DNA from: Haloarchaeobius salinus
GTDB lineage: Archaea > Halobacteriota > Halobacteria > Halobacteriales > Natrialbaceae
Reading direction: 5' to 3'
Length of the DNA stretch: 64,000 nucleotides
Assembly (NCBI RefSeq): GCF_024464185.1
Contig: NZ_JANHAU010000001.1
Coordinates: forward strand, 868,001 to 932,000
Of the stretch, positions 1-64,000 are shown one piece after another. The notes beneath the pieces are model-generated. The model searched no databases. It saw nothing but the letters and a program-made list of their open reading frames with translations, and was not told the origin of the DNA. The translations under genes and the position numbers were made by a program. The number at the start of each line of letters is the position of its first letter. Within the stretch, counting starts at the first letter, position 1.

Positions 1-1300
1 GATACCCCCACGCCTGCAGGCGGTCGCCCTCGCCGTCGATCCAGCGTTCGCCGATGTCGTCGCGGTAGTACATGTTCGGCATGACGATGTCGCCGATGCG
101 GCCGTAGGCCTGTTCGCGGGCCTCGGCCATCGTCTCGCCCTTCCCGGTGACGACGATTGGCATGCCGTTGTCGCCGGCGGCGCGCCACTGGCCGTCGACG
201 TTCTTCGCGTCCTCGAGGTGGATGCCCTTCCGGCTCTCGGTCTCGAAGACGACGGCGGCGTTGCGGGAGTTCTCGTCGTAGGTCTTCGGGTCGTCGAACG
301 GGAACGGTGGGAGGACGACCCGGACGCCGATCTGGTAGCCCCGGTGGACCGCGAGGTCGGGGTCGTTCCCGTGGGCGAGGTCGTAGAAGAACTCCCCCGT
401 GTTGGACTCGAAGGACTCCTCCTGGAGGGCGATGGTCGGGTAGCCGAAGCGCGGCGTGAACTCCAGCGGGTAGATGCCGGTCTCGTTGACGATGCAGTTG
501 ATGTCGATGCTGCCGACGTAGCCCTCGTCGGCGAGCCAGCCCTCCAGTTTGCCCAGCGTCTCCTCGAACAGGCGGTTGCGCCCGGCCCAGAACATCGAGG
601 TGCCCATCTCGCCGGTGGAGGGGCCGATGTTGCCCGGGAAGAGCTTCTTGTGCTCGAAGTTGAAGTTCACCTCGTCGACGAAGGAGTTCCCGTCGAAGAA
701 GCCACAGACGGCGATCTCCACACCGTCGACCTTGCGCTGGAGCTGGAACCCCTTCATCCGGTGGCCCCAGGCCTTCTCGTAGGCACGGAGCACGTCGACG
801 ACGTCGCTGCCGTCGTCCTCGCTGCCGACGTACAGCAGGCGCTTGACGTTCTGGACCTCGCCCAGGGGTTTGATGACGTACGGGGCGGGGTGCTCCCTGA
901 CGTGCTGGATGGCCGCGTCGAAGTCGTGGAACACGTGGTGCTCGATGGTGTTCACGCCGTGGTCCTCGAGCACGTCCATCGCGTACCCGCGGTCCTCCTC
1001 GAGACGGTCCGTGTTCGGGGTGCCGCCCACGACCGCGGTCCCCGCCTCGCGGAGCTCCCGGGCGAGCGCACCGGTGCCGACGTCGTCGCCGACCCAGATG
1101 TCGTCGAAGACGACGACGTCGGCCCAGTCGACCTCGGCCTCCCAGTCGTCCGTCTTCGGGACGAAGCCATCGCCGATCTCCCGGTCGCCCGGGGCGTCGA
1201 TGTAGTACTTCACGTCGTGGCCCTCGCGGTGGACCTGCCAGGCGAGGTCGGTGATCAGTGCGGCGTCGGCGGAGACGAACAGGAAGCGTCTTGTGTCCAT
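1..1300 (-). CDS. PurD-like ATP-grasp ligase (3' end outside window)
   Basis: The minus-strand frame opens with ATG at 1298-1300 and stays open for 433 codons to the window edge, so the C-terminus is missing. The N-terminus (MDTRRFLFVSADAALITDL) is a short Rossmann-like strand-helix. The middle has ATP-grasp features, and a segment near residue 235 (FPGNIGPSTGEMGT) resembles the glycine-rich PurD signature. This supports a carboxylate-amine ligase related to phosphoribosylamine-glycine ligase. The start lacks the usual PurD motif GGGGREHA, so it may be a paralogue with another substrate rather than the purine enzyme itself. No neighbour indicates purine synthesis. The family is clear; the substrate is inferred. 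Confidence 0.75.
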   Translation of the reverse strand, partial: MDTRRFLFVSADAALITDLAWQVHREGHDVKYYIDAPGDREIGDGFVPKTDDWEAEVDWADVVVFDDIWVGDDVGTGALARELREAGTAVVGGTPNTDRLEEDRGYAMDVLEDHGVNTIEHHVFHDFDAAIQHVREHPAPYVIKPLGEVQNVKRLLYVGSEDDGSDVVDVLRAYEKAWGHRMKGFQLQRKVDGVEIAVCGFFDGNSFVDEVNFNFEHKKLFPGNIGPSTGEMGTSMFWAGRNRLFEETLGKLEGWLADEGYVGSIDINCIVNETGIYPLEFTPRFGYPTIALQEESFESNTGEFFYDLAHGNDPDLAVHRGYQIGVRVVLPPFPFDDPKTYDENSRNAAVVFETESRKGIHLEDAKNVDGQWRAAGDNGMPIVVTGKGETMAEAREQAYGRIGDIVMPNMYYRDDIGERWIDGEGDRLQAWGY

Positions 1301-1458
1301 GGTTGGGGTGATGTGTCGTCGAGGACGCTCGTCGGGACGTCCACGTGGCACCGACGACCGCCACGGTGAAAAACGGGTCCGTTATGTGCCCGGCGTGTGG
1401 CCGACGGACGCGGCGGTTTCGTCGGTTCGACAGGAATTACAGGACGCGATACTGGAGA

Positions 1459-1466
1459 AATTTAAG
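1459..1466 (+). promoter_or_regulatory. TATA box of the PGF-CTERM protein gene
   Basis: AATTTAAG lies about 30 bases before the ATG at 1494. This is the spacing expected for a haloarchaeal promoter producing an almost leaderless transcript. Confidence 0.5.
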
Positions 1467-1493
1467 TGAGTACGCGTTCCACTCTGGGTCAAC

Positions 1494-2771
1494 ATGCGAC
1501 TGATCGTGGCACTCGTCGGTCTCGCGGTGCTCGTCTCCCCCCTGACCGTGGCCGCCACCCCGGCGGCATCGGCGAGCACGGCCGAGGCCGACGTGACACT
1601 CCGTGTGACCGTGGTGAACGCGCAGGGTGACCCCCTGGGCAACGCCGAGGTGACGGTATCGTACGACGGCGAGGAAGTGACCAGCGGGACGTTCTCGAAC
1701 GGCGAGGCGCTGTTCGACGTGCCCGAGGGCGCGACCGTCGAGATCATGCCGAGCCACCCGATGCTCGTCAAGAACAACCCGATGACGGTCGAGAACGTCA
1801 CGGACGGCACCGAGGTCTCGGTGACGATGCACCCGGCCGCGACCGGGCAGGTATCCGTCGTCGACGGCAGCGGCAACGGCGTCACCGATGCGAGCGTCCA
1901 GCTCCGCAAGGAGGGGCGGACGGTGCTCGCCGCGACCGGGAGGACCGGCAGCGACGGGACGTACACGACGCCGGAGCTCGAGCGGGGCAACTACACCGTC
2001 GAGATCACGAAGCCGGGCTACTACGAGGTACAGACCACGGTGGCGCTCTCGGGCGACACCGACGTGCCCGTCGAGGTCGAGCAGGGCAGTGTCACGGTCG
2101 ACTTCAGCGTCGTCGACCCGCACTTCGACCCCGCCGAGCCCATCCGGGCGAACATCGAGATCGAGGACGCGGGCGGGACCATCGGAACGTTCCAGACCGA
2201 CAGCAGCGGGAGCCGGAGCGTCAGCCTCGACGTGAACACGCGCTACAGCGTCACCGTCGACAAGGAGGGATACGAGCCGGCCAGCTCCACGTTCCGTCTC
2301 GGCGAGAGGGACCGGAGCCAGACGTTCGAGATCCAGCGCACGCCCCAGCTGACGGTCGAGCCGATGAACACGCAGGTCGTCGTCGGACAGACCGTCCGCG
2401 TCGACGTCACCGACGAGTACGACGAGCCGGCCGTCGGTGCCGACATCCGGATCGACGGCGAGACCGTCGGGACGACCGACGACGCCGGTCAGGCGACCGT
2501 GACGGTCGAGCAGGCCGGCGAGGTCGAGCTCACCGCGGTCAACGGCTCGGTCGAGTCGGCCGGCGTCGTCATCGAGGCCTTCGAGCCGCGGACCGATGCG
2601 CCGACCACGACCGCGACGCAGAACGCGACCCCGACGCCGACGGCGGCCCCGACCTCGCAGGCACCGGCGACCACCGAGGCGTCGGGCGATGGCGGGACGC
2701 CCGGCTTCGGCGTGGCCGTCGCGCTCGTCGCGCTGGTCATCGCCGCGTTGCTCGCGCGCATCCGGGACTGA
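1494..2771 (+). CDS. Secreted PGF-CTERM surface protein with carboxypeptidase-regulatory-like repeats
   Basis: The 425-residue protein begins with a Sec signal peptide (about residues 1-27, ending TPAASA). Several beta-sandwich repeats follow, of the carboxypeptidase-regulatory/PEGA/Big type, each with the pattern 'V.D..G.P...A.V' (about 34-100, 120-185, 200-290 and 300-365). Next come a Thr/Pro-rich linker (about 370-400) and a C-terminal TPGFG motif at 402-406, then a hydrophobic segment and basic tail. That tail is the PGF-CTERM sorting signal, which in haloarchaea is processed by archaeosortase A with lipid attachment. The protein is therefore probably displayed on the cell surface. Its ligand or partner is unknown. 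The ATG sits 30 bases after a TATA box. Confidence 0.8.
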   Translation: MRLIVALVGLAVLVSPLTVAATPAASASTAEADVTLRVTVVNAQGDPLGNAEVTVSYDGEEVTSGTFSNGEALFDVPEGATVEIMPSHPMLVKNNPMTVENVTDGTEVSVTMHPAATGQVSVVDGSGNGVTDASVQLRKEGRTVLAATGRTGSDGTYTTPELERGNYTVEITKPGYYEVQTTVALSGDTDVPVEVEQGSVTVDFSVVDPHFDPAEPIRANIEIEDAGGTIGTFQTDSSGSRSVSLDVNTRYSVTVDKEGYEPASSTFRLGERDRSQTFEIQRTPQLTVEPMNTQVVVGQTVRVDVTDEYDEPAVGADIRIDGETVGTTDDAGQATVTVEQAGEVELTAVNGSVESAGVVIEAFEPRTDAPTTTATQNATPTPTAAPTSQAPATTEASGDGGTPGFGVAVALVALVIAALLARIRD

Positions 2772-2795
2772 GCGAGGCGGTCGCCCACCCGCCTG

Positions 2796-3314
2796 CTACT
2801 CGAACAGCTCCTCGTGACGGGACGCGAGGTCGGTGTAGGCACCCGACGAGTAGGCGGTCGCTATCTCCTCCGGGTCGACGCTCGTCTCCGACAGCGGCAG
2901 GACCGTCGCGGGGACGCCGCGCGCGAACGACTCCGGCGGCACCGCGAAGCCGTCGGGGAGCACGGTGCCGGCTGCGACGACGCTCCGTTCGCCGACGGTC
3001 GCCCCCGAGTTCAGCGTCGCGTTGATCCCCACCAGCGACCCGGTCTCGACGATGGCGTCGTTCAGCACCGCACCGTGGCCGACCATGACTCGTTCGCCGA
3101 CCTCGCTGGCGTGGAAGACGGCGGTATCGCCGACGTGTGACTCCGCACCCACGCGGACGGTACCGACGTCGCCACGGAGGACGACGCCCGGCCAGACGCT
3201 CGCATCCTGCTCGACGTGGACGTCGCCGACGAGCGTCGCGTCGCGGGCGACGAACGCGTCTTCGTGGACGGTCGGCGTGGTCGACTCGAACGCGTAGTTC
3301 CGACGGTCTACCAT
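2796..3314 (-). CDS. Gamma-carbonic anhydrase-like left-handed beta-helix protein
   Basis: The 172-residue protein is made of hexapeptide repeats (GDVHVEQDASVWPGVVLRGD and following), typical of the gamma-class carbonic anhydrase/YrdA fold. Candidate metal-binding histidines occur in HVGDTAVFHA and VGHGAVL. Family members are trimers binding Zn or Fe; some are carbonic anhydrases and others have no proven activity. The chosen ATG at 3312-3314 (MVDRRNYAF) matches the usual family start; a longer open frame upstream reads as unrelated Arg-rich sequence. It is divergent from the pilus operon and convergent with the PGF-CTERM gene. The catalytic role is inferred. Confidence 0.85.
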   Translation of the reverse strand: MVDRRNYAFESTTPTVHEDAFVARDATLVGDVHVEQDASVWPGVVLRGDVGTVRVGAESHVGDTAVFHASEVGERVMVGHGAVLNDAIVETGSLVGINATLNSGATVGERSVVAAGTVLPDGFAVPPESFARGVPATVLPLSETSVDPEEIATAYSSGAYTDLASRHEELFE

Positions 3315-3410
3315 GTGGTTCGGTATCGTGACACAGTACCAAAACGGTTCGCGTCGGGACGCTCTCCTGTCCCGATTCTCTCGATTTTCGGCGGTACGTG
3401 GCACTCAAAC

Positions 3411-3420
3411 GTGTTTTATA
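3411..3420 (+). promoter_or_regulatory. TATA box of the pilus operon
   Basis: GTGTTTTATA is followed by a second AT-rich element (CTTTACG, 3427-3433) about 34 bases before the ATG at 3464. Either could set the transcription start of the pilB-pilC-pilin operon. Confidence 0.4.
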
Positions 3421-3463
3421 GACAACCTTTACGTCCTTGTACGGCGTATACTGGTCGGTTAGT

Positions 3464-5470
3464 ATGGGGTACGATGAGTCAACCGAGCAGTCAGAGGACC
3501 ACGAGACCGACACGGGGGAGTCGGTCGACGTCGTGGACGAGGGGACCGACACCGCCATCTGGGGAGATGGCCCGCGCACCGATGGGGACGGGACGACCGC
3601 CGAGGCGTCCGCCGACGAATCCACCGAGCGACCGGTCTCGAACATCTTCGAGGACCCGGACGACGACCTGGTCGTCCGGCCCGACGAGGCCGACGGCGAG
3701 ACCGCCGACTGGGAGATACTCGACGAGCGGCTCGTCGAGGACCTCGTGGTCCGGCCCGACGACGGGGACCCGACCGGGAGCGAGGACGACGGGCTCTCGG
3801 AGCTCGTGCTCTGGGTCGAGGAGCAGGAGCCGCCCGAGCCCGAGGACGTCCGCGAGACCGTCCTCGCCGAGGTGAAGGCGTACTTCGACGCCGCCGACCT
3901 CGACACCGGGTTCGCCGAGCGGCCGACCGACGAGTTCATCGACACGCACTGGTTCGACTTCTCGTACCTCGACGAGCGCGTCCAGGTCGAGCGCTACTGG
4001 GTGAACGAGCCCTACGCGTACGTCTCGGTGCTGTTCCACCCCGGGACGAAGGCGTTCAGCTACGAGGTCACCGAGGTCGTCCTCGACGGCTTCGAGCGGT
4101 ACGTCCGCGAGGACCTTACGCGCATCCTGCGCAACAGCCTCATGTACCACGACGTCGGTGACGACGTCGAGCGCGAGTCCGTCTTCGAGTCGAAGGCGAA
4201 GGAGATCATCGCTGAGCACGCGGCGACGGTGGACGACGGCTCCATCTACAAGCTGCTGTACTACCTGCTGCGGGACTTCCTCGACTACGGGAAGATCGAC
4301 CCGCTGATGCGCGACGGCAACCTCGAGGACATCTCGTGTGACGGGGTCGACGTCCCGGTGTTCGTCTACCACGGTGGCTACCGCGACCTGCGGACCAACG
4401 TCAGCTTCGACAAGGACCGCCTGAACTCCTTCACCGTCCGGCTCGCACAGCGCGCGGGCAAGCACATCTCGGTGTCCAACCCGCTCGTCGACGCGAGCCT
4501 GCCGGACGGTTCGCGCATCCAGCTCACGCTGGGCAGCGACATCGCGACCCGGGGTGCGAACTTCACCATCCGGAAGTTCGCCGACGTGCCGTACACGCCG
4601 GTCGACCTCATCAAGTGGAACACGTTCGACGTCGAGCAGATGGCGTACTTCTGGCTCGTCATCGAGAACAACCGCTCGCTCGTGTTCGCCGGCGGGACCG
4701 GCTCGGGGAAGACGACCAGCATGAACGCGGTCGGCTTCTTCATCCCGCCGAACGCGAAGGTCGTCACCATCGAGGACACCCGGGAGATCACCCTCCCGCA
4801 CGACAACTGGATCCAGTCCGTCTCGCGCCCGCCGGTCACCGAGGGTGGTCGCGGTGAGGTCTCGATGTACCAGCTGCTCCAGGCGAGCCTGCGCCAGCGC
4901 CCCGAGTACCTGCTCGTCGGCGAGATACGCACCGAGCAGCGCGTCGCGCTGACGTTCTTCAACGCCATCGCGACCGGCCACACGTCGTACACGACCATCC
5001 ACGCCGACTCCGTCGACGGTGCGCTCGCTCGCCTGCAGAACGCGCCGCTGTCGGTGCCGAGCCAGATGATCCAGGACCTCGACGTCATCGCCATCCAGAA
5101 GCAGATCTTCGACGACGACACCCGCGTCCGTCGGAACGACGTCGTCGCCGAGATCCGCCCGTCGGACGACCTCTCGGATATCGAGGCGAACGAGGTGTTC
5201 CGCTGGGACCCGTCGGACGACGAGTACGACCACGTCGGTGACTCCGAACTCCTCGCCGAGATCGCGGCAGAACGCGGCTGGACCGCCGAGGAACTCGCGG
5301 ACGAGCTCGCGGTCCGCGCCGAGGTGCTCCAGTACCTCGTCGACGAGGACATCACCGACTACGACACGGTCACCGGGGCCATCCATCGGTTCGACCGCGA
5401 CCGCGACGACGTGCTCGCCGAGGTCCGTGCGGGCGAACTGACCGCCCCCGTCGAGGCGGAGGCGCGATGA
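3464..5470 (+). CDS. Type IV pilus assembly ATPase (PilB/GspE family)
   Basis: This is a 668-residue secretion ATPase that powers pilin assembly at the cytoplasmic face of the membrane. The first 120 residues are extremely acidic and contain a duplicated DLVVRPD motif. The core follows: Walker A GGTGSGKTTS near residue 409, Walker B YLLVGEIR near 483, and the His-box motif TTIHADS near 510. ATG at 3464 is preferred to the TTG at 3437 because the sequence upstream is not acidic and the promoter spacing fits. It overlaps the next gene by ATGA, so the two are translationally coupled. The order ATPase, polytopic membrane protein, pilin matches haloarchaeal pil operons, of which a genome often has several. 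Confidence 0.93.
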   Translation: MGYDESTEQSEDHETDTGESVDVVDEGTDTAIWGDGPRTDGDGTTAEASADESTERPVSNIFEDPDDDLVVRPDEADGETADWEILDERLVEDLVVRPDDGDPTGSEDDGLSELVLWVEEQEPPEPEDVRETVLAEVKAYFDAADLDTGFAERPTDEFIDTHWFDFSYLDERVQVERYWVNEPYAYVSVLFHPGTKAFSYEVTEVVLDGFERYVREDLTRILRNSLMYHDVGDDVERESVFESKAKEIIAEHAATVDDGSIYKLLYYLLRDFLDYGKIDPLMRDGNLEDISCDGVDVPVFVYHGGYRDLRTNVSFDKDRLNSFTVRLAQRAGKHISVSNPLVDASLPDGSRIQLTLGSDIATRGANFTIRKFADVPYTPVDLIKWNTFDVEQMAYFWLVIENNRSLVFAGGTGSGKTTSMNAVGFFIPPNAKVVTIEDTREITLPHDNWIQSVSRPPVTEGGRGEVSMYQLLQASLRQRPEYLLVGEIRTEQRVALTFFNAIATGHTSYTTIHADSVDGALARLQNAPLSVPSQMIQDLDVIAIQKQIFDDDTRVRRNDVVAEIRPSDDLSDIEANEVFRWDPSDDEYDHVGDSELLAEIAAERGWTAEELADELAVRAEVLQYLVDEDITDYDTVTGAIHRFDRDRDDVLAEVRAGELTAPVEAEAR

Positions 5471-7524
5471 GCACCGAGGGCGGCATCCAGACACCGCTCA
5501 GCGAGGGACAGACGCCGCTTCCCGAGTACGAGGTCAGCCAGTACTTCCCGCGCTCGCGGGAGATGACGGCCGAGGAGATGGGCGCGCTGCGCGAGCAGTA
5601 CGGCTCCATCCGTGCGTACTTCAAGGCCCATCCGGGCCGGTACCGCGACACCCAGCGCTGGCTCAACCAGGCGCGCATCGGCACCACGTACGACGTGTAC
5701 CTCACGCGGAGCGTCCACCTCGCCCTCCTCACGGGCGGCGTGGGGGCGCTCCTCGGCGGGACGCTCGCCTGGTTGCTGGCCGACGCTGGCGTCCTCGCGA
5801 CACTCGACTCGCCGCTCACCGTCGGGGGGAGCGTCGGGTCGTTCCTCGCGGCCAACCGCGTGCTGTTGGCGGGACTCCTCCTCACGCTCGTCGTAGGTGG
5901 GACCGCCGCCGGCTCCACCTGGCTGTTCCGCTACTACCACCCGCAGAACGTCGTCGCGAACCGCGAACGGGCGATCAACGTGATGCTGCCCCACGCGCTC
6001 ACCTACATGTACGCGCTGAGCCACGGCGGGATGAACCTCATCTCGGTCTTCGAGTCGCTCGCGGACTCCGAGGACACCTACGGCGAGGTCGCCGCGGAGT
6101 TCGACATGGTCGTCCGCGACATGCAACTGTTCGGCAACGACATGCTCACCGCGCTGCGCAACGCGCGCAACCTCACGCCGAGCGACGAGCTGGAGCAGTT
6201 CCTCGACGACTTCATCGGGCTCCTCGAGACCGGCGGTGACGTGACCGCCTTCCTCGAGGACCAGGCCGACAACTACACCGAGGCCGCAAAGGAGGAACAG
6301 GAGGGGTTCCTGGAGACGCTCTCGGTCCTCTCCGAGGTGTTCATCGTCGCGTTCGTGGCGGCACCGCTGTTCCTCGTCGTGACGCTGATGGTCATCAGCT
6401 TCCTCGGCGGGTCGACGCTCGCCCAGATGGCCGCGCTCATCTACGTCGGGCTCCCGCTCGGGATGCTCGGCTTCCTGCTGCTGATCGACCTGCTCTCGGC
6501 TCCGTACGTCCAGCCCGGCGGCGTCCATCTGGAGGAGACGCGCGAACGGCCCATCGACACCGACGACGTACTGGACGACGAGCGCTTCCTCGCCTACGAA
6601 CGGGGGAAGCGCAACGAGCGCTTCGTCGCGTTCGCACGTGACCCACTCGCCGCGCTCCGGTCGAGCCCGCCGCTGACGCTCGTGTTCACGGCACCGGCCG
6701 CCGCCGCGTTCGTCGCCGGGATGGTGCTCCGCGGAACGGTGACGCCCTCGGTCGACGCGCTGCTGGCCGACCCGGTCACCGTGACGACGCTGCTGTTCGT
6801 CCTGCCGGCACTCATCGTCGCGATGCCGCTGTCGTACTACCACGAACGCAAGCGCCGCCGCGAGAACCTGCTCGCCGCGCGCTTCCCGGACACGCTGAAC
6901 GTCCTCTCCAGTGCGAACCACATGGGCATCCCGCTCGTCGACGCACTGGACATGGTCGCGCGGTGGTCCAAGGGGAGCCTCGCGGACGAGATCCGCGTCG
7001 TGCGCAACGACGTTCGCTGGAACCACGACCTCACCGACGCGCTGCTGGGGCTCGGCAACCGGCTGCAGGTGCCCCACATCAGCCGCACCATCAAGCTGGT
7101 CGCCGAGGGCGGCCGGTCGTCGGGGGACATGTCCCGGATCCTCGCCATCGCGGCCGAGGACACCAGGGCACGGCATCGCATCGAGCGGGCCCGCCACCGG
7201 GCGATGTCCTCGTACCTGGCCATCGTCATGATCGGGTTCCTGGTCTACCTGCTCGTCATCGTGCTCATCGACGCGAGCTTCCTCGGCGCGATCGCCGAGG
7301 CGACCGCGACGACGCCGGACGACGCGCCCACCGGGGTCGGCGTCGTCGGCTTCACGAACGTCCCGCTCGACACGTACCGCGCGCTGTTCTTCCACTCGGT
7401 CGTCGTCATGGCGGTCGGGGCAGGACTGCTCGCCGGCAAACTCGCGTCGAACGACACGCTGTCCGGTCTCAAGTACAGCATCGGCCTGACGTTGGTCGCA
7501 CTCGCGACCTTCGTCCTGGTCTGA
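5467..7524 (+). CDS. Type IV pilus membrane platform protein (PilC/TadC, two T2SF domains)
   Basis: The 685-residue polytopic protein has two type II secretion F domains (about residues 170-290 and 470-590), each followed by transmembrane helices. Further helices lie near 78-103, 135-155 and 390-440. The duplicated T2SF arrangement is usual for archaeal PilC/FlaJ-like platform proteins that work with the ATPase encoded immediately upstream. The start codon overlaps the pilB stop codon (ATGA, 5467-5470). Conserved F-domain signatures such as LSHGGMNLISVFESLADSE and HMGIPLVDALDMVARWSKG are visible. Confidence 0.93.
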   Translation: MSTEGGIQTPLSEGQTPLPEYEVSQYFPRSREMTAEEMGALREQYGSIRAYFKAHPGRYRDTQRWLNQARIGTTYDVYLTRSVHLALLTGGVGALLGGTLAWLLADAGVLATLDSPLTVGGSVGSFLAANRVLLAGLLLTLVVGGTAAGSTWLFRYYHPQNVVANRERAINVMLPHALTYMYALSHGGMNLISVFESLADSEDTYGEVAAEFDMVVRDMQLFGNDMLTALRNARNLTPSDELEQFLDDFIGLLETGGDVTAFLEDQADNYTEAAKEEQEGFLETLSVLSEVFIVAFVAAPLFLVVTLMVISFLGGSTLAQMAALIYVGLPLGMLGFLLLIDLLSAPYVQPGGVHLEETRERPIDTDDVLDDERFLAYERGKRNERFVAFARDPLAALRSSPPLTLVFTAPAAAAFVAGMVLRGTVTPSVDALLADPVTVTTLLFVLPALIVAMPLSYYHERKRRRENLLAARFPDTLNVLSSANHMGIPLVDALDMVARWSKGSLADEIRVVRNDVRWNHDLTDALLGLGNRLQVPHISRTIKLVAEGGRSSGDMSRILAIAAEDTRARHRIERARHRAMSSYLAIVMIGFLVYLLVIVLIDASFLGAIAEATATTPDDAPTGVGVVGFTNVPLDTYRALFFHSVVVMAVGAGLLAGKLASNDTLSGLKYSIGLTLVALATFVLV

Positions 7525-7541
7525 AACAAGGGGGGAAATCA

Positions 7542-9191
7542 ATGAACTACAGACACAACACCAACACACTCAGGGGGAACGACCGTGGCGTCTCGCCGGT
7601 CCTCGGAGGCATCCTCGTCTTCGGGCTGGTGCTCGCCCTGCTCGTGCTCGCGCAGGTCAGCCTCGTACCGGCGCTGAACCAACAGACCGAGTTCGAACAC
7701 AACCAGCGGCTCGTCGACGACGCGACCGAGTTCCAGGGGAGCGCGTACCGCGTCGCCACCAGCGGCGGCACCGAGTCCGTCGAGGTCGGCACCGGCGTCC
7801 GCTACCAGCCCATGGCCTTCCTCGTGACGCCCGCGGCCGCCAACGGCCGGGTGTACACCGAAACGGGAGAGATCGTCGTGAGCGGCGCGACCGGCGTCGA
7901 CCGTGAGACCCAAGATTACTGGGATGGTAGCGACTGGACCACGTCCACTCGCACCATCGTCTTCGATCCGGCCTACCGTGAGTACACGACCGCACCGCAG
8001 ACCCGCTACGAGGGGACCATGGTCGTCAACGATTTCGGTGACACCACCCTGCTCGTCGACGAGGGTCGGCTCGTCGACGGCCGGCGGATCACGCTCCTGA
8101 CCGTCGACGGCGAGGTCTACGAGGAGAGTACTCGGTCCGTCGTTCTGTCGCTCCGTGCAGTGAGCAGATCGACGCAGACTGTCGAGCTATACAATGAGAC
8201 GGACCCGATATCCATCACTGTACCCAGCTCGCTCTCACCCGAGCAGTGGGAGAGCGACGTGCTTGCCGACCAGATATCGGGCGGTAGCTCTGACGACCGC
8301 CACGTCATTGGCGTCACCGCCGGGCCGACGAATGGCACCGTCACCATCGAGCTCGAGGGCAACGTAACCTACGAGTTCGCGATGGCGAGTCTGGGCGTCG
8401 GGACTGGCTACGACACGGCACCCGACCCAGCCTACATGACGGTTGTCGAGCAGGGTGATGCGACGCTCCGCCCGGGCGAGCGGACGACCGTCACGTTCGA
8501 GGTTCGTGATGTGTTCAATAACCCCGTCGGTGGCGTCCCTGTCTCGACGACCGCGTCCGGAGTCGGACTCGAACTGGACGAGGCCAGCACCGTCACGACC
8601 GGTGCGGACGGCCGTGCCACGTTCGTCTACCGGGCGAACCGTGACGGGCAGACCACCGTGAGCGCCGGCTTCGGCTCCGGTCCTGCTGAAACCGCCTCTA
8701 AGAGCGTCTTGGTCGTCGACCCCGACGCTCGCGGCGACCCCGACGACAGCGTCGGTGGCGTCATCAACCCCGATACGCAGTTCGGGAGCTTCTCGCTCCG
8801 CGACGCGGAGCGGTTCGGGAGCGGCCACACTGTCGAGTTGACGTTCGACAACGACGGCGTCGACCGGACGCTCACCCACGCCCGCGTGAACCTCTACATG
8901 CAGGGTCGGCCCGGGAACAACAACCCGCGGCCTGTGACCGCGACGCTGCTCGAAGACAGTGGCTCGACCACTCTCGCCGACCTCGACGTCGGTGGGCAGT
9001 TCGTCAACCTGCCGTCGTCCGTCCAGCCGACCTTCGACGCGGACTCGACTGTGACGCTTCGCATGGAGTTCTTCACGGACGCGGGCCGGACGACGTCGTA
9101 CTCGGGCGCGAACTCGGACGACTTCTTCGTCCTCGCGCTCACGTTCGACGACGGTTCGACCACGGTGTACTTCGTGCCGTCGTACACGTGA
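7542..9191 (+). CDS. Large pilin-like protein with Ig-like (Big_1) domain
   Basis: This 549-residue protein is the third gene of the pilus operon. A GGGG-rich ribosome-binding site lies 6 bases before ATG 7542. The N-terminus has a short charged leader ending NDRG, then a continuous hydrophobic segment (VSPVLGGILVFGLVLALLVL, residues 17-36). This resembles class III (type IV pilin) signal peptides, which are cut before the hydrophobic stretch. A long beta-rich extracellular part follows. Residues about 305-385 (RPGERTTVTFEVRDVFNNPV) match a bacterial Ig-like Big_1 domain. At 549 residues it is far longer than a typical major pilin (about 150), suggesting a tip adhesin or minor pilin. That role is inferred. 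Confidence 0.75.
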   Translation: MNYRHNTNTLRGNDRGVSPVLGGILVFGLVLALLVLAQVSLVPALNQQTEFEHNQRLVDDATEFQGSAYRVATSGGTESVEVGTGVRYQPMAFLVTPAAANGRVYTETGEIVVSGATGVDRETQDYWDGSDWTTSTRTIVFDPAYREYTTAPQTRYEGTMVVNDFGDTTLLVDEGRLVDGRRITLLTVDGEVYEESTRSVVLSLRAVSRSTQTVELYNETDPISITVPSSLSPEQWESDVLADQISGGSSDDRHVIGVTAGPTNGTVTIELEGNVTYEFAMASLGVGTGYDTAPDPAYMTVVEQGDATLRPGERTTVTFEVRDVFNNPVGGVPVSTTASGVGLELDEASTVTTGADGRATFVYRANRDGQTTVSAGFGSGPAETASKSVLVVDPDARGDPDDSVGGVINPDTQFGSFSLRDAERFGSGHTVELTFDNDGVDRTLTHARVNLYMQGRPGNNNPRPVTATLLEDSGSTTLADLDVGGQFVNLPSSVQPTFDADSTVTLRMEFFTDAGRTTSYSGANSDDFFVLALTFDDGSTTVYFVPSYT

Positions 9192-9438
9192 GCCGGGTTC
9201 ACTGACCCGTTCGTCGATAGTCGCTCGACTCGAACCGTGATTCGACCCTCGATTCTCTCCTGACGGTTAATGGCCTCGCTCACGTTGCTGTAGACGTGCT
9301 TGGACGGCGAACGACGACGCAGTCGGTGCCAGTCGCGGGTGGGGCCGCGCTGGCCGAGGCGAGAACAGCAGCACGAATCCTGTCATAGTCCGGCGGGGCA
9401 CGACCCGCCACTGTTCCTGCCGACCGCGAGCAACGGCG

Positions 9439-10476
9439 TTACTCCTGCCCGGCCACCCTCCTGCCGACGGTCCGTCCGTTCTCGAAGGCGACGTGGACAC
9501 GGCCCTCGCCGGCGACCCAGTCGCCCGCGACGTAGAGCCCGGCGTCCTCGGCACAGCGGGCGTCGGCGGCGTCGATGCTCGATTCCGGGAGCGCGTAGCG
9601 CCAGCCCTGGTCGTCGACCCAGTCCGGCTCCGTCAGTCGGACGTCGTCGAGAAGCGTCGCGACGAGCGACGCCACCGCGTCGGCGGCCGAGTCCAGCGGC
9701 TCGTCGTAGTGTTCGACGGACCAGTCCGGGGCCATCTGGACGACGAGCAGGCTCTCACCGTCGGGGACGTGCTCGGGCTTGCACTCCTCGCGCGAGAGCC
9801 AGCCGACGGGGTGCTCGCGGTCGGGGTTCACGAGCGCGTACCACGGTCGGTCGAGCTCGAACGGGTAGTGCAGGAGCACCGCCCGGATGGTCCGGAACCC
9901 CACGGCGTCGACGGCGGCGTGGAGGCGGTCCAGCCGCTCGTCGCTCCACTCGGTGGCCGCGAGCAGGTCGGCGGTCTGCGGGGCGGGCGGCGTCAGCACC
10001 ACGGCGTCGAACGGGCCGTGGGACTCACCGTCGGTGTCGGTCAGCGTCCAGCCGTCGCTCTCGCGGGCGAAGGATTCGATTCTCGTTTCGGTGTGGACGG
10101 TCGCCGCTGCCCGCGTCCTGACCCGCTTCGCGAACTGCGTGATCCCCCGCGCGTAGGTCCACTTCGGTCCCCCGTCGCCGCGCCCCTCGGCGATTCCACC
10201 GTCGGCGTCGTGTGTCCACACCGGCAGCTCGATGTCGACGAGGCCGTCGCTCCCGAGGTCGTCGAGGAACCCGTCCACCCAGGCGTCGCCGCCGGGGTTG
10301 ATGTAGTTCGCGCCGTGGTCGTACCGACAGCCGTTCTTTCGGCGGGTCGCGGCACGCCCGGAGATGCCGCTGGCCTTGTCGAACAGCGTCACCTCGGTCG
10401 GTGTGTCGCGGCAGGCATCCGCCACGCCGACACCGGCGGCGCCGGCCCCGACGACGGCGATGTGTCTGGTCATCAT
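9439..10476 (-). CDS. FAD-dependent oxidoreductase, renalase-like
   Basis: The 345-residue protein starts with a dinucleotide-binding fold (IAVVGAGAAGVGVADAC, GxGxxG), followed by a DKASGISGRAATRR segment and YDHGANYINP. Both are typical of the renalase/NAD(P)-binding amine oxidase group. The C-terminus has the FAD-contacting motif AGLYVAGDWVAGEGRVHVAFENG. The two ATGs at the 5' end (10474-10476 and 10471-10473) are equivalent candidates. It stands alone and converges on the pilin gene. The substrate is unknown; related proteins oxidise dihydronicotinamide isomers or amines. Confidence 0.85.
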   Translation of the reverse strand: MMTRHIAVVGAGAAGVGVADACRDTPTEVTLFDKASGISGRAATRRKNGCRYDHGANYINPGGDAWVDGFLDDLGSDGLVDIELPVWTHDADGGIAEGRGDGGPKWTYARGITQFAKRVRTRAAATVHTETRIESFARESDGWTLTDTDGESHGPFDAVVLTPPAPQTADLLAATEWSDERLDRLHAAVDAVGFRTIRAVLLHYPFELDRPWYALVNPDREHPVGWLSREECKPEHVPDGESLLVVQMAPDWSVEHYDEPLDSAADAVASLVATLLDDVRLTEPDWVDDQGWRYALPESSIDAADARCAEDAGLYVAGDWVAGEGRVHVAFENGRTVGRRVAGQE

Positions 10477-10679
10477 CCGAGGCTGGGGACCACGCCCCCA
10501 TAGTCCCCGCGCCGGATTCGTTGGGTGACGGCGGCTCAGCTGGGGTGTTCTGCTGGCGAACAGGCGACGCGGCAGCTATGGCGTCACGCGACGGTGCGTC
10601 GCACACCGGCCTCGGCCGTCGCGCGTCCGGTCGTCAGAACACGCCGGTGCTGGCCGCGGCTTCGTACAAGAAGGGTGGG

Positions 10680-11876
10680 TCAGTTCGTCGTGACGAGCTC
10701 GACGACCTCGCGGTGTTCGAGTTCGGTGTCGCCCCCCATCTGCCGCTTGGTCCGGCAGTTGAGGCCGTGGAGCAGGCCGTCGCCGATGTCGGAGTGGAGG
10801 TGGTACGCGAAGTCGCTGGTCGTCGAGCCGCCGGGGAGGAGGAAGCAGTCGCGCATCACGCGGCCCTGCTCGTCGCCCATGGCCTCCGCGCCGCCGGGGA
10901 AGACGGCGATGACGCCGAGTTCGTCGAACAGCGCGGCCTCGATTGCCTGCTGGACGCCCGTCCCGCCGTACTCGGTGACGAACTCGCGGATCTGTTCGAG
11001 CCCCTGCTCCTGCTCGTCGGAGACGTCGGCGACGATTTCGAAGTCGTCGTCGCCGGCGTGGTAGTCAACAACGCCCTGCTCTGCCGCGTTCTTCAGTGCC
11101 TTCTCGGCGTGGGCGCTGACGGGGACGAACTGGAGGTGGTCGTAGTCGGGGTCGTCGGTGATCTCGTCCCAGTTCTCCTGCGCCGCTGGGGTGTCCATCT
11201 TGTTCGCGGCGACGACCATCGGCTTCGTGCGCTTTCGGATCTCGCGGGCGAGCGCGTCGCGGTCGGCTTCGTCCCACGTGTCGGGGTCGAGTTCGAGGTC
11301 GAGTGCGAGGATTATCTGCTTGATCTCGTCCTTGTTCGTGCCGAAGGCGGACATCTGGTCGGCGAGCTCGATCTCGATGGAGTGGTCGTCCTCCGCCTGA
11401 TAGCGGTTCTGGAACTTCTCGATGCCCGTCTCGAGGATGCCGACGTACCACTGGTCGAGCTCGTTCTCCAGGAAGTCGATGTCCTCGCGGGGATCGTGGT
11501 CCTCGGTGGGCTCGCCCTCGAGGTCGGTCTCGCCGGAGAAGTCGACGACGTGGACGAGCACGTCCGTCTCGTTCAGGTCGGTGAGGAACTGGTTGCCCAG
11601 CCCGCGACCCTCGTGCGCGCCGGGGACGAGGCCGGCCACGTCGACGAGTTTGGTGGGGACGTACCGTGTCCCCTCGCGGCAGTAGCCCGTGTCCGGTGTG
11701 CAGTGCTCGTCGAACTCCGGGGCGGCGCAGTCCACCCGGACGTACGCCTCGCCGATGGAGGGGTCGATGGTCGTGAAGGGGTACGCACCCTCGGGAACGT
11801 CGTTCATCGTTGCCGCGTTGAAGAACGTCGACTTGCCCACCGAGGGCTTGCCGACGAGACCGATGTTGTAGCTCAT
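10680..11876 (-). CDS. ychF: OBG-family GTPase YchF (translation-associated)
   Basis: The 398-residue P-loop GTPase has G1 GKPSVGKST, G3-like DVAGLVPGAHEGRGLG, G4 NKMD and a C-terminal TGS-like domain ending HREVVELV. It belongs to the archaeal/eukaryotic branch of the OBG/YchF family that associates with ribosomes. Bacterial YchF and human OLA1 have a changed G4 motif and prefer ATP; here NKMD is kept, so GTP is plausible. The ATG at 11874-11876 gives MSYNIGLVGKPS, the conserved start. It is divergent from msrB; a strong palindrome lies between the two genes. Confidence 0.95.
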   Translation of the reverse strand: MSYNIGLVGKPSVGKSTFFNAATMNDVPEGAYPFTTIDPSIGEAYVRVDCAAPEFDEHCTPDTGYCREGTRYVPTKLVDVAGLVPGAHEGRGLGNQFLTDLNETDVLVHVVDFSGETDLEGEPTEDHDPREDIDFLENELDQWYVGILETGIEKFQNRYQAEDDHSIEIELADQMSAFGTNKDEIKQIILALDLELDPDTWDEADRDALAREIRKRTKPMVVAANKMDTPAAQENWDEITDDPDYDHLQFVPVSAHAEKALKNAAEQGVVDYHAGDDDFEIVADVSDEQEQGLEQIREFVTEYGGTGVQQAIEAALFDELGVIAVFPGGAEAMGDEQGRVMRDCFLLPGGSTTSDFAYHLHSDIGDGLLHGLNCRTKRQMGGDTELEHREVVELVTTN

Positions 11877-11990
11877 TGACCTATCGAACGTCACCGGTCG
11901 GCATAAGGCTTGAAATACGCGTTCGCGGTGGTTGTGAGTGTCTCGCACGGCTACTGGTGGAGTCAGTACCCTGCGGGAACGCCGGAGGGG

Positions 11991-12011
11991 AGTTTACAAT
12001 AACCGTAAACT
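11991..12011. promoter_or_regulatory. Palindromic operator-like site between ychF and msrB
   Basis: A perfect inverted repeat, AGTTTAC-N7-GTAAACT, lies 46 bases upstream of the msrB start and 115 bases upstream of ychF. The AT-rich centre (TTTACAATAA) could itself serve as the msrB TATA element. The symmetric arms suggest a dimeric DNA-binding regulator. The regulator is not identifiable from the window. Confidence 0.5.
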
Positions 12012-12056
12012 TCGACGACCATGGCACCTTTGCCGGTCCCACACCTACACTCATCC

Positions 12057-12473
12057 ATGAGCGACAGTCCACAGGAACCGAAGACGGACGTCCCAGAGTC
12101 CGACGCGGAGTGGCGCGAGCGCCTCGACGACGAGGAGTACGAGATCCTCCGGAACCAGGGTACCGAGGCGCGCTTCTCCGGGGAGTACGTCGACCACTTC
12201 GAGGACGGCACGTACCGTTGCAAGGGCTGCGGCGAGGTGCTGTTCGACGCCGACACGAAGTTCGACCACGGCTGCGGCTGGCCGTCCTTCTACGCCGCGG
12301 AGAACGGCAAAATCGAGCAGCGCGAGGACCTGAGCCACGGGATGCGTCGCATCGAGGTCGTCTGTGCGAACTGCGAGAGCCACCTCGGGCACGTGTTCGA
12401 CGACGGCCCTGCGCCGACCGGCGAGCGGTTCTGCATCAACTCGGTGGCGCTGGAGTTCGACGGCGAGGAGTAG
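12057..12473 (+). CDS. msrB: Peptide methionine (R)-S-oxide reductase MsrB
   Basis: The 138-residue protein has the MsrB core: two zinc-binding CxxC pairs (CKGCG and CANCE), the substrate-binding segment DHGCGWPSFY, HLGHVFDDGP, and the catalytic cysteine in RFCINSVAL. It reduces methionine-R-sulfoxide in oxidised proteins, using thioredoxin-type reductants. The ATG at 12057 is chosen because the upstream extension lacks haloarchaeal acidic character. The palindrome upstream may regulate it in response to oxidation, but that is inference. Confidence 0.95.
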   Translation: MSDSPQEPKTDVPESDAEWRERLDDEEYEILRNQGTEARFSGEYVDHFEDGTYRCKGCGEVLFDADTKFDHGCGWPSFYAAENGKIEQREDLSHGMRRIEVVCANCESHLGHVFDDGPAPTGERFCINSVALEFDGEE

Positions 12474-12478
12474 TTCGT

Positions 12479-13426
12479 TCAGTTTTCGCCGTCTCGGAGC
12501 ACGTCGAGTACCTGCTGGCGCTCGGGCACCGCTGTCTGCACACCCTCCATCGTGGTCGAGAGTGCGGCGGCGATCGTCGCCAGTTGGACCGCCCGGCGAA
12601 GCCCGGAGCCCTCGCCGAGTTCCGCCGCGAGGTAGCCCGCGAACACGTCACCCGCACCGGTCGTATCGACGGGGTCGACGGCCGGCGAGTCGACGCGGAA
12701 CTCGTCGTCGCCGTCCTCGACGACGACACCGTTCTCGCCGAGCGTCCGGACGACCGTGCCGTCGAAGGCGTCGAGTGCGTCGGAAAGGGCGGCCGCCTCG
12801 CCCTCGTTCGGGGTCACCACGTCGACGGCGTCGTGCGAGAGGACGGCGCCGGCACCGTCGGCAGGCGCGGGGTCGTAGACGACCGTCGGCCGCCGCCCGG
12901 TACCCGACACCTCGTCCAGCGCCGCGAGTGTCGCCTCGGCCCGTAGTTCGTTCTGGAGGAGCAGGCAGTCCGCGTCTCGCAGGTGATCCCCGTGCCGACG
13001 GGCGTACGCTGGCGTCACCCTCCCGTTCGCGCCGGCGACGATGGCGATGTGGTTCTCGCCCGTCTCGTCGACGACGATGGCGGCGTAGCCCGTCGGTCCG
13101 TCCACGCGTTCGAGGCCGTCGACCGCCACGCCGCGCTCGGCGAGCGTCTCCACGACCGCGTGCTCGTCCTCGTCGTCGCCGACGCAGCCGAGGAGGCTCG
13201 CGTCCGCCTCGGCCGCTGCCGCGGCGACGGCCTGGTTCGCGCCCTTCCCGCCGAGGAACGTCTCCGTGAGGTCGTCGCGGACAGCGGCGGGCACCGCGTC
13301 GACGCGCACCGTCTCGCCCGCGTCGGGGAACCAGCCGTGGGCGTCGGCGAGGGCTGCGATTCGGTCGCGCGAGATGTAGCCGACGTGGTCGACGTTGATG
13401 CTCCCGAAGCTGACGACCCTGGACAT
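12479..13426 (-). CDS. rbsK: PfkB-family sugar kinase, probably ribokinase
   Basis: The 315-residue kinase has both PfkB signatures: FLGGKGANQAVAAAAA near residue 60 and DTTGAGDVFAGYLA near 255, which holds the catalytic Asp. The start (SFGSINVDHVGYISRDR) is typical of ribokinases. ATG 13424-13426 gives this conserved start. It is divergent from a nucleoside hydrolase. The pair forms a short pathway: the hydrolase releases ribose from nucleosides and the kinase makes ribose 5-phosphate. Substrate is inferred from family and context. Confidence 0.88.
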   Translation of the reverse strand: MSRVVSFGSINVDHVGYISRDRIAALADAHGWFPDAGETVRVDAVPAAVRDDLTETFLGGKGANQAVAAAAAEADASLLGCVGDDEDEHAVVETLAERGVAVDGLERVDGPTGYAAIVVDETGENHIAIVAGANGRVTPAYARRHGDHLRDADCLLLQNELRAEATLAALDEVSGTGRRPTVVYDPAPADGAGAVLSHDAVDVVTPNEGEAAALSDALDAFDGTVVRTLGENGVVVEDGDDEFRVDSPAVDPVDTTGAGDVFAGYLAAELGEGSGLRRAVQLATIAAALSTTMEGVQTAVPERQQVLDVLRDGEN

Positions 13427-13525
13427 GGTCGCATCGAGGCACGGGTGGGCAAAGACGGTTCGGCCCCGTCCGTCCACGTTGCCACGTCCGGACGAACTAA
13501 GCCCCGGCGCGGCAGACACCCGCCC

Positions 13526-14482
13526 ATGACCCGTCGCATCATCGTGGACACGGACACCGCGGGAGACGACACACAGGCCATCCTGCTGGGCGCGCTCTCC
13601 GACGCCGTCGAGCTGGAGCTGCTGACCATCGTCGCCGGCAACGTCGAGTTCGACTACCAGGTCGAGAACGCGAAGTACACGCTCGAACTGGCGGGCGTCG
13701 CCGACGAGGTGCCGGTGTACGAGGGCGCGCGCCGGCCGCTGGTCAAGGAGTTCGAGCACGTCGACCACGTCCACGGCGCGGGCGGCCTCGGCGGCGACCT
13801 GTTCCCTGACACCGGCATCGAATCGGCCGACGGCTACGGGCCGGACGCCATCGTCGAGGCGGTCCGGGAGTCGCCGGGCGAGCTGACGCTGGTCTGCATC
13901 GGCCCGCTGACGAACATCGCGCTCGCGCTCCGCCGCGAACCCCGCCTTGGCGAGCTCGTGGAGGAGGTCGTCGTGATGGGTGGCGCGGTGAACACGCTCG
14001 GGAACGACACGCCCTCCGCGGAGTTCAACTTCTGGGTCGACCCCGACGCCGCGAAGGTCGTACTGCGCGAGCTGGACGTGACGCTCCTCGACTGGGGACT
14101 GACGATGCGCCAGGCGACCCTCGAGTCCGACGAACTCGCGCCGATCGAGGACGCCGACACGCCCTACGCCGACTTCTTCACCGAGATCACGGCCCACCTC
14201 CGCGAGTTCAGCGAGGAGCGGTTCGGCTCGGACGCGACCACGCAGCCGGATTCGCTCGCGATGGCGACGGTCATCGAACCCGACCTCGTCGAAGAGGCAC
14301 CACGGTACCACGTCGACGTGGACGAGCGCGAGGGACTCACCCGTGGCTACAGCATGGTCGACGAGCTCGGCATCACCGAGGGCGAGGCCCGCACCCGGGT
14401 CGTCGAGACCATCGACGAGGCGCGCTTCAAGACCATCTTCACCGATATGCTGCTGCACGGCGACCCCGACCGGTCGCGGTGA
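13526..14482 (+). CDS. Inosine/uridine-preferring nucleoside hydrolase
   Basis: The 318-residue protein begins with the calcium-binding motif VDTDTAGDD, the DxDxxxDD signature of nucleoside hydrolases. It also has the conserved LVCIGPLTNIALAL and VVVMGGAV segments, and the later metal/ribose ligand region NFWVDPDAAKVV. It cleaves the N-glycosidic bond of ribonucleosides to give base and ribose. The start ATG lies 100 bases from the divergent kinase start. The base preference cannot be read from the sequence. Confidence 0.92.
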   Translation: MTRRIIVDTDTAGDDTQAILLGALSDAVELELLTIVAGNVEFDYQVENAKYTLELAGVADEVPVYEGARRPLVKEFEHVDHVHGAGGLGGDLFPDTGIESADGYGPDAIVEAVRESPGELTLVCIGPLTNIALALRREPRLGELVEEVVVMGGAVNTLGNDTPSAEFNFWVDPDAAKVVLRELDVTLLDWGLTMRQATLESDELAPIEDADTPYADFFTEITAHLREFSEERFGSDATTQPDSLAMATVIEPDLVEEAPRYHVDVDEREGLTRGYSMVDELGITEGEARTRVVETIDEARFKTIFTDMLLHGDPDRSR

Positions 14483-14512
14483 GCGGTCGGGTGCCGACCG
14501 GCCGAGCCGACG

Positions 14513-15364
14513 TCAGCGTGGTCGCAACCGCAGGCTGATCCCGTCGGGGTCGGCCACCTCGATGCCGTCGCCCTCGTCGGGCTGGTGGACCGCCACGTCG
14601 GCGTCGCGCAGCGCGGCCTCGGCGGCGTCGAGCGCAGCTCCGTCCGGGAGGAGGAGTTCGAACCAGCGCAGCCCACGGCCCTCCGGCGGCTCACGCCGGC
14701 TGTTCCACGTGTTCAGCCCGATGTGGTGGTGGTAGTCGCCGGCGGCGAGGAACAGCGCGGCGTCGGCGTACCGCTGTCTGACGTTCAGTCCGAGCGTGTC
14801 GACGTAGAACCCCTCGGCTGCAGGAAGGTCGCTCACCTCCAGGTGGACGTGCCCGACCGTGGTCTCGTCGTGGGTGCCCGCCCTCCCGCACGCGAGGCCG
14901 GCGATGGAGTCGACGTCGAGCGGGTCGACGCCCATCTGGACGCCGCCGTCGTCGGTCACCGGCCAGTCCGCCCGCGGCCGGTCCCGGTACAGCTCGACGC
15001 CGTTCCCCTCGGGATCTGTCAGGTACAGCGCCTCGCTCACGCCGTGGTCCGAGGCCCCGGTGAGCCGCCAGCGTTCGCGGACCCGGCGGAGCACGTCGCC
15101 GAGCGCGCCGCGCGAGGGGAACAGGAAGGCGACGTGGTACAGCCCGGTCTCGGTCGGTGCACGTTCGGGTGCGTCGGGCTCCGCCCGGAGCTCCAGTAGC
15201 GCCTCACGTGGCGTGCCGAGGGTCGCCCGGTCGGCGTCGCTGGCGGTGACGTCGAGGCCGACCACGTCCCGGTAGAAGTCGACCTGTCGGTCGAGGTCGG
15301 TCACGCCGAGCGCGACGCGACCCGGGGTGGTGTCGGGCGGGAGACGGGTGTCGGCGTCGCTCAT
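14513..15364 (-). CDS. Double-domain VOC (glyoxalase/extradiol dioxygenase-like) protein
   Basis: The 283-residue protein contains two vicinal-oxygen-chelate modules, about residues 10-125 and 165-280. Conserved segments include VALGVTDLDRQVDFYRDVVG, LYLTDPEGNGVELYRD, VGHVHLEVSDLPAAEGFYVD and YHHHIGLNTW. Histidines and glutamates at the expected metal positions (YHVAF, GVELY, VGHVHLEV) suggest a metal-binding site. The arrangement resembles bacterial YwbC/CatE-type catechol-2,3-dioxygenase-like proteins. ATG 15362-15364 gives MSDADTRLP; a longer frame lacks a good start. Reaction unknown. Confidence 0.85.
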   Translation of the reverse strand: MSDADTRLPPDTTPGRVALGVTDLDRQVDFYRDVVGLDVTASDADRATLGTPREALLELRAEPDAPERAPTETGLYHVAFLFPSRGALGDVLRRVRERWRLTGASDHGVSEALYLTDPEGNGVELYRDRPRADWPVTDDGGVQMGVDPLDVDSIAGLACGRAGTHDETTVGHVHLEVSDLPAAEGFYVDTLGLNVRQRYADAALFLAAGDYHHHIGLNTWNSRREPPEGRGLRWFELLLPDGAALDAAEAALRDADVAVHQPDEGDGIEVADPDGISLRLRPR

Positions 15365-15467
15365 CCGCACACGATGGTCGGCCAGGAACAAAAGGACTCC
15401 TGCCGGTCGGTGGACAGGTGGTGTTCGCAGGCTGGCCGGGGGACCGGTCGTAGCTGGCCGACCGATT

Positions 15468-15513
15468 AAAAAACGGCGTCCGCCGATGCCCCGCCACGGG
15501 GTCGGGGCGGGTT
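15468..15513 (-). terminator. Probable terminator downstream of the subtilase gene
   Basis: On the minus strand, just after the subtilase stop codon, a GC-rich inverted repeat (GCCCCG...CGGGGC) and a small CGGC-GGAC-GCCG hairpin are followed directly by six T residues (A-run at 15468-15473 on the plus strand). T-tracts end transcription in archaea. Confidence 0.45.
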
Positions 15514-15519
15514 GTCCGA

Positions 15520-16866
15520 CTACAGCGCGTCGACGATGTTCAGGTAGCCGCTCCCGTAGTACTCCTTCCCGTAGCCGTCGGGCACGTCTGCGGCTTGCTT
15601 GAGCGCGGCCTCGACCTGGTTGGCGTTGTAGTTCGGGTTCGCGCTCTTGACCAGCGCGGCCGCCCCGGCGACGTTCGGCGCGGCCATCGAGGTGCCGGCC
15701 TTCCAGCCGTAGCCGGGGACCTGCGTGTCGGGCTCGCCGTCACCGTCGGTGTCCTCGTAGGTGAACACTGTGTTGAACACGAGGTCGTACGCATACGCCG
15801 GAACGCCATCGACCGGGTCGGTGAGGGAGGTGTCGGCGTCGCCACCTGGCGCGCCGAGCGTGATTGCATTCGTCCCGTAGTTGGTGTAGAACGCAGGGCT
15901 CTCGGGCGGACTCTCCGTCACATCGGGGTCGAACGAGAGCCCGTACCCGATTGGACCGGTGGCCGACACCGAGAGCGCCTGCGCGCCCTCGTTCGGCAGG
16001 CTGATGAAGTTCTTGTCGTGCTGGAGGTCGGCGCTGTCGTTGCCGGCCGCGATGACGAGCAGGGTCCCCTCCCTGTTCGCGTACGTCATCGCGCTGTTGA
16101 GGACCTTGCCGTAGAACTGGCCGTTCGCCTGCCGTGGAACCGGGTACGCACCCAGCGAGAGGTTCGCCACGTCCGCACCGACGTTCGCACTGTAGACCAC
16201 GGCGGCGAGGATGTCGGCGAACGATGCCCCGCCCTCAGCGGAGAACACGCGGCAGTCCACGAGGTCGGTCTTCGGTGCGGTGCCGTTGACGCCGAGACCG
16301 CCGCCGTTGTCCGCCGCGACGATGCCCGCGACGTGGGTGCCGTGGTCGCCACCCCCGACCGGGTTGTGGTCGCCCCCGTCGTCGGTGAAGTTCCGCGAGA
16401 GGTCGAGGTTCAGCGGCCCCGCCAGGTCCGGGTGCGTCTCCAGCACGCCGGAGTCGATGACGGCGACCCGCGTGCCCTCGCCCTCGGTCGTCTCGTGTGC
16501 CTCGGGAACGTTCAGGTCGGCCTTGTCCCACTGCAGGGAGTCACCAGGCTGTCCCTCGTAGTCCGAGGCGTCGAACGTCGGGACCTCCGCGTTCGGCTCC
16601 GGCTCGTTCAGTTCGAGCTCGATGTCAGGTGCGAACTCCTTGACGCCGTTCGACGACCGCAGCGCCCCCTCGTCGCCGGTGACGACGGCGAGCTTGATCC
16701 CCGGCATCTCGTGGACCACCTCGACGCCGTTCGGTAGCCCTCGACCCTTCGTTCGGACGATGAACCGGTCCGTCGATGTCGCCGCCGTGACCGTGGTTCC
16801 GACCGCGATTCCCCCGAGCAGTGCCCCGCTTACCTTGATAACGTCTCTTCTGGTACTGTGTACCAT
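15520..16866 (-). CDS. Tat-exported subtilisin-like serine protease (S8, halolysin type)
   Basis: The 448-residue preproprotein has a Tat signal (STRRDVIKVSGALLGGIAVG), an I9-type propeptide (about 35-110) and an S8 catalytic domain. The triad is Asp in VAVIDSGV, His in GGGDHGTHVAGI and Ser in AGTSMAAPNVAGAAAL; the oxyanion Asn is in LLVIAAGND. It resembles secreted haloarchaeal halolysins but ends soon after the catalytic domain, with no long C-terminal extension. ATG 16864-16866 is preferred to the upstream start because a TATA box on the minus strand sits about 29 bases before it. A T-rich terminator follows the gene. Confidence 0.93.
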   Translation of the reverse strand: MVHSTRRDVIKVSGALLGGIAVGTTVTAATSTDRFIVRTKGRGLPNGVEVVHEMPGIKLAVVTGDEGALRSSNGVKEFAPDIELELNEPEPNAEVPTFDASDYEGQPGDSLQWDKADLNVPEAHETTEGEGTRVAVIDSGVLETHPDLAGPLNLDLSRNFTDDGGDHNPVGGGDHGTHVAGIVAADNGGGLGVNGTAPKTDLVDCRVFSAEGGASFADILAAVVYSANVGADVANLSLGAYPVPRQANGQFYGKVLNSAMTYANREGTLLVIAAGNDSADLQHDKNFISLPNEGAQALSVSATGPIGYGLSFDPDVTESPPESPAFYTNYGTNAITLGAPGGDADTSLTDPVDGVPAYAYDLVFNTVFTYEDTDGDGEPDTQVPGYGWKAGTSMAAPNVAGAAALVKSANPNYNANQVEAALKQAADVPDGYGKEYYGSGYLNIVDAL

Positions 16867-16890
16867 GTTACTACCTGGCGAGTAATCGGC

Positions 16891-16898
16891 CATAAAAC
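16891..16898 (-). promoter_or_regulatory. TATA box of the subtilase gene
   Basis: AGTTTTATG on the minus strand is centred about 29 bases before the ATG at 16866, the spacing of a leaderless haloarchaeal transcript. It supports the chosen start codon. Confidence 0.5.
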
Positions 16899-17364
16899 TT
16901 ATCTAATGAAACGAACGCCGACGCTTTTTCACTCCGGAGTCCCGGTAATCGCCAGCCGTCTCGCTTTTCGAATCGGTCCTGGCGGCGTTCGGGTCGGCGG
17001 TCACCCGAAAGCCGGTGCTCTCGCCGCTCACCGGTCCGAGGCAATTGACTGGGCTCCGCTCGGATCGCTCGGTGGACCGGGCGGCCGGTCGCTCATCACC
17101 GGCAGCGTCGGTACTCGCTGGGGCTCGTGGCGATTCGATGCCACGGTCCTCGAGGGCGGCCAGCGTGTGCTCGGTCACGTCCCTCGCCGGATGGTCAGTA
17201 TGGAGCTCGGCCTCGACGATGTGCCGGTCGCCGCCACGTCCCCGTCGCTTGCGATGTAGAAATCCGCCACGATAGGCATTTCTCCGGTCCCAGGCAGGCC
17301 GAAGCACCCGAGCTGCTCGCCGGAACGTATGGGTGGGAGAATATCGCCCGTTTCGGTGGGCGGT
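16899..17364. other. Gene-poor stretch with a weakly coding-like minus-strand frame
   Basis: No convincing gene is visible. A minus-strand frame (16903-17307) reads partly like haloarchaeal protein (AELHTDHPARDVTEHTLAAL) but is Arg-rich on both sides and has no promoter that I can see. It may be a decayed gene, or chance in GC-rich DNA. Confidence 0.3.
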
Positions 17365-17592
17365 TCAGACGCCGCCGTGCATCGACTCGTTCTCGTCGTC
17401 GGCGAGGTTCCTGCAGCGACTGGTGTCGGTGCTGCTGAACTGCCGCTGACACTGGGCGATCCAGGAGACGTCGGTGGGCGGCGACTCGCGGTCGGGGCCG
17501 GTCTCCGGTTCGGGGTTGGGGACGTCGGTCGATTCCTCGATGCGCGGACTCGTGCTGGCGGCGTCGGGCGTGGCGTCGGTGCGTGTGCTCAT
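17365..17592 (-). CDS. Small acidic Ser/Thr-rich hypothetical protein (75 aa)
   Basis: The frame encodes an acidic, Ser/Thr/Pro-rich N-terminal half (MSTRTDATPDAASTSPRIEE...) and a C-terminal part with two cysteines (WIAQCQRQF and SRCRNLADDENES). The composition is haloarchaeal rather than the Arg-rich look of shadow frames. Its ATG overlaps the stop of a 29-codon frame (17591-17678, beginning MSHVLAARAGRP) as ATGA, and a minus-strand TATA-like TTTATGATAG lies around 17702-17712. These fit a tiny two-gene transcript. I recognise no family and evidence is modest. Confidence 0.35.
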   Translation of the reverse strand: MSTRTDATPDAASTSPRIEESTDVPNPEPETGPDRESPPTDVSWIAQCQRQFSSTDTSRCRNLADDENESMHGGV

Positions 17593-17788
17593 GTGGTGCG
17601 TCGTCTGGGTGGTGTGGTGCTCGTCTGCTGTCGATTCGGTGTCGGGCGGCCCGCGCGTGCTGCGAGTACGTGACTCATCGTATCCCTACCTCTGCACCAA
17701 TCTATCATAAATGTTCATGTTGGTGTCGTGCTTGCCTGGAGTGGTGTTCCGACCCGGTGGGCCCCACGGGATGAGCGACGCGCAAGGC

Positions 17789-17796
17789 AATTATAC
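17789..17796 (+). promoter_or_regulatory. TATA box of the Vps62-like gene
   Basis: AATTATAC lies about 34 bases before the ATG at 17827. A second AT-rich element (CTTATG, 17805-17810) is closer to the start. Confidence 0.45.
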
Positions 17797-17826
17797 TCAG
17801 CCAACTTATGCTTCTTGAAGCGAATC

Positions 17827-20028
17827 ATGTCGACGAACAACGGGACTGACGATGGGGGACGGGACGACGAGGGCGGGGACGAAGAGATGGAGAGCGTGGA
17901 AGTCGACGACGAGCGACGACGACTCCTCACGTACGCGGCCCTCGCAGCGGTCGGCGGAGGCGGCGTGGCCAGCGCGTGGGCGCTCTCACAGCGGGACGAC
18001 GGAGCAGACGCCGACCCGACACCGTCCGCGTCGCCGACCACGCACGAGCCGGGGGAACCGGTCGACGAGGACACGACGGGAGACGTCCCTCCGCTGGTGC
18101 GCCGGTACGCCCCCGACCTCTACTTCGGTGTGCTCGAGAAGTGGTTCCCGACCGACCCACGGCCGTACGTCGTCGAGACCGACGACGGCCGGGTCGTCGA
18201 CGGGTTCGCGGCGCTCGACGGCTACGCCGCCGCGTACGCCGAGACGGGGACACCCCCCGACCCGGTGGCGTTCTACAACGTCGTCGAAGCCGCCGAGGGG
18301 ATCGACGCGCTCCAGTACTGGTTCTACTCCACGTTCGACCAGTTCACCGTCAACTTCCACTGGCACGACTGGGAGCTCCTCCAGGTGTTCGTCGACCGCG
18401 AGACGGGGACGCCGCTGTTGCTGTCCGCGAGCGCCCACGCCAGGGCCGTCCCGAACAACGAGTTCCTGGACCCAGAGCTCGGCGATGGCCGCCGACCGGG
18501 GATCCTCTCCGAGGTCGGCTCGCACTCCAGCGCCAGCGAGGTGAACGACCGACTCCCGAGCTTCGAGCGCCTCCCGGGCGACGACTGGGCACCCGACGTC
18601 ACGAACGAGCTGCTTGGCATCGATCTTCCTCTCGGTGCACCCTTCGCCTACGGACTGCCACGCGACGAGGGCGCACGACTCCCGTTCGTCATGCCCGAAC
18701 TCGACGGCCACCGGCTCGACGAGCACCCCGAGCTGTCTGTGGGCCGGGACGACTTCGTCGACGAGCGCGTGACCGTCAGCTCCTGGCGGGACCTGGCACG
18801 ACCACCGACGGACCTCCCGCTCCGCGAGCCCGGGCTCACCTTCGCCCACGCGGACAGCCCGACGGCCGCCGACGTGCGGTACAGCCTCGAGCCCCTGACG
18901 AACGTCCGGGCCGCCGTCGACGGCTTCGTCGGTCCGCAGCTGAGCTTCGAGTTCGCGGTCCCAGGATTCATCGAGGACAGGTTCGCCAGCCACATCACGT
19001 CCGTCGGGATCCCCTGGGAGCAGCCCCGTTTCTCGGACCCGCTCGACGACGTCACGGACCCGGCCCACCGTCGGCGGATCGACGGAACCGAGCCGTCGGG
19101 GCTGCTGAACCGCGTCGTCGGCCGCGTCCGGTACCTCGGGAGCGGTGCGGCCGGCGCACTCGACCGGGTCGCCGACGAGGCACGCGACGCCCTCGGTGAC
19201 GTCGCCACCGTCTCGCTGTTCGGCCTGCCGACCGAGGTCGCGGTCCGCCTCGCCAGCGAGGGTCCCGTGGCGACGGTCACGCGCGACGGCGTGTTCGGCT
19301 ACCTCCACGTCGACCCCGGCGAGCACCTCCTCGTGGTCAACGGCCCCGGGTTCGCGCCGCTCGCCCAGCGGTTCGTCCACGACGGCGGGCTGTTCCGCGC
19401 CGGAGCCGACGGCGAGCTGACGCTGATCGCGAACGAGGACGCGGGCCGGATTCGGGGCGACGGCCGGGACGCGAACGGGATCGCCCACGTCCGCGTCGTC
19501 GAGGACTACGCTGGCGTCGTCTACGAGGGAGCGCCGGTCGAGCCCGACCGGTTCGCCGTCGCGGTCCACCGCGACGGCCACTACACCGTCGAGGTCGTCG
19601 ACGCCGACGGTCGGCCCGGTGCGTACCGGGTCGAACCTGCCGATTTCGACGAGGACGGCGACGCACTCCGCGAGGGCGTCGAGACGGGCAAGGCCTCGCT
19701 CGTAACGACGCTCCGTGACGACCTCGACGCCCTGCTCGGTCTCGCACGCTCGCTCGCCGACGCCGACGACGAAGGGGGCGAAGTACGCGAGCGCCTCGCT
19801 CAGGCGCTGGAGGCCGCAGAAGGAGCAGCCGGTGCGGCACGACGGGGGGATGCCCGAACGACGGACAGGCAGCTCTCGACCGTCGTCTCGTTCCTGTCCG
19901 AGGTGCTCGATCTCCTGGCCAGTGGGAATGGCGGCGGCTACGATGAGAGTGCCGTCGCGGCGCTCGATCCGCGGGTCCGGGCGGCCATCGCCCGGGCCGA
20001 AGCAGCGAGAGACATCGAGCTCACGTAA
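17827..20028 (+). CDS. Membrane-anchored or exported protein with Vps62-like domain
   Basis: The 733-residue protein starts with a very acidic 30-residue stretch, then ERRRLLTYAALAAVGGGGVA, a Tat-like or uncleaved signal anchor, and a Thr/Pro-rich linker. Residues about 90-210 (PLVRRYAPDLYFG, LQYWFYSTFDQF, FHWHDWELLQVFVD) resemble the Vps62/DUF946 domain, whose hallmark is an aromatic-rich strand followed by an HE/HD-x-DWE motif. The rest is beta-rich, with a helical C-terminal bundle (about 630-725). Vps62 proteins are implicated in vacuolar sorting in yeast but have no known role in archaea. The family call is from motif memory and moderate; function unknown. It ends 37 bases before a candidate attachment repeat. 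Confidence 0.65.
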   Translation: MSTNNGTDDGGRDDEGGDEEMESVEVDDERRRLLTYAALAAVGGGGVASAWALSQRDDGADADPTPSASPTTHEPGEPVDEDTTGDVPPLVRRYAPDLYFGVLEKWFPTDPRPYVVETDDGRVVDGFAALDGYAAAYAETGTPPDPVAFYNVVEAAEGIDALQYWFYSTFDQFTVNFHWHDWELLQVFVDRETGTPLLLSASAHARAVPNNEFLDPELGDGRRPGILSEVGSHSSASEVNDRLPSFERLPGDDWAPDVTNELLGIDLPLGAPFAYGLPRDEGARLPFVMPELDGHRLDEHPELSVGRDDFVDERVTVSSWRDLARPPTDLPLREPGLTFAHADSPTAADVRYSLEPLTNVRAAVDGFVGPQLSFEFAVPGFIEDRFASHITSVGIPWEQPRFSDPLDDVTDPAHRRRIDGTEPSGLLNRVVGRVRYLGSGAAGALDRVADEARDALGDVATVSLFGLPTEVAVRLASEGPVATVTRDGVFGYLHVDPGEHLLVVNGPGFAPLAQRFVHDGGLFRAGADGELTLIANEDAGRIRGDGRDANGIAHVRVVEDYAGVVYEGAPVEPDRFAVAVHRDGHYTVEVVDADGRPGAYRVEPADFDEDGDALREGVETGKASLVTTLRDDLDALLGLARSLADADDEGGEVRERLAQALEAAEGAAGAARRGDARTTDRQLSTVVSFLSEVLDLLASGNGGGYDESAVAALDPRVRAAIARAEAARDIELT

Positions 20029-20064
20029 CGGTCGTCGGCCCGCTGTTCCCGCGCAGCGAAAGTC

Positions 20065-20078
20065 GGCCTCGGCACTCA
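20065..20078. repeat. Candidate attachment repeat, left copy
   Basis: GGCCTCGGCACTCA occurs here, just after the Vps62-like gene. It recurs identically at 28335-28348 where AT-richer DNA gives way to core sequence. An integrase lies between the copies, so the pair is a candidate attL/attR. Confidence 0.45.
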
Positions 20079-20138
20079 CGACTCACAATCTATCCATAGT
20101 GAATGTGTTTACAGCGTCTATCGAGTCCGCTCGTCTCG

Positions 20139-20609
20139 TTATTGTTCATCCAGCATCTGGATGCCCCGCTCCACAACCGCCTCGGTCACGAAGAGACTCG
20201 TCTCACGCTGGAGTGCTCGCATCCGCGATGCCGCTTCGTCCCTGTCGAGCAATCCGCGGCCGTAATTGAGAGCGATGACGCCGATAGAACCGCGTACCTC
20301 GACACCCGCGTCGGATGCTACCTCTCGGGCGGCGAGGTCGTCCGTCAGAAGAACGCCCTCGTGCTCTCTCGCGACTGCTAGCGCGGCGCGTTCTCCTGGG
20401 TCCAACTCGTCAGTCCCGACTCGACTTTCGTCGGCTTCGGCGAGTTCGTATGAGACCCCGGCTAATCCATCTGGAACACCACCGGCGCTGACTTCCTCGT
20501 AAACCGTCTCCGGAACCAGGAGTGTGTCGAACGTCGCGAGGAGTTCGAGCGAGTCGATTTCGGCGAGGTGAATGAGCGGTCCTGCGTCCGAGACAGCCGC
20601 AAGCGTCAC
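20139..20609 (-). CDS. VapC-type PIN-domain toxin (DUF3368 family)
   Basis: The 156-residue PIN-domain protein has the acidic active-site residues expected of a metal-dependent RNase: Asp in VSDAGPLIHL, Glu in VYEEVSAG, Glu in DPGERAAL and Asp in LLTDDLAAREVA. The last motif and the tail (GVIALNYGRGLLDRDEA) are typical of DUF3368 PIN toxins. Translation probably starts at GTG 20607-20609, overlapping the antitoxin stop (GTGA). Tight coupling downstream of a small helical antitoxin is the standard type II arrangement. It probably cleaves specific RNAs when released. Confidence 0.85.
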   Translation of the reverse strand: MTLAAVSDAGPLIHLAEIDSLELLATFDTLLVPETVYEEVSAGGVPDGLAGVSYELAEADESRVGTDELDPGERAALAVAREHEGVLLTDDLAAREVASDAGVEVRGSIGVIALNYGRGLLDRDEAASRMRALQRETSLFVTEAVVERGIQMLDEQ

Positions 20610-20857
20610 GCGTTCAAACCCCAGTCGACGTCTTCCTCGACGACATCCCGCTCTCGTTCCGCTCGCTCGACTTTCGTCCGACCGACACGTTCGATCGCCT
20701 CCTCGCGGTCGAGTTCGCCGTCGAGGTACCGCGAGAGAACGAGGTTCTCCCATAGGTCTTCGAGCCCGCGTTCGAGTGCCCGCTCGAATACTTCGGACTC
20801 CGGAAGGCCACGGGCTTCAGCGATTTCTCGAACCCGGTCGGAGATTTCGGCGGCCAT
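20606..20857 (-). CDS. VapB-like antitoxin partner of the PIN toxin
   Basis: The 83-residue protein is helical and highly charged. It begins MAAEISDRVREIAEARGLPE, a short helix-turn-helix/RHH-like segment. It ends in EEDVDWGLNA, a tail seen in UPF0175-like antitoxins that pair with DUF3368 toxins. The stop codon overlaps the toxin start by 4 bases. It is expected to bind and silence the toxin and to repress the operon. The DNA-binding fold is inferred. Confidence 0.78.
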   Translation of the reverse strand: MAAEISDRVREIAEARGLPESEVFERALERGLEDLWENLVLSRYLDGELDREEAIERVGRTKVERAERERDVVEEDVDWGLNA

Positions 20858-20985
20858 ACCGTTCGATTGCTCGGCAACGTTCTTAAATCCGTGTCTGCCT
20901 ACTCGGCGGGAACCTGACCGGGGCCTATGTCTACCGCGGCCAAAACCAGATACCCTCAGAGAGGCTTTCTACCGTCAAAAATGGC

Positions 20986-20999
20986 GGCCTCTGCACTCA
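20986..20999. repeat. Imperfect third copy of the candidate attachment repeat
   Basis: GGCCTCTGCACTCA differs by one base from the 14-bp repeat at 20065 and 28335. It lies between the vapBC pair and the integrase operon, close to the integrase promoter, where an attachment site next to the integrase would be expected. Confidence 0.35.
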
Positions 21000-21020
21000 C
21001 GGAGGCTCCGGCCAGCACCA

Positions 21021-21030
21021 ATTATAAAAA
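21021..21030 (+). promoter_or_regulatory. TATA box of the recombinase operon
   Basis: ATTATAAAAA is a strong TATA element about 55 bases before the first gene. Unlike most genes here, this operon would have a leader containing a Shine-Dalgarno sequence. Confidence 0.55.
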
Positions 21031-21064
21031 TGTTGATGAGTGCGTTGTTGATGTGGAGATGCGA

Positions 21065-21070
21065 GGAGGT
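21065..21070 (+). promoter_or_regulatory. Strong Shine-Dalgarno site
   Basis: GGAGGT lies 8 bases before ATG 21079 and decides this start over the later in-frame ATGs. Confidence 0.6.
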
Positions 21071-21078
21071 GTCGTTAG

Positions 21079-21573
21079 ATGACTGGCTGGAAAGAGAATA
21101 TGGGTATGTCGCAAGATACCGGACTGGTGAAGATCTACGTACCGATGAGCCACAAGGAGACGTGGCAGGAAGAAGCGGACGAGAAAAATTATAAGAGTAC
21201 TAGTAAGTACCTGCACGAACTGATTCAAGAAGCCCGGGCGATTAGGGATGAAGGCTTCCTCGCGCCCCAGGGCAGCGACCAGGAAGTCCAGCGACTCAAG
21301 AAGAAAATCGAGGAGTTGGAAGACCGACTGTCGGAGGCGAAACAGCAGAGCAGGGATTCGGTGATGATAGACGATTCGGCGTTCCTGAAGCAGTTCCTCA
21401 CCGAGGAGTACCAGACGTTCGACGAAGTGCTACAGCGGGTCGTCGAGAGTGACACCGTGGATGAACTGCTTCGAGAACCAATCGAGGACGAACTGTACTT
21501 CTTGGCTGCTCGTGAGGAGGTTGAGTTCGAGCACGGGCACGGATGGCGACTCGCCGACGGGGGTGAGGAGTGA
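21079..21573 (+). CDS. Integrase-associated small protein (DUF5805-like)
   Basis: The 164-residue protein has an N-terminal segment (GLVKIYVPMSHKETWQEEAD, then STSKYLHELIQEARA) resembling the ribbon-helix-helix-like domain of haloarchaeal DUF5805 proteins. A coiled coil follows (about residues 72-95, RLKKKIEELEDRLSEAKQQS), then a C-terminal winged-helix-like domain. Such ORFs commonly precede tyrosine recombinases in haloarchaeal elements and may act as excision or regulatory factors; that role is inferred. Its stop overlaps the recombinase start (TGATG). A strong Shine-Dalgarno sequence supports the start at 21079. Confidence 0.75.
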   Translation: MTGWKENMGMSQDTGLVKIYVPMSHKETWQEEADEKNYKSTSKYLHELIQEARAIRDEGFLAPQGSDQEVQRLKKKIEELEDRLSEAKQQSRDSVMIDDSAFLKQFLTEEYQTFDEVLQRVVESDTVDELLREPIEDELYFLAAREEVEFEHGHGWRLADGGEE

Positions 21574-22505
21574 TGGCCGACGACTGGTACGAGACGGTCT
21601 ACGAGAACAAGCACGATGCGATCAACGACTTCATCAAGCAGAAACAGACGACCGGCCGCAGTCCACGAACGTTGAACGAGTACAGCCGGGTGCTCAAACG
21701 GTACTACCACGAGCATTTCCCCGACCTCACACCGGAGGCGACGGAGGTTCGGCACATCGAGGAGTACCTGCGTATCCTGGACGACCGTGGCGTGAGTCAG
21801 AACACGAAGCGCCGCTACCTGGAGTCGTTGTCGGCGTTCTTCAGCTACGCGATGAAACGCCCCAGGTTCGAGGAGATAACGGGGAATCCGGCTGGTGTGG
21901 TGTTGGAGGAGATTCCAAAGCAGATCCGGGAGCGACCGGACTGTGCGACGTGGGAGAACGCGAAGAAAATTGTGAAGGCGATCCCGAATCCGCGGAATAA
22001 GGCTGTCGTCGTTTTATTGGCGAAGACCGGATGTCGGTTGGGGGAAGCACTGGAGATCAAGATGGACGACTTGATGCTCGACGACGGATTCGTTCGGTTG
22101 CGTGAGCGGAAGGGTGGAAAGCAGACGGTCGTGCCGATTGACCGCGAGACGATCCGGACGATCAAGCGGTTCAAACTGATCCGGCGGGATACGGATTTGG
22201 ACTATCTGTTCGTAAGTATCCGTGACGACCGGCTAACGAAGACCGTGATTCAGCGAGCAGTGCGGGATGCGGCGGTCAGCGAAGGAATCATGCAGAACGA
22301 GGAAGATCGGTTCCACAAGAAATTCACGCCACACACCTTTCGGACGGTGTTCACGACGCTGATGCGGAACCAGGGCATGAAACAGCATGTTCTTCAGTAT
22401 ATTCGGGGGGACGCGAACAGCGAGACAATGGACATCTACACACGGGTCGACAGGGAGGAAGCGCGGGAGGAATACCTGAACTGTATCAAGCCACTTGGTC
22501 TGTAG
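21573..22505 (+). CDS. Tyrosine recombinase / integrase (XerC/D type)
   Basis: The 310-residue protein has an N-terminal SAM-like core-binding domain (SPRTLNEYSRVLKRYYHEH, about 30-105) and a catalytic domain. The catalytic residues are Arg in TGCRLGEALEIK, the His-x-x-Arg pair in HTFRTVFTTLM, and the nucleophile Tyr in MDIYTRVD. The box-II histidine region reads YIRGDANSETMDIYT, diverged from the usual LGHS. It catalyses site-specific integration and excision. A GTG three bases upstream (21570) is an alternative start. It is coupled to the preceding ORF and is the likely integrase of the surrounding element. Confidence 0.92.
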   Translation: MADDWYETVYENKHDAINDFIKQKQTTGRSPRTLNEYSRVLKRYYHEHFPDLTPEATEVRHIEEYLRILDDRGVSQNTKRRYLESLSAFFSYAMKRPRFEEITGNPAGVVLEEIPKQIRERPDCATWENAKKIVKAIPNPRNKAVVVLLAKTGCRLGEALEIKMDDLMLDDGFVRLRERKGGKQTVVPIDRETIRTIKRFKLIRRDTDLDYLFVSIRDDRLTKTVIQRAVRDAAVSEGIMQNEEDRFHKKFTPHTFRTVFTTLMRNQGMKQHVLQYIRGDANSETMDIYTRVDREEAREEYLNCIKPLGL

Positions 22506-22727
22506 CTATACAGGTCCAACCAAGGCGGCGAGCCAGCCCACCCACTTCGCAAGCGAACCAGATTCAGTCGTAACTGTTGTCATATCGAGTTGGTTGCTGA
22601 TGTGGTCGGTCGCGATCTTCCCGATCAGGTCGACATCGGGAAGCCCCTCAACCATCACCGGCACACTCCAGTCGATGGTTTCATCCCGTTGGTTATGTCG
22701 ACTATACAGAGTATACTGTAGACTGTT
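22506..22727 (-). pseudogene. Remnant of a PAC2-family (proteasome assembly chaperone-like) gene
   Basis: A 73-codon minus-strand frame, closed upstream by a stop and lacking a suitable start, contains VMVEGLPDVDLIGKIATDH. This closely resembles the N-terminal signature of archaeal PAC2/DUF75 proteins (VEGLPGVGLVGKIAADHL). Homology seems to fade after QLDMTTVTTES and the frame ends within 25 residues, whereas intact PAC2 proteins are about 240 residues. It is therefore a truncated 5' fragment. It lies back to back with the integrase and may be a scar of recombination. Confidence 0.6.
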
Positions 22728-22739
22728 TCACAAAATATC

Positions 22740-22823
22740 TCACGCTGTCCGATCCATCGCCTCCTCTTGGTTCTGACGATACAGTTCTCCGTTTATGCCC
22801 TGTATCTCGCTGTAGCAGCGCAT
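22740..22823 (-). other. 27-codon minus-strand frame of uncertain status
   Basis: A short ATG-initiated frame (MRCYSEIQGINGELYRQNQE...) lies just upstream of the PAC2 remnant. A TATA-like TTATAAG sits about 20 bases before it on the minus strand. It may be a decayed N-terminus, a tiny peptide gene or chance. Confidence 0.2.
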
Positions 22824-22847
22824 ATATGATACCATTCTTATAACAAG

Positions 22848-22856
22848 ATTTATTAC
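22848..22856 (+). promoter_or_regulatory. TATA box of hsp20
   Basis: ATTTATTAC lies about 47 bases before the hsp20 ATG. The leader carries a GGGTGATC Shine-Dalgarno at 22887-22894, complementary to the 16S rRNA 3' end. Confidence 0.45.
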
Positions 22857-22898
22857 GAACCGCGAACATAGATCAGAGTGGAATCAGGGTGATCAGCA

Positions 22899-23270
22899 AT
22901 GGCCCTGCCGAACAGACCGACTAGTTCGTGGCTACAGAACTCCGGATTCCCGAGCCGACTGTTCGAAACCGATAGCAACGACTACGAACTGTACGAGGAG
23001 GACGACGAGTTCGTCCTGAGCGTCGAGATGCCGGGCTTCGATCCCGAAGAAATCGACGTTTCCTGGGACGAGGGTGTCCTCAACATCGCCGCCGAACACG
23101 AGGACGAGACGCGAGGTCAGCGCAAAACCTACCACCGTCGGTTCCGCTTCCCGAAGAACGTCGAGGACGAGGACATCACGGCGCAGTACAATAACGGGAT
23201 TCTCGAAGTCCGGTTGCCGGTGATAACGGGAGCCACCACCCGTGGCAAGCAGATCGAGGTTCAGGCCTAA
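22899..23270 (+). CDS. Small heat-shock protein Hsp20 (alpha-crystallin family)
   Basis: The 123-residue protein has the alpha-crystallin beta-sandwich from about residue 28 to 118: YELYEEDDEFVLSVEMPGFD, WDEGVLNIAAEHE, YHRRFRFPKNV and NNGILEVRLPV. The last is the conserved GxLxxxxP-like element. These ATP-independent holdases bind unfolding proteins. A CDC48-type unfoldase gene begins 73 bases downstream on the same strand, so holding and ATP-driven remodelling could be co-expressed. A T6 tract at 23314-23319 between them could be a partial terminator. Confidence 0.95.
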   Translation: MALPNRPTSSWLQNSGFPSRLFETDSNDYELYEEDDEFVLSVEMPGFDPEEIDVSWDEGVLNIAAEHEDETRGQRKTYHRRFRFPKNVEDEDITAQYNNGILEVRLPVITGATTRGKQIEVQA

Positions 23271-23325
23271 CAGCGGCTCCATACCTCGTCACCGGGGTGT
23301 CGATCGATAGCCGTTTTTTCCGTGA

Positions 23326-25557
<2,232 letters not shown>

Positions 25558-25573
25558 AACTCGCGGCCGTCTC

Positions 25574-26077
25574 CTACGTAGTTGAATCGTCGGCTCGATC
25601 TCCTCGGGGGCCATCGGCTTCTTCGATTTGTTCGGTCACACGCTCGTCGATCTGTTCGTCTATATCTCCAACCTCGGCTTCGACTTGTTCTTCGACCTCC
25701 GCTTCGAGGCGTTCGGAAACCTCTTCACCAACCTGCTGTTCGATCTCATCACTGACCTGTTCCTCGACCCGGATTCCCACTTGTTCCTCGACCTCGGTTT
25801 CTACCTCGTCGCCGACCTGGTTTTCCACCTCGGCCTCAACCTGTTGTTCGGCCTCCCGTGAAATCGTTTCCTCGAGGATCCGCTCGTAGATCGACATCTT
25901 CTCCCAAACTCTCAATAGGTAACCGATGACAAGGCCTCCCTCGAACGCGGCCACCCGGGGGTCGATACGGAATACGAGATACCCGAAGCCGGCGATGAAG
26001 AGCAAGCCGTACACCAGTTCGACGTGAAACTGCGTCTGTCTCCCTTGGAAGCGACCACTGAGCGTGCTCAGTGACAT
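25574..26077 (-). CDS. Two-helix membrane protein with acidic tetrad (xxxV) repeat tail
   Basis: The 167-residue protein has two transmembrane helices (about residues 19-38 and 41-57). A long cytoplasmic or external tail follows, in which V, I or L occurs at every fourth position from V80 to V136 without a break (15 units); three more such steps (139, 143, 147, 151) follow after one 3-residue skip. Intervening residues are almost all Glu, Gln and Asp. Ordinary coiled coils use 3-4 heptad spacing, so this is not a classical coiled coil. I recognise no family. It converges on the cdc48-like gene; a role in membrane stress or as a scaffold is only a guess. Confidence 0.75.
   Translation of the reverse strand: MSLSTLSGRFQGRQTQFHVELVYGLLFIAGFGYLVFRIDPRVAAFEGGLVIGYLLRVWEKMSIYERILEETISREAEQQVEAEVENQVGDEVETEVEEQVGIRVEEQVSDEIEQQVGEEVSERLEAEVEEQVEAEVGDIDEQIDERVTEQIEEADGPRGDRADDSTT
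25625..25840 (-). repeat. DNA encoding the four-residue (12-bp) repeat
   Basis: Codons 80-151 of the membrane protein repeat with a 12-base period, GAG/CAG-rich codons followed by GTC/GTT. The units are diverged at DNA level, so the repeat is not a recent slippage product. Confidence 0.6.
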
Positions 26078-26179
26078 CGTTATCTGATATCTTCGTGTTT
26101 CGTGTCCAAAAGCCTAACTTGGAAACTTAGAGAGGTAGCCACCCGATTTCTGGTTCGATATCACTCCGGCGTAGGCAAC

Positions 26180-27238
26180 TCATACGAGAAGGTGGAATCG
26201 CTCCGCCGCCTCGAACGTGATGAAGGCGATAACACCAGCGACGGTTGGGGTGGCAATCCATGTCGTCACGATTCGTTTCGTAGTAGAGGGGTCGAACAGA
26301 TCAAGCTGGTCAGCTGCCCAGTCCGAACGTTCCGCATTTGAGAGCCCTTCTGGTCGGACGATCGCGTGAAGGGGAACCCGACGGCTCGCCCGCCCCCATC
26401 CGAGCCCGATGACACACGCGGTGAGCACGACGGCGAGACTCGCCGGGATGCCGGCCCAGCTCAGGCCGGTGAGGATCGAGGCCGCGATCGTTTCGGCGAT
26501 CAGCGACGCTTCCAGCGATAGGTCCGTGATGTCCTCGCCAACGGTCTCCATCGTCCGGGGACCGATGGTGAAGGCACCGATCCCGATCGCCACGCCCGCG
26601 ATCGCGACCCCCGGTATCATCTCGATCTGCCCGGAGCCGACGAGTGGTGCTACAGCGTTGGCGACGTTAGAGGCCCCGGCCGAGAACGCCATATAACAGC
26701 CGATCCCGATCACGACGAGTTCCGCGAATCGGCCCGCGTCGTCGGATTCGAAATCAAGAACGTCCACGACCGCGTCGTAGAAGTACCGCCCGACGAACGC
26801 ACAGATCCAGAAGGCGAGGATCGTCGAGAGAACCCACCACATACCGACGACGCCGACGGTCCGCCAGTCAAGAACGCCGAGTGCTGCCCCCATCCCGACG
26901 ACAGCGGCGACCGCTGTCTGGCTGGTACTGGTCGATACCTTGAGAACATTTCCGAGTAGGATGCCAAGTCCGATGAACAGGAGGACGCCGATCGACGCTC
27001 CGAGCGTGAAGTACTCTGCAGGGACGAAGTCCGTCCCCAAGGTATCGACGACGTTCGTGCCGATAGTGAACCCGCCGATCAGTACGAACACGGCCATCAA
27101 CCCAGAGGCCTGTCGCATCGATAGCACGCCGCTTCCGGTCGCCGGCCCGAAAGCCACGCCGGTAGATGATCCTCCGATGTTCACGCCGACGAAGATGGCC
27201 GTTGCTATGCCGATGAGGAACACCACCGATAGCGCCAT
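26180..27238 (-). CDS. PiT-family inorganic phosphate transporter
   Basis: The 352-residue polytopic protein carries both PiT signature regions: IFVGVNIGGSSTGVAFGPAT near the N-terminus and AFSAGASNVANAVAPLVG in the middle (both GxNxxxN-like), with about ten hydrophobic segments. PiT proteins import phosphate (often as metal phosphate) by cation symport. ATG 27236-27238 gives MALSVVFLIGIATAIF; the longer upstream frame is not membrane-like. No phoU-like partner is adjacent, unlike many pit genes. Its presence in a stress island suggests accessory phosphate supply; this is inferred. Confidence 0.9.
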   Translation of the reverse strand: MALSVVFLIGIATAIFVGVNIGGSSTGVAFGPATGSGVLSMRQASGLMAVFVLIGGFTIGTNVVDTLGTDFVPAEYFTLGASIGVLLFIGLGILLGNVLKVSTSTSQTAVAAVVGMGAALGVLDWRTVGVVGMWWVLSTILAFWICAFVGRYFYDAVVDVLDFESDDAGRFAELVVIGIGCYMAFSAGASNVANAVAPLVGSGQIEMIPGVAIAGVAIGIGAFTIGPRTMETVGEDITDLSLEASLIAETIAASILTGLSWAGIPASLAVVLTACVIGLGWGRASRRVPLHAIVRPEGLSNAERSDWAADQLDLFDPSTTKRIVTTWIATPTVAGVIAFITFEAAERFHLLV

Positions 27239-27331
27239 ACGATCGGATATAGGGCATAATTCTGCAAAAGAATATTGATTTCGTGAGGGCGAGTAATTCC
27301 TAAGTGGATCCAGACAATATTTTCTGTTGGT

Positions 27332-27613
27332 ATGACCCTCCAGCCGTGGCTGTATACGCTCTTCGTAGTCGTCGGAGGGTTCCACGTGCTCGCTGTCCTC
27401 TATGCGTATTGGTCCAAGCAGGTTTCCGACGATGGCGTGGAACCTGCGGACAGCACTGAACAGTCAGTACAATTAAGAGAAGTCGATTGCCCAGAGTGTG
27501 GGACTACTAACGAACGAGGATACAGGTACTGTGCGAACTGCGTGTCAGAACTCCCTGGAAGAAGCAATGTCGACGGAATGCCTATCGCACCTGTCGGGCG
27601 GCAAATTTTCTGA
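27332..27613 (+). CDS. Small membrane-anchored zinc-ribbon protein (DUF7577-like)
   Basis: The 93-residue protein has one N-terminal transmembrane helix (LYTLFVVVGGFHVLAVLYAY) and a C-terminal zinc ribbon with two CxxC knuckles (DCPECGTTNERGYRYCANCV). This architecture is common among haloarchaeal proteins; I recall it as DUF7577, from memory. No catalytic residues are visible. It is divergent from the PiT transporter gene across a 93-base promoter region. Confidence 0.75.
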   Translation: MTLQPWLYTLFVVVGGFHVLAVLYAYWSKQVSDDGVEPADSTEQSVQLREVDCPECGTTNERGYRYCANCVSELPGRSNVDGMPIAPVGRQIF

Positions 27614-27766
27614 TTATTCGATCCGGTCACCGGCAAATGAAAGAGTCAGCTCTTCGGCCTCGTAGATATTGATGAGTTCATTGATGATTTCGTCATAGGA
27701 TTCGTCGTCGATTCGTAGATTGTCGAGTCGGTTGACCGTCTCCTCATTAAGGTCGATCTTCGGCAT
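27614..27766 (-). CDS. Small antitoxin-like protein (DUF7557-like, 50 aa)
   Basis: The 50-residue protein (MPKIDLNEETVNRLDNLRID, then ESYDEIINELINIYEAEEL) has the beta-strand plus two-helix pattern of ribbon-helix-helix antitoxins, and resembles the haloarchaeal DUF7557 family. ATG 27764-27766 gives the family-like start; the longer frame upstream is out of character. No intact toxin lies beside it, though gene remnants lie upstream, so it may be an orphan. It converges on the zinc-ribbon gene with no gap. Confidence 0.65.
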   Translation of the reverse strand: MPKIDLNEETVNRLDNLRIDDESYDEIINELINIYEAEELTLSFAGDRIE

Positions 27767-27858
27767 ATGCGGATTATGGGGTTCCTCGTTCGTAAGACTC
27801 ACGAAACGGTTGATGGAGGAAGGACTGGGGAGCGTTCCAACCGATCTTCTGATTACCA

Positions 27859-27996
27859 CTAGACGTCGCTTTCGTAAACATTCATAGACATTTCCCAGTT
27901 GACCAACTGATCCATCGTGAATGCGAGTTCTGTGATCCCGTCTTTGATGACTTCACCGGCGAAATCGAAGGTCTGGTACCCTATCGAACTTCGACT
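27859..27996 (-). pseudogene. C-terminal gene remnant (minus strand)
   Basis: A 45-codon frame, closed upstream by TAA and ending in TAG, contains YQTFDFAGEVIKDGITELAF and a tail DQLVNWEMSMNVYESDV. The sequence reads like real haloarchaeal protein but lacks any start. It is probably the 3' end of a gene whose beginning was lost. Family not recognised. It lies just upstream of the antitoxin-like gene on the same strand. Confidence 0.45.
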
Positions 27997-28040
27997 TTAT
28001 CGTTGGACGCTCATCCGTAGCAGTGAGTACCTCCTTGTGA

Positions 28041-28190
28041 GTAGAGTTCATATGTGGTCTCAAAATAGTCAGCAGAGAAAGCGCGAACGAGGTCTATCTG
28101 CCTGACGGAGACGATCGTCTGGAGTATCTCCGTGATCAGGCCACTGTAAAATTGCACGGATATGATGCCGGTTTGGTAGAGTACTGGTAG
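28041..28190 (+). pseudogene. C-terminal gene remnant (plus strand)
   Basis: A 49-codon frame following a TGA stop, with no plausible start, encodes NEVYLPDGDDRLEYLRDQ and ends HGYDAGLVEYW. Its composition is protein-like and unlike a shadow frame. I do not recognise the family. Together with the minus-strand remnant it shows that the right end of the island contains debris of at least two genes. Confidence 0.45.
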
Positions 28191-28441
28191 AACAGTTGAA
28201 CGGATCAGAAACTTTCAGGTAGAGTGGTTCCACTCACCTCAGCGTGATTGTGCAAACATGCAAAAAACACCAATTAAAAGCCCTCTGATTCACGCTTTGG
28301 CAGTTATAAGCTAAATTGCGGTCCTATAGTCGAAGGCCTCGGCACTCATAGGGCTCGTCACCGCCGGGAGCCACCCCGGCTCGGAGCGGGTGCATCGTCA
28401 TCGGCCACCCAGGGCTACACCACCGGCGGAAAAGAGCGTTC
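28191..28441. other. Island/core junction without genes
   Basis: The left part is AT-rich (runs such as CAAAAAACACCAATTAAAAG near 28260). From about 28335, at the attachment-like repeat, the sequence switches to GC-rich core DNA. The first bases of core sequence lead to the 3' end of a UspA gene. I see no gene or tRNA. Confidence 0.5.
28335..28348. repeat. Candidate attachment repeat, right copy
   Basis: GGCCTCGGCACTCA is identical to the copy at 20065-20078 and lies exactly where base composition changes from AT-rich to GC-rich. Confidence 0.45.
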
Positions 28442-28891
28442 TCACTCGTCTCGGCGGCGGGCGATGTACACGTCGTACTGCGGGGTGTCGGCGACGGGCG
28501 AGCCGACGCTGCTCAGGGGATTCGTCACGCGCCCGGCGTTCTCGCTGCCGACGAAGACGACGCTGGCGTCGACCTCGGCGGCGACCTCGCGCACCCGGCG
28601 GGCCACGTCGGTCGTCTCGCTTGCGACGGGTTCGACGTTCTCGATGAGCTCGCAGCGGAACTCGGCCTCGGGCGCGAGGTCGCGCACACGCTGGCGGAGC
28701 TTGCGCTCGATGACGCCCACGTCGAAGGTGTCCTCGGGGTCGAGCCAGCCGCGCTCGCGTGCGTACTCGGAATCGTCGGGGACGACGGTGAGGACGACCA
28801 GCTGTTCGCCACGGAAGGTCGCGAACTCGGTTGCGCGCTCGAGTGCGGTGGCCGAGAGCGCGGAGCCATCGAACGGGACGAGAAGGGTCAT
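28442..28891 (-). CDS. UspA-type universal stress protein
   Basis: The 149-residue single-domain USP begins MTLLVPFDGSALSATALERA and contains VVFVGSENAGRVTNPLSSVG near the C-terminus. This approximates the G-2x-G-9x-G-S/T nucleotide-binding motif of ATP-binding USPs. ATG 28889-28891 gives the conserved start (V-P-x-D-G-S). USPs are widespread small stress-response proteins in haloarchaea; the specific role cannot be told. It is the first intact core gene after the island's right edge. Confidence 0.88.
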   Translation of the reverse strand: MTLLVPFDGSALSATALERATEFATFRGEQLVVLTVVPDDSEYARERGWLDPEDTFDVGVIERKLRQRVRDLAPEAEFRCELIENVEPVASETTDVARRVREVAAEVDASVVFVGSENAGRVTNPLSSVGSPVADTPQYDVYIARRRDE

Positions 28892-28934
28892 GAGCGATGC
28901 TATCGCCCCCGGCGACAATACGCTTTCCCCCGGT

Positions 28935-29708
28935 TCAGAGTCCGGTCGGCACGTCGAAGAACGCCGTTTCGATCTCCGCGTCCCACGTCTCGACCCAGTC
29001 CTGCAGGTTCCGGACGCCGAAGGTCTCCGTGGCGTAGTGGCCGGCGAGGAAGACGTTCAGCCCGGCCTCGCGGGCCTCGTGGTAGGTCTTCTGCTTCCCC
29101 TCGCCCATCACGAGTGCGTCGACGCCCTTCGCGCCGGCCTCGGGGACGTAGTCGGAGCCGTCGCCGGTGGCGATGGCCACGTCGCCGATCTCGTCCGGGC
29201 CGAAGTCGATGGTCCGGACGGGCTGGCCGCCGGTCGAGAGCTCGCCGGCGAGCGTCTCGCGCAGCTCGTCGACGGTGAACGTGTCGCTGGTGCGGCCCCG
29301 CTGGCCGACGTGCTCCGGGCCGACCTCGCCGAAGGGCTCGCGCGCTTCGAGGCCGAGCAGATCCGCGAGTCCGGCGGCGTTGCCGAGCTCCGGATGGGAG
29401 TCGAGCGGCAGGTGCGAGACGTACAGCGCCACGTCGTGCTCGACGAGCGGTGCGACGCGGCCGTACGTCCGCCCGGTGATGCGCTCGATGCCGCCCCAGG
29501 AGATGCCGTGGTGGACGACGAGCGCGTCCGCTCCCCAGTCGGCCGCCCGCTCGAACGTCTGTTTCACGCCATCCGTGCAGAAGGCGACGCGCTCGACGGC
29601 TCCCCGTTCGGGCCCGACCTGGAGCCCGTTCGCGCTGGCGTCGAGGTCGGCGAAGTCCGCCGTCCTGAGCTCGTCGTCGAGTCGCCCGCAGAACTCGGTG
29701 AGTCGCAT
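28935..29708 (-). CDS. Nif3-like dinuclear metal centre protein
   Basis: The 257-residue protein has the Nif3/DUF34 pattern: NGLQVGPERGAVERVAFCTD near the start, metal-ligand motif VVHHGISWGG, YVSHLPLDSHPELGN, and C-terminal GHYATETFGVRNLQDWV. The family forms hexameric toroids with a dinuclear metal site; proposed links include GTP cyclohydrolase-type or metal-insertion roles, but none is established. ATG 29706-29708 starts the conserved region; the longer upstream frame is Arg/Gly-rich non-coding sequence. Confidence 0.92.
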   Translation of the reverse strand: MRLTEFCGRLDDELRTADFADLDASANGLQVGPERGAVERVAFCTDGVKQTFERAADWGADALVVHHGISWGGIERITGRTYGRVAPLVEHDVALYVSHLPLDSHPELGNAAGLADLLGLEAREPFGEVGPEHVGQRGRTSDTFTVDELRETLAGELSTGGQPVRTIDFGPDEIGDVAIATGDGSDYVPEAGAKGVDALVMGEGKQKTYHEAREAGLNVFLAGHYATETFGVRNLQDWVETWDAEIETAFFDVPTGL

Positions 29709-29879
29709 GCCCGGACCGACGACCGCCGCCGAGAAAGACCCTGCGCTCCCGGGATAGTTACGGCTCCCGCGCTGGCGAGCAGGCACCACTCCCCTCCCGA
29801 CGGCGACGTGGTACACACCCGCTGCCCGCCGTCGGACTGACATCAGGTCACGCGGGGTCTGGCCGCGGGATGTGGTTTA

Positions 29880-30120
29880 AACGATTGCACAACCGCCGTG
29901 GCGCGCGGCAGGCGAGACTGCGCGAGCGGTGCGCGGTTTGGAGTGAGCGCGAGCGAGCGAGAACCGCGACTGCGAACGGGGAGCCTGCGACCCGTGAGCG
30001 AAGCGAGCGTGTCGAGCCATCCGTGCGAGGGACGAGAAGCGTGGTTCGAGAGAGCGGAGCGAGCATCGGTCACGAAACGCGTGCGTTTCGTGAGCCCGCC
30101 GGAACTCTCTGATTTCCGGA
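29880..30120. repeat. Repeat- and palindrome-rich intergenic region
   Basis: The 584-base gap between the Nif3-like and KaiC-like genes has many GAGCGAGC/GAGCGAAGCGAG/GAGCGGAGCGAG motifs. It also has a perfect 24-base inverted repeat at 30070-30093 (arms TCACGAAACGC/GCGTTTCGTGA) and a CCGGAA...TTCCGG hairpin at 30099-30119. Translations in all frames are Arg/Glu-rich and look non-coding. Such GAGCGA-rich intergenic blocks recur in haloarchaeal genomes. Function unknown. Confidence 0.6.
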
Positions 30121-30292
30121 GATGCAGGAGGGTGGTGGGGTGTGAGGTGCGGTGCGGTCGCGGTGGGTGGGGATTTCTGGCTGTTCGCGGTACCAGAGGT
30201 TGCCACGACTGCCGTACACGAACCGACTGTCACAGCACATCCAACCACTGGCCGCCGTAACGGTTACCTACGCACCGACCGACTTCCGGGGT

Positions 30293-31126
30293 ATGGAACG
30301 GTTGCCGACGGGGATCTCCCGGCTGGACTCGATGATCGGCGGTGGCGCGCCACCTGGGAGCGTCGTGTTGCTCGCGGGCGAGGTGGGTGCCGGTGCGCGG
30401 GAGTTCGTCTACACGAGCGTCGCGATGAACGGACTGAAGGAGTCGGACCAGGAGCTGTTCGATTTGTACTACGGGAACGCACACGACGACGCGCGATTCC
30501 CGGAGGAGGTGCACTACATCTCCTTTACGGCCGACAGCAACGCACTGCTGGAGGAGATGCGCTACGTGATGGACGACGAGCTGGTCGACGCCGGGACGGA
30601 GCACGTCGAGTTCGCCGACCTGTCGAGCCAGTACTTCCAGCTGTCGCAGGTGCCCCGCGAGTGGTACTCGAACGCGACGCCGGACATCGGCTCGCTGGGC
30701 GACCGGGACCGCCGGGGGACGCTCAACGCCGTCGGGGAGTACCTGAACGAGCACGGGGCGGGCAACCTCGTCGTGATCGACTCGGTGACGGACCTGCTGA
30801 GTGCGGCCGAGGAGCAGATGGACTGGAACCAGATCACCCTGCTGATGAAGGGGTTGAAGAAGGCCTCGTACCGGTGGGGCGGGCTGGTACTCCTGCTGGT
30901 GAACACGGAGGCGCTGTCGGACCAGCACCTCGGGCGACTGATGGACGCGACGGACGGGACGCTGCTGTTCGAGTGGGAGTCCGGTGGCTCCGAGCGGGCA
31001 CGCACCCTCGTCGTCAAGCAGTTCCGGGGGGTGCTCTCGCGACTGGAGGACGAGGACATCATCCAGTTCGAGACGGAGATTCACGACGGTGGGTTCGACA
31101 TCAGCGACGTGCGCAAAATCCGTTGA
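30293..31126 (+). CDS. KaiC/RecA-superfamily protein with degenerate Walker A
   Basis: The 277-residue protein has the KaiC-like start LPTGISRLDSMIGGGAPPGS followed by LLAGEVGAGAREFVYTS. At the P-loop position this has A-R instead of the essential K-T/S. A Walker-B-like LVVIDSVTDLL near 160 and VLLLVNTEAL near 200 are kept. Haloarchaea have many such RecA-like 'HTR-like' regulators. Loss of the P-loop lysine suggests weak or no ATP hydrolysis and a regulatory or scaffold role (inference). ATG 30293 is the family start. It is the first gene of a same-strand run with the two zinc proteins and TFS. Confidence 0.83.
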   Translation: MERLPTGISRLDSMIGGGAPPGSVVLLAGEVGAGAREFVYTSVAMNGLKESDQELFDLYYGNAHDDARFPEEVHYISFTADSNALLEEMRYVMDDELVDAGTEHVEFADLSSQYFQLSQVPREWYSNATPDIGSLGDRDRRGTLNAVGEYLNEHGAGNLVVIDSVTDLLSAAEEQMDWNQITLLMKGLKKASYRWGGLVLLLVNTEALSDQHLGRLMDATDGTLLFEWESGGSERARTLVVKQFRGVLSRLEDEDIIQFETEIHDGGFDISDVRKIR

Positions 31127-31151
31127 GGGCCGCCGCTTCGTCTGCAACAAG

Positions 31152-31160
31152 CCTTAAGCG
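31152..31160 (+). promoter_or_regulatory. TATA-like element before the coiled-coil zinc protein
   Basis: CCTTAAGCG is centred about 28 bases before ATG 31184, suggesting the downstream genes have their own leaderless transcript in addition to any read-through. Confidence 0.4.
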
Positions 31161-31183
31161 TTTCCCAGCCGAACTCCGCACGA

Positions 31184-32068
31184 ATGGCGAGCGAGGAGCA
31201 CGTCGACCTATCCGTGCAGCTACCGCCGGAACTGGGGGAGTGGCTGCACGAGCAGGCGAGCGAGCAGGACGTCCCGCCGGAGGCGTTGCTGGAGCAGCTC
31301 CTGTCCGCGTACCGGACGGTCTCGTCGGCGAACGAGGTCGATGCGTACGATCTCTCGTCGCTGCTCGAGGACCGGAGTGGGGAGCTGGACGAACGCCTCG
31401 AGCAGCAACGCGAGGAGTACACCGACCTGATCCAGGACGTCCGGGAGCGCGTCATCCAGGTAAAACACGAGACAGACGGGAAGGCTCCGGCGGAGCACAG
31501 CCACGAGGAGCTCCTCGCTCGACTCGACGAGCTGGCGACGACGGTCGAGCGACTCGGCGGGGTCCGGAGCGACCTCGACGACCTCGACGACGCGGTCGCG
31601 GAGCTCTCCGCGGAGCTCGACGCCGGCTTCGAGAACTACGAGACCATCCTGCGGTACCTGAGCGACACCACCGACGACCTCGACACGAAGCTGACGAAGC
31701 TCGCGCGCCTGACCGTCGACCTCCGCGAGGAGACGCTCCGGCTGGCCGCCGCCGAGGCACGGCGGTCGTCGGTCGACACGCTGCGGCTCGCGGCCAACCG
31801 CGAGGGCATCGAGCGCGCGAAGTGCGAGGAGTGCGCCGCGACGGTCCGAATCGCGCTGCTGACCGAGCCTGCGTGCCCCCACTGTGCGAGCTCGTTCACC
31901 GACGTACAGGCCGACGACTCGTTCGGGCCGTTCGGGTCGAACCGGCTGCTCACGGGTGACGCGCCGGCGCTGCCCGAGAGCGCCGAGCCCGACCTCGACG
32001 AGGAGCTAGACGAGACGTTCTTCGAGGACGACGACCGGTCTGCCCCGGACATCGAGGAGAGAGAATGA
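31184..32068 (+). CDS. RHH/coiled-coil protein with C-terminal zinc ribbon
   Basis: The 294-residue protein has an N-terminal ribbon-helix-helix-like segment (DLSVQLPPELGEWLHEQASE). A long helical coiled coil follows (about 60-200, with LARLDELATTVERLGGVRSD and LDDLDDAVAELSAELDAGFE). A four-cysteine zinc ribbon (AKCEECAATVRI and PACPHCASSF, about 207-230) and a very acidic tail complete it. It could be a DNA- or protein-binding scaffold. Family not recognised. Its stop overlaps the next start by ATGA. Confidence 0.75.
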   Translation: MASEEHVDLSVQLPPELGEWLHEQASEQDVPPEALLEQLLSAYRTVSSANEVDAYDLSSLLEDRSGELDERLEQQREEYTDLIQDVRERVIQVKHETDGKAPAEHSHEELLARLDELATTVERLGGVRSDLDDLDDAVAELSAELDAGFENYETILRYLSDTTDDLDTKLTKLARLTVDLREETLRLAAAEARRSSVDTLRLAANREGIERAKCEECAATVRIALLTEPACPHCASSFTDVQADDSFGPFGSNRLLTGDAPALPESAEPDLDEELDETFFEDDDRSAPDIEERE

Positions 32069-32631
32069 CAGAGGACGACCACGACCCGCTCGACGACCTC
32101 GTCGACGAGATGGTGGACACGGAGTCCGTGCCACCGAGCGACGACGCCGACGGGGACGACGCCGAGACGGACGACGAGGCGACGAGCGAGACCGACGACG
32201 CGCCGAGCGTCGGGGACGCGACCCCCGAGATCACCGGGCCGGACGGGGAGTCCCCGCCGGAGCTGGAGGGTGAGACGGCCGGCCCGCTCGGCGAGATGGC
32301 CGACGAGTTCGAGCGCCGCCGCGAGGAGACCGAGCCCGACCCGAACGACGACCTGTTCGAGTCCGTCGACGTCGGTGACGTGGACAGCGAGGCGCTCTGG
32401 GAGCAGGTGTCGACGGAGGGGCCGACGGCCGAGCCGGAACCCGACGCGCCGGAGGTCCGGACGGTCTCGAAGAGCAAGTACTGCCAGCGCTGCGAGTTCT
32501 TCACCGACCCGCCCGAGGTCGGCTGTACGCACGAGGGCACGACCATCCGGAGCGAGGCGAGCATGGACGAGTTCGAGGTGGTCGACTGTCCGAAGATACT
32601 CGAGGACGAACGACTCGAACGCACTCGGTAA
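32065..32631 (+). CDS. Acidic zinc-binding hypothetical protein
   Basis: The 188-residue protein is translationally coupled to the gene before it. Its first 130 residues are a disordered Asp/Glu-rich stretch. The C-terminal 55 residues hold a compact cysteine cluster (SKYCQRCEFFTDPPEVGCTH and VVDCPKIL), probably one structural zinc site. I do not recognise it outside haloarchaea. Co-transcription with TFS suggests a link with transcription, but nothing in the sequence proves it. Confidence 0.75.
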   Translation: MTEDDHDPLDDLVDEMVDTESVPPSDDADGDDAETDDEATSETDDAPSVGDATPEITGPDGESPPELEGETAGPLGEMADEFERRREETEPDPNDDLFESVDVGDVDSEALWEQVSTEGPTAEPEPDAPEVRTVSKSKYCQRCEFFTDPPEVGCTHEGTTIRSEASMDEFEVVDCPKILEDERLERTR

Positions 32632-32648
32632 CGAACACACACGATACG

Positions 32649-32969
32649 ATGCAATTCTGCGACGACTGCGGTTCGATGATGAAGGCACAGGGCGACGAGT
32701 GGGTCTGTTCGAGTTGCGGGGCCAGCGAGGCCCGCGGCGGCGACGAGAGCGCGTTCGTCAGCACCGAGTCACAGACCGACAGCGAGGTCATCGAGACCGA
32801 GGAGAACGCGGAGTTCGAGGGCAAGCCCACGGCGACCGACGTGCGCTGTGACGCCTGTGGGAACGAGGAGGCGTGGTACTACATCCAGCAGACCGCCTCG
32901 GCCGACGAGCCGCCGACGCGCTTCTTCAAGTGCACCGAGTGCGGGAAGAAGTGGCGGGGGTACAACTGA
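32649..32969 (+). CDS. tfs: Transcription factor S (TFS, TFIIS/RPB9-like)
   Basis: The 106-residue protein has two zinc ribbons: CDDCGSMMK...CSSCG at the N-terminus and CDACGNEEAWYY...CTECGKKW at the C-terminus. The acidic hairpin ASADEPPTRF carries the Asp-Glu pair that activates RNA cleavage by stalled RNA polymerase. It is an archaeal transcript-cleavage factor. It is 17 bases downstream of the acidic zinc protein and probably in the same operon. Size and motifs match the family. Confidence 0.95.
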   Translation: MQFCDDCGSMMKAQGDEWVCSSCGASEARGGDESAFVSTESQTDSEVIETEENAEFEGKPTATDVRCDACGNEEAWYYIQQTASADEPPTRFFKCTECGKKWRGYN

Positions 32970-33054
32970 GGCACGAAATTCTTTACTCGTAACCGAGTGG
33001 CAATTTTCTCCACCGTCTGGGGCCGTTATACGGGTCGCTACCGTACCCCGTGCC

Positions 33055-35742
33055 ATGAGCTTGCACGACAGGGACGTTCGGCAGGACGTCCGGGAGCTCG
33101 GCGCACTCCTGGGCGACGTGCTCGAAGCGCAGTCCTCCACGGGGGCGTTCGACACGGTCGAGTCGGTCCGCGAGGCGGCCATCGACTACCGGCGCGGGGA
33201 ACGGACGGACCGGGACGAACTCGCGGCCGAGCTCGAGGGGCTGACGCCCGAGCTGTCGAGCGTCGTCGCACGGGCCTTCACGACCTACTTCGAACTCATC
33301 AACCTCGCCGAGGAGCGCGAGCGGGTCCGGGCGGTCCGGCGGGGCGAGCAGGCCGGCACGCTCTCGGACGGCGTCCGCGAGGCCGTCGAGCACCTCGCCG
33401 AGGACGACCCCGAGCTCGTCCAGCAGGTGCTCGACGACGTGATCGTCGAACCGACGTTCACCGCGCACCCGACCGAGGCGCGCCGGAAGACGGTGAAGGC
33501 GAAGCTGCGCTCGGTGGCCGGCCACCTGGAGACGCTCGACGAGCAGCGGCTCACCGACGACGAGGTCGCGGGGCTCGAACGCGAGCTCGAGGCCGAGGTG
33601 ACGAGCCTCTGGCAGACGCCACAGGTCCGGGACCGCCAGCCGCAGCCGACCGACGAGGCGCGCAACGTCCAGTGGTACCTCGAGAACACGCTGTTCGACG
33701 TGACAGCCGACGTGTACGCCGACCTGGAGGACGCGCTCGGCGAGTCGTTCGCCGACCTCGACGTCGGCAAGCTGTTCGAGTTCCGCTCGTGGGCCGGCAG
33801 CGACCGCGACGGCAACCCCTTCGTCACGCCCGAGGTGACGACGGAGACGCTCGCGCGCCAGCGGCGGGTCGTCCTCGAGCGCTACCGCGACCGACTGAAG
33901 GCGCTGTCGGGCATCCTGAGCCAGGACGTCGACCGGCTCGACGTGGGCTCGCGGTTCGAGGCGTCGCTGGCCGCGGACCGCGAACGCCTCCCCGGTGTCG
34001 TCGACGAGGCGGAGTCGCGCTACCCGAGCGAGCCGTACCGGCAGAAGCTGAAGCTGATGCGCGAGCGCCTGGACCGGGTCGACGACGTGCGCCCCGGCGG
34101 CTACGAGGACGCGTCCGGGCTCGCCGACGACCTCGACGTGGTCGCGGGGAGCCTTCGTGCCAACGGTGGCGAGGCCATCGTCGACGCGCACGTCGAGCCG
34201 ACGCGCCGGCAGGTCGAGACGTTCGGCTTCTCGCTGGCCAGCCTCGACCTGCGCGACCACCAGGAGAACCACACCGCGACGGTCGCCGCGGCGCTCGCCC
34301 GCGAGGGCATCGACTACGCATCCCTCGACGAGGACGAGCGCGTCGAGACGCTCACCGAAGCAATCCTGCAGGACCAGCCGGTCGTCGACGTGACCGACAC
34401 CGAGGGCCTCGACGACACGCCGACCCGTGTCCTCCGGCGGTTCGACCATCTCGCGGACTGGCAGGCCGAGTACGGCGTGGACGCCATCGACACCTACGCC
34501 ATCTCGATGACCGAGGAGCCGAGCCACGTGCTCGAGGTGCTGTTCCTCGCTGACCAGGCGGGCGTCGTCGAACTCCCCGGCTACAGCGGGCTCGACGTCG
34601 TCCCGCTGCTGGAGACCGAGAGCGCACTCTCCGGGGCGCGCCGCATCATGGGCACGCTGTTCGAGAACGAGGCGTACGCGGGCGCGCTCGAATCCCGGGG
34701 AGGGACCCAGGAGATCATGCTCGGCTACTCCGACTCGAACAAGGAGAACGGCTTCCTCGCGGCGAACTGGTCGCTGTACGAGAACCAGCGCCGCCTCGCC
34801 GACGTCTGTGCGGAGTTCGACGTGACGCTGCGGCTGTTCCACGGCCGCGGTGGCTCCATCTCCCGCGGCGGCGGGCCGATGCACGAGGCGCTGCTCGCCC
34901 TGCCGAACCGCACCGTCACCGGTCAGGTGAAGTTCACCGAGCAGGGCGAGGCCATCGCCGAGAAGTACGCCAACCCGCGCGTCGCCGAGCGCGAGATCTC
35001 CCAGATGCTGAACGCCCAGCTCCGCGCGCGGCGCAACGCCATCGAGACGCCCGAGGAGTCGGTCGCTGCCACCTGGGTCGCCGCGATGGAGACGATGGCC
35101 GACGCCGCCCGCGACGAGTACCGCGACCTCCTCGAGACGGAGGGGTTCGTCGAGTACTTCGAGCAGGCGACGCCCATCACCGTCATCGAGGACCTGAACC
35201 TCGGCTCGCGCCCGGCCTCGCGGTCGGGCGAGCGCAGCGTCGAGGACCTGCGGGCCATCCCGTGGGTGTTCTCGTGGACGCAGTCGCGCTGCATCCTCCC
35301 GGGCTGGTACGCACTGGCGACCGGTATCGACGCGTACCTCGACGACGGCGGCGATGTCGAGACGCTGCAGGAGATGTACGACTCGTGGCCGTTCTTCCGG
35401 TCGACGCTCGACAACGCCGCGCTCTCGCTCGCCCGGACGGACCTCGAGATCACGACCCACTACGCCGAGCTCGCGGACGAGGACCTCCGCGAACGGTTCT
35501 TCCCCCGCGTCAGCGCCGAGTACGAGCGGGCGACCGACCTCGTGACGACCATCGCCGACCGCGAGACGCTGTACGCCCGCGACTGGTTCGGCGAGAGCCT
35601 CCGCCGGCGCAACCCCTACGTCGACCCGCTGAACCTGCTCCAGACCCGACTGCTCGCCCGGAGCCACCGCACCGACGCCGAGGAGCGCACCCTCCGGCTC
35701 ACTGTCAAGGGGATCGCGGCGGGGATGCAGAACACCGGCTGA
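33055..35742 (+). CDS. ppc: Phosphoenolpyruvate carboxylase
   Basis: The 895-residue enzyme makes oxaloacetate from PEP and bicarbonate, feeding the TCA cycle. It is of the long bacterial type. Motifs include catalytic-His VEPTFTAHPTEARRKTV near 137, EIMLGYSDSNKENGFL near 560, FHGRGGSISRGGGP near 600 and a C-terminus ending AAGMQNTG, the usual NTG terminus. ATG 33055 follows a TATA-like GTTATACG (33024-33031). A small inverted repeat ACTCG-TAAC-CGAGT (32984-32997) lies in the upstream gap and could end the TFS operon or bind a regulator. Confidence 0.97.
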   Translation: MSLHDRDVRQDVRELGALLGDVLEAQSSTGAFDTVESVREAAIDYRRGERTDRDELAAELEGLTPELSSVVARAFTTYFELINLAEERERVRAVRRGEQAGTLSDGVREAVEHLAEDDPELVQQVLDDVIVEPTFTAHPTEARRKTVKAKLRSVAGHLETLDEQRLTDDEVAGLERELEAEVTSLWQTPQVRDRQPQPTDEARNVQWYLENTLFDVTADVYADLEDALGESFADLDVGKLFEFRSWAGSDRDGNPFVTPEVTTETLARQRRVVLERYRDRLKALSGILSQDVDRLDVGSRFEASLAADRERLPGVVDEAESRYPSEPYRQKLKLMRERLDRVDDVRPGGYEDASGLADDLDVVAGSLRANGGEAIVDAHVEPTRRQVETFGFSLASLDLRDHQENHTATVAAALAREGIDYASLDEDERVETLTEAILQDQPVVDVTDTEGLDDTPTRVLRRFDHLADWQAEYGVDAIDTYAISMTEEPSHVLEVLFLADQAGVVELPGYSGLDVVPLLETESALSGARRIMGTLFENEAYAGALESRGGTQEIMLGYSDSNKENGFLAANWSLYENQRRLADVCAEFDVTLRLFHGRGGSISRGGGPMHEALLALPNRTVTGQVKFTEQGEAIAEKYANPRVAEREISQMLNAQLRARRNAIETPEESVAATWVAAMETMADAARDEYRDLLETEGFVEYFEQATPITVIEDLNLGSRPASRSGERSVEDLRAIPWVFSWTQSRCILPGWYALATGIDAYLDDGGDVETLQEMYDSWPFFRSTLDNAALSLARTDLEITTHYAELADEDLRERFFPRVSAEYERATDLVTTIADRETLYARDWFGESLRRRNPYVDPLNLLQTRLLARSHRTDAEERTLRLTVKGIAAGMQNTG

Positions 35743-35835
35743 AACCCCTATCCATGTAGGCTCGCGGCGGTGTCCCAGAGTGGCTTGGTCGCACCCTTAG
35801 GTGGGTCCGTGTCGTAGCCGTGGCCGGAAGGGACG

Positions 35836-36027
35836 ATGACCTCAGCAGAGCCAGAGCCGGTTTCGTCGAGCGAGGATACCGAGGCGACGTGTGCCACCTG
35901 TGGTGCCCCCGTCGAGACCGACGAGTGGCACCCCGCCGCGACCACGACGACCGACGACGGTGCCGTCCAGCTCCTCTCGTTCTGCGACCGGAGCTGCCGG
36001 GACCGCTGGCAGGAACGAGCGGAGTGA
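35836..36027 (+). CDS. Small zinc-finger protein (DUF7576-like)
   Basis: The 63-residue protein has an acidic N-terminus and a CxxC...CxxxC cluster (ATCATCGAPVETDEWHP, SFCDRSCRDRW), typical of small haloarchaeal zinc fingers. I recall the family as DUF7576. The Cys pattern would hold one zinc. Function unknown, but such proteins are often needed under stress or for protein contacts. It is convergent with the bat-like gene. Confidence 0.75.
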   Translation: MTSAEPEPVSSSEDTEATCATCGAPVETDEWHPAATTTTDDGAVQLLSFCDRSCRDRWQERAE

Positions 36028-36068
36028 CCCTCGGGGCACGCCGAGGGCCTGTTCGGGACCGTCCGTGG

Positions 36069-38381
36069 TCAGGAGCGTTCGCCCGCCGGGACGTCCCGTT
36101 CGGGCCCGGTCGGCGACACGTCGAACAGGTCGGTGAACAGCTTCTGCTGTGCGGCCCGGAGATGCTCGTGGAACGTCGGCGAGGAGATGTCGAGCGTCGC
36201 CGCGATCTCCTCGGCGTCGCTCTCGCGTGGCCACTCGAAGTAGCCGTCGCGCAGGGCGGCCTCGAGTGCCTCGCGCTGGCGGGCGGTGAGCTGCTCCTCG
36301 AGCGTCGACCGGAACTCCGAGACCCGTCGTTCCGGGCGCTTCCGTTCGCGCTTCGCCCGGAGGTCGACGGTCTCGAACATCCCCTCGAGGGAGTCGACCA
36401 GGGACCGGACCGACCCCGACTTCGGGAGCTCAGCGACGAGTTCCGCCGAGCCGTCCTCGACCACTATCTCGCGGACCGTGCCGCCGTGCTCGGCGAGCAG
36501 CGTCGAGATGGGCGGGTCCACCACCGTCAGCGTCACGAGCGTCTCCTCGGCCCCCTGGTTGAGGACGGTGAGCCCCTCGACGCGGTCGAACGACCGGACG
36601 GTGTCGAAGAACGCCTGCTCGGGCTCACCGGTGACGGTGAAGTACTCGACGAAGGTGTGGTCGTCGACTGCCGTCGCCCCGTCGAGCTCGACGACCAGGT
36701 CGTGCTCCGCAACCGCCCGGAACAGTGGGTTGGACGCGTCACGGAGCGTCAGCTCCACCTGGATGGTGCCGTCGGCGATGAGAGCGGCACGACGCTCGGT
36801 CGCGTTGATGGCGAGCCCGACGACGCTCTGGAGCTGCGAGAGCGCCTCCACCACGCCCTCGCTGAACGCGCCGGGCTTCGTCGCGAACACGGTGACGACC
36901 CCGTACTGGGAGCCCTTGTACGAGACCGGCACGGCGGCGACCGACGAGAAGCCCTGCTCGCGTGCCGCCTCGACCCACGGGTCGCCCCCATCGAGCGCCG
37001 CCAGATCGTCGACCAGTTCGACCGACTGGGACGCGACCGCCCGCCCCGCCGGATGGGTGACCGCCTCGGTGACGGCCACCGTCGGCTCGGGTTCGAACTC
37101 GCTGTGGCCGGCGCTCGTCGCCAGTTCGACCGCGTCGCGGCGGGAGTCGACCCGGCCGAGCCAGGCGGCCGCGAACAGCGACGACTCTACGAGCTGCTCG
37201 GAGACGGTCCGCTCGACCACCGTCCGGTTCGCGGCGGTGACCAGCGTCTCGTTGACGTGCTGGAGGACGCGGTTGAGCTGGGCCAGCCCCTCCAGCTCGT
37301 CGCGCTGGCGTTCGAGGGCCTGCTCGCGTGCCTTGCGCTCGGTCACGTCACGGAAGTACACCGACAGCCCCGTCTCCGACGGGTAGGCGCGGACCGAGAA
37401 CCACGTCGACAGGGGCGGGAAGTACTCCTCGAAGGAGACCGACTCCTGTGTCTCCATGGCGTGCTCGTACTGCTCCTGGAACCGGCTGCCGACGGCGGCG
37501 GGGAACCGGTCCCAGACCAGGTCGCCGACGACCGCGTCGGGGTCGACGTCGATGAGTTCGGCGGCGCGCCCGTTGACGTAGCGGAAGCGGAAGTCGGTAT
37601 CGAGCGCGAAGAACGCGTCGGTCACCCGCTCGAGGTGGGACTCGAGTTCGGTCTCGAGGCGCTCCCGCTGGGAGACGTCGCGGACGACGCCGGTGTAGTG
37701 GGTCCCCGAGGCCGTCTCGAACCGGCCGAACGTCACGAGGACGGGCACCTCGTCGCCGTCGGCGTCGGCCGCGGTGAACCGCACCGGCTGCCACTGGATC
37801 GCGGTGTCGTCGTCGGCAAAGGGCGGGAGGAGCGTCCGGTCGCCGCCGTCCTCGGGGAGCAGTCTCGAGAGGTGCTCGCCGACCAGCTCGCCGTCCTCGA
37901 AGCCGAAGATGTCCGCTACCGCGGGGTTGGTCTCGGTGACGCGTCCGTCGGCGTCGGTGGTCACGACGCCGTCCTGTGCGTGGTGTGCGAACACCGCGAA
38001 GCGGTTCGCGGCGTCGGTGAACTCGACGCTCGTCGAGACGTAGGCGGCGAGCTCGCGGAACGGCACGGGCTGGTCGTCGGAGAGTGTGTGGAGCACACCG
38101 TCGCCGACCACCGCGTCCGCGTCGAGCGTCGGGTCCGTCGTGACGTGGACGAACGGCACCGTCTCGGCGTGGGTATCGTGTACCTCGGCGAGCCCGTCGT
38201 CGCCGGCGTCACGGTCCTCGCAGACGACCACGCAGTCCGCGCCGTCCGCGGCGAGCCGTCGGTCGAGCTCGTCGACGGTCCCGACCGTCTCGACGGCGAG
38301 CCCCGAGCCGGGGCCGTCCGGAAGCTCCGGTTCCGGAGTCGGGTCGGAGGTGAGATAGAGAACCCTGAACTCCTCGCTCAT
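36069..38381 (-). CDS. Bacterio-opsin activator-like regulator (PAS-PAS-GAF-Bat-HTH_10)
   Basis: The 770-residue cytoplasmic sensor-regulator has a receiver-like N-domain (about 1-120). Two PAS domains follow (about 140-255 and 265-380), then a GAF domain (about 405-540), a Bat-associated domain (about 555-690) and a C-terminal HTH_10 motif (LTARQREALEAALRDGYFEW, then AATLDISSPTFHEHLRAAQQ). The phosphoacceptor region of the receiver-like domain is poorly conserved. Bat proteins activate genes in response to light or oxygen; many paralogues with unknown targets exist. The nearby bacterioruberin operon is a reasonable but unproven target. ATG 38379-38381 gives MSEEFRVLYLTSD. Confidence 0.9.
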   Translation of the reverse strand: MSEEFRVLYLTSDPTPEPELPDGPGSGLAVETVGTVDELDRRLAADGADCVVVCEDRDAGDDGLAEVHDTHAETVPFVHVTTDPTLDADAVVGDGVLHTLSDDQPVPFRELAAYVSTSVEFTDAANRFAVFAHHAQDGVVTTDADGRVTETNPAVADIFGFEDGELVGEHLSRLLPEDGGDRTLLPPFADDDTAIQWQPVRFTAADADGDEVPVLVTFGRFETASGTHYTGVVRDVSQRERLETELESHLERVTDAFFALDTDFRFRYVNGRAAELIDVDPDAVVGDLVWDRFPAAVGSRFQEQYEHAMETQESVSFEEYFPPLSTWFSVRAYPSETGLSVYFRDVTERKAREQALERQRDELEGLAQLNRVLQHVNETLVTAANRTVVERTVSEQLVESSLFAAAWLGRVDSRRDAVELATSAGHSEFEPEPTVAVTEAVTHPAGRAVASQSVELVDDLAALDGGDPWVEAAREQGFSSVAAVPVSYKGSQYGVVTVFATKPGAFSEGVVEALSQLQSVVGLAINATERRAALIADGTIQVELTLRDASNPLFRAVAEHDLVVELDGATAVDDHTFVEYFTVTGEPEQAFFDTVRSFDRVEGLTVLNQGAEETLVTLTVVDPPISTLLAEHGGTVREIVVEDGSAELVAELPKSGSVRSLVDSLEGMFETVDLRAKRERKRPERRVSEFRSTLEEQLTARQREALEAALRDGYFEWPRESDAEEIAATLDISSPTFHEHLRAAQQKLFTDLFDVSPTGPERDVPAGERS

Positions 38382-38529
38382 TGCGTCTCCGTTTTCGAGG
38401 GCTCGACCGGTAAATGCGTTGTGTTCGGCCGCACACGACTCACTCCACACCGGAGTCGCATAACTCCCCGTTCCCGACGACCGGGCTCGGAGACAACCCA
38501 TTTGAGTCTCGGGACCCGACTGTTCGCCG

Positions 38530-39036
38530 ATGGCAGCGTCAAGACGCGTCGAGGTCCACCCCGGTCGCGAGGTCGTCGTCGACTTCGACCCGTCGCTCAC
38601 CTTCGAGTGCGTCGACGACTGCACCTGGTGCTGTCACCACGGCGTGTTGCTGTACGAGCCGGACTTCTTCGAGCTGGCCGGGCACGCCGACCTCGCCGAC
38701 GCGACGACCGACTTCCGCGGGCAGGACTTCGTCCGGAAGGAGGACAAGGAGCGCGAGGAGCACGTCGGCGAGGACGGGGAGGCCTGCTACTTCCTGCGGG
38801 ACGACGGCCTCTGTACCCTCCACCTCGAGCACGACTGGAAGCCGGCGCGCTGTTCGGTGTTCCCCCTCGCGGTCACGGTCGAGGACGGCGACATCCACGT
38901 CGACATCCGCGACAGCGCGCACGAACACTGCGACGGTCTGGACGTCTCCGAACGGAAGGTCATCGACAACCTCGACGCGTTCCTGCCCGAGGTGCTGTGG
39001 GAGCTGGACGACCCCGAGAGCGACCGGGAGCTGTGA
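38530..39036 (+). CDS. YkgJ-family cysteine-cluster protein
   Basis: The 168-residue protein has the YkgJ/UPF0153 cysteine pattern: FECVDDCTWCCHHGVLLYEP, then CYFLRDDGLCTLHLEHDWKP, RCSVFPLAV and EHC. This likely holds an Fe-S cluster or zinc. Biochemical function is not known. The frame begins MAASRRVEVHPGREVVVDFD. It is divergent from the Bat-like regulator with a 148-base gap. Confidence 0.85.
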   Translation: MAASRRVEVHPGREVVVDFDPSLTFECVDDCTWCCHHGVLLYEPDFFELAGHADLADATTDFRGQDFVRKEDKEREEHVGEDGEACYFLRDDGLCTLHLEHDWKPARCSVFPLAVTVEDGDIHVDIRDSAHEHCDGLDVSERKVIDNLDAFLPEVLWELDDPESDREL

Positions 39037-39117
39037 GGAGCTGCCGGCCCGCCACTGACTGAAACCCGTCTTTCACCCAGGCGAGGACACTTCGTCCGGG
39101 CCACCGTCGGTCCTCAC

Positions 39118-39699
39118 GTGCAACGACGCGCCCTCCTCACCGCGTTCGCTACCGGCGCAGCGGGCCTCGCCGGCTGTCTCCAGGGTCCGCTGGACATCGC
39201 GGGCGGGTCGTCGGACGCGCCGACCGACGGCTGGAGTGCGGAGCGGCCGTGCCCGACGTTCGACGCGGCGGCCGACCGGACGGTCTGCACCGGCGGTGGT
39301 CACCCCGCGCCGAGCGGTGTCCCCGTGGCGGTCCATCCGCCCGCGGCCACCCCACTCCGGGCCGGGACGTCGTTCGCTCTCACCCTCCGTCCGCAGGGCG
39401 ACGTGCCGCTGACGTTCGCCCCCGGAGACTGGACGGTCCGTCGACGCGGCGAGGACGGCTGGATCGACGTGGCGTCGGGGGCGGCCGCGGACGGGTTCGC
39501 GACGGTCTACCCCGGCGAGCGGTACGAGTGGCTGGTCGGTGGAGCCGAACCCGTGGCGACGGCCGACGGGGCGGCCCGCATCGGGGCATCGTTCGACCCC
39601 GGCCGGTACGCCTTCTCGCTCACCGCGAGCGTCGGCCGCGGCTGGACACGTGGAGAACGGTTCGGGTGCGTCGCCCTGTTCGCGGTGCGTCGACCGTGA
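39118..39699 (+). CDS. Tat-exported lipoprotein, function unknown
   Basis: The 193-residue product starts at GTG 39118 with QRRALLTAFATGAAGLAGC, a Tat signal ending in a lipobox (LAGC). It is thus probably a lipid-anchored surface protein, the usual haloarchaeal form. The mature part is beta-rich (TSFALTLRPQGDVPLTFAPG and RYAFSLTASVGRGWTRGERF) and resembles an immunoglobulin-like or copper-chaperone-like fold. No family is recognised. No ATG fits the signal peptide, so GTG is chosen. It converges on the ZIP transporter. Confidence 0.75.
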   Translation: MQRRALLTAFATGAAGLAGCLQGPLDIAGGSSDAPTDGWSAERPCPTFDAAADRTVCTGGGHPAPSGVPVAVHPPAATPLRAGTSFALTLRPQGDVPLTFAPGDWTVRRRGEDGWIDVASGAAADGFATVYPGERYEWLVGGAEPVATADGAARIGASFDPGRYAFSLTASVGRGWTRGERFGCVALFAVRRP

Positions 39700-39705
39700 T
39701 CGGCA

Positions 39706-40599
39706 TCACCCGACGAGCAGCCAGGCGACGAACACGACCGTGCCGCCGAGGAACGTGCTCCCGACCGCGTGGACGCGGAGCCGGTCGAGCAGGTGGTGGG
39801 CGTCGTCGGAGACCTGCGCGACCTCGTACACCTCGCCGCCGATCTCACAGCGCGGCAGGAAGTCCATCGCGACGTGGAGGAACACGCCCGCGGCGAAGCC
39901 GAAGACGGCGGCGGTGACGAGCGGTTCGCCGGAGAGGTCGAGGAAGCTCGCCGGGATGGCGGTCAGCCCGACGCCGGTCGCGGGCAGCAGGATGACCGAG
40001 GGCGACTTCCCGTTGCTCGCGAGGCGACGGGCGGCGGCGTAGCCGGCCGGTCCCTTGTGCGAGACGATGGCCAGTCCGAGGCCGACGCCGAGTTCGGGCA
40101 TCGTGCCGTAGACGATGCCGATGATGACGCCGGCGGCGAGCGCGTGGGCCGAGAGCTCGACGGCGGTGTGGTCGAAGCCGATGTCGACGTGGGCGAAGCG
40201 GTGCCCGAGCGTGTGGCTCCCGAAGCCGGCGAGCAGGCCGGCCGCGACGCCGGCACCGGCGTACTTCATCCCCGTCGCGGGGTTGGCTGCACCCTGTGCC
40301 AGCCCGAACGCCTGCGGCAGGAGGAAGAGGGCGGCGCTGACGATCATCGCGCCCGAGGCGAGCCCGTAGCCCCAGACGAGTGCCCGTGCGTGCTGGTCGC
40401 GCGCCCTGACACCGACTGGAATGGCGAGCGCCATGGCGAAGAACGCGACCCACGCGATGCCGACGGGCTTCATCGCGTCGGTGCTCGGCGCGGAGACGAC
40501 GGCGGCGGCACTCAACACGAGTAACGACGCGACGGCGGCGAGGCCGACGAGCGAGAGGTCGCCGGGGTCCCGCCAGCCGAACGTTTCCGTGGAACCCAT
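39706..40599 (-). CDS. ZIP-family metal transporter
   Basis: The 297-residue polytopic protein has about eight helices. Characteristic ZIP metal-binding residues lie in helices IV and V: HTAVELSAHALAAGVIIGIV and VSHKGPAGYAAA (His in both). A cytoplasmic HTLGHRFAHVD histidine stretch lies before helix IV. ZIP proteins move divalent metals such as Zn, Fe or Mn toward the cytoplasm. The substrate is not resolved. An AT-rich TTGTTACTAATC region lies just upstream of the start. Confidence 0.88.
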   Translation of the reverse strand: MGSTETFGWRDPGDLSLVGLAAVASLLVLSAAAVVSAPSTDAMKPVGIAWVAFFAMALAIPVGVRARDQHARALVWGYGLASGAMIVSAALFLLPQAFGLAQGAANPATGMKYAGAGVAAGLLAGFGSHTLGHRFAHVDIGFDHTAVELSAHALAAGVIIGIVYGTMPELGVGLGLAIVSHKGPAGYAAARRLASNGKSPSVILLPATGVGLTAIPASFLDLSGEPLVTAAVFGFAAGVFLHVAMDFLPRCEIGGEVYEVAQVSDDAHHLLDRLRVHAVGSTFLGGTVVFVAWLLVG

Positions 40600-40691
40600 T
40601 GTTACTAATCACTCGATTCGAGTTAATAAGAGGTTCGATTGCGGGGGACCCACCACCGTCCCCGTCCGGACCACCCGCGTTCGCCTCGTTC

Positions 40692-41381
40692 CTATCGGGT
40701 CGCCTGCTTCCACTCGCGCAGTCCGACCACACCGCCGTCGAGCTCCTCGGCGGGGCAGTCCGTCGCCGCCCAGGCGAACAGCGGACCGACCTCGCTCGGG
40801 TCGCGCCCGCCCGCTCCCGAGAGGTCGGTCTCGACCTGCCCGGGGTCGACACAGCCCGCGACGAACGGCGTGTCGACGGCGAAGGCGCGGGCGACCGCCT
40901 CGGCAGCCGCCTTCGAGACCGCGTAGGAGCCGATGCCCGGCTTGGCGTCGCTCGCGACGGAGCCGGTGGGGACGAGCAGCCGGGCCTCCTCGTTCAGGTG
41001 CGGGACCGCCTCGCGGAACGTGGCGAAGACACCGCGGGCGTTCGTCCGCAGGTGGTCGTCGAACGCCGAGTACGGCTCGTCCTGCACCGGTGTGTCGCCC
41101 GGGTCGCCGTGGTAGACGCCCGCGTTGGCGACGACGAGGTCGATGCCGCCGTAGCCGCCGGCCCGCGAGGCCGCCTCCACGAGCCGTTCGACGTCGAACT
41201 CGTCGCGCACGTCCGCCCTGACGGGCGTGACGGCGTCGTCGTGCCGCTCGACCAGCCCGTCGAGGTCGCCGGGGTCGCGGGCACAGGCGACCACGTGCGC
41301 CCCAGCCGCGACCAGCTCGTCCACGACCGCTTCGCCGATTCCACGACTTGCACCGGTGACGACCGCCGTCAGTCCGTCCAT
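40692..41381 (-). CDS. Short-chain dehydrogenase/reductase
   Basis: The 229-residue SDR has the cofactor motif TGASRGIG at the N-terminus, the structural motif ANAG, catalytic Ser in PTGSVASD and the YAVSK active site (Tyr-x-x-x-Lys). An Arg in ACARDP after strand 2 suggests NADP preference. Substrate unknown. It is divergent from the bacterioruberin operon, and might modify a lipid or carotenoid, but that is only positional inference. Confidence 0.9.
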   Translation of the reverse strand: MDGLTAVVTGASRGIGEAVVDELVAAGAHVVACARDPGDLDGLVERHDDAVTPVRADVRDEFDVERLVEAASRAGGYGGIDLVVANAGVYHGDPGDTPVQDEPYSAFDDHLRTNARGVFATFREAVPHLNEEARLLVPTGSVASDAKPGIGSYAVSKAAAEAVARAFAVDTPFVAGCVDPGQVETDLSGAGGRDPSEVGPLFAWAATDCPAEELDGGVVGLREWKQATR

Positions 41382-41447
41382 ACGCCCCGTTCGCCCTCGG
41401 TCCGCAGGAAAGCATCGGTCGCGGCTACCCCAACCAGGTTTGCGGCG

Positions 41448-41455
41448 ACTTTATG
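41448..41455 (+). promoter_or_regulatory. TATA box of the bacterioruberin operon
   Basis: ACTTTATG is centred about 29 bases before ATG 41480, supporting that start over the upstream one at 41453 and a leaderless crtD transcript. Confidence 0.55.
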
Positions 41456-41479
41456 CGGGTCTCGTTACAATACTCGGGC

Positions 41480-42964
41480 ATGAATTCCCTCGCAGGAGAG
41501 TCGGTCGTCGTCGTCGGGAGCGGGTTCGGTGGGCTCGCGACGGCCTGCTACCTCGCCGACGCCGGTGCCGAGGTGACGGTCATCGAGAAGAACGAACAGC
41601 TCGGTGGTCGCGCCTCGGTGCTCGAACGCGACGGCTTCCGGTTCGACATGGGGCCCTCCTGGTACCTGATGCCCGACGTGTTCGAGCGCTTCTTCGGCCA
41701 CTTCGACCGCGAACCGACGGAGTACTACGGGCTGGAGCATCTCGACCCGCACTACCGCATCTTCTTCAAGGACGGCGACAAGGTCGACGTCACCCGCGAC
41801 CTCGAACGCACGAAGCAGGTGTTCGAGTCGTACGAGACCGGGGCCGGCGCGGCGCTCGAACGGTACCTCGACAAGTCGGCGGAGAACTACGAGGTCGGCA
41901 TGGAGCACTTCGTCTACGAGGACCGCGCCTCCCTCCGGGAGTTCGTGGACATCGACGTGGCCCGGCAGGCCCGCGGGCTCTCGCTGCTCGGGTCGATGCA
42001 GGACCACGTCGAGGACTACTTCGACCACCCGAAGCTCCAGCAGATCATGCAGTACACGCTCGTGTTCCTCGGCGGGTCGCCGAAGAACACGCCCGCGCTC
42101 TACAACCTGATGAGCCACGTCGACTTCAACCTCGGCGTCTGGTACCCCGAGGGCGGCATGGGCGGCGTCGTCGACGGCATCGTCGAGATGGGCGAGGAGC
42201 TGGGCGCGGAGTTCCTCGTCGACGAGCCGGTCACGGAGATCAAGGGTCGCTACGGCGGCTTCCTCGTCGAGACCGAGCGCGACAAGCTCCTCGCCGACAT
42301 CGTCGTCAGCGACGCCGACTACGCCCACACCGAGCAGGCGCTGCTCCCGCCCGAGAAACGCCAGTACAGCGCCGACTACTGGGAGTCACGCACCTACGCC
42401 CCCTCCGCGTTCCTCATGTACATGGGCGTCGAGGGCGACGTGCCCGAGCTGGAACACCACACGCTGGTGCTGCCGACGGACTGGGAGCAGCACTTCGACC
42501 AGATATTCGAGGAGCCCGCGTGGCCGGAGAACCCCGCGTACTACCTCTGTGTCCCCTCGAAGACCGACGACACGGTCGCGCCGGCGGGCTACAGCAACCT
42601 GTTCGTCCTCGTCCCCATCGCGCCCGGGCTGGACGACGACGAGGAGACACGCGAGTGGTACCGCGGGCTCATCCTCGACGACATCGCCGAGTTCACCGAC
42701 ACCGACCTGCGCGACCGCATGGTCGTCGAGGAGACGTTCTCGGTCTCGGAGTTCGCGGACCGCTACAACTCGATGCGGGGGACCGCCCTCGGGATGGCCC
42801 ACACGCTGCGCCAGACCGCGATGTTCCGGCCACCGCACCGTTCGGAGGCAGTCGACGGGCTCTACTTCACGGGGTCGTACACGACGCCCGGCATCGGCGT
42901 CCCCATGTGTCTCATCAGCGGCGACATCACCGCCGACGCCGTGCTGGAGGACTACGGCGCGTAG
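41480..42964 (+). CDS. crtD: Carotenoid 3,4-desaturase CrtD (phytoene desaturase family)
   Basis: The 494-residue flavoprotein has the FAD-binding start VVVVGSGFGGLATACYLADA and the CrtI-type C-terminal signature FTGSYTTPGIGVPMCLISG. In haloarchaea crtD lies directly before lyeJ and cruF, and the three enzymes convert lycopene to the C50 pigment bacterioruberin. That exact order is seen here, so CrtD is preferred over CrtI, the lycopene-forming desaturase. The substrate would be dihydroisopentenyldehydrorhodopin-type intermediates. The start is set by the TATA box. Confidence 0.9.
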   Translation: MNSLAGESVVVVGSGFGGLATACYLADAGAEVTVIEKNEQLGGRASVLERDGFRFDMGPSWYLMPDVFERFFGHFDREPTEYYGLEHLDPHYRIFFKDGDKVDVTRDLERTKQVFESYETGAGAALERYLDKSAENYEVGMEHFVYEDRASLREFVDIDVARQARGLSLLGSMQDHVEDYFDHPKLQQIMQYTLVFLGGSPKNTPALYNLMSHVDFNLGVWYPEGGMGGVVDGIVEMGEELGAEFLVDEPVTEIKGRYGGFLVETERDKLLADIVVSDADYAHTEQALLPPEKRQYSADYWESRTYAPSAFLMYMGVEGDVPELEHHTLVLPTDWEQHFDQIFEEPAWPENPAYYLCVPSKTDDTVAPAGYSNLFVLVPIAPGLDDDEETREWYRGLILDDIAEFTDTDLRDRMVVEETFSVSEFADRYNSMRGTALGMAHTLRQTAMFRPPHRSEAVDGLYFTGSYTTPGIGVPMCLISGDITADAVLEDYGA

Positions 42965-42979
42965 GATGAGCGCGAAACG

Positions 42980-43870
42980 ATGACCGGTGTCGTCTCCAGC
43001 CTCGCGTCGAACCTCGCCCGGATCGTCCCCTCGGAGGACCGGCTGTCGGGCTACCTGCTCCGGCTCTCCCGGCCGAGATTCTGGTTCTACCTCGCCGGGC
43101 CGGTCGTCGTCGGGGCGGCATACGCCGCGAACGGCACCGCCGAACTGCTGACGCCCCTGACGTTCGCGCTGTTCGCGTACTTCCTCGTCCCGGCGAACGT
43201 GTTCCTCTACGGCGTCAACGACGCGTTCGACCGCGACATCGACGAGCACAACCCCAAGAAGGACGAGAAGGAGGTCCGGTACCGCGGTGGGACGGCCGTC
43301 CGGGTCGTCGTCGCCCTCGCCGGATTGCTCGCGGTGCCCCTCCTGGTCGTCCTCCCGACCGTCGGTACGCTGGCGTTCGCGCTCTACCTGTTCCTCGCCG
43401 TCGAGTACAGCGCGCCGCCGCTGCGGTTCAAGACGACGCCGCTGCTCGACTCGCTGTCGAACGGGCTGTACGCGCTGCCCGGCGTCATCGCGTTCGTCGC
43501 GGTCGCCGACGCGCTCCCGCCGACGGCGGCCATCGCGGGGGCGTGGCTCTGGACGATGGCGATGCACACGTTCTCCGCCATCCCCGACATCGAGCCGGAC
43601 CGCGAGGCGGGCATCAGCACGACGGCGACGTTCCTCGGTGAGGGGCCGACCTACGCCTACTGTGGCGTGGTCTGGCTCGCCGCCGCCGCCGCCTTCGCGC
43701 TGGTCGACTACCGGCTCGGGCTGCTGCTCTCCGTCTATCCCCTGTTCGTCACCGGCGTCGCGCTCTCGGACGTGGCCGTCGACCGGGCGTACTGGTGGTT
43801 CCCGTTCCTGAACACGGTCGTCGGCGCAGTCATGACGATGGGCAAGCTCTGGGTGATGCTGTATGCCTGA
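42980..43870 (+). CDS. lyeJ: Lycopene elongase/1,2-hydratase LyeJ (UbiA prenyltransferase)
   Basis: The 296-residue membrane protein of the UbiA superfamily has the first Asp-rich motif NDAFDRDIDEHN and the second DIEPDREAGIST, which bind prenyl diphosphate through magnesium, with about eight helices. It adds C5 units to both ends of lycopene and hydrates the 1,2 bond, giving the C50 skeleton. It starts 15 bases after crtD and overlaps cruF by 8 bases, so the three genes form one operon. Confidence 0.93.
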   Translation: MTGVVSSLASNLARIVPSEDRLSGYLLRLSRPRFWFYLAGPVVVGAAYAANGTAELLTPLTFALFAYFLVPANVFLYGVNDAFDRDIDEHNPKKDEKEVRYRGGTAVRVVVALAGLLAVPLLVVLPTVGTLAFALYLFLAVEYSAPPLRFKTTPLLDSLSNGLYALPGVIAFVAVADALPPTAAIAGAWLWTMAMHTFSAIPDIEPDREAGISTTATFLGEGPTYAYCGVVWLAAAAAFALVDYRLGLLLSVYPLFVTGVALSDVAVDRAYWWFPFLNTVVGAVMTMGKLWVMLYA

Positions 43871-44735
43871 CGCGAGTGGGAAGCTCGACCGCCGCCGGCT
43901 CGAATCCCGTCTCGACGAACTCGTCCGCGAGCACCGATTCACCATCGCCGTCGTGTTCCCGCTCGTCGGTGCGGTGACGCTCGTCGCCAGCGCGGAGGGC
44001 TGGCTCCCCGACCCACTCGCGTACAACCCGCTGTTCGTGCTGTTCGGCGTGCTCGTCATGCGGCTCCCGCTCGTCGCGGGTGTGCTGCCGCTCGTCGGCA
44101 GGCGGGCCGCGGCCAGCCTCGGGCTGCTGACGCTGTACGCCTACGGCATCGAGCTCGTCGGCGTCCGGACCGGCTGGCCGTACGGCTACTTCGAGTACGA
44201 GGTCCCCCTGGGGCCGATGCTGTTCGGGGAGGTGCCGGTCGCGCTGCCGGTCTTCTTCTTCCCGCTCGTCCTCAACGCCTACCTGCTGATGCTGCTGCTG
44301 CTCGGGAGTCGGGCGCGTTCACGGGCGATTCGACTGCTCGTCACCGTCGCCGCCGTCGTCGCCATCGACCTCGTGCTCGACCCCGGCGCGGTCGCCGTGG
44401 ACTTCTGGGAGTACGCCGCCCACCCCGACGGCGTCGGCGGCTACTACGGCGTCCCCGCCTCGAACTACGTCGGCTGGGTGCTCTCGGCGACGGTCGCCGT
44501 CGTCGCCTTCGACGTGGCGTTCGCCCGCGATGGGCTACTCGCGCGTCTCGGGGACTGCGAGTTCATGCTCGACGACATGGTGAGCTTCGTGCTGCTCTGG
44601 GGGAGCATCAACGCGCTCTACGGCAACTGGATTCCCGTCGTCCTCGCGGCCGGCTTCGGCGTCGGCCTGCTCGCCACGGACCGGTTCGACTTCTCCGTCG
44701 GCGACAGCGCGCTCGTCCGGGCGGTGCAGCGGTAG
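43863..44735 (+). CDS. cruF: Bisanhydrobacterioruberin hydratase CruF
   Basis: The 290-residue polytopic protein of the CruF/DUF422 family has several conserved aromatic segments: YAYGIELVGVRTGWPYGYFE, DLVLDPGAVAVDFWEY and GGYYGVPASNYVGW. It adds water to the terminal C50 double bonds, completing bacterioruberin, the red membrane pigment protecting against oxidation. It overlaps lyeJ by 8 bases (ATG 43863). An acidic-basic N-terminal tail of about 25 residues precedes the first helix. Confidence 0.93.
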   Translation: MPDASGKLDRRRLESRLDELVREHRFTIAVVFPLVGAVTLVASAEGWLPDPLAYNPLFVLFGVLVMRLPLVAGVLPLVGRRAAASLGLLTLYAYGIELVGVRTGWPYGYFEYEVPLGPMLFGEVPVALPVFFFPLVLNAYLLMLLLLGSRARSRAIRLLVTVAAVVAIDLVLDPGAVAVDFWEYAAHPDGVGGYYGVPASNYVGWVLSATVAVVAFDVAFARDGLLARLGDCEFMLDDMVSFVLLWGSINALYGNWIPVVLAAGFGVGLLATDRFDFSVGDSALVRAVQR

Positions 44736-44738
44736 GGT

Positions 44739-45395
44739 TCACTCGACCCGCCGCATCGCCTCGAACACCCGGTCCCGGTCGCTCTCCGGGTCGGGGTTCA
44801 CCTGCACGTCGACGGCCAGCCGCGCGCCCGAGGCCTGCCGGCGAATCGCGTCGGCGAACTCCTCGGTCGGATACATCCCGCCGGCCATGGCGTACGCACC
44901 CCGCGTCGGCCAGATGCAGGCCCAGAGCGTCGACGGGAGGGTGAACTGGCCGTCGACGACGTCCTGCTCGATGACGTCGTCGGAGAGCGGGTAGGAGACG
45001 TCGTAGCAGAACACCCGCGCCGGGCGGCCGTCGCCCCGGTCGAAGTCGCGCTCCTCGACGGTCTCGACCGCGGTGAGCCCGTCGGCCTCGATGCTCTCCT
45101 TGAACTCGCGCTCGGCGTAGCGGGTGGCGATGCCGAACACCGAGGCGGGGTCGACGCCGAAGGAGTCGAGCGACGGGTCGAACACGAGGTCGGTGGTGAA
45201 GAAGGCGCGGCCGGCGAGGTCGACCCTGGGGTCCGCGATGGCGTCGTAGGCATCGGCGCTCGACGACTCGACGTAGATCGCGTTGAACGCCTCGATGGAG
45301 AAGAAGGGGAGTTCCAGCGCGAGTTCGGACTCGGTCCGGGCCAGCTCCCAGCCGAACTCGGCGAGCAGGGTGTCGGGCAGGCGCGGGGCACTCAT
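44739..45395 (-). CDS. Hypothetical haloarchaeal protein
   Basis: The 218-residue soluble acidic protein begins MSAPRLPDTLLAEFGWELAR. It has no signal peptide, transmembrane helix or cysteine cluster. Segments such as FFTTDLVFDPSLDSFGVDPA and FTLPSTLWACIWPTRGAYAM suggest an alpha/beta fold. Proteins of this general type (DUF6517-like) are frequent in haloarchaea, but I am not sure of the family. ATG 45393-45395 is preferred to the upstream start because the extension is Arg-rich. It converges on cruF with a 3-base gap. Confidence 0.7.
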   Translation of the reverse strand: MSAPRLPDTLLAEFGWELARTESELALELPFFSIEAFNAIYVESSSADAYDAIADPRVDLAGRAFFTTDLVFDPSLDSFGVDPASVFGIATRYAEREFKESIEADGLTAVETVEERDFDRGDGRPARVFCYDVSYPLSDDVIEQDVVDGQFTLPSTLWACIWPTRGAYAMAGGMYPTEEFADAIRRQASGARLAVDVQVNPDPESDRDRVFEAMRRVE

Positions 45396-45546
45396 CGGCG
45401 CTCGATACGCCCCCGAGGGCCTTCGGCGTGCCGGTCGCCAACCCCGGATTTCCCACCTCAATCGCCGTTTCACCTTGGTTTATATCGAGAATGCGTCACT
45501 CGGTTTCGGATCGGGGGGACGGACGGAACCGCAAGACACGAACGAC

Positions 45547-45615
45547 ATGGATAGCTCAAAACTGGTTTTCAGCTTGCACAATTGGTTTATCTGTCGCTGT
45601 TGTAGGGTGGAGTAG
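45547..45615 (+). CDS. Possible 22-codon peptide just upstream of the HTH gene
   Basis: An ATG-initiated frame encodes a peptide ending FICRCCRVE. Its stop is one base from the ATG of the transcription factor. A TATA-like GGTTTATATC lies about 65 bases upstream (45477-45486). It could be a leader peptide on a longer transcript; the closer TATA box at 45584 would bypass it. Weak evidence. Confidence 0.2.
   Translation: MDSSKLVFSLHNWFICRCCRVE
45584..45591 (+). promoter_or_regulatory. TATA box of the membrane-bound HTH regulator
   Basis: GGTTTATC is centred about 29 bases before ATG 45617, the usual leaderless spacing. Confidence 0.5.
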
Positions 45616-45616
45616 C

Positions 45617-46483
45617 ATGTCGCGGCTCCTGCCGTTCCGCTCCGACGAGACGACCCCCACCCCAGAACAGCCACCGCGGGTGGTCGACCTCGACAGCGAC
45701 GACGCCGACCAGGTGTTCGGTGCGCTCTCCTCGGACACCGCGAGGCGTATCTACACCTGCCTGCACGAGGAGCCGCGGACCCCGAGCGACATCGCCGACG
45801 AGATCGATTCCTCCATCCAGAACGTCCGGTACCACCTCGAGAAACTGGAGGATGCCGGGCTCATCGACGTCGTCGACGTCTGGTACTCCTCGCGGGGCAA
45901 CGAGATGAACGTCTACGCACCGCAGTCCGGGCCGCTCATCGTCTCCGGCGACGAGCAGCGCTCCTCGCGGCTCCGGTCGGCGCTCAGCAGGTTCGTCGGG
46001 GGTGTCGGCGTGCTCGCCGCCGCGAGCCTGTTCGTCCAGTACGGCCTACCGAGCCTGCTCGGTCGGACCGGCTGGGGGGCGACCGACGGCGACTCCGGCG
46101 ACTCCGGCGACGCGGTCCAGCCGACCGGCGGTGGCGGTGACGATGCCAAGGTCGCCCGGAACGCGAGCGAGACGACCGCGCCCCAGACGACGAGCGAGGG
46201 CGACGTGAGCATCGCCGTGGAGGGGACGAGCACCCCGGAGGCGACGGCGACCGACGGCGGCGAGGTCACGTTCAACCAGGAGGGCGGGAACGTGACGACC
46301 GAGCAGTACGAGATGGTCGACGCCTCCGCCACTGAGACGGCACAGGCCACCACCGACGGCGCGTCGGCAGGTGCCGACGCGCTCCTCTCGACGATCGAAC
46401 CGGGCCTGCTCTTCTTCGCCGGCGGGCTGCTCGTGCTCACCCTCGTCCTCGGCTACTGGTACTGGTCCGGCGACCGGTACTGA
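45617..46483 (+). CDS. Membrane-anchored winged-helix (ArsR-like) regulator
   Basis: The 288-residue protein has an N-terminal winged helix (about 30-105: FGALSSDTARRIYTCLHEEP, DIADEIDSSIQNVRYHLEKL). A hydrophobic helix (about 130-150), a Ser/Thr/Gly-rich linker, and a C-terminal transmembrane helix (about 258-280, GLLFFAGGLLVLTLVLGYWY) follow. Cytoplasmic DNA binding joined to an extracellular linker suggests signalling across the membrane. The target is unknown. Such HTH-TM proteins are common in haloarchaea. Confidence 0.85.
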   Translation: MSRLLPFRSDETTPTPEQPPRVVDLDSDDADQVFGALSSDTARRIYTCLHEEPRTPSDIADEIDSSIQNVRYHLEKLEDAGLIDVVDVWYSSRGNEMNVYAPQSGPLIVSGDEQRSSRLRSALSRFVGGVGVLAAASLFVQYGLPSLLGRTGWGATDGDSGDSGDAVQPTGGGGDDAKVARNASETTAPQTTSEGDVSIAVEGTSTPEATATDGGEVTFNQEGGNVTTEQYEMVDASATETAQATTDGASAGADALLSTIEPGLLFFAGGLLVLTLVLGYWYWSGDRY

Positions 46484-46521
46484 CTCGCCCGCCAGCCCGC
46501 GGGGATACGTTCAGTCCACTT

Positions 46522-46585
46522 CTCCCGATAACAACAGGTATGAACCGGGAGCACGTAGCTCCCGTGTCCATGAACCAGTTCATGG
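46522..46585 (+). promoter_or_regulatory. Structured leader of dnaG with competing hairpins
   Basis: Segment B (CGGGAGC, 46546-46552) can pair with A (CTCCCG, 46522-46527) or with C (GCTCCCG, 46558-46564). A second perfect inverted repeat (arms CCATGAAC/GTTCATGG) lies at 46568-46585. All lie within 106 bases of the dnaG ATG. Mutually exclusive stems resemble an RNA switch or attenuator. Confidence 0.45.
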
Positions 46586-46627
46586 CAGCATCACCATCAC
46601 ACGCCTCCCACAGGGGGCAGATCATCA

Positions 46628-48049
46628 ATGGAGGATACATCCAAATATCTCATTCATGCGACGGTAACGGCCGACGGGGTGGTCGAGCGAAGTGACGTCG
46701 TCGGGGCCATCTTCGGCCAGACCGAGGGGCTCCTCGGCGACGAGCTCGACCTCAGGGAGCTACAGCAGTCCTCGAAGGTCGGACGCATCGACGTCGAGAT
46801 CGAGAGCGACGCGGGCCGCTCGCACGGGAGCGTCACCATCGCCACGAGCCTCGACAAGGTAGCGACGGCGACGCTCGCGGCCGCGCTGGAGTCGCTGACC
46901 CGCGTCGGCCCGTGCAAGGCGACGCTGGAGGTCGAGGACATCGAGGACGTCCGGGCGGCCAAGCGCCGCCGGGTCGTCGAGCGCGCGAAGGAGCTGCTCG
47001 CGACCGCCTTCGACGACTCGATGATGAGCTCCGAGGAGATACTCCGGGAGGTCCGCGAACACGCTCGCGTCGCCGACATCTCCGAGTACGAGGGCCTGCC
47101 CGCGGGCCCCCGGGTCGAGGAGAGCGACGCCATCGTCGTCGTCGAGGGGCGCGCCGACGTGCTCCAGCTGCTGAAGTACGGCATCAAGAACGTCATCGCC
47201 GTCGAGGGGACGGACGTGCCCGACGCGGTCGCGACGCTCACGCAGGACAAGACCGTCACCGCGTTCCTCGACGGGGACCGGGGCGGTGACCTCATCCTGA
47301 AGGAACTCTCGCAGGTCGGCGAGGTGGACTACGTCGCCTTCGCGCCCGAGGGCAAGTCCGTCGAGGACCTGCTCCACCACGAGGTGTTCGAGGCGCTGCG
47401 CGAGAAGGTGCCGTTCTCGGTCGTCTCCGAGACCAGCGCACCCCACGAGGCGGTCGGGACCCGCGAGGCGGTCTCGCTGTCGACCGCGGAGAGCGACGGC
47501 GGCGCGACCGACCGGTCCGAGCCGGCCACCGCCGGCGGCGCTGCCGGGGCGGCCGCCGAGTCGACACCGGCGGGGGCCGAGTCGGCGGTCGTCGAGGCCG
47601 CGGCCGATGCCATCGAGTCGACGCCCGACCCGGCGGCCACGGACTCCGCCGACCCGGAGGGTACGGCATCGCCCGACTCGCCCGCGGAGGCGGCAGCGTA
47701 CGAGACCGAGCCGGCGGAGTCGGAGCCGGCCGACGGGCCCGCACAACCAGACACCCTCCGGGGGCACGTCGAGGCGGTCGTCGCCACCGGTACCGGACAG
47801 GTCAGGCTGCTCGACGACGAGTTCGCGGCCATCGCCGAAGGACCGGCGAGCGAGGGGTTCGACCTCGTCCGCGAGGCCGAGACAGTCCCGCACGCGGTCG
47901 TGCTCGACGGCGAGCTGAGCCAGCGCGTGCTCGACGTGGCGGCCCAGCGCGGCGTCGACCACGTCGTCGCCGCGTCGCTCGGCGAGTTCGTGAAGCGGCC
48001 GACCGGCACCAGGATCCGGACCGCGGAGCGGCTCCTCGGCGGCAGCTAG
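46628..48049 (+). CDS. dnaG: Archaeal DnaG primase-like protein
   Basis: The 473-residue protein has the archaeal DnaG N-domain (MEDTSKYLIHATVTADGVVE, about 1-165). A Toprim domain follows (about 168-260) with Glu in VVVEGRADVLQLLKYG and the DxD motif in FLDGDRGG. A low-complexity Ala/Glu linker (about 290-375) and a C-terminal domain complete it. Archaeal DnaG associates with the RNA exosome and can synthesise short primers in some species. It follows a 144-base leader with strong hairpins. Confidence 0.95.
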   Translation: MEDTSKYLIHATVTADGVVERSDVVGAIFGQTEGLLGDELDLRELQQSSKVGRIDVEIESDAGRSHGSVTIATSLDKVATATLAAALESLTRVGPCKATLEVEDIEDVRAAKRRRVVERAKELLATAFDDSMMSSEEILREVREHARVADISEYEGLPAGPRVEESDAIVVVEGRADVLQLLKYGIKNVIAVEGTDVPDAVATLTQDKTVTAFLDGDRGGDLILKELSQVGEVDYVAFAPEGKSVEDLLHHEVFEALREKVPFSVVSETSAPHEAVGTREAVSLSTAESDGGATDRSEPATAGGAAGAAAESTPAGAESAVVEAAADAIESTPDPAATDSADPEGTASPDSPAEAAAYETEPAESEPADGPAQPDTLRGHVEAVVATGTGQVRLLDDEFAAIAEGPASEGFDLVREAETVPHAVVLDGELSQRVLDVAAQRGVDHVVAASLGEFVKRPTGTRIRTAERLLGGS

Positions 48050-48468
48050 AGCTGCAGCCGGTATCGGACGGCGTCGCCGGCCTCTTCCTCGCTCCCGTAG
48101 TAGCCCACGAGCCTCTCGCCTGCCTCGAAGCCGAGCTCCTCGTACAGCGCCCGCGCCGACGTGTTCTCGGCCGCGACGACCAGCTCCGCGGCCCGACAGT
48201 CCTCGCGTCGCAGCCGGGCGAGCACGGCGAGGAGCAGCCGACGGCCGCGTCCCTCGCGCCGATGCGCCGGGGCGACGACCAGCTCGGCGACGTGGGCGAC
48301 GTCGCCGGTGAACGAGTGGCTGTAGCCGACTGGGACGCCGTCGGCCGTCGAGACGAGCGTCACGCCGGGCGGGAGGTCCTCGAACAGCTCCGGTACCGGC
48401 GCGTCGAGGAGGCCCTGGAGCGCCCGGAGCGCCGGCAGGTCCGCCCGTGTCGCCTCGCGGACCGCCAT
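48046..48468 (-). CDS. GNAT-family N-acetyltransferase
   Basis: The 140-residue protein has the GNAT core: AVREATRADLPALRALQ, acetyl-CoA-binding VAPAHRREGRGRRLL (R/Q-x-x-G-x-G/A pattern) and NTSARALYEELGFEAGERL. The substrate is not indicated. ATG 48466-48468 is used; a GTG two codons upstream is possible. It overlaps the dnaG stop codon on the opposite strand by 4 bases and lies 2 bases from the DUF92 gene on the same strand, so it is probably co-transcribed with it. Confidence 0.88.
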   Translation of the reverse strand: MAVREATRADLPALRALQGLLDAPVPELFEDLPPGVTLVSTADGVPVGYSHSFTGDVAHVAELVVAPAHRREGRGRRLLLAVLARLRREDCRAAELVVAAENTSARALYEELGFEAGERLVGYYGSEEEAGDAVRYRLQL

Positions 48469-48470
48469 CG

Positions 48471-49850
48471 TCACGGGAACGCCGCGCCGCCGGCCACGAA
48501 CGCGACGAGCACCGCGACGAGGGCCCCGGCGAGGGTCGCGAAGAAGTTCACGCCCTGGTTGCCGAGGAAGTCGCCCTCCAGCGTGGCTCCGAGCAGGCTG
48601 TCGACGGTCATGCCGCCGACGCCGGCGACGAACACGACGCCCGCGCCGGTCGTGGTGACCGTCGCCGAGGCGTCGACGGCCGGGAAGACGAGGAACGCGA
48701 TGGTGGCGACGACGGCCGCGCCGACGAAGCCGGCGAGCTCGCCCTGCCAGGTCACCGCGCCGTCGGTGCCGGGCTCGACGGGCTGGAGCGTCGTGATGAG
48801 TCGCGGCGAGTCGAACACCGCGCCGATCTCGCTGGAGAGGGTGTCGCTGAGTGCGGTGGCGATGGAGCCCGTGAACGCGAACAGGAAGATGGTGCCGTCG
48901 ACGCGCAGCAGCGCCACGCCTGGTTCGGCGGCGGCGAAGCCCAGCACGGCGACGATGGCGACGGCGGCGTTGCCGAGGACGTTCCCGGTGCCCCGCGCCC
49001 CCTCGTTGTCCTCGGCGATGCCACGGGCTTCCTTCGTGTCGTAGCGGTACTTCGTCGAGAGTGCGCCGATGGCGAAGAAGGAGATGAGGACCGCGAACCA
49101 GCCGACGCCGCCGAGGACGATGGTGAGGATGGAGAGCAGGACGCCCGTCAGCATCCCCTCGACGGAGGCGGTCTGGAGCGCGAAGGAGAGGTAGCCGAGG
49201 ACGAGTGTGACGCCGACCGCGGCCGCGATCTCCTCCGTGTGGACCGCCGGTGCGAGCTCGAACAGCAGCCAGAGCAGCAGGCCGACGGAGAACAGCACCA
49301 GCGGGTCGTCGCGCTCGAACAGTGCGGCGCGCAGCAGTGCACCGAGGAACGCGCCGCTGACGGCCAGGAACACGACCTTCGGGAGCGTCCCCGCGATGGG
49401 CTGGTCGAGCAGCGTGCGGGCCACCAGCTGGCCCGTGATGCCCGCCGCGACACCGCCGGCGACGAAGCCGGTGCTGACGTGGAACGGGTACGGGTAGCGG
49501 GTCTTGACCAGTTCGGAGACGAGGTTCCCGTAGACGAGCAGGAGGACGGAGCCGACGAACACGTCGACCTGGAGCGGCGGAATCCGACCGGTTCCGACGA
49601 GGTCGGTCACCGTCAGCAGTCCGAGGCCGACGACCGCGAGCCCGAAGCCGATGAGGCCGAACAGGCGGCGTTCCTTGCGGTCGCCGGGGCGGGCGAACAG
49701 TTCGAAGAGGGGGCCGTCCGTCACGACGGCGGCACCGACGAGCACGGCTGCGGCGACCGTCATCGCCGCCTCCGGCCCGACCGCTGGGAGGAGCAGCACC
49801 AGCGAGCCGACCGCCGCGAATGCACCCGCACGTCGAACTGGGGAAGTCAC
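48471..49850 (-). CDS. DUF92-family integral membrane protein (possible prenyl-phosphate kinase)
   Basis: The 459-residue polytopic protein has two parts. The N-terminal half (about 1-210) has about seven helices and resembles dolichol-kinase/CTP-transferase membrane folds. The C-terminal DUF92 domain (about 215-459) has the conserved motifs GVGWFAVLISFFAIGALSTK, RGTGNVLGNAAVAIV and TALSDTLSSEIGAVFDSPRL. Plant VTE6, a phytyl-phosphate kinase, belongs to DUF92. Location near two cis-prenyltransferase genes makes polyprenyl-phosphate metabolism plausible. That is inference. It is followed by the GNAT gene. Confidence 0.85.
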   Translation of the reverse strand: MTSPVRRAGAFAAVGSLVLLLPAVGPEAAMTVAAAVLVGAAVVTDGPLFELFARPGDRKERRLFGLIGFGLAVVGLGLLTVTDLVGTGRIPPLQVDVFVGSVLLLVYGNLVSELVKTRYPYPFHVSTGFVAGGVAAGITGQLVARTLLDQPIAGTLPKVVFLAVSGAFLGALLRAALFERDDPLVLFSVGLLLWLLFELAPAVHTEEIAAAVGVTLVLGYLSFALQTASVEGMLTGVLLSILTIVLGGVGWFAVLISFFAIGALSTKYRYDTKEARGIAEDNEGARGTGNVLGNAAVAIVAVLGFAAAEPGVALLRVDGTIFLFAFTGSIATALSDTLSSEIGAVFDSPRLITTLQPVEPGTDGAVTWQGELAGFVGAAVVATIAFLVFPAVDASATVTTTGAGVVFVAGVGGMTVDSLLGATLEGDFLGNQGVNFFATLAGALVAVLVAFVAGGAAFP

Positions 49851-49962
49851 GCGGGCGCTTCTTTTCCCGGGGGTTACTTACCGTTTCCGAACGCCCGCCT
49901 TGTGACCTGCTCCGATGAACCGCCACAGACTCTATACCGCTCGAACGTCTCCTCCGAAGGGG

Positions 49963-51360
49963 ATGGTCTCTCCGCCGGACACGTCCGTGCTCCTCGACTA
50001 CACGCAGGCGAAACTCGCCATCGTCGACGAGGAGGGGACGATAACGTACGTCAACGCCGCCGCAGAGCGGATCATGGGGTGCGAGCCGGAGGCGCTCGTC
50101 GGGACCAACGCGTTCGCCTACGTCCACCCCGAGGACCGCGAGCGTGTGACGGCTGCGTTCGCGGCCGTCGTCGCGGACGACCCCGACGCGGCGTCGGTCA
50201 TCGAGTACCGGTACCGGACGGCGGACGACGACTGGGTCTGGCTGCAGAGCCGCCTCACCGAGATCGCGGAGGCCGACGTGGACGGCTACGTCGTCAGCTC
50301 CTACGACGTGACCGACCGGGTGGCCGCACAGCGGGAGCGGGAGACGACGGAGACCCGTCTGCAGGAGATCGCCGCCAAGACGAGCGACGTGCTGTGGATG
50401 TTCAGCGCGGACTGGTCGGAGTGCCTCTTCGTCAACCCCGCCTACGAGGAGGTCTACGGCCCGTCCATCGAGGCGCTGTACGACGATCCACGGAGCTTCC
50501 TCGACGCGGTCCATCCGGACGACACCGCGGTCGTCGAAGCGGAGATGCGCCGGCTCTCGAACGGGGAGCCCGCGGACATGGAGTACCGGGTGAATCCCGA
50601 CACCGAGTACCGCCGCTGGGTGTGGGTGCAGGCCGAGCCGATCGTCGTCGATGGCGAGGTCGAACGCATCGTCGGCTTCAGTCGCGACGTGACGGACCGA
50701 CGCCGGCGCGAACAGCAGCTCGTGGTGATGGACAAGCTCCTCCGGCACAACATCCGGAACGACATGAACGTCGTCATCGGTGAGGCCGAGCACATCGAGG
50801 CGGACGGTCCGCCCGAGATGGCCGGCCGGACGCGGGTGATCCGCGACACCGCCGCACAGCTCATCATGACCGCGGAGAAGCAGCGGGAGATCATCGAGCT
50901 CCTCACGAGCCCCGGAACCCCGGAGGCGGTCGACCTCTCGAGTGCCGTCACGCGGGTCGGTCGAGCGATGCGGGAGCGGTATCCGGGGGCCGACATCGAG
51001 GTCGATGTCCCCGAGACGGCATCGGCGTTCGCACTCACCAACATCGAGAGCGCCATCGGCGAACTCGCCGAGAACGCCATCGTCCACGCGAGCGAGGAGA
51101 CGCCGATGCTCCGGCTCGTCTGTCGGACGACCGCGGAGACCGTCACCGTCGAGGTCGTCGACGACTGCGAGCCGATCCCGGAGTACGAGTACCGCGTCAT
51201 CACGGGCGACCACGAGATGGACGACCTCTACCACAGCAGCGGGGTCGGGCTCTGGCTCGTCTACTGGCTCGTCGAGCTCTCCGACGGCGACATCGAGTTC
51301 GAGACGCCGCCGTCGGCGGGCAACCGCGTCAGGCTCACGTTCGACCGCGCGGCCGACTGA
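49963..51360 (+). CDS. PAS-domain sensor histidine kinase
   Basis: The 465-residue cytoplasmic kinase has two PAS domains (about 8-120 and 130-248, with ITYVNAAAERIMGCEPEALV and ECLFVNPAYEEVYGPSIEAL). A haloarchaeal HisKA-like box has the phosphoacceptor His in LLRHNIRNDMNVVIGEAEHI. The ATPase domain has an N-box (ELAENAIVHA) and G-box (SSGVGLWLVYWLVELS). It senses an unknown ligand. ATG 49963 is preferred to 49915 because a TATA-like CTATACC lies about 28 bases before it; the upstream 16 residues are not acidic. No cognate response regulator adjoins it. Confidence 0.88.
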   Translation: MVSPPDTSVLLDYTQAKLAIVDEEGTITYVNAAAERIMGCEPEALVGTNAFAYVHPEDRERVTAAFAAVVADDPDAASVIEYRYRTADDDWVWLQSRLTEIAEADVDGYVVSSYDVTDRVAAQRERETTETRLQEIAAKTSDVLWMFSADWSECLFVNPAYEEVYGPSIEALYDDPRSFLDAVHPDDTAVVEAEMRRLSNGEPADMEYRVNPDTEYRRWVWVQAEPIVVDGEVERIVGFSRDVTDRRRREQQLVVMDKLLRHNIRNDMNVVIGEAEHIEADGPPEMAGRTRVIRDTAAQLIMTAEKQREIIELLTSPGTPEAVDLSSAVTRVGRAMRERYPGADIEVDVPETASAFALTNIESAIGELAENAIVHASEETPMLRLVCRTTAETVTVEVVDDCEPIPEYEYRVITGDHEMDDLYHSSGVGLWLVYWLVELSDGDIEFETPPSAGNRVRLTFDRAAD

Positions 51361-51412
51361 GCCGCCACGACGAGTCGACAGCTTCAGGCCCCGCCGTGTG
51401 AAACGGGGTGGC

Positions 51413-52021
51413 GTGGGACTGTACGACCGCTACCTCGCGTACCGCATCCGTCGGGACGAGGCGGAGCCGCCGGCACACGTCGCGCTGGTCATCACCGAGC
51501 GCGACCTGCTGGAACAGGGTGCGTACGGGACGCTCTCGCGGTTCTTCGAGCTCGCCTTCGAGGTGGGGGCCGACCGCATCACGGTCTACGTCAGCGTCCT
51601 CGACGAGGCGGCCGCGCCGACGCTCGCCCGGCAGTTCGACGACCTCGACGCGCCCCGCCCGGTCGCGGTTCGAGGCCCGGACGACGACGAGCGAGCCGAC
51701 GCCCCCATCCAGGTGAGCATCGGCCTCGGCGGGAAACACGAGTTCACCGCGGCCGTCCAGGGCGTCGCGAAGGAGGTCTCGCGCGGCGAGCTCGAGCCCG
51801 ACGCGGTCGACGAGGACGAGATCGAGCGCCGGCTCGTGTTCCCCGCCGAGCCCGACCTGGTCATCAAGACCGGGGCCGAACGGCTCTCGGACTTCATGAT
51901 CTGGCAGTCCGTCTACTCGGAGCTCTACTTCACGGACCTCAACTGGCGGGACTTCCGCGACCGGGACTTCTACCGGGCCATCCGGGAGTACCAGAACCGC
52001 CAGCGCAGGTTCGGACGGTAG
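51413..52021 (+). CDS. cis-Prenyltransferase homologue lacking the catalytic Asp motif
   Basis: The 202-residue protein of the undecaprenyl diphosphate synthase family has a conserved C-terminal region: DLVIKTGAERLSDFMIWQ, then ELYFTDLNWRDF. At the position of the catalytic DGNRR motif it has VITERDLL instead, so it probably has no activity alone. GTG 51413 gives MGLYDRYLAYRIRRDE; an in-frame GTG at 51398 is possible. A second family member, with the opposite pattern, is at 55289. The two may act as a heteromer, as described for eukaryotic NgBR/DHDDS. Confidence 0.85.
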   Translation: MGLYDRYLAYRIRRDEAEPPAHVALVITERDLLEQGAYGTLSRFFELAFEVGADRITVYVSVLDEAAAPTLARQFDDLDAPRPVAVRGPDDDERADAPIQVSIGLGGKHEFTAAVQGVAKEVSRGELEPDAVDEDEIERRLVFPAEPDLVIKTGAERLSDFMIWQSVYSELYFTDLNWRDFRDRDFYRAIREYQNRQRRFGR

Positions 52022-52103
52022 CCGGGAGTCACCCCGAACCGCCGTCGCCCGGCGACGGGGACCGTCGAGCCACCGGATGTTCAGAGTCGGAAAACGAGAG
52101 TGT

Positions 52104-52111
52104 GTTTTAGG
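52104..52111 (+). promoter_or_regulatory. TATA box of the DUF4129-DUF58 cluster
   Basis: GTTTTAGG is centred about 28 bases before GTG 52136. It supports the GTG start over the earlier frame start at 52100, which would lie inside the promoter. Confidence 0.5.
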
Positions 52112-52135
52112 GCGGTCCGCCTCCTCGGGTCGACC

Positions 52136-52972
52136 GTGACGCGATTCGCCCTCCAGACGGTCGCGATAGCGCTGCTGGTCACCGTCGCGCTGGGGGTGGC
52201 CGCCGGCTCGCTGGGCGGGCTCTCGGCCGACCTCGCTCCCGACGGGGACGGGGTCAGGACGCCCGAGGACCCGGAGAACGGGAGCTCGGCACCCTCGAGC
52301 GCGGCGACCGGCGGGGAGACCATCGGGCAGGAGACGTACCTCCGACTGCTCGCCGCGCTGCTCGCGACCGCGCTGGTCTGCTGCTACGTGCTGTTCCCCG
52401 GCTACCGAAGGGTGGTCGTCCTCACGGCAGGTGCGGCTGTCGTCGGGACGGCCGGCTACCTGCTGTACCGACCGAGTGCGACCGTCTCGGTGCCCGCGTT
52501 CGCGACGAGCGACACGCTCGGGGTCGCGGGCGTCGGCCTGCTGCTCGGACTGTTCCTCGCCGGTGCAGGGGTGCTCTGGCGGTTCGACGTGCTGGCCTCC
52601 GCGCCCGAGCCATCGGGCGACGGGGCGGCGGGACGCCCTGATGACGACCACGACCGCATGACGGCACGCCATCCGGCCAGCGTCCCCGCCACCGACCCGG
52701 TCCGACGTGCCTGGCAGCGGATGGTCGCCGACCTGCAGCCGCCGTCACCGGGCGCCCGAACGCCGGACGAGTTCGCCGAGAGGGCGAAGGCCGACGGTCG
52801 CGACCCGGACGCCGTCGACCGGCTGACGCGGCTGTTCCAGGCGGTGCGCTACGGCCGCCGCCGGTCCGACGAGCACGCCGACGAGGCCCGACGGCTCGCC
52901 GACCGGGTCGCAGGTGCAGACGCTCCGGACCCGCCCGACGCTCGCGACGCTCCCGACGAGGTGGACCGATGA
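52136..52972 (+). CDS. DUF4129-domain membrane protein
   Basis: The 278-residue protein has an N-terminal signal-anchor (residues 1-25), an acidic extracellular loop, three further helices (about 75-100, 102-125 and 135-155) and a cytoplasmic C-terminal DUF4129 domain (VRRAWQRMVADLQPPSPGAR to SDEHADEARRLADRV). DUF4129 is usually encoded beside MoxR ATPases, DUF58 and transglutaminase proteins. The start GTG is set by the TATA box. It overlaps the next gene by ATGA. Exact function unknown; a cell-envelope role is likely. Confidence 0.82.
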   Translation: MTRFALQTVAIALLVTVALGVAAGSLGGLSADLAPDGDGVRTPEDPENGSSAPSSAATGGETIGQETYLRLLAALLATALVCCYVLFPGYRRVVVLTAGAAVVGTAGYLLYRPSATVSVPAFATSDTLGVAGVGLLLGLFLAGAGVLWRFDVLASAPEPSGDGAAGRPDDDHDRMTARHPASVPATDPVRRAWQRMVADLQPPSPGARTPDEFAERAKADGRDPDAVDRLTRLFQAVRYGRRRSDEHADEARRLADRVAGADAPDPPDARDAPDEVDR

Positions 52973-53541
52973 GTCGGCTTCCGGACCCACGACGACTCCT
53001 GCTCGCGGTCGGGCTCGCGCTCGTCGGCGCGGGACTGCTCGGGACCGTCGTGCCCGGTCTGGTCGTCGACGACGCCGTCGCCCTGGTCGTCCTCGTCGCG
53101 GGGAGCCTCGTGGCGGTCGCGCTGGCGGTCGTCTACAGCCGGCAGGACGCGGCACGGTCGGTCGACCGGCCGACCGCCCCGGACCGGACCGGGCCACGCG
53201 TCCCCGGACGGGACGCCGACGACCTGCTCGCCGGCGTGACCGCGGCGGGCCGCGTCCGCGGTGACGACGACCGGGGGGCCGTGTACGAGCGACTCACCGC
53301 CGTCGCGGTCGACACCCTCGTCGCCCGCTACGACTGCACACCGGACGAGGCACGCCGACGGCTGGCGGCCGGCTCGTGGACCGAGGACCCCGTCGCCGCC
53401 GCGCTGTTCGTCGAGGGCGTCGACCCCGAGTGGACGGCACGGGACCGGCTCCGGACGCTCTGGACCGGCGAGCCGCCGCTGCGTCGGCGCGCCCGGCACG
53501 CGCTCGCCGAGCTCGCGGCGCTCGCGGGAGGTGAGCGATGA
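52969..53541 (+). CDS. Small membrane protein of the DUF58 cluster (DUF7269-like)
   Basis: The 190-residue protein has two transmembrane helices (about 10-33 and 35-56). A cytoplasmic helical domain follows, including TLVARYDCTPDEARRRLAAG and WTARDRLRTLWTGEPPLRRR. Such proteins sit between DUF4129 and DUF58 genes in haloarchaea (I recall DUF7269). ATGA overlaps at both ends show translational coupling. Confidence 0.78.
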   Translation: MSRLPDPRRLLLAVGLALVGAGLLGTVVPGLVVDDAVALVVLVAGSLVAVALAVVYSRQDAARSVDRPTAPDRTGPRVPGRDADDLLAGVTAAGRVRGDDDRGAVYERLTAVAVDTLVARYDCTPDEARRRLAAGSWTEDPVAAALFVEGVDPEWTARDRLRTLWTGEPPLRRRARHALAELAALAGGER

Positions 53542-54791
53542 GCTGGCACCGGACGGCGACGGACCGCTGGCGCTGGCTCGTCCCCGTCGCGCTGGTGCTC
53601 GCACCCGTCGGCGTCGTCTCGTCGAACCCGGCGGTCGTGCTCTGTGCGGTCGTCTGCGTCGGCGTCGCGGCGTTCGCTCGCGCATCGCCGGGGCCGCTCC
53701 CGACCCTCGCCTGCGAGCGTCGGTTCGAGGAGCGCGACGACGGCACCGTCGCGGTCTCGCTCCGGGTCGCGAACGACGGCGACGCACCCCTTTCGGACGT
53801 GCGCGTCGTCGACGGGGTCCCGGCGGACTGCACCGTGGTCGACGGGACGCCGGAGCTGGCGTGCTCGCTGCCGGCCGGGGGCTCCCGGACGCTGCGCTAC
53901 CGGGTCGAGTTGCCCGAATCAACCCGCCGGTTCGAGAAGCCGTTCGTCGTGCTGGCGGACCGGGCCGGTCGCGTCGAACTCGATTCGCGGGTCGACGCCG
54001 GTGCGGACCGACTCGGGAGCTCGCGGCCCCTGCCGGACGCTGAACCCGTGGCGCTCCGGCCGCCGAGGGGTGGTCCACCGGGGCCGCTGACCAGCACCGA
54101 GTCCGGCGAGGGCCTCGCGTTCCACTCGGTCCGCGAGTACCGCCGCGGCGACCCGCTCGCCCGGGTCGACTGGTCGCGCCTCGCCCGGACCGGCGACCTC
54201 TCGACGGTGACGTTCCGGGCGGAGCGCGCCCCGACCGTGGTGCTGGTCGTCGACGCCCGGTCGGACGCGTACGTGGCGCGAGCGGCCGACGCGACACCGG
54301 CACGGGACCACGCGGTCGACGCCGCCCGGACGCTCGTCACCGGACTGGCGGACGCGCAGGTCGGGCTCGCGGTGCTCGGGTCGGGCGTGTCGTGGACGCC
54401 GCCGGGGTCCGGACGGAGCCATCGCGCGAAGCTCCGGCGCGAACTCGACACCGACCCCGCACTGGTCGCGCCGCCGGAGGATCCGGACCCCGACCTCGGA
54501 TCGGTGGCGTCGACGCTCCGGACGCGCGCACCGGCCGACGCGCAGGTCTGCCTGCTGACGCCGCTCTGTGACGACGAGGTGGCGACGCTGGCCCGGCGGC
54601 TCGACGCGGGCGGGACGCCCGTCTCCGTCGTGAGCCCGGACCCGACGACGACGGACGGCCCCGGCAACCAGCTCGCCCACCTGGAGCGCGTCGCACGGGT
54701 CCGCGAGCTGCGGCGGGCCGGGATTCCCGTGCTCGACTGGACCGAGGGCGACGCCCGCGAGGCGTTCGCACGGACGGGGTGGTCGCGATGA
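53538..54791 (+). CDS. DUF58-domain protein (vWA-like, MoxR-associated family)
   Basis: The 417-residue protein has two N-terminal transmembrane helices (about 14-30 and 32-50). A beta-sandwich DUF11-like region (about 55-150) and the DUF58 signature (EYRRGDPLARVDWSRLARTG, about 197-216) follow. A von Willebrand A-like domain (VVLVVDARSDAYVARAADA) completes it. DUF58 proteins normally depend on a MoxR AAA+ ATPase, but none is next to this cluster. ATGA couples it to both neighbours. Confidence 0.88.
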   Translation: MSWHRTATDRWRWLVPVALVLAPVGVVSSNPAVVLCAVVCVGVAAFARASPGPLPTLACERRFEERDDGTVAVSLRVANDGDAPLSDVRVVDGVPADCTVVDGTPELACSLPAGGSRTLRYRVELPESTRRFEKPFVVLADRAGRVELDSRVDAGADRLGSSRPLPDAEPVALRPPRGGPPGPLTSTESGEGLAFHSVREYRRGDPLARVDWSRLARTGDLSTVTFRAERAPTVVLVVDARSDAYVARAADATPARDHAVDAARTLVTGLADAQVGLAVLGSGVSWTPPGSGRSHRAKLRRELDTDPALVAPPEDPDPDLGSVASTLRTRAPADAQVCLLTPLCDDEVATLARRLDAGGTPVSVVSPDPTTTDGPGNQLAHLERVARVRELRRAGIPVLDWTEGDAREAFARTGWSR

Positions 54792-55288
54792 CGGAGCGAG
54801 AATGGACCGTGCTCGCCTCCGGGGGGACGCCCGCGGTCCTCGTCGCACTCCTCGCCGCCCTCGCCGCGACGTTCGTCGCCGCCGTGACGGTCCCCGGCAC
54901 CGTCGTCGCGGTCGCCGGGACCGCCGCACTCGGGGCCGGCACCGTCCACGACGGCCGCCGGACGCGGCTCGCCGGGGCCGCGCTGCTGGTCGGTGCGGTC
55001 GCATACGGCGCGTACGGCGGTCTCCCGATTCCGGCCGTCCTCGGCGGCACCGTCGCCGCGCTGGTCGCCGCCGACGGCGCGGAACGGGCGGTCGCCCTCG
55101 ACGCGCAGGTGTCCGATGCCGCGACGGCGGGGCTGGTCCTCCGGCGGACGGGCACCACGCTCCTCGCCGGGGCGGTCGTAGCGGGACTCGGCTACGGTGC
55201 CTACCGCGTCGGCTCCGGGGAGGCTCCGGCGGCCGCGGCCGCGTTGCTGCTCGTCGGGGCACTGCTGTCGGCGGCCGCACTCAGGTAG
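54788..55288 (+). CDS. Multi-helix membrane protein of the DUF58 cluster (DUF7519-like)
   Basis: The 166-residue protein is almost entirely hydrophobic, with about six Ala/Val/Gly-rich helices and only short charged loops (GTVHDGRRTRLAG, LDAQVSDAATAG). ATG 54788 overlaps the DUF58 stop. It is the last gene of the four-gene operon and converges on uppS with no gap. I recall the family as DUF7519; function unknown. Confidence 0.78.
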   Translation: MTEREWTVLASGGTPAVLVALLAALAATFVAAVTVPGTVVAVAGTAALGAGTVHDGRRTRLAGAALLVGAVAYGAYGGLPIPAVLGGTVAALVAADGAERAVALDAQVSDAATAGLVLRRTGTTLLAGAVVAGLGYGAYRVGSGEAPAAAAALLLVGALLSAAALR

Positions 55289-56212
55289 TCAGTCCGCCGT
55301 CGTCGTCTCCTCGGCGACCCGGGAGGCCTCGTCGTGCTCGCTGCCCGAGAGCGAGTCGCGGAACTTCCGGACGACGCTGGTCGCCTCGGCGAGCTCCGTG
55401 GTGCCGAACGCCTTCACGAGCGCGAGCGCCCGGCGGGCACGGGTGCGCCGCCAGGACTGCTCGCGGTTCTCGTAGGTCCGGATGGCCCGGAGGAAGTCCA
55501 CCTTCGAGAACTCCGGCCAGTACGGCGCACAGAAGAAGACGGCGGCCTCGTTCCCGTTGGCGTGCCACGGCAGGAAGTTCGAGGTGCGCTCGGCCCCGCC
55601 GGTCCGGATGATGAGGTCCACGTCCCGAACCGACTGGCCGTAGAGCCGGTCCTCGACGGTCCCGACGTCGACGTCCTCGGCGGCGAGTTCGCCCTCGTCC
55701 ACGGCACGGGCGATCTCCCGGGCGGCGGTGAGCAGTTCGTTCCGGCCGCCGTAGGCCAGCGCGATGTTGAGCACGAACTCGTCGTAGCCCCGGGTCTGCT
55801 CCTCGGCGTGGCGGACGGCCGACCGGACCCGCTCTGGGAGCATCTCGGCGTCACCGATGACGCGGATGGCGACCTCGTGCTCGTGGATCTGGTCGTGGTC
55901 CGCGAAGTCCCGCAGCTTCTCCGCCATCAGGTCGAACAGCGGGTCGAGCTCCTCCTGTGGCCGCTCGAAGTTCTCCGTCGAGAACGTGTACAGCGTCAGC
56001 TCCTCGACGCCCACGTCGCGGCACCACTGCAGGATCTCCTCGCTGGTCTTCGCGCCCGCCTTGTGCCCGTCGGGGGCGTCGTCGCCGCGCTGTCGGGCGT
56101 ACCGGCGGTTCCCGTCCTGGATGACGGCGACGTGGGTCGGCGAGCCCGATATCTCCCGCTTCAACAGCTGCTCGTACGTCGACCGCCACCGCTGCCGGAC
56201 CCACGCTCGCAT
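55289..56212 (-). CDS. uppS: Polyprenyl diphosphate synthase (UppS, catalytic type)
   Basis: The 307-residue cis-prenyltransferase has the catalytic motif VAVIQDGNRRYA (Asp33 and Asn35), ELTLYTFSTENFERPQEEL, and NIALAYGGRNELL. Region V reads DLIIRTGGAERTSNFLPWHA, followed by VFFCAPYWPEF instead of the usual ELYF-D-x-x-W-P. It makes the polyprenyl chain for dolichyl-type carriers in protein glycosylation. ATG 56210-56212 is chosen. It is divergent from cspA. The other family member at 51413 keeps the ELYFTD region. Confidence 0.92.
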   Translation of the reverse strand: MRAWVRQRWRSTYEQLLKREISGSPTHVAVIQDGNRRYARQRGDDAPDGHKAGAKTSEEILQWCRDVGVEELTLYTFSTENFERPQEELDPLFDLMAEKLRDFADHDQIHEHEVAIRVIGDAEMLPERVRSAVRHAEEQTRGYDEFVLNIALAYGGRNELLTAAREIARAVDEGELAAEDVDVGTVEDRLYGQSVRDVDLIIRTGGAERTSNFLPWHANGNEAAVFFCAPYWPEFSKVDFLRAIRTYENREQSWRRTRARRALALVKAFGTTELAEATSVVRKFRDSLSGSEHDEASRVAEETTTAD

Positions 56213-56298
56213 CACCGGTTCTTCGACGGAGCGGCTAATGGGTCTTGTGTTGTCGAACTGGTGGATCGTCCGCGTGCCGAGCGAGCACGCCACACACC

Positions 56299-56306
56299 TT
56301 TTTATT
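56299..56306 (+). promoter_or_regulatory. TATA box of the cold-shock protein gene
   Basis: TTTTTATT is centred about 29 bases before ATG 56332, giving a leaderless transcript. Confidence 0.55.
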
Positions 56307-56331
56307 CGATGCCGTCGTGATTCCACGTGGA

Positions 56332-56526
56332 ATGGCAACAGGTACTGTCGATTTCTTCAAGGAATCGGGTGGTTACGGCTTCATCGCGACGGAGGACCAC
56401 GACGAGGACGTGTTCTTCCACATGGAGGACGTCGGCGGCGACGACCTGGAGGAGGGCCAGGAGGTCGAGTTCGAGATCGTCGACACCGACGACGGGCCGC
56501 GGGCGCAGAACCTCACGCGACTGTAG
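56332..56526 (+). CDS. Cold-shock protein (CspA family)
   Basis: The 64-residue protein is a single cold-shock domain: MATGTVDFFKESGGYGFIAT contains RNP1-like GGYGFI, and EDVFFHMEDV contains RNP2-like VFFH. It binds single-stranded nucleic acid as an RNA chaperone or transcription antiterminator. Haloarchaea usually have several copies. It is short and acidic, as expected. Confidence 0.95.
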   Translation: MATGTVDFFKESGGYGFIATEDHDEDVFFHMEDVGGDDLEEGQEVEFEIVDTDDGPRAQNLTRL

Positions 56527-56662
56527 GCCGTCACTCCCACAGGCGAGCGGCTTCCGGGCGGACGGCGTGCCGTCTTTCCCGTGTCACACCCATATTTTCC
56601 GCACGGCCAGCGGCGCGGCCGGACCGTGAGCGATTTGAGTGGGCGGGACGACGGGTCGAGCA

Positions 56663-57067
56663 ATGAGCGACACCGTCGACGACGATCTCGTGAAACGGAC
56701 GAAGGCGCTGCTCGAACCCGGCGACATCGACCTCAACGGCGTCATCGTCCACACGGACTACTCGGGCCAGGAGGACCTCGAGATGATGCAGGCGACGCTC
56801 GACGCGGGCGACATCATCGCCGAGCACGCGGGCCACGACCCGAAGGACGTCTACGTCCACTCCGGCAACGACGACCCCGACTTCTCCTCGAACCAGCATC
56901 AGGGGCTCACCATCGACGGCGAGGAGTTCGTCTGGGAGTGCCAGCAGCTCCTCCGACAGGGGAGCTTCGACGTTGTCATCTACTACGAGGCGGCCGCCGA
57001 CCACGAGGCCATCGTCGCGGGCATCGAGGACCTCGGCTACGACGTGACGGGCGTCCGCGGCGACTGA
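56663..57067 (+). CDS. Haloarchaeal conserved protein (DUF5778-like)
   Basis: The 134-residue soluble acidic protein starts MSDTVDDDLVKRTKALLEPG. The conserved region HTDYSGQEDLEMMQATLDAG and WECQQLLRQGSFDVVIYYEA is well kept. It resembles a family I recall as DUF5778; no function is known. It has no metal or catalytic motif that I can point to. ATG 56663 is preferred to 56639. It probably has its own transcript. Confidence 0.75.
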   Translation: MSDTVDDDLVKRTKALLEPGDIDLNGVIVHTDYSGQEDLEMMQATLDAGDIIAEHAGHDPKDVYVHSGNDDPDFSSNQHQGLTIDGEEFVWECQQLLRQGSFDVVIYYEAAADHEAIVAGIEDLGYDVTGVRGD

Positions 57068-57154
57068 CGAGACGGCCGGGACGGACGGCTGGTCGTCTGT
57101 TCCAGCGGGGCGCCGGCCCCCACGTATTTGTCTCGTGACAGCGAGATGCCATTC

Positions 57155-57412
57155 ATGCCGAAACGCACGGGGGCATCACACGCGGTCGCCGCGTTCGTGA
57201 TGATGGTCGGTGGAACGTACCTGAAGGACTTCCTGAAGCGCTACGTCGACGCGGGCGACCTCGCAACGGTGGTCGCGGACGCGGCGGGGACCGTCGCCGC
57301 CCATCCGGACATCGACGCGACGGCCGAGACGGTGACGCTGGTCCTGTCGGCGGCCGTCGTCGCCGGCCTCGCGTTCGTCTGGGGCTACGCGTACCACCGG
57401 ACGGTGCTGTGA
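57155..57412 (+). CDS. Small membrane protein, function unknown
   Basis: The 85-residue protein has two hydrophobic segments (about 8-22, AVAAFVMMVGGTYL, and 59-80, LVLSAAVVAGLAFVWGYAY), linked by an acidic/alanine-rich stretch. A TATA-like ACGTATTTG (57122-57130) is centred about 29 bases before ATG 57155; ATG 57146 is an alternative. I recognise no family. Confidence 0.6.
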   Translation: MPKRTGASHAVAAFVMMVGGTYLKDFLKRYVDAGDLATVVADAAGTVAAHPDIDATAETVTLVLSAAVVAGLAFVWGYAYHRTVL

Positions 57413-57443
57413 GGAGCGCGGCCACGCAGTCGTCGCGGGAGTC

Positions 57444-58049
57444 TCAGTCGCGGTCGAGTCTCTTCCTGAATATCGTGTTCGCCGCGAAGCCGCCGAGTCG
57501 GTCGCGAGCGTCGACCCGGACCGACGGCCGGTACTCGTCGAAGCCGACGTAGCAGAACCGGGTGCCGTCCTCGCTCCGCTCGTCGACGAGGTCGACGCGG
57601 CTGGCGTGGTCGGCGGGCAACTCGTCCCCGGCGACCTGCACCAGAATCAGCGACGGCTCGTAGCCGCAGGCGCGGTAGAACCCCTCGACGTTGTCGGCCG
57701 AGGCGACGCTGACCACGTCGGCGTGCACCCGTGCTCCCTCCTCGAACGCGCTCAGCAGTTCCCGCCCGAGGCCGTTCCCCTCGTGGCCGTTCCTGACGCC
57801 GATGGCCGCGAGGACGGCGGCGTCGTCGTCGACCTCCGGGCCGTTCGCGTAGCCCGATGCGGCCCCGAGGAGGGTGCCGTCACCGGAGCCGGCCCGCCCG
57901 CCGTCGGCCTCGGCGAGCACGAACAGTTCCGGGACGCGCTCGAACCGCTCGCGGAACGTCTCCCGGGACACGTCGTGGCCGACGAACTCGCGCTCGAAGG
58001 TGCGCATCGCGTCGAGGTCGGCCACGGTCGCGGTTCTGATGGTCGCCAT
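57444..58049 (-). CDS. GNAT-family N-acetyltransferase
   Basis: The 201-residue protein has an N-terminal GNAT domain: MATIRTATVADLDAMRTFER, VLAAIGVRNGHEGNGLGREL (the CoA-binding Q/R-x-x-G-x-G) and SADNVEGFYRACGYE. It is extended by about 60 residues (residues 140-201), possibly a substrate-recognition part. ATG 58047-58049 is the family start. It is divergent from the siroheme decarboxylase gene. Confidence 0.88.
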   Translation of the reverse strand: MATIRTATVADLDAMRTFEREFVGHDVSRETFRERFERVPELFVLAEADGGRAGSGDGTLLGAASGYANGPEVDDDAAVLAAIGVRNGHEGNGLGRELLSAFEEGARVHADVVSVASADNVEGFYRACGYEPSLILVQVAGDELPADHASRVDLVDERSEDGTRFCYVGFDEYRPSVRVDARDRLGGFAANTIFRKRLDRD

Positions 58050-58130
58050 CGTCCTCGTCTCTCGGGAGGCCGGCAAGTGCGTTGTGGTGGTGTGTGAGCC
58101 GGTCCGGGGACGCGAACGCGGAGAGCGCGT

Positions 58131-58138
58131 CGTTTTTA
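58131..58138 (+). promoter_or_regulatory. TATA box of the siroheme decarboxylase gene
   Basis: CGTTTTTA is centred about 27 bases before ATG 58162, consistent with leaderless transcription. Confidence 0.5.
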
Positions 58139-58161
58139 CGCCCACGAACCCCAGACGGGGT

Positions 58162-59262
58162 ATGGGACGGGCCGTGGAGTACGAGCTGGACAGAACCGAC
58201 CGCGCCGTCGTCAACGCCTTCCAGGGAGGGTTCCCGGTGGTCCGCCGACCGTTCGAACCGGCGGCGGCCGCACTCCGGGACCGAGGCGTCCAGGTGAGCG
58301 CCGACGAGCTGGTCGAGCGCGTCCGGACGCTCGACGACGAGGGGGTCCTGAGCCGGTTCGGGCCGCTCGTCAACGCACAGGAGATCGGCGGTACCGCGAC
58401 GCTCGTCGCGATGCACGCCCCCGAGGACCGGTTCGACGAGGTCGCCGAGCAGGTCAACGCGCACCGCGAGGTCGCACACAACTACGAGCGAGAGCATCCC
58501 CACCTCAACATGTGGTTCGTGCTCTCGGTCGCCGACGGCGAGGACGAGACCGCTGCGGAGCGCGTCGAGTCCGTCCTCGCGGAGATCGAGGCGGAGACGG
58601 GACAGGAGACGTACAACCTGCCGAAACAGCAGGAGTTCCGCGTCGAGGCGAAGTTCTACCTCGACGGCCCCGTCGCGGACGGCGACCTCGACCTCACCGG
58701 GCTCGGGCCGAGCGTCGAGCCCTCCGGTCGGAAGACGCTGACGCCCCGCGAGCGCGACCTCGTCCTCGAGATACAGGACGGGTTCCCCGTGACGGCGACG
58801 CCGTACCTCGATGTCGCGGAGACGCTCGACGAGGACGTGGACTGGGTCGTCGAGACGGTCCGCCGGTTCGAGCGCGAGGGAAAGATACGGCGCATCGGCG
58901 TCATCCCGAACCACTACGCGCTCGGCTACACGGAGAACGGGATGACCGTCTGGAACGTGCCCGACGACGTGGTCGACGAGGTCGGCCCCGTCGTCGCCGG
59001 TCTCGACTTCGTCACGCACTGCTACGAGCGCCCCCGCCACGATGGGGTCTGGCCGTACAACTTCTTCGCGATGACCCACGGCCGCTCGGAGGCGGAGAGC
59101 CAGCAGCGCATCGAGCAGGTCCGCGAGAAGATGGCGGAGTACTGGGACGTCGACGACGAGGACTGGGATTCGCTGTTCTCGACGCGCATCCTGAAGAAAA
59201 CGGGTATCCGGCTCGCGGAGCGGGCGGACGCGAACACGGACGTCGAAGTGGAGGCCCAGTGA
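58162..59262 (+). CDS. Fused siroheme decarboxylase AhbA-AhbB (AsnC/Lrp-like)
   Basis: The 366-residue protein is a tandem of two AsnC-like halves (about 5-165 and 190-345). Each has a wHTH-like start (LDRTDRAVVNAFQGGFPVVR and LTPRERDLVLEIQDGFPVTA) and a ferredoxin-like domain. These are the hallmarks of AhbA and AhbB, which usually are separate subunits that decarboxylate siroheme to didecarboxysiroheme. Siroheme-related genes lie directly downstream, so the call is preferred over a plain Lrp regulator. The RHDGVWPYNFFAMTHG segment is typical of this family. Archaeal haem is made by this route. Confidence 0.9.
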   Translation: MGRAVEYELDRTDRAVVNAFQGGFPVVRRPFEPAAAALRDRGVQVSADELVERVRTLDDEGVLSRFGPLVNAQEIGGTATLVAMHAPEDRFDEVAEQVNAHREVAHNYEREHPHLNMWFVLSVADGEDETAAERVESVLAEIEAETGQETYNLPKQQEFRVEAKFYLDGPVADGDLDLTGLGPSVEPSGRKTLTPRERDLVLEIQDGFPVTATPYLDVAETLDEDVDWVVETVRRFEREGKIRRIGVIPNHYALGYTENGMTVWNVPDDVVDEVGPVVAGLDFVTHCYERPRHDGVWPYNFFAMTHGRSEAESQQRIEQVREKMAEYWDVDDEDWDSLFSTRILKKTGIRLAERADANTDVEVEAQ

Positions 59263-59287
59263 CGGCTACTGCGGCAACGACCGCCGT

Positions 59288-59323
59288 GGGTCCCCACCCG
59301 GTGGGACCCTCCAGTGAGTTTTT
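59288..59323 (+). terminator. Possible terminator after the siroheme decarboxylase gene
   Basis: A 7-bp stem (GGGTCCC at 59288-59294 with GGGACCC at 59303-59309) and a T5 run at 59319-59323 follow the stop codon by 26 bases. It would separate this gene from the next two haem genes, at least in part. Confidence 0.4.
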
Positions 59324-59380
59324 GTCCGTCGCTTCCCTCGCACCGGTAGAGCCGATGCCACCACACCGGAGGCGACCTCG

Positions 59381-60049
59381 ATGATCCCGTTGCTCCACGA
59401 CTTCACCGACACGACGGTCCTCGTCGTCGGCGGCGGACGCGTCGGCGCGCGCAAGGCCCGGCGGTTCGCCCGCGAGGCCCGCGTCGTCGTCGTCAGCCCC
59501 GCGTTCGCCGACGAGGGCGAGGACGCCCCGGCCGTCGACTTCGGCGGTGCCGAGAAGGTCCGCGCGGCGCTCGAACCCGACGATGTCGGGGACTGGCTTG
59601 ACCGGCTGGACCCGGTACTCGTCGTCGCCGCGACCGACGACGGCGAGCTGAACGCGGCCGTCGAGCGCGCCGCGAAGGCCCGTACCGTGCTCGTGAACCG
59701 GACCGACACGCACGGTGGCCGCGACCCCGGCAGCGTGGTCGTGCCCGCGACCGTGCGTGACGACCCCGTCGTCGTCGCCATCTCGACGGGTGGGGCGTCA
59801 CCGGCGCTGTCGAAGCACCTCCGCGAGACGCTCGAGGAGGATATCGAGGGTTCGGGTGCGATGGCCGAGCTGACCGGGCTCGTCCGCGAGGAGCTGCAGG
59901 CCCGGGAGATCCAACCCGAGCGACGGCGCACCGTGGTACGGGACGTGGTTCGGTCCCCCGACGTTTGGACAGCTTTACGTACAGGAAACCCCAACCTCCG
60001 GCAGATAGCGCGCGAGGTCGTTGCCGACCGCGCACTCGACGAAGCATGA
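59381..60049 (+). CDS. Precorrin-2 dehydrogenase / sirohydrochlorin ferrochelatase (CysG-N/Met8-like)
   Basis: The 222-residue protein has an NAD-binding fold (TVLVVGGGRVGARKARRFAR) and the family's conserved LVVAATDDGELNAAV, VNRTD and ISTGGASPALSKHLRE segments. It oxidises precorrin-2 to sirohydrochlorin and may insert iron. It makes the substrate for the fused decarboxylase just upstream. ATG 59381 opens MIPLLHDFTDTTVL. Its stop overlaps the hemA start by ATGA. Confidence 0.93.
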   Translation: MIPLLHDFTDTTVLVVGGGRVGARKARRFAREARVVVVSPAFADEGEDAPAVDFGGAEKVRAALEPDDVGDWLDRLDPVLVVAATDDGELNAAVERAAKARTVLVNRTDTHGGRDPGSVVVPATVRDDPVVVAISTGGASPALSKHLRETLEEDIEGSGAMAELTGLVREELQAREIQPERRRTVVRDVVRSPDVWTALRTGNPNLRQIAREVVADRALDEA

Positions 60050-61362
60050 TAGGTGCCTCTGGCGTCATCTCAGGCGTTCGCGTCTCGCACTCGGTCGCCA
60101 GTGTCGACGACATCGCGGCGGCCAGCGGAGCCACCCAGCGCGAGGTCGTCACCGACCTGACCGCACGCGACGGCGTCCACGAGGCGTTCTGTCTGCACAC
60201 CTGCAACCGTGCGGAGGCGTACGTCGTCACCGACGACCCGGCGACCGGTCGGGCGGCGCTTGCGTCCTACACCGAGCGCGTGGACGACGACGTGGTCGTC
60301 CGGATGGACCACGAGGAGAGCCTGCGACACCTGCTCCGTGTCGCGGCCGGCCTCGAGTCCATCGTCCTCGGCGAGGACCAGATCCTTGGCCAGATCCGCT
60401 CCGCCTACGAGGACGCCCGTGGTGTCGACGGGCTCGGGGCGATGCTCGACGACGCCGTGTTGAAGTCGATCCACGTCGGCGAACGCGTCCGCGACGAGAC
60501 CGACATCAACGAGGGTGTCGTCTCGCTGGGGTCGGCCGCCGCGAACCTCGTCGCCGCCGAGCGCGACCTCCCCGAGTCGACGGCGCTCGTCGTCGGTGCG
60601 GGCGAGATGGCGACGCTCGCGGCACGGGCGCTCGCCGACCGCGGCGTCGCCGAGCTCGTCGTCGCGAACCGGACACTCCCGCACGCCGAACACCTCGTGG
60701 GCGAGGTCGAGGTCGACGCCGAGGCGGTCACGTTGGCCGCCGTCGACAGCGTGACGCGGGACGCCGACGTGGTCGTCACGGCGACGGGCAGCGACGAACC
60801 GGTCATCGCGCGGGCCGACCTCGACGACGGCCGCGAACGGACCGTCTTCGACCTCGCACAGCCCCGTGACGTCGAGGCGGCCGCCCGCGAGCTGGACGCC
60901 GTCGACGTGTACGACCTCGACGACCTCGAGGACGTCACCGACGAGACGCGGGAGAAGCGCCGTGAAGCAGCCGGCGAGGTCGAGACGATGGTCGAGACGG
61001 AGTTCGACCTCCTGCTCGAACAGTACAAGCGAAAGCGCGCCGACGAGGTCATCGCGGCGATGTACGAGTCCGCGGAGCGCGTGAAGGCCCGGGAGGTCGA
61101 GACCGCCCTCTCGAAGCTCGACCTCGACGACGAGGAGCGCGAGGTCGTCGAGTCGATGGCGGACGCGCTGGTCGGCCAGCTGCTCGCGCCACCGACGAGG
61201 AGCCTGCGCGACGCCGCCGCCGAGGACGACTGGGCGACCATCAACACGGCGCTCCAGCTGTTCGACCCCGAGTTCGGCGGTTCGCCGCCCGCCTTCGTCG
61301 GTGCGGTCGCGGGCGACGACGACGCCGACATGCCGACCGGTGTCGTCACCGACGACGACTGA
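60046..61362 (+). CDS. hemA: Glutamyl-tRNA reductase HemA
   Basis: The 438-residue enzyme makes glutamate-1-semialdehyde, the first step of tetrapyrrole synthesis. The catalytic Cys is in FCLHTCNRAEAYVV near residue 52. The conserved VLGEDQILGQIRSAYEDA segment, an NADP fold (ALVVGAGEMATLAARALADR) and a C-terminal dimerisation helix follow. An acidic tail ends the protein. It is translationally coupled to the precorrin-2 dehydrogenase gene. Confidence 0.96.
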   Translation: MIGASGVISGVRVSHSVASVDDIAAASGATQREVVTDLTARDGVHEAFCLHTCNRAEAYVVTDDPATGRAALASYTERVDDDVVVRMDHEESLRHLLRVAAGLESIVLGEDQILGQIRSAYEDARGVDGLGAMLDDAVLKSIHVGERVRDETDINEGVVSLGSAAANLVAAERDLPESTALVVGAGEMATLAARALADRGVAELVVANRTLPHAEHLVGEVEVDAEAVTLAAVDSVTRDADVVVTATGSDEPVIARADLDDGRERTVFDLAQPRDVEAAARELDAVDVYDLDDLEDVTDETREKRREAAGEVETMVETEFDLLLEQYKRKRADEVIAAMYESAERVKAREVETALSKLDLDDEEREVVESMADALVGQLLAPPTRSLRDAAAEDDWATINTALQLFDPEFGGSPPAFVGAVAGDDDADMPTGVVTDDD

Positions 61363-61391
61363 CGGCGGCCGACCGTCGCGACCCGGGGTTC

Positions 61392-62210
61392 TCAGCGGAG
61401 GTACCCGTCCACGTAGCGGGTCGTCGCCCGGAGCGTCGCGTCGCTCAGCTGCCACGTGTGCGTCCAGTGCCGGGGTTCGAGCTCGCGCCCGTCGTGGGTC
61501 GAGAACGACCCGTGGTCGTAACAGCCCGAGCCGTGCCACCGCGTCTCCCCGCCGACGAGCGTGGTGTCGGCGTAGGAGGTCGCGAGCGGGGTCACGACGA
61601 CCGTCTCGAGGTCACGACGGGCGACCGCGCCGAGGTCGTGCTCGCACCGACTCCCGTTGACCGCGGCGGCGACGTCGGGCCGGAGGACGGTGTGGAGCCA
61701 CTCGTGGACCGCCATGTTCTCGGAGACCGCACGGTCGTCCCAGAACTCGGTCGCGCCGAGGTTCGCGAACGCGACGGCCCCGCCGCTTGCCACGTCGCGG
61801 TTCGCGGCCCCGTAGCCGAGCGCCTGGTCGAACGGGAGTCGCGGGAGGTAGAGGTGGCAGGTCCCGTCGTCGTACGCGTCCCGGTCGCGGAGCCAGCGCT
61901 CGACGCTGTCGAAGAGCGCGGGCTGGTCGGTCGTCGAGACGTCGTCCGGCGGCACCGGCTCACCCTCGGTGACGGCCGTCTCGACCGTCACGTCGAGGGT
62001 CCGTTCCGCACGGGCGGCGACCTGTTCGACGCCGACGCGGACCGCGTCGCGGACGGACCGGGTGGTCCCGTTCCAGCCGAACCGGGCGTCGGGGTGGACG
62101 GCGACGGCGAGCCGTGGCGTCGGCTGTCGCGTCGGTCGGCCCGACGCGAGCCCGCCGATGGCGGCGGTGCCGACGGCCGCGAGGAGCCGTCGTCTGGAGA
62201 GCGACTGCAC
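61392..62210 (-). CDS. Tat-exported protein with HExxH motif (putative metalloprotease)
   Basis: The 272-residue protein has a Tat signal (LSRRRLLAAVGTAAIGGLAS) with no lipobox Cys, so it is likely secreted. The middle contains MAVHEWLHTVLRPDV, with the HExxH pattern of zinc metalloproteases. A third ligand (perhaps HDLGAVARRD) and four cysteines (GTCHLYLPRL, GSRCEHDLG, HGSGCYDHG) are visible. The family is not recognised. Proteolysis is inferred only from the motif. Confidence 0.7.
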   Translation of the reverse strand: MQSLSRRRLLAAVGTAAIGGLASGRPTRQPTPRLAVAVHPDARFGWNGTTRSVRDAVRVGVEQVAARAERTLDVTVETAVTEGEPVPPDDVSTTDQPALFDSVERWLRDRDAYDDGTCHLYLPRLPFDQALGYGAANRDVASGGAVAFANLGATEFWDDRAVSENMAVHEWLHTVLRPDVAAAVNGSRCEHDLGAVARRDLETVVVTPLATSYADTTLVGGETRWHGSGCYDHGSFSTHDGRELEPRHWTHTWQLSDATLRATTRYVDGYLR

Positions 62211-62351
62211 GTGCGGACCGTCGACGGTTCGAGCCGTAATCTTTGGGGCGGTGTCGACTGGCGAATGGGTGGATACAACGTCCCGTCAGGTCGACGGCGG
62301 GGCGTCCCCTTCCCCCCAACGATTATCCCGACGCCCGCCAATGGCTCGGGT

Positions 62352-62627
62352 ATGGCAGACGTGCTGTCCGACGACGAGGTCGACGAGCAGCTCCCCGAGG
62401 GCTGGGACCGGGACGGCGACGAGATCGTCCGGGTGTTCGAGTTCGACGACTACATGAAAGGCGTCAACTTCGCGCAGCTGACGGGCGAGATCGCCGAGGC
62501 ACAGTTCCACCATCCGGAGCTGATAATCCGGTACGAGGAGGTCGAGGTCCGCTTCACCAGCCACGAGGCGGGTGGTATCACCGAACAGGACATCGAGATG
62601 GCCGATATCCTCAACGCGGAAGTGTAG
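62352..62627 (+). CDS. Pterin-4a-carbinolamine dehydratase (PCD/DCoH)
   Basis: The 91-residue protein has the PCD motif: GWDRDGDEIVRVFEFDDYMK, AEAQFHHPELIIRYEEVEVR (the HHP with a conserved downstream region) and FTSHEAGGITEQDIEMADIL. It dehydrates 4a-hydroxytetrahydropterin or moonlights as a regulator; no phenylalanine hydroxylase is visible nearby. The start is ATG 62352. The next gene begins 2 bases after its stop. Confidence 0.93.
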   Translation: MADVLSDDEVDEQLPEGWDRDGDEIVRVFEFDDYMKGVNFAQLTGEIAEAQFHHPELIIRYEEVEVRFTSHEAGGITEQDIEMADILNAEV

Positions 62628-62629
62628 CG

Positions 62630-63007
62630 GTGCAGGCGGCGTACGTCGTCCGGGTGCGCTTCCGACTCGCCCCGACCGAGGGACGGGTGTCGGTCGACCC
62701 GTCGACGTTCGAGACCACCGTTCGCTGGTCGGCACCCGAGCCCGGCAGCGACGGCTGGCTGTTCTTCCGCGACCACTGCTGGCACGGCGAGTTCAACGAC
62801 CCGGCCCACGCGAGGGAGCTCGTCGCCGACGCACTCGGCGTGCCGGTCGAGGACGCCTCCTTCAGCGAACTGCGGACCGACGGGGCGTACCTCGACGCAC
62901 TGAAGGCCGAGGTCGGTGCCGACCTGACGCTGTTCAACGCCGAGTCGACGAGCGAGGCGCTCTCGAAGTACCTCGGGAGCTCCATCCACGTCGTCGACGA
63001 GCTGTGA
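62630..63007 (+). CDS. LWR-salt family protein
   Basis: The 125-residue acidic protein begins at GTG 62630 (QAAYVVRVRFRLAPTEGRVS). It has DGWLFFRDHCWHGEFNDPAH, then ELRTDGAYLDALKAEVGADL, and ends YLGSSIHVVDEL. It matches a haloarchaeal family I recall as the LWR-salt protein, whose name comes from the sequence LWR; here the equivalent position reads CWHGE, a variant. Function unknown. It is 2 bases downstream of the PCD gene, so probably co-transcribed. Confidence 0.85.
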   Translation: MQAAYVVRVRFRLAPTEGRVSVDPSTFETTVRWSAPEPGSDGWLFFRDHCWHGEFNDPAHARELVADALGVPVEDASFSELRTDGAYLDALKAEVGADLTLFNAESTSEALSKYLGSSIHVVDEL

Positions 63008-63025
63008 GCACCGCCCTCTCCTGTC

Positions 63026-63643
63026 TCAGTCCCGGAGGCGGGCGATGCGCGCCGACCCCGACGTGGCGTCGATGTGGACCTGGACCGTGCGGTCGCCGGC
63101 CTTCGCGGGAACGATCCACGAGCCGGTGGTCCGGTACGGCTCCTCGGTGACCGTCGGGTCGTCGTAGCCGTGGGCGCTCAGCTCCGCTATCGCGAGTTCC
63201 TCGGCCTCGTCGGCGTCGTGGATGGTCGGCTCGTCGGTCATCCGGATGGTGACGACGGGCACGTCGGCGGTGCGGACGACGCGCTCGGTGACGCTCCCGA
63301 TGATGGCCCGGTCGACGCCGGTGCGGCCGTGGGTCCCCATGACGATCATGTCGGCGGCGGCCTCGTCGGCGTAGTCGAGGACGGCCTCGTGGGGGACGCC
63401 CTGCCGGACGGCGGTCGTCACGTCGACGCCGTCCTCCCGGGCGGCGTTCGCGACGGTCTCGACGGTCCGCTCGGCCTCCTCGCTCGCCCGCTCCGCCGCG
63501 GTCTCGTCGCGGTAGGGGTCCTCGGTGACGACGGAGAGCACGTGCAGGGTCGCGTCGTACTGTCTCGCGAGGTCGATGGCGTGGCGTCGCGCCCGGTTCG
63601 TCGCGTCACTCCCGTCGGTGGGAAACAGCACCGTGTCGTACAT
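63026..63643 (-). CDS. UspA-type universal stress protein with C-terminal extension
   Basis: The 205-residue protein has a USP domain (MYDTVLFPTDGSDATNRARR, VMGTHGRTGVDRAIIGSVTE) with an ATP-binding G-x-x-G-9x-G-S motif, so it should bind ATP. About 65 extra residues (140-205, ending GSARIARLRD) resemble a small PepSY-like beta domain. It is convergent with the LWR-salt gene. Confidence 0.9.
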   Translation of the reverse strand: MYDTVLFPTDGSDATNRARRHAIDLARQYDATLHVLSVVTEDPYRDETAAERASEEAERTVETVANAAREDGVDVTTAVRQGVPHEAVLDYADEAAADMIVMGTHGRTGVDRAIIGSVTERVVRTADVPVVTIRMTDEPTIHDADEAEELAIAELSAHGYDDPTVTEEPYRTTGSWIVPAKAGDRTVQVHIDATSGSARIARLRD

Positions 63644-63691
63644 ACGTGACCCTTCAGCGTCGTGTGACTTAAACGCGGGCGACGGTTCCCG

Positions 63692-64000
63692 TCAGCTGGT
63701 GTCCCGGAGCGTCTCGATGCGCTCCGCAGTCGGTGGGTGCGAGTCGGGCAGTCGGTTCTTCACCTCGATGAACCGGCGGCGGACCGTCCAGCCGTAGGGT
63801 TCGCGGTCGCCGTCGGGACCGAGCAGCACGGGTGGGTCGGGGTTCTCGGGTGGCGGCGGGACGATGGAGAAGGCCTCGACACCGTCGGCCGCACGGAGGT
63901 CGGTCACCGGCGAGCCGTCGAACCGGCCGTCGAGCGCCGTCAGCGCACTGGCGAGTGCGGCGGGGTCCCCGGTCAGCGCGACGGCGGCACGGTCGGCGGC
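63692..64000 (-). CDS. M48/HtpX-like metalloprotease, C-terminal part
   Basis: Only the last 102 codons lie within the window; the active site (HExxH) is outside. The visible part has AADRAAVALTGDPAALASAL, then EAFSIVPPPPE, and RRRFIEVKNRLPDSHPPTAE followed by RIETLRDTS. This is the typical tail of M48B HtpX-like integral-membrane proteases (the tail of which usually reads SHPPTxxRI). The family is inferred from the tail. Confidence 0.75.
   Translation of the reverse strand, partial: AADRAAVALTGDPAALASALTALDGRFDGSPVTDLRAADGVEAFSIVPPPPENPDPPVLLGPDGDREPYGWTVRRRFIEVKNRLPDSHPPTAERIETLRDTS

Follow-up and report, generated by a model that had tools for sequence, protein, structure and literature searches.

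Two cis-prenyltransferase genes with complementary motifs in Haloarchaeobius salinus and other Halobacteriota very probably encode the two subunits of one heteromeric enzyme

In the homodimeric bacterial undecaprenyl diphosphate synthase, UppS (TIGR00055), the DGN P-loop and the C-terminal RxG motif are carried on a single polypeptide, whereas in the human enzyme the labor is divided between DHDDS and NgBR. The tail of human NgBR, which ends with R290-L291-G292-K293, extends over the subunit interface to reach the active site of DHDDS. There, the L291 and G292 main chain binds phosphate, and DHDDS residues R37 and R85 are contacted by the K293 terminal carboxylate (PMC7573591). DHDDS can also form homodimers, but these are weakly active, the kcat being ~400-fold lower without NgBR (PMC7573591). 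The same division of labor is found in yeast, with Nus1 as the partner of both Rer2 and Srt1 (PMC7839719). A system from the same phylum as the organism studied here is that of Methanosarcina mazei, which has MM_0014 in addition to MM_0618 and MM_1083. According to PMC8131916, which cites Emi et al. 2019, MM_0618 and MM_1083 form a heteromer that makes C45-50 products, which are for glycosyl carrier lipids. Members of the MM_0014 clade, on the other hand, lack RxG and are active nevertheless (PMC8131916).

The pair described here is haloarchaeal and is known from its genes, which lie in a 64,000-nt stretch of Haloarchaeobius salinus DNA that was analyzed as a whole (the window). Gene A (positions 55289 to 56212, minus strand; 307 amino acids [aa]) is the predicted catalytic, DHDDS-like cis-prenyltransferase subunit and matches PF01255 over the whole family (E value, 5e-71). 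Gene B (positions 51413 to 52021, plus strand; 202 aa with a GTG start) is the predicted noncatalytic, NgBR-like subunit that would donate the RxG motif, and it matches only the C-terminal half of PF01255 (E value, 6e-27). The B start codon is supported because M1 is invariant among the relatives of B, the nearest named of which come from two Haloarchaeobius species (97% identity). A and B are the sole PF01255 genes of the 3.85-Mb genome. Their coordinates and strands were found as given in the original prediction, and the two genes, described there as 3 kb apart on opposite strands, are convergent and separated by ~3.3 kb with four unrelated genes in between. The spacing, which is that of the genus, is due to the insertion, between ancestrally neighboring B and A genes, of this four-gene DUF4129-DUF7269-DUF58-DUF7519 cassette (Pfam; positions 52100 to 55288, plus strand), which lies outside the enzyme. 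The cassette was found at none of 59 other 14.6-kb loci and at only 2 to 3 of 80 loci from named haloarchaeal genomes; these two genome sets overlap in species, and their counts are not additive.

The predicted donor and isopentenyl diphosphate (IPP) sites of A are complete (DGNRR, FSTENF, and R..R.S). The DGNRR P-loop (A residues 33 to 37; positions 56102 to 56116, minus strand), which the original prediction had also read here, is the predicted Mg2+/diphosphate site and is invariant in the A family. The predicted IPP-phosphate site is RTGGAERTSNF (A residues 203 to 213; positions 55574 to 55606, minus strand), in which R203, R209, and S211 align with E. coli R194, R200, and S202. In the alignment to E. 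coli UppS, the equivalents of these three residues and of D26, G27, N28, R30, S71, N74, and R77 were 100% conserved in A, which thus shares its catalytic residues, as well as its fold, with homodimeric bacterial UppS. What A lacks is RxG. At the site aligned to E. coli R242-F243-G244, A reads S-W-R (residues 253 to 255; positions 55448 to 55456, minus strand), and in the alignment Arg occupied the first RxG position in merely 3% of A sequences. The chain then continues into a C-terminal helical extension (residues 256 to 307; positions 55292 to 55447, minus strand; helices predicted at residues 237 to 269, 275 to 283, and 291 to 304), a region that is spanned by the matches to DHDDS chains. 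The combination of DGNRR and a C-terminal helical extension with no RxG is that of a DHDDS-type subunit. Human DHDDS was the best PDB match of the A family profile, and DHDDS chains took ranks 1 to 8 in a fold search with the A model.

The original prediction had located the deviation of A elsewhere, in WHANGNEAAVFF (A residues 216 to 227; positions 55532 to 55567, minus strand), which was set against the usual WQ..ELYFTD. The letters were read correctly, but this is not a clean loss. In alignments the loop carries two more residues than the canonical WQ..ELYF, and, depending on gap placement, the invariant Glu222 of A may correspond to E. coli E213. Because of this insertion and the ambiguity of the alignment, ELYFTD versus NEAAVFF was rejected as a functional split. 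The longer, conserved GNE-x-AA-x-F loop, which lies beside the IPP site, is found in most A subunits and is missing in family f15.

B shows the opposite pattern. TERD (B residues 28 to 31; positions 51494 to 51505, plus strand) replaces DGNRR, so that T-E-R-D-L stands at the D-G-N-G-R of E. coli UppS in the alignment. DGN was absent from every B sequence, and the donor-site residues H43, S71, N74, and R77 (E. coli numbering) have been lost as well. At its other end, B finishes with RFG-R (residues 199 to 202; positions 52007 to 52018, plus strand), i.e., the RxG motif and one terminal residue. G244 was present in all B sequences, the R242 position was Arg or, rarely, Lys, and no other part of the protein is as constrained as RxG with its single following residue. 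The IPP half-site is also largely kept, with the equivalents of R200, S202, and E213 mostly conserved. The TERD replacement and the retained TGAERLSDF-WQ and ELYFTD (the latter at residues 170 to 175; positions 51920 to 51937, plus strand; E170 100% conserved in B), all of which had been noted originally, were all read in B.

These features liken B to NgBR, which is catalytically dead, as B is predicted to be, and likewise ends in R-x-G-x, with one residue after RxG. The B-family profile matched human NgBR/NUS1 over positions 17 to 202 (E value, 1.7e-13), and the B fold model resembled cis-prenyltransferase structures, NgBR chains among them. Unlike NgBR, B shows no obvious transmembrane anchor at its N terminus, its start, MGLYDRYLAYRIRRDEAEPP, being a short charged helix, and its sequence is nearer to bacterial UppS, which matched the B profile better than NgBR did in the PDB profile comparison. 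Orthology of B to NgBR as such is unsupported, since the best PDB matches of B are bacterial UppS.

Family models annotate both genes generically as uppS-like, and the motif differences might then be no more than lineage noise in an ordinary duplicated uppS. We give this reading practically no credence, as it is contradicted by the residue alignment and by the motif counts obtained within the phylum Halobacteriota, from which the genomes were sampled. DGNRR was present in 149 of 149 A proteins and in 0 of 135 B proteins, whereas the terminal RxG was present in 0 of 149 A proteins and a terminal R/K-x-G followed by exactly one residue was present in all 135 B proteins. Likewise, 80 of 80 B genes of named haloarchaeal genomes end in R-x-G-x, and at the level of the phylum the split was essentially complete (~210 A sequences and ~215 B sequences). 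Neither A nor B has the DGN P-loop and the C-terminal RxG on one chain, as a homodimeric UppS would. Moreover, A and B are fixed for opposite motif states throughout the phylum, despite identities as low as ~40% between A proteins and ~21% between B proteins. Because the pattern is exceptionless in the 149 A and 135 B proteins, the split, as judged from these sequences, is not chance, and the decisive complementary loss in the alignments is that of RxG from A and of DGNRR from B. The original statement that each gene has what the other lacks thus holds for DGNRR and the terminal RxG, but WQ..ELYFTD was the wrong second motif.

Whether the two genes always co-occur in haloarchaea, a question raised along with the original prediction, was addressed in 292 haloarchaeal genomes from 77 genera. 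B was detected in 292 and A in 291, so that both were present in 291 of the 292, and exactly two PF01255 genes were found in 281. The weak B cases were checked; B was near full length in one genome (G217), present as its C-terminal part in another (G285), and split over contig ends in a third (G235). The only genome with B but no detectable A (G072) is in 120 contigs, and a gap in its assembly may account for the missing A. Of 60 genomes sampled from the Halobacteriota, 58 had both A and B and two had neither. The latter two, G298 and G306, which belong to one genus and are 91% complete, keep the DUF92 gene discussed below. Surplus copies were mostly of the A type. Four genomes (G105, G148, G225, and G309) had two to three A genes with one B, and one (G195) had two of each. 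Two to three A genes with a single B recall yeast Nus1, with its two partners, as though one RxG subunit worked with several catalytic ones.

In a quick tree, A and B each formed one clade (SH-aLRT, 92 and 100), and haloarchaea and methanogen groups recurred inside both. On this sequence evidence, each clade has one origin, and the split preceded the radiation of the phylum. One of the genomes with surplus copies, G309, has an MM_0014 orthologue as a third gene besides A and B and is therefore from the Methanosarcinaceae. Since the A and B of a Methanosarcinaceae genome with an MM_0014 orthologue fall into the two clades formed by the others, A and B are, by exclusion, probable orthologues of M. 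mazei MM_0618 and MM_1083. The heteromeric Methanosarcina enzyme that the original prediction had mentioned has been reported, as this M. mazei pair (PMC8131916).

Gene order also linked the two genes. Wherever A and B shared a retrieved locus, they were convergent (85 of 85 genomes, comprising haloarchaea and 16 others), often with <60 bp between them. In families f15, f19, and f26, B is often linked to DUF92 instead of A. This, together with the largely retained IPP half-site, would suit a B with a function of its own, as another enzyme or as a degenerate paralogue, that co-occurs with A by coincidence. We consider this extremely improbable, however, as the catalytic Asp and all of the donor-site residues are missing from every B sequence, and B is nonetheless undecayed in every haloarchaeal genome and, in G298 and G306, is missing along with A. 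The best explanation is that A pairs with B in a single heteromeric cis-prenyltransferase, a polyprenyl diphosphate synthase, because the motifs are complementary, the co-occurrence is near-universal, the adjacency is convergent, each clade has a single origin, and orthology with MM_0618 and MM_1083 is probable. We regard this reading, which was the central proposal of the original prediction and has gained support, as very likely correct.

Dimerization, tail insertion, activity, and product of the A/B complex are inferred by analogy with DHDDS/NgBR and the M. mazei enzyme. In A, DGNRR would hold the allylic diphosphate with Mg2+ and the R/R/S site would hold IPP, and A would do the chemistry. 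B, with the same fold but a dead donor site, would be unable to bind the donor and would dimerize with A, its C-terminal R-F-G-x tail reaching across the interface into the A active site to supply RxG in trans. If the tail behaves as that of NgBR does, its x-G backbone would bind the IPP phosphate, its Arg would sit between the two diphosphate sites, and its terminal carboxylate would touch active-site arginines. The complex would then extend the allylic diphosphate with IPP to a polyprenyl diphosphate and, from there, lead to the dolichol-phosphate glycan carrier. Inter-protein direct coupling analysis of 179 A/B pairs (effective number of sequences [Neff], ~87) gave nothing above phylogenetic noise, with inter-protein pairs making up 44 of the top 100 couplings compared to 49% expected by chance.

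A may keep some activity on its own, because DHDDS homodimers keep ~1/400 of the kcat (PMC7573591). Those homodimers, and the activity of the MM_0014 clade without RxG (PMC8131916), could be taken further, to mean that homodimers of A suffice and that B has a regulatory or membrane-adaptor role outside the active site. Such an arrangement seems very improbable to us. A has no substitute for RxG, and only a role in the active site explains well why RxG plus one residue should be the most constrained part of B. The heteromer indicates that an archaeal phylum, genetically tractable haloarchaea included, generally uses a split enzyme of the DHDDS/NgBR type, and that the B genes that carry an undecaprenyl diphosphate synthase annotation would not be catalytic on their own. 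It would also make it possible to ask, in a soluble archaeal system, why a cis-prenyltransferase is split and whether the split has a common origin in archaea and eukaryotes.

A conserved neighbor of B is a gene for a DUF92 (PF01940) membrane protein, which in the window lies at positions 48471 to 49850 on the minus strand (459 aa; E value, 1.8e-56) and whose ancestral place is beside B in divergent orientation. DUF92 was beside B at 59 of 59 haloarchaeal loci and at 77 of 80 in the named set. Across the phylum, 29 of 58 genomes had DUF92 next to B, in divergent orientation every time and in 10 of 19 sampled families, and the adjacency persists where A lies elsewhere. There was one DUF92 gene per genome in 60 of 60 genomes. 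The uppS-DUF92 (arCOG02245) link was already described in 2015 by Makarova et al., who predicted a kinase step in isoprenoid metabolism (PMC5898192), and the plant phytyl-phosphate kinase VTE6 was first proposed via similarity to COG1836, the DUF92 group (PMC9782597). The DUF92 protein is a candidate isoprenoid kinase. A Sec59-like N-terminal domain has been reported for an M. barkeri homologue (PMC5898192); in the protein from the window, Pfam recognized no domain in the ~210-aa N-terminal part, and HMM-HMM comparison detected no internal duplication. An earlier survey doubted that Euryarchaea have any dolichol kinase orthologue (PMC5088576), and HVO_0053 is listed as one in PMC5898192. Whereas the neighbor was treated as a synthase by Makarova et al., the immediate neighbor of DUF92 in the sampled phylum is B, and what is new over PMC5898192, going by the motifs, is that the DUF92-linked gene is the noncatalytic RxG subunit. 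A broader proposal is that throughout the Halobacteriota the heteromer is the only glycan-carrier polyprenyl diphosphate synthase, with B as a hub that can serve several A subunits and has functional ties to a two-domain DUF92 kinase, in a polyprenol-phosphate module that closes the gap in how archaea make dolichol phosphate; we offer this tentatively and think it rather unlikely to hold as a whole. In the window, DUF92 and B are separated by a gene for a PAS-domain histidine kinase (positions 49915 to 51360, plus strand), an arrangement found at 4 of 80 named loci and at 1 of 59 others.
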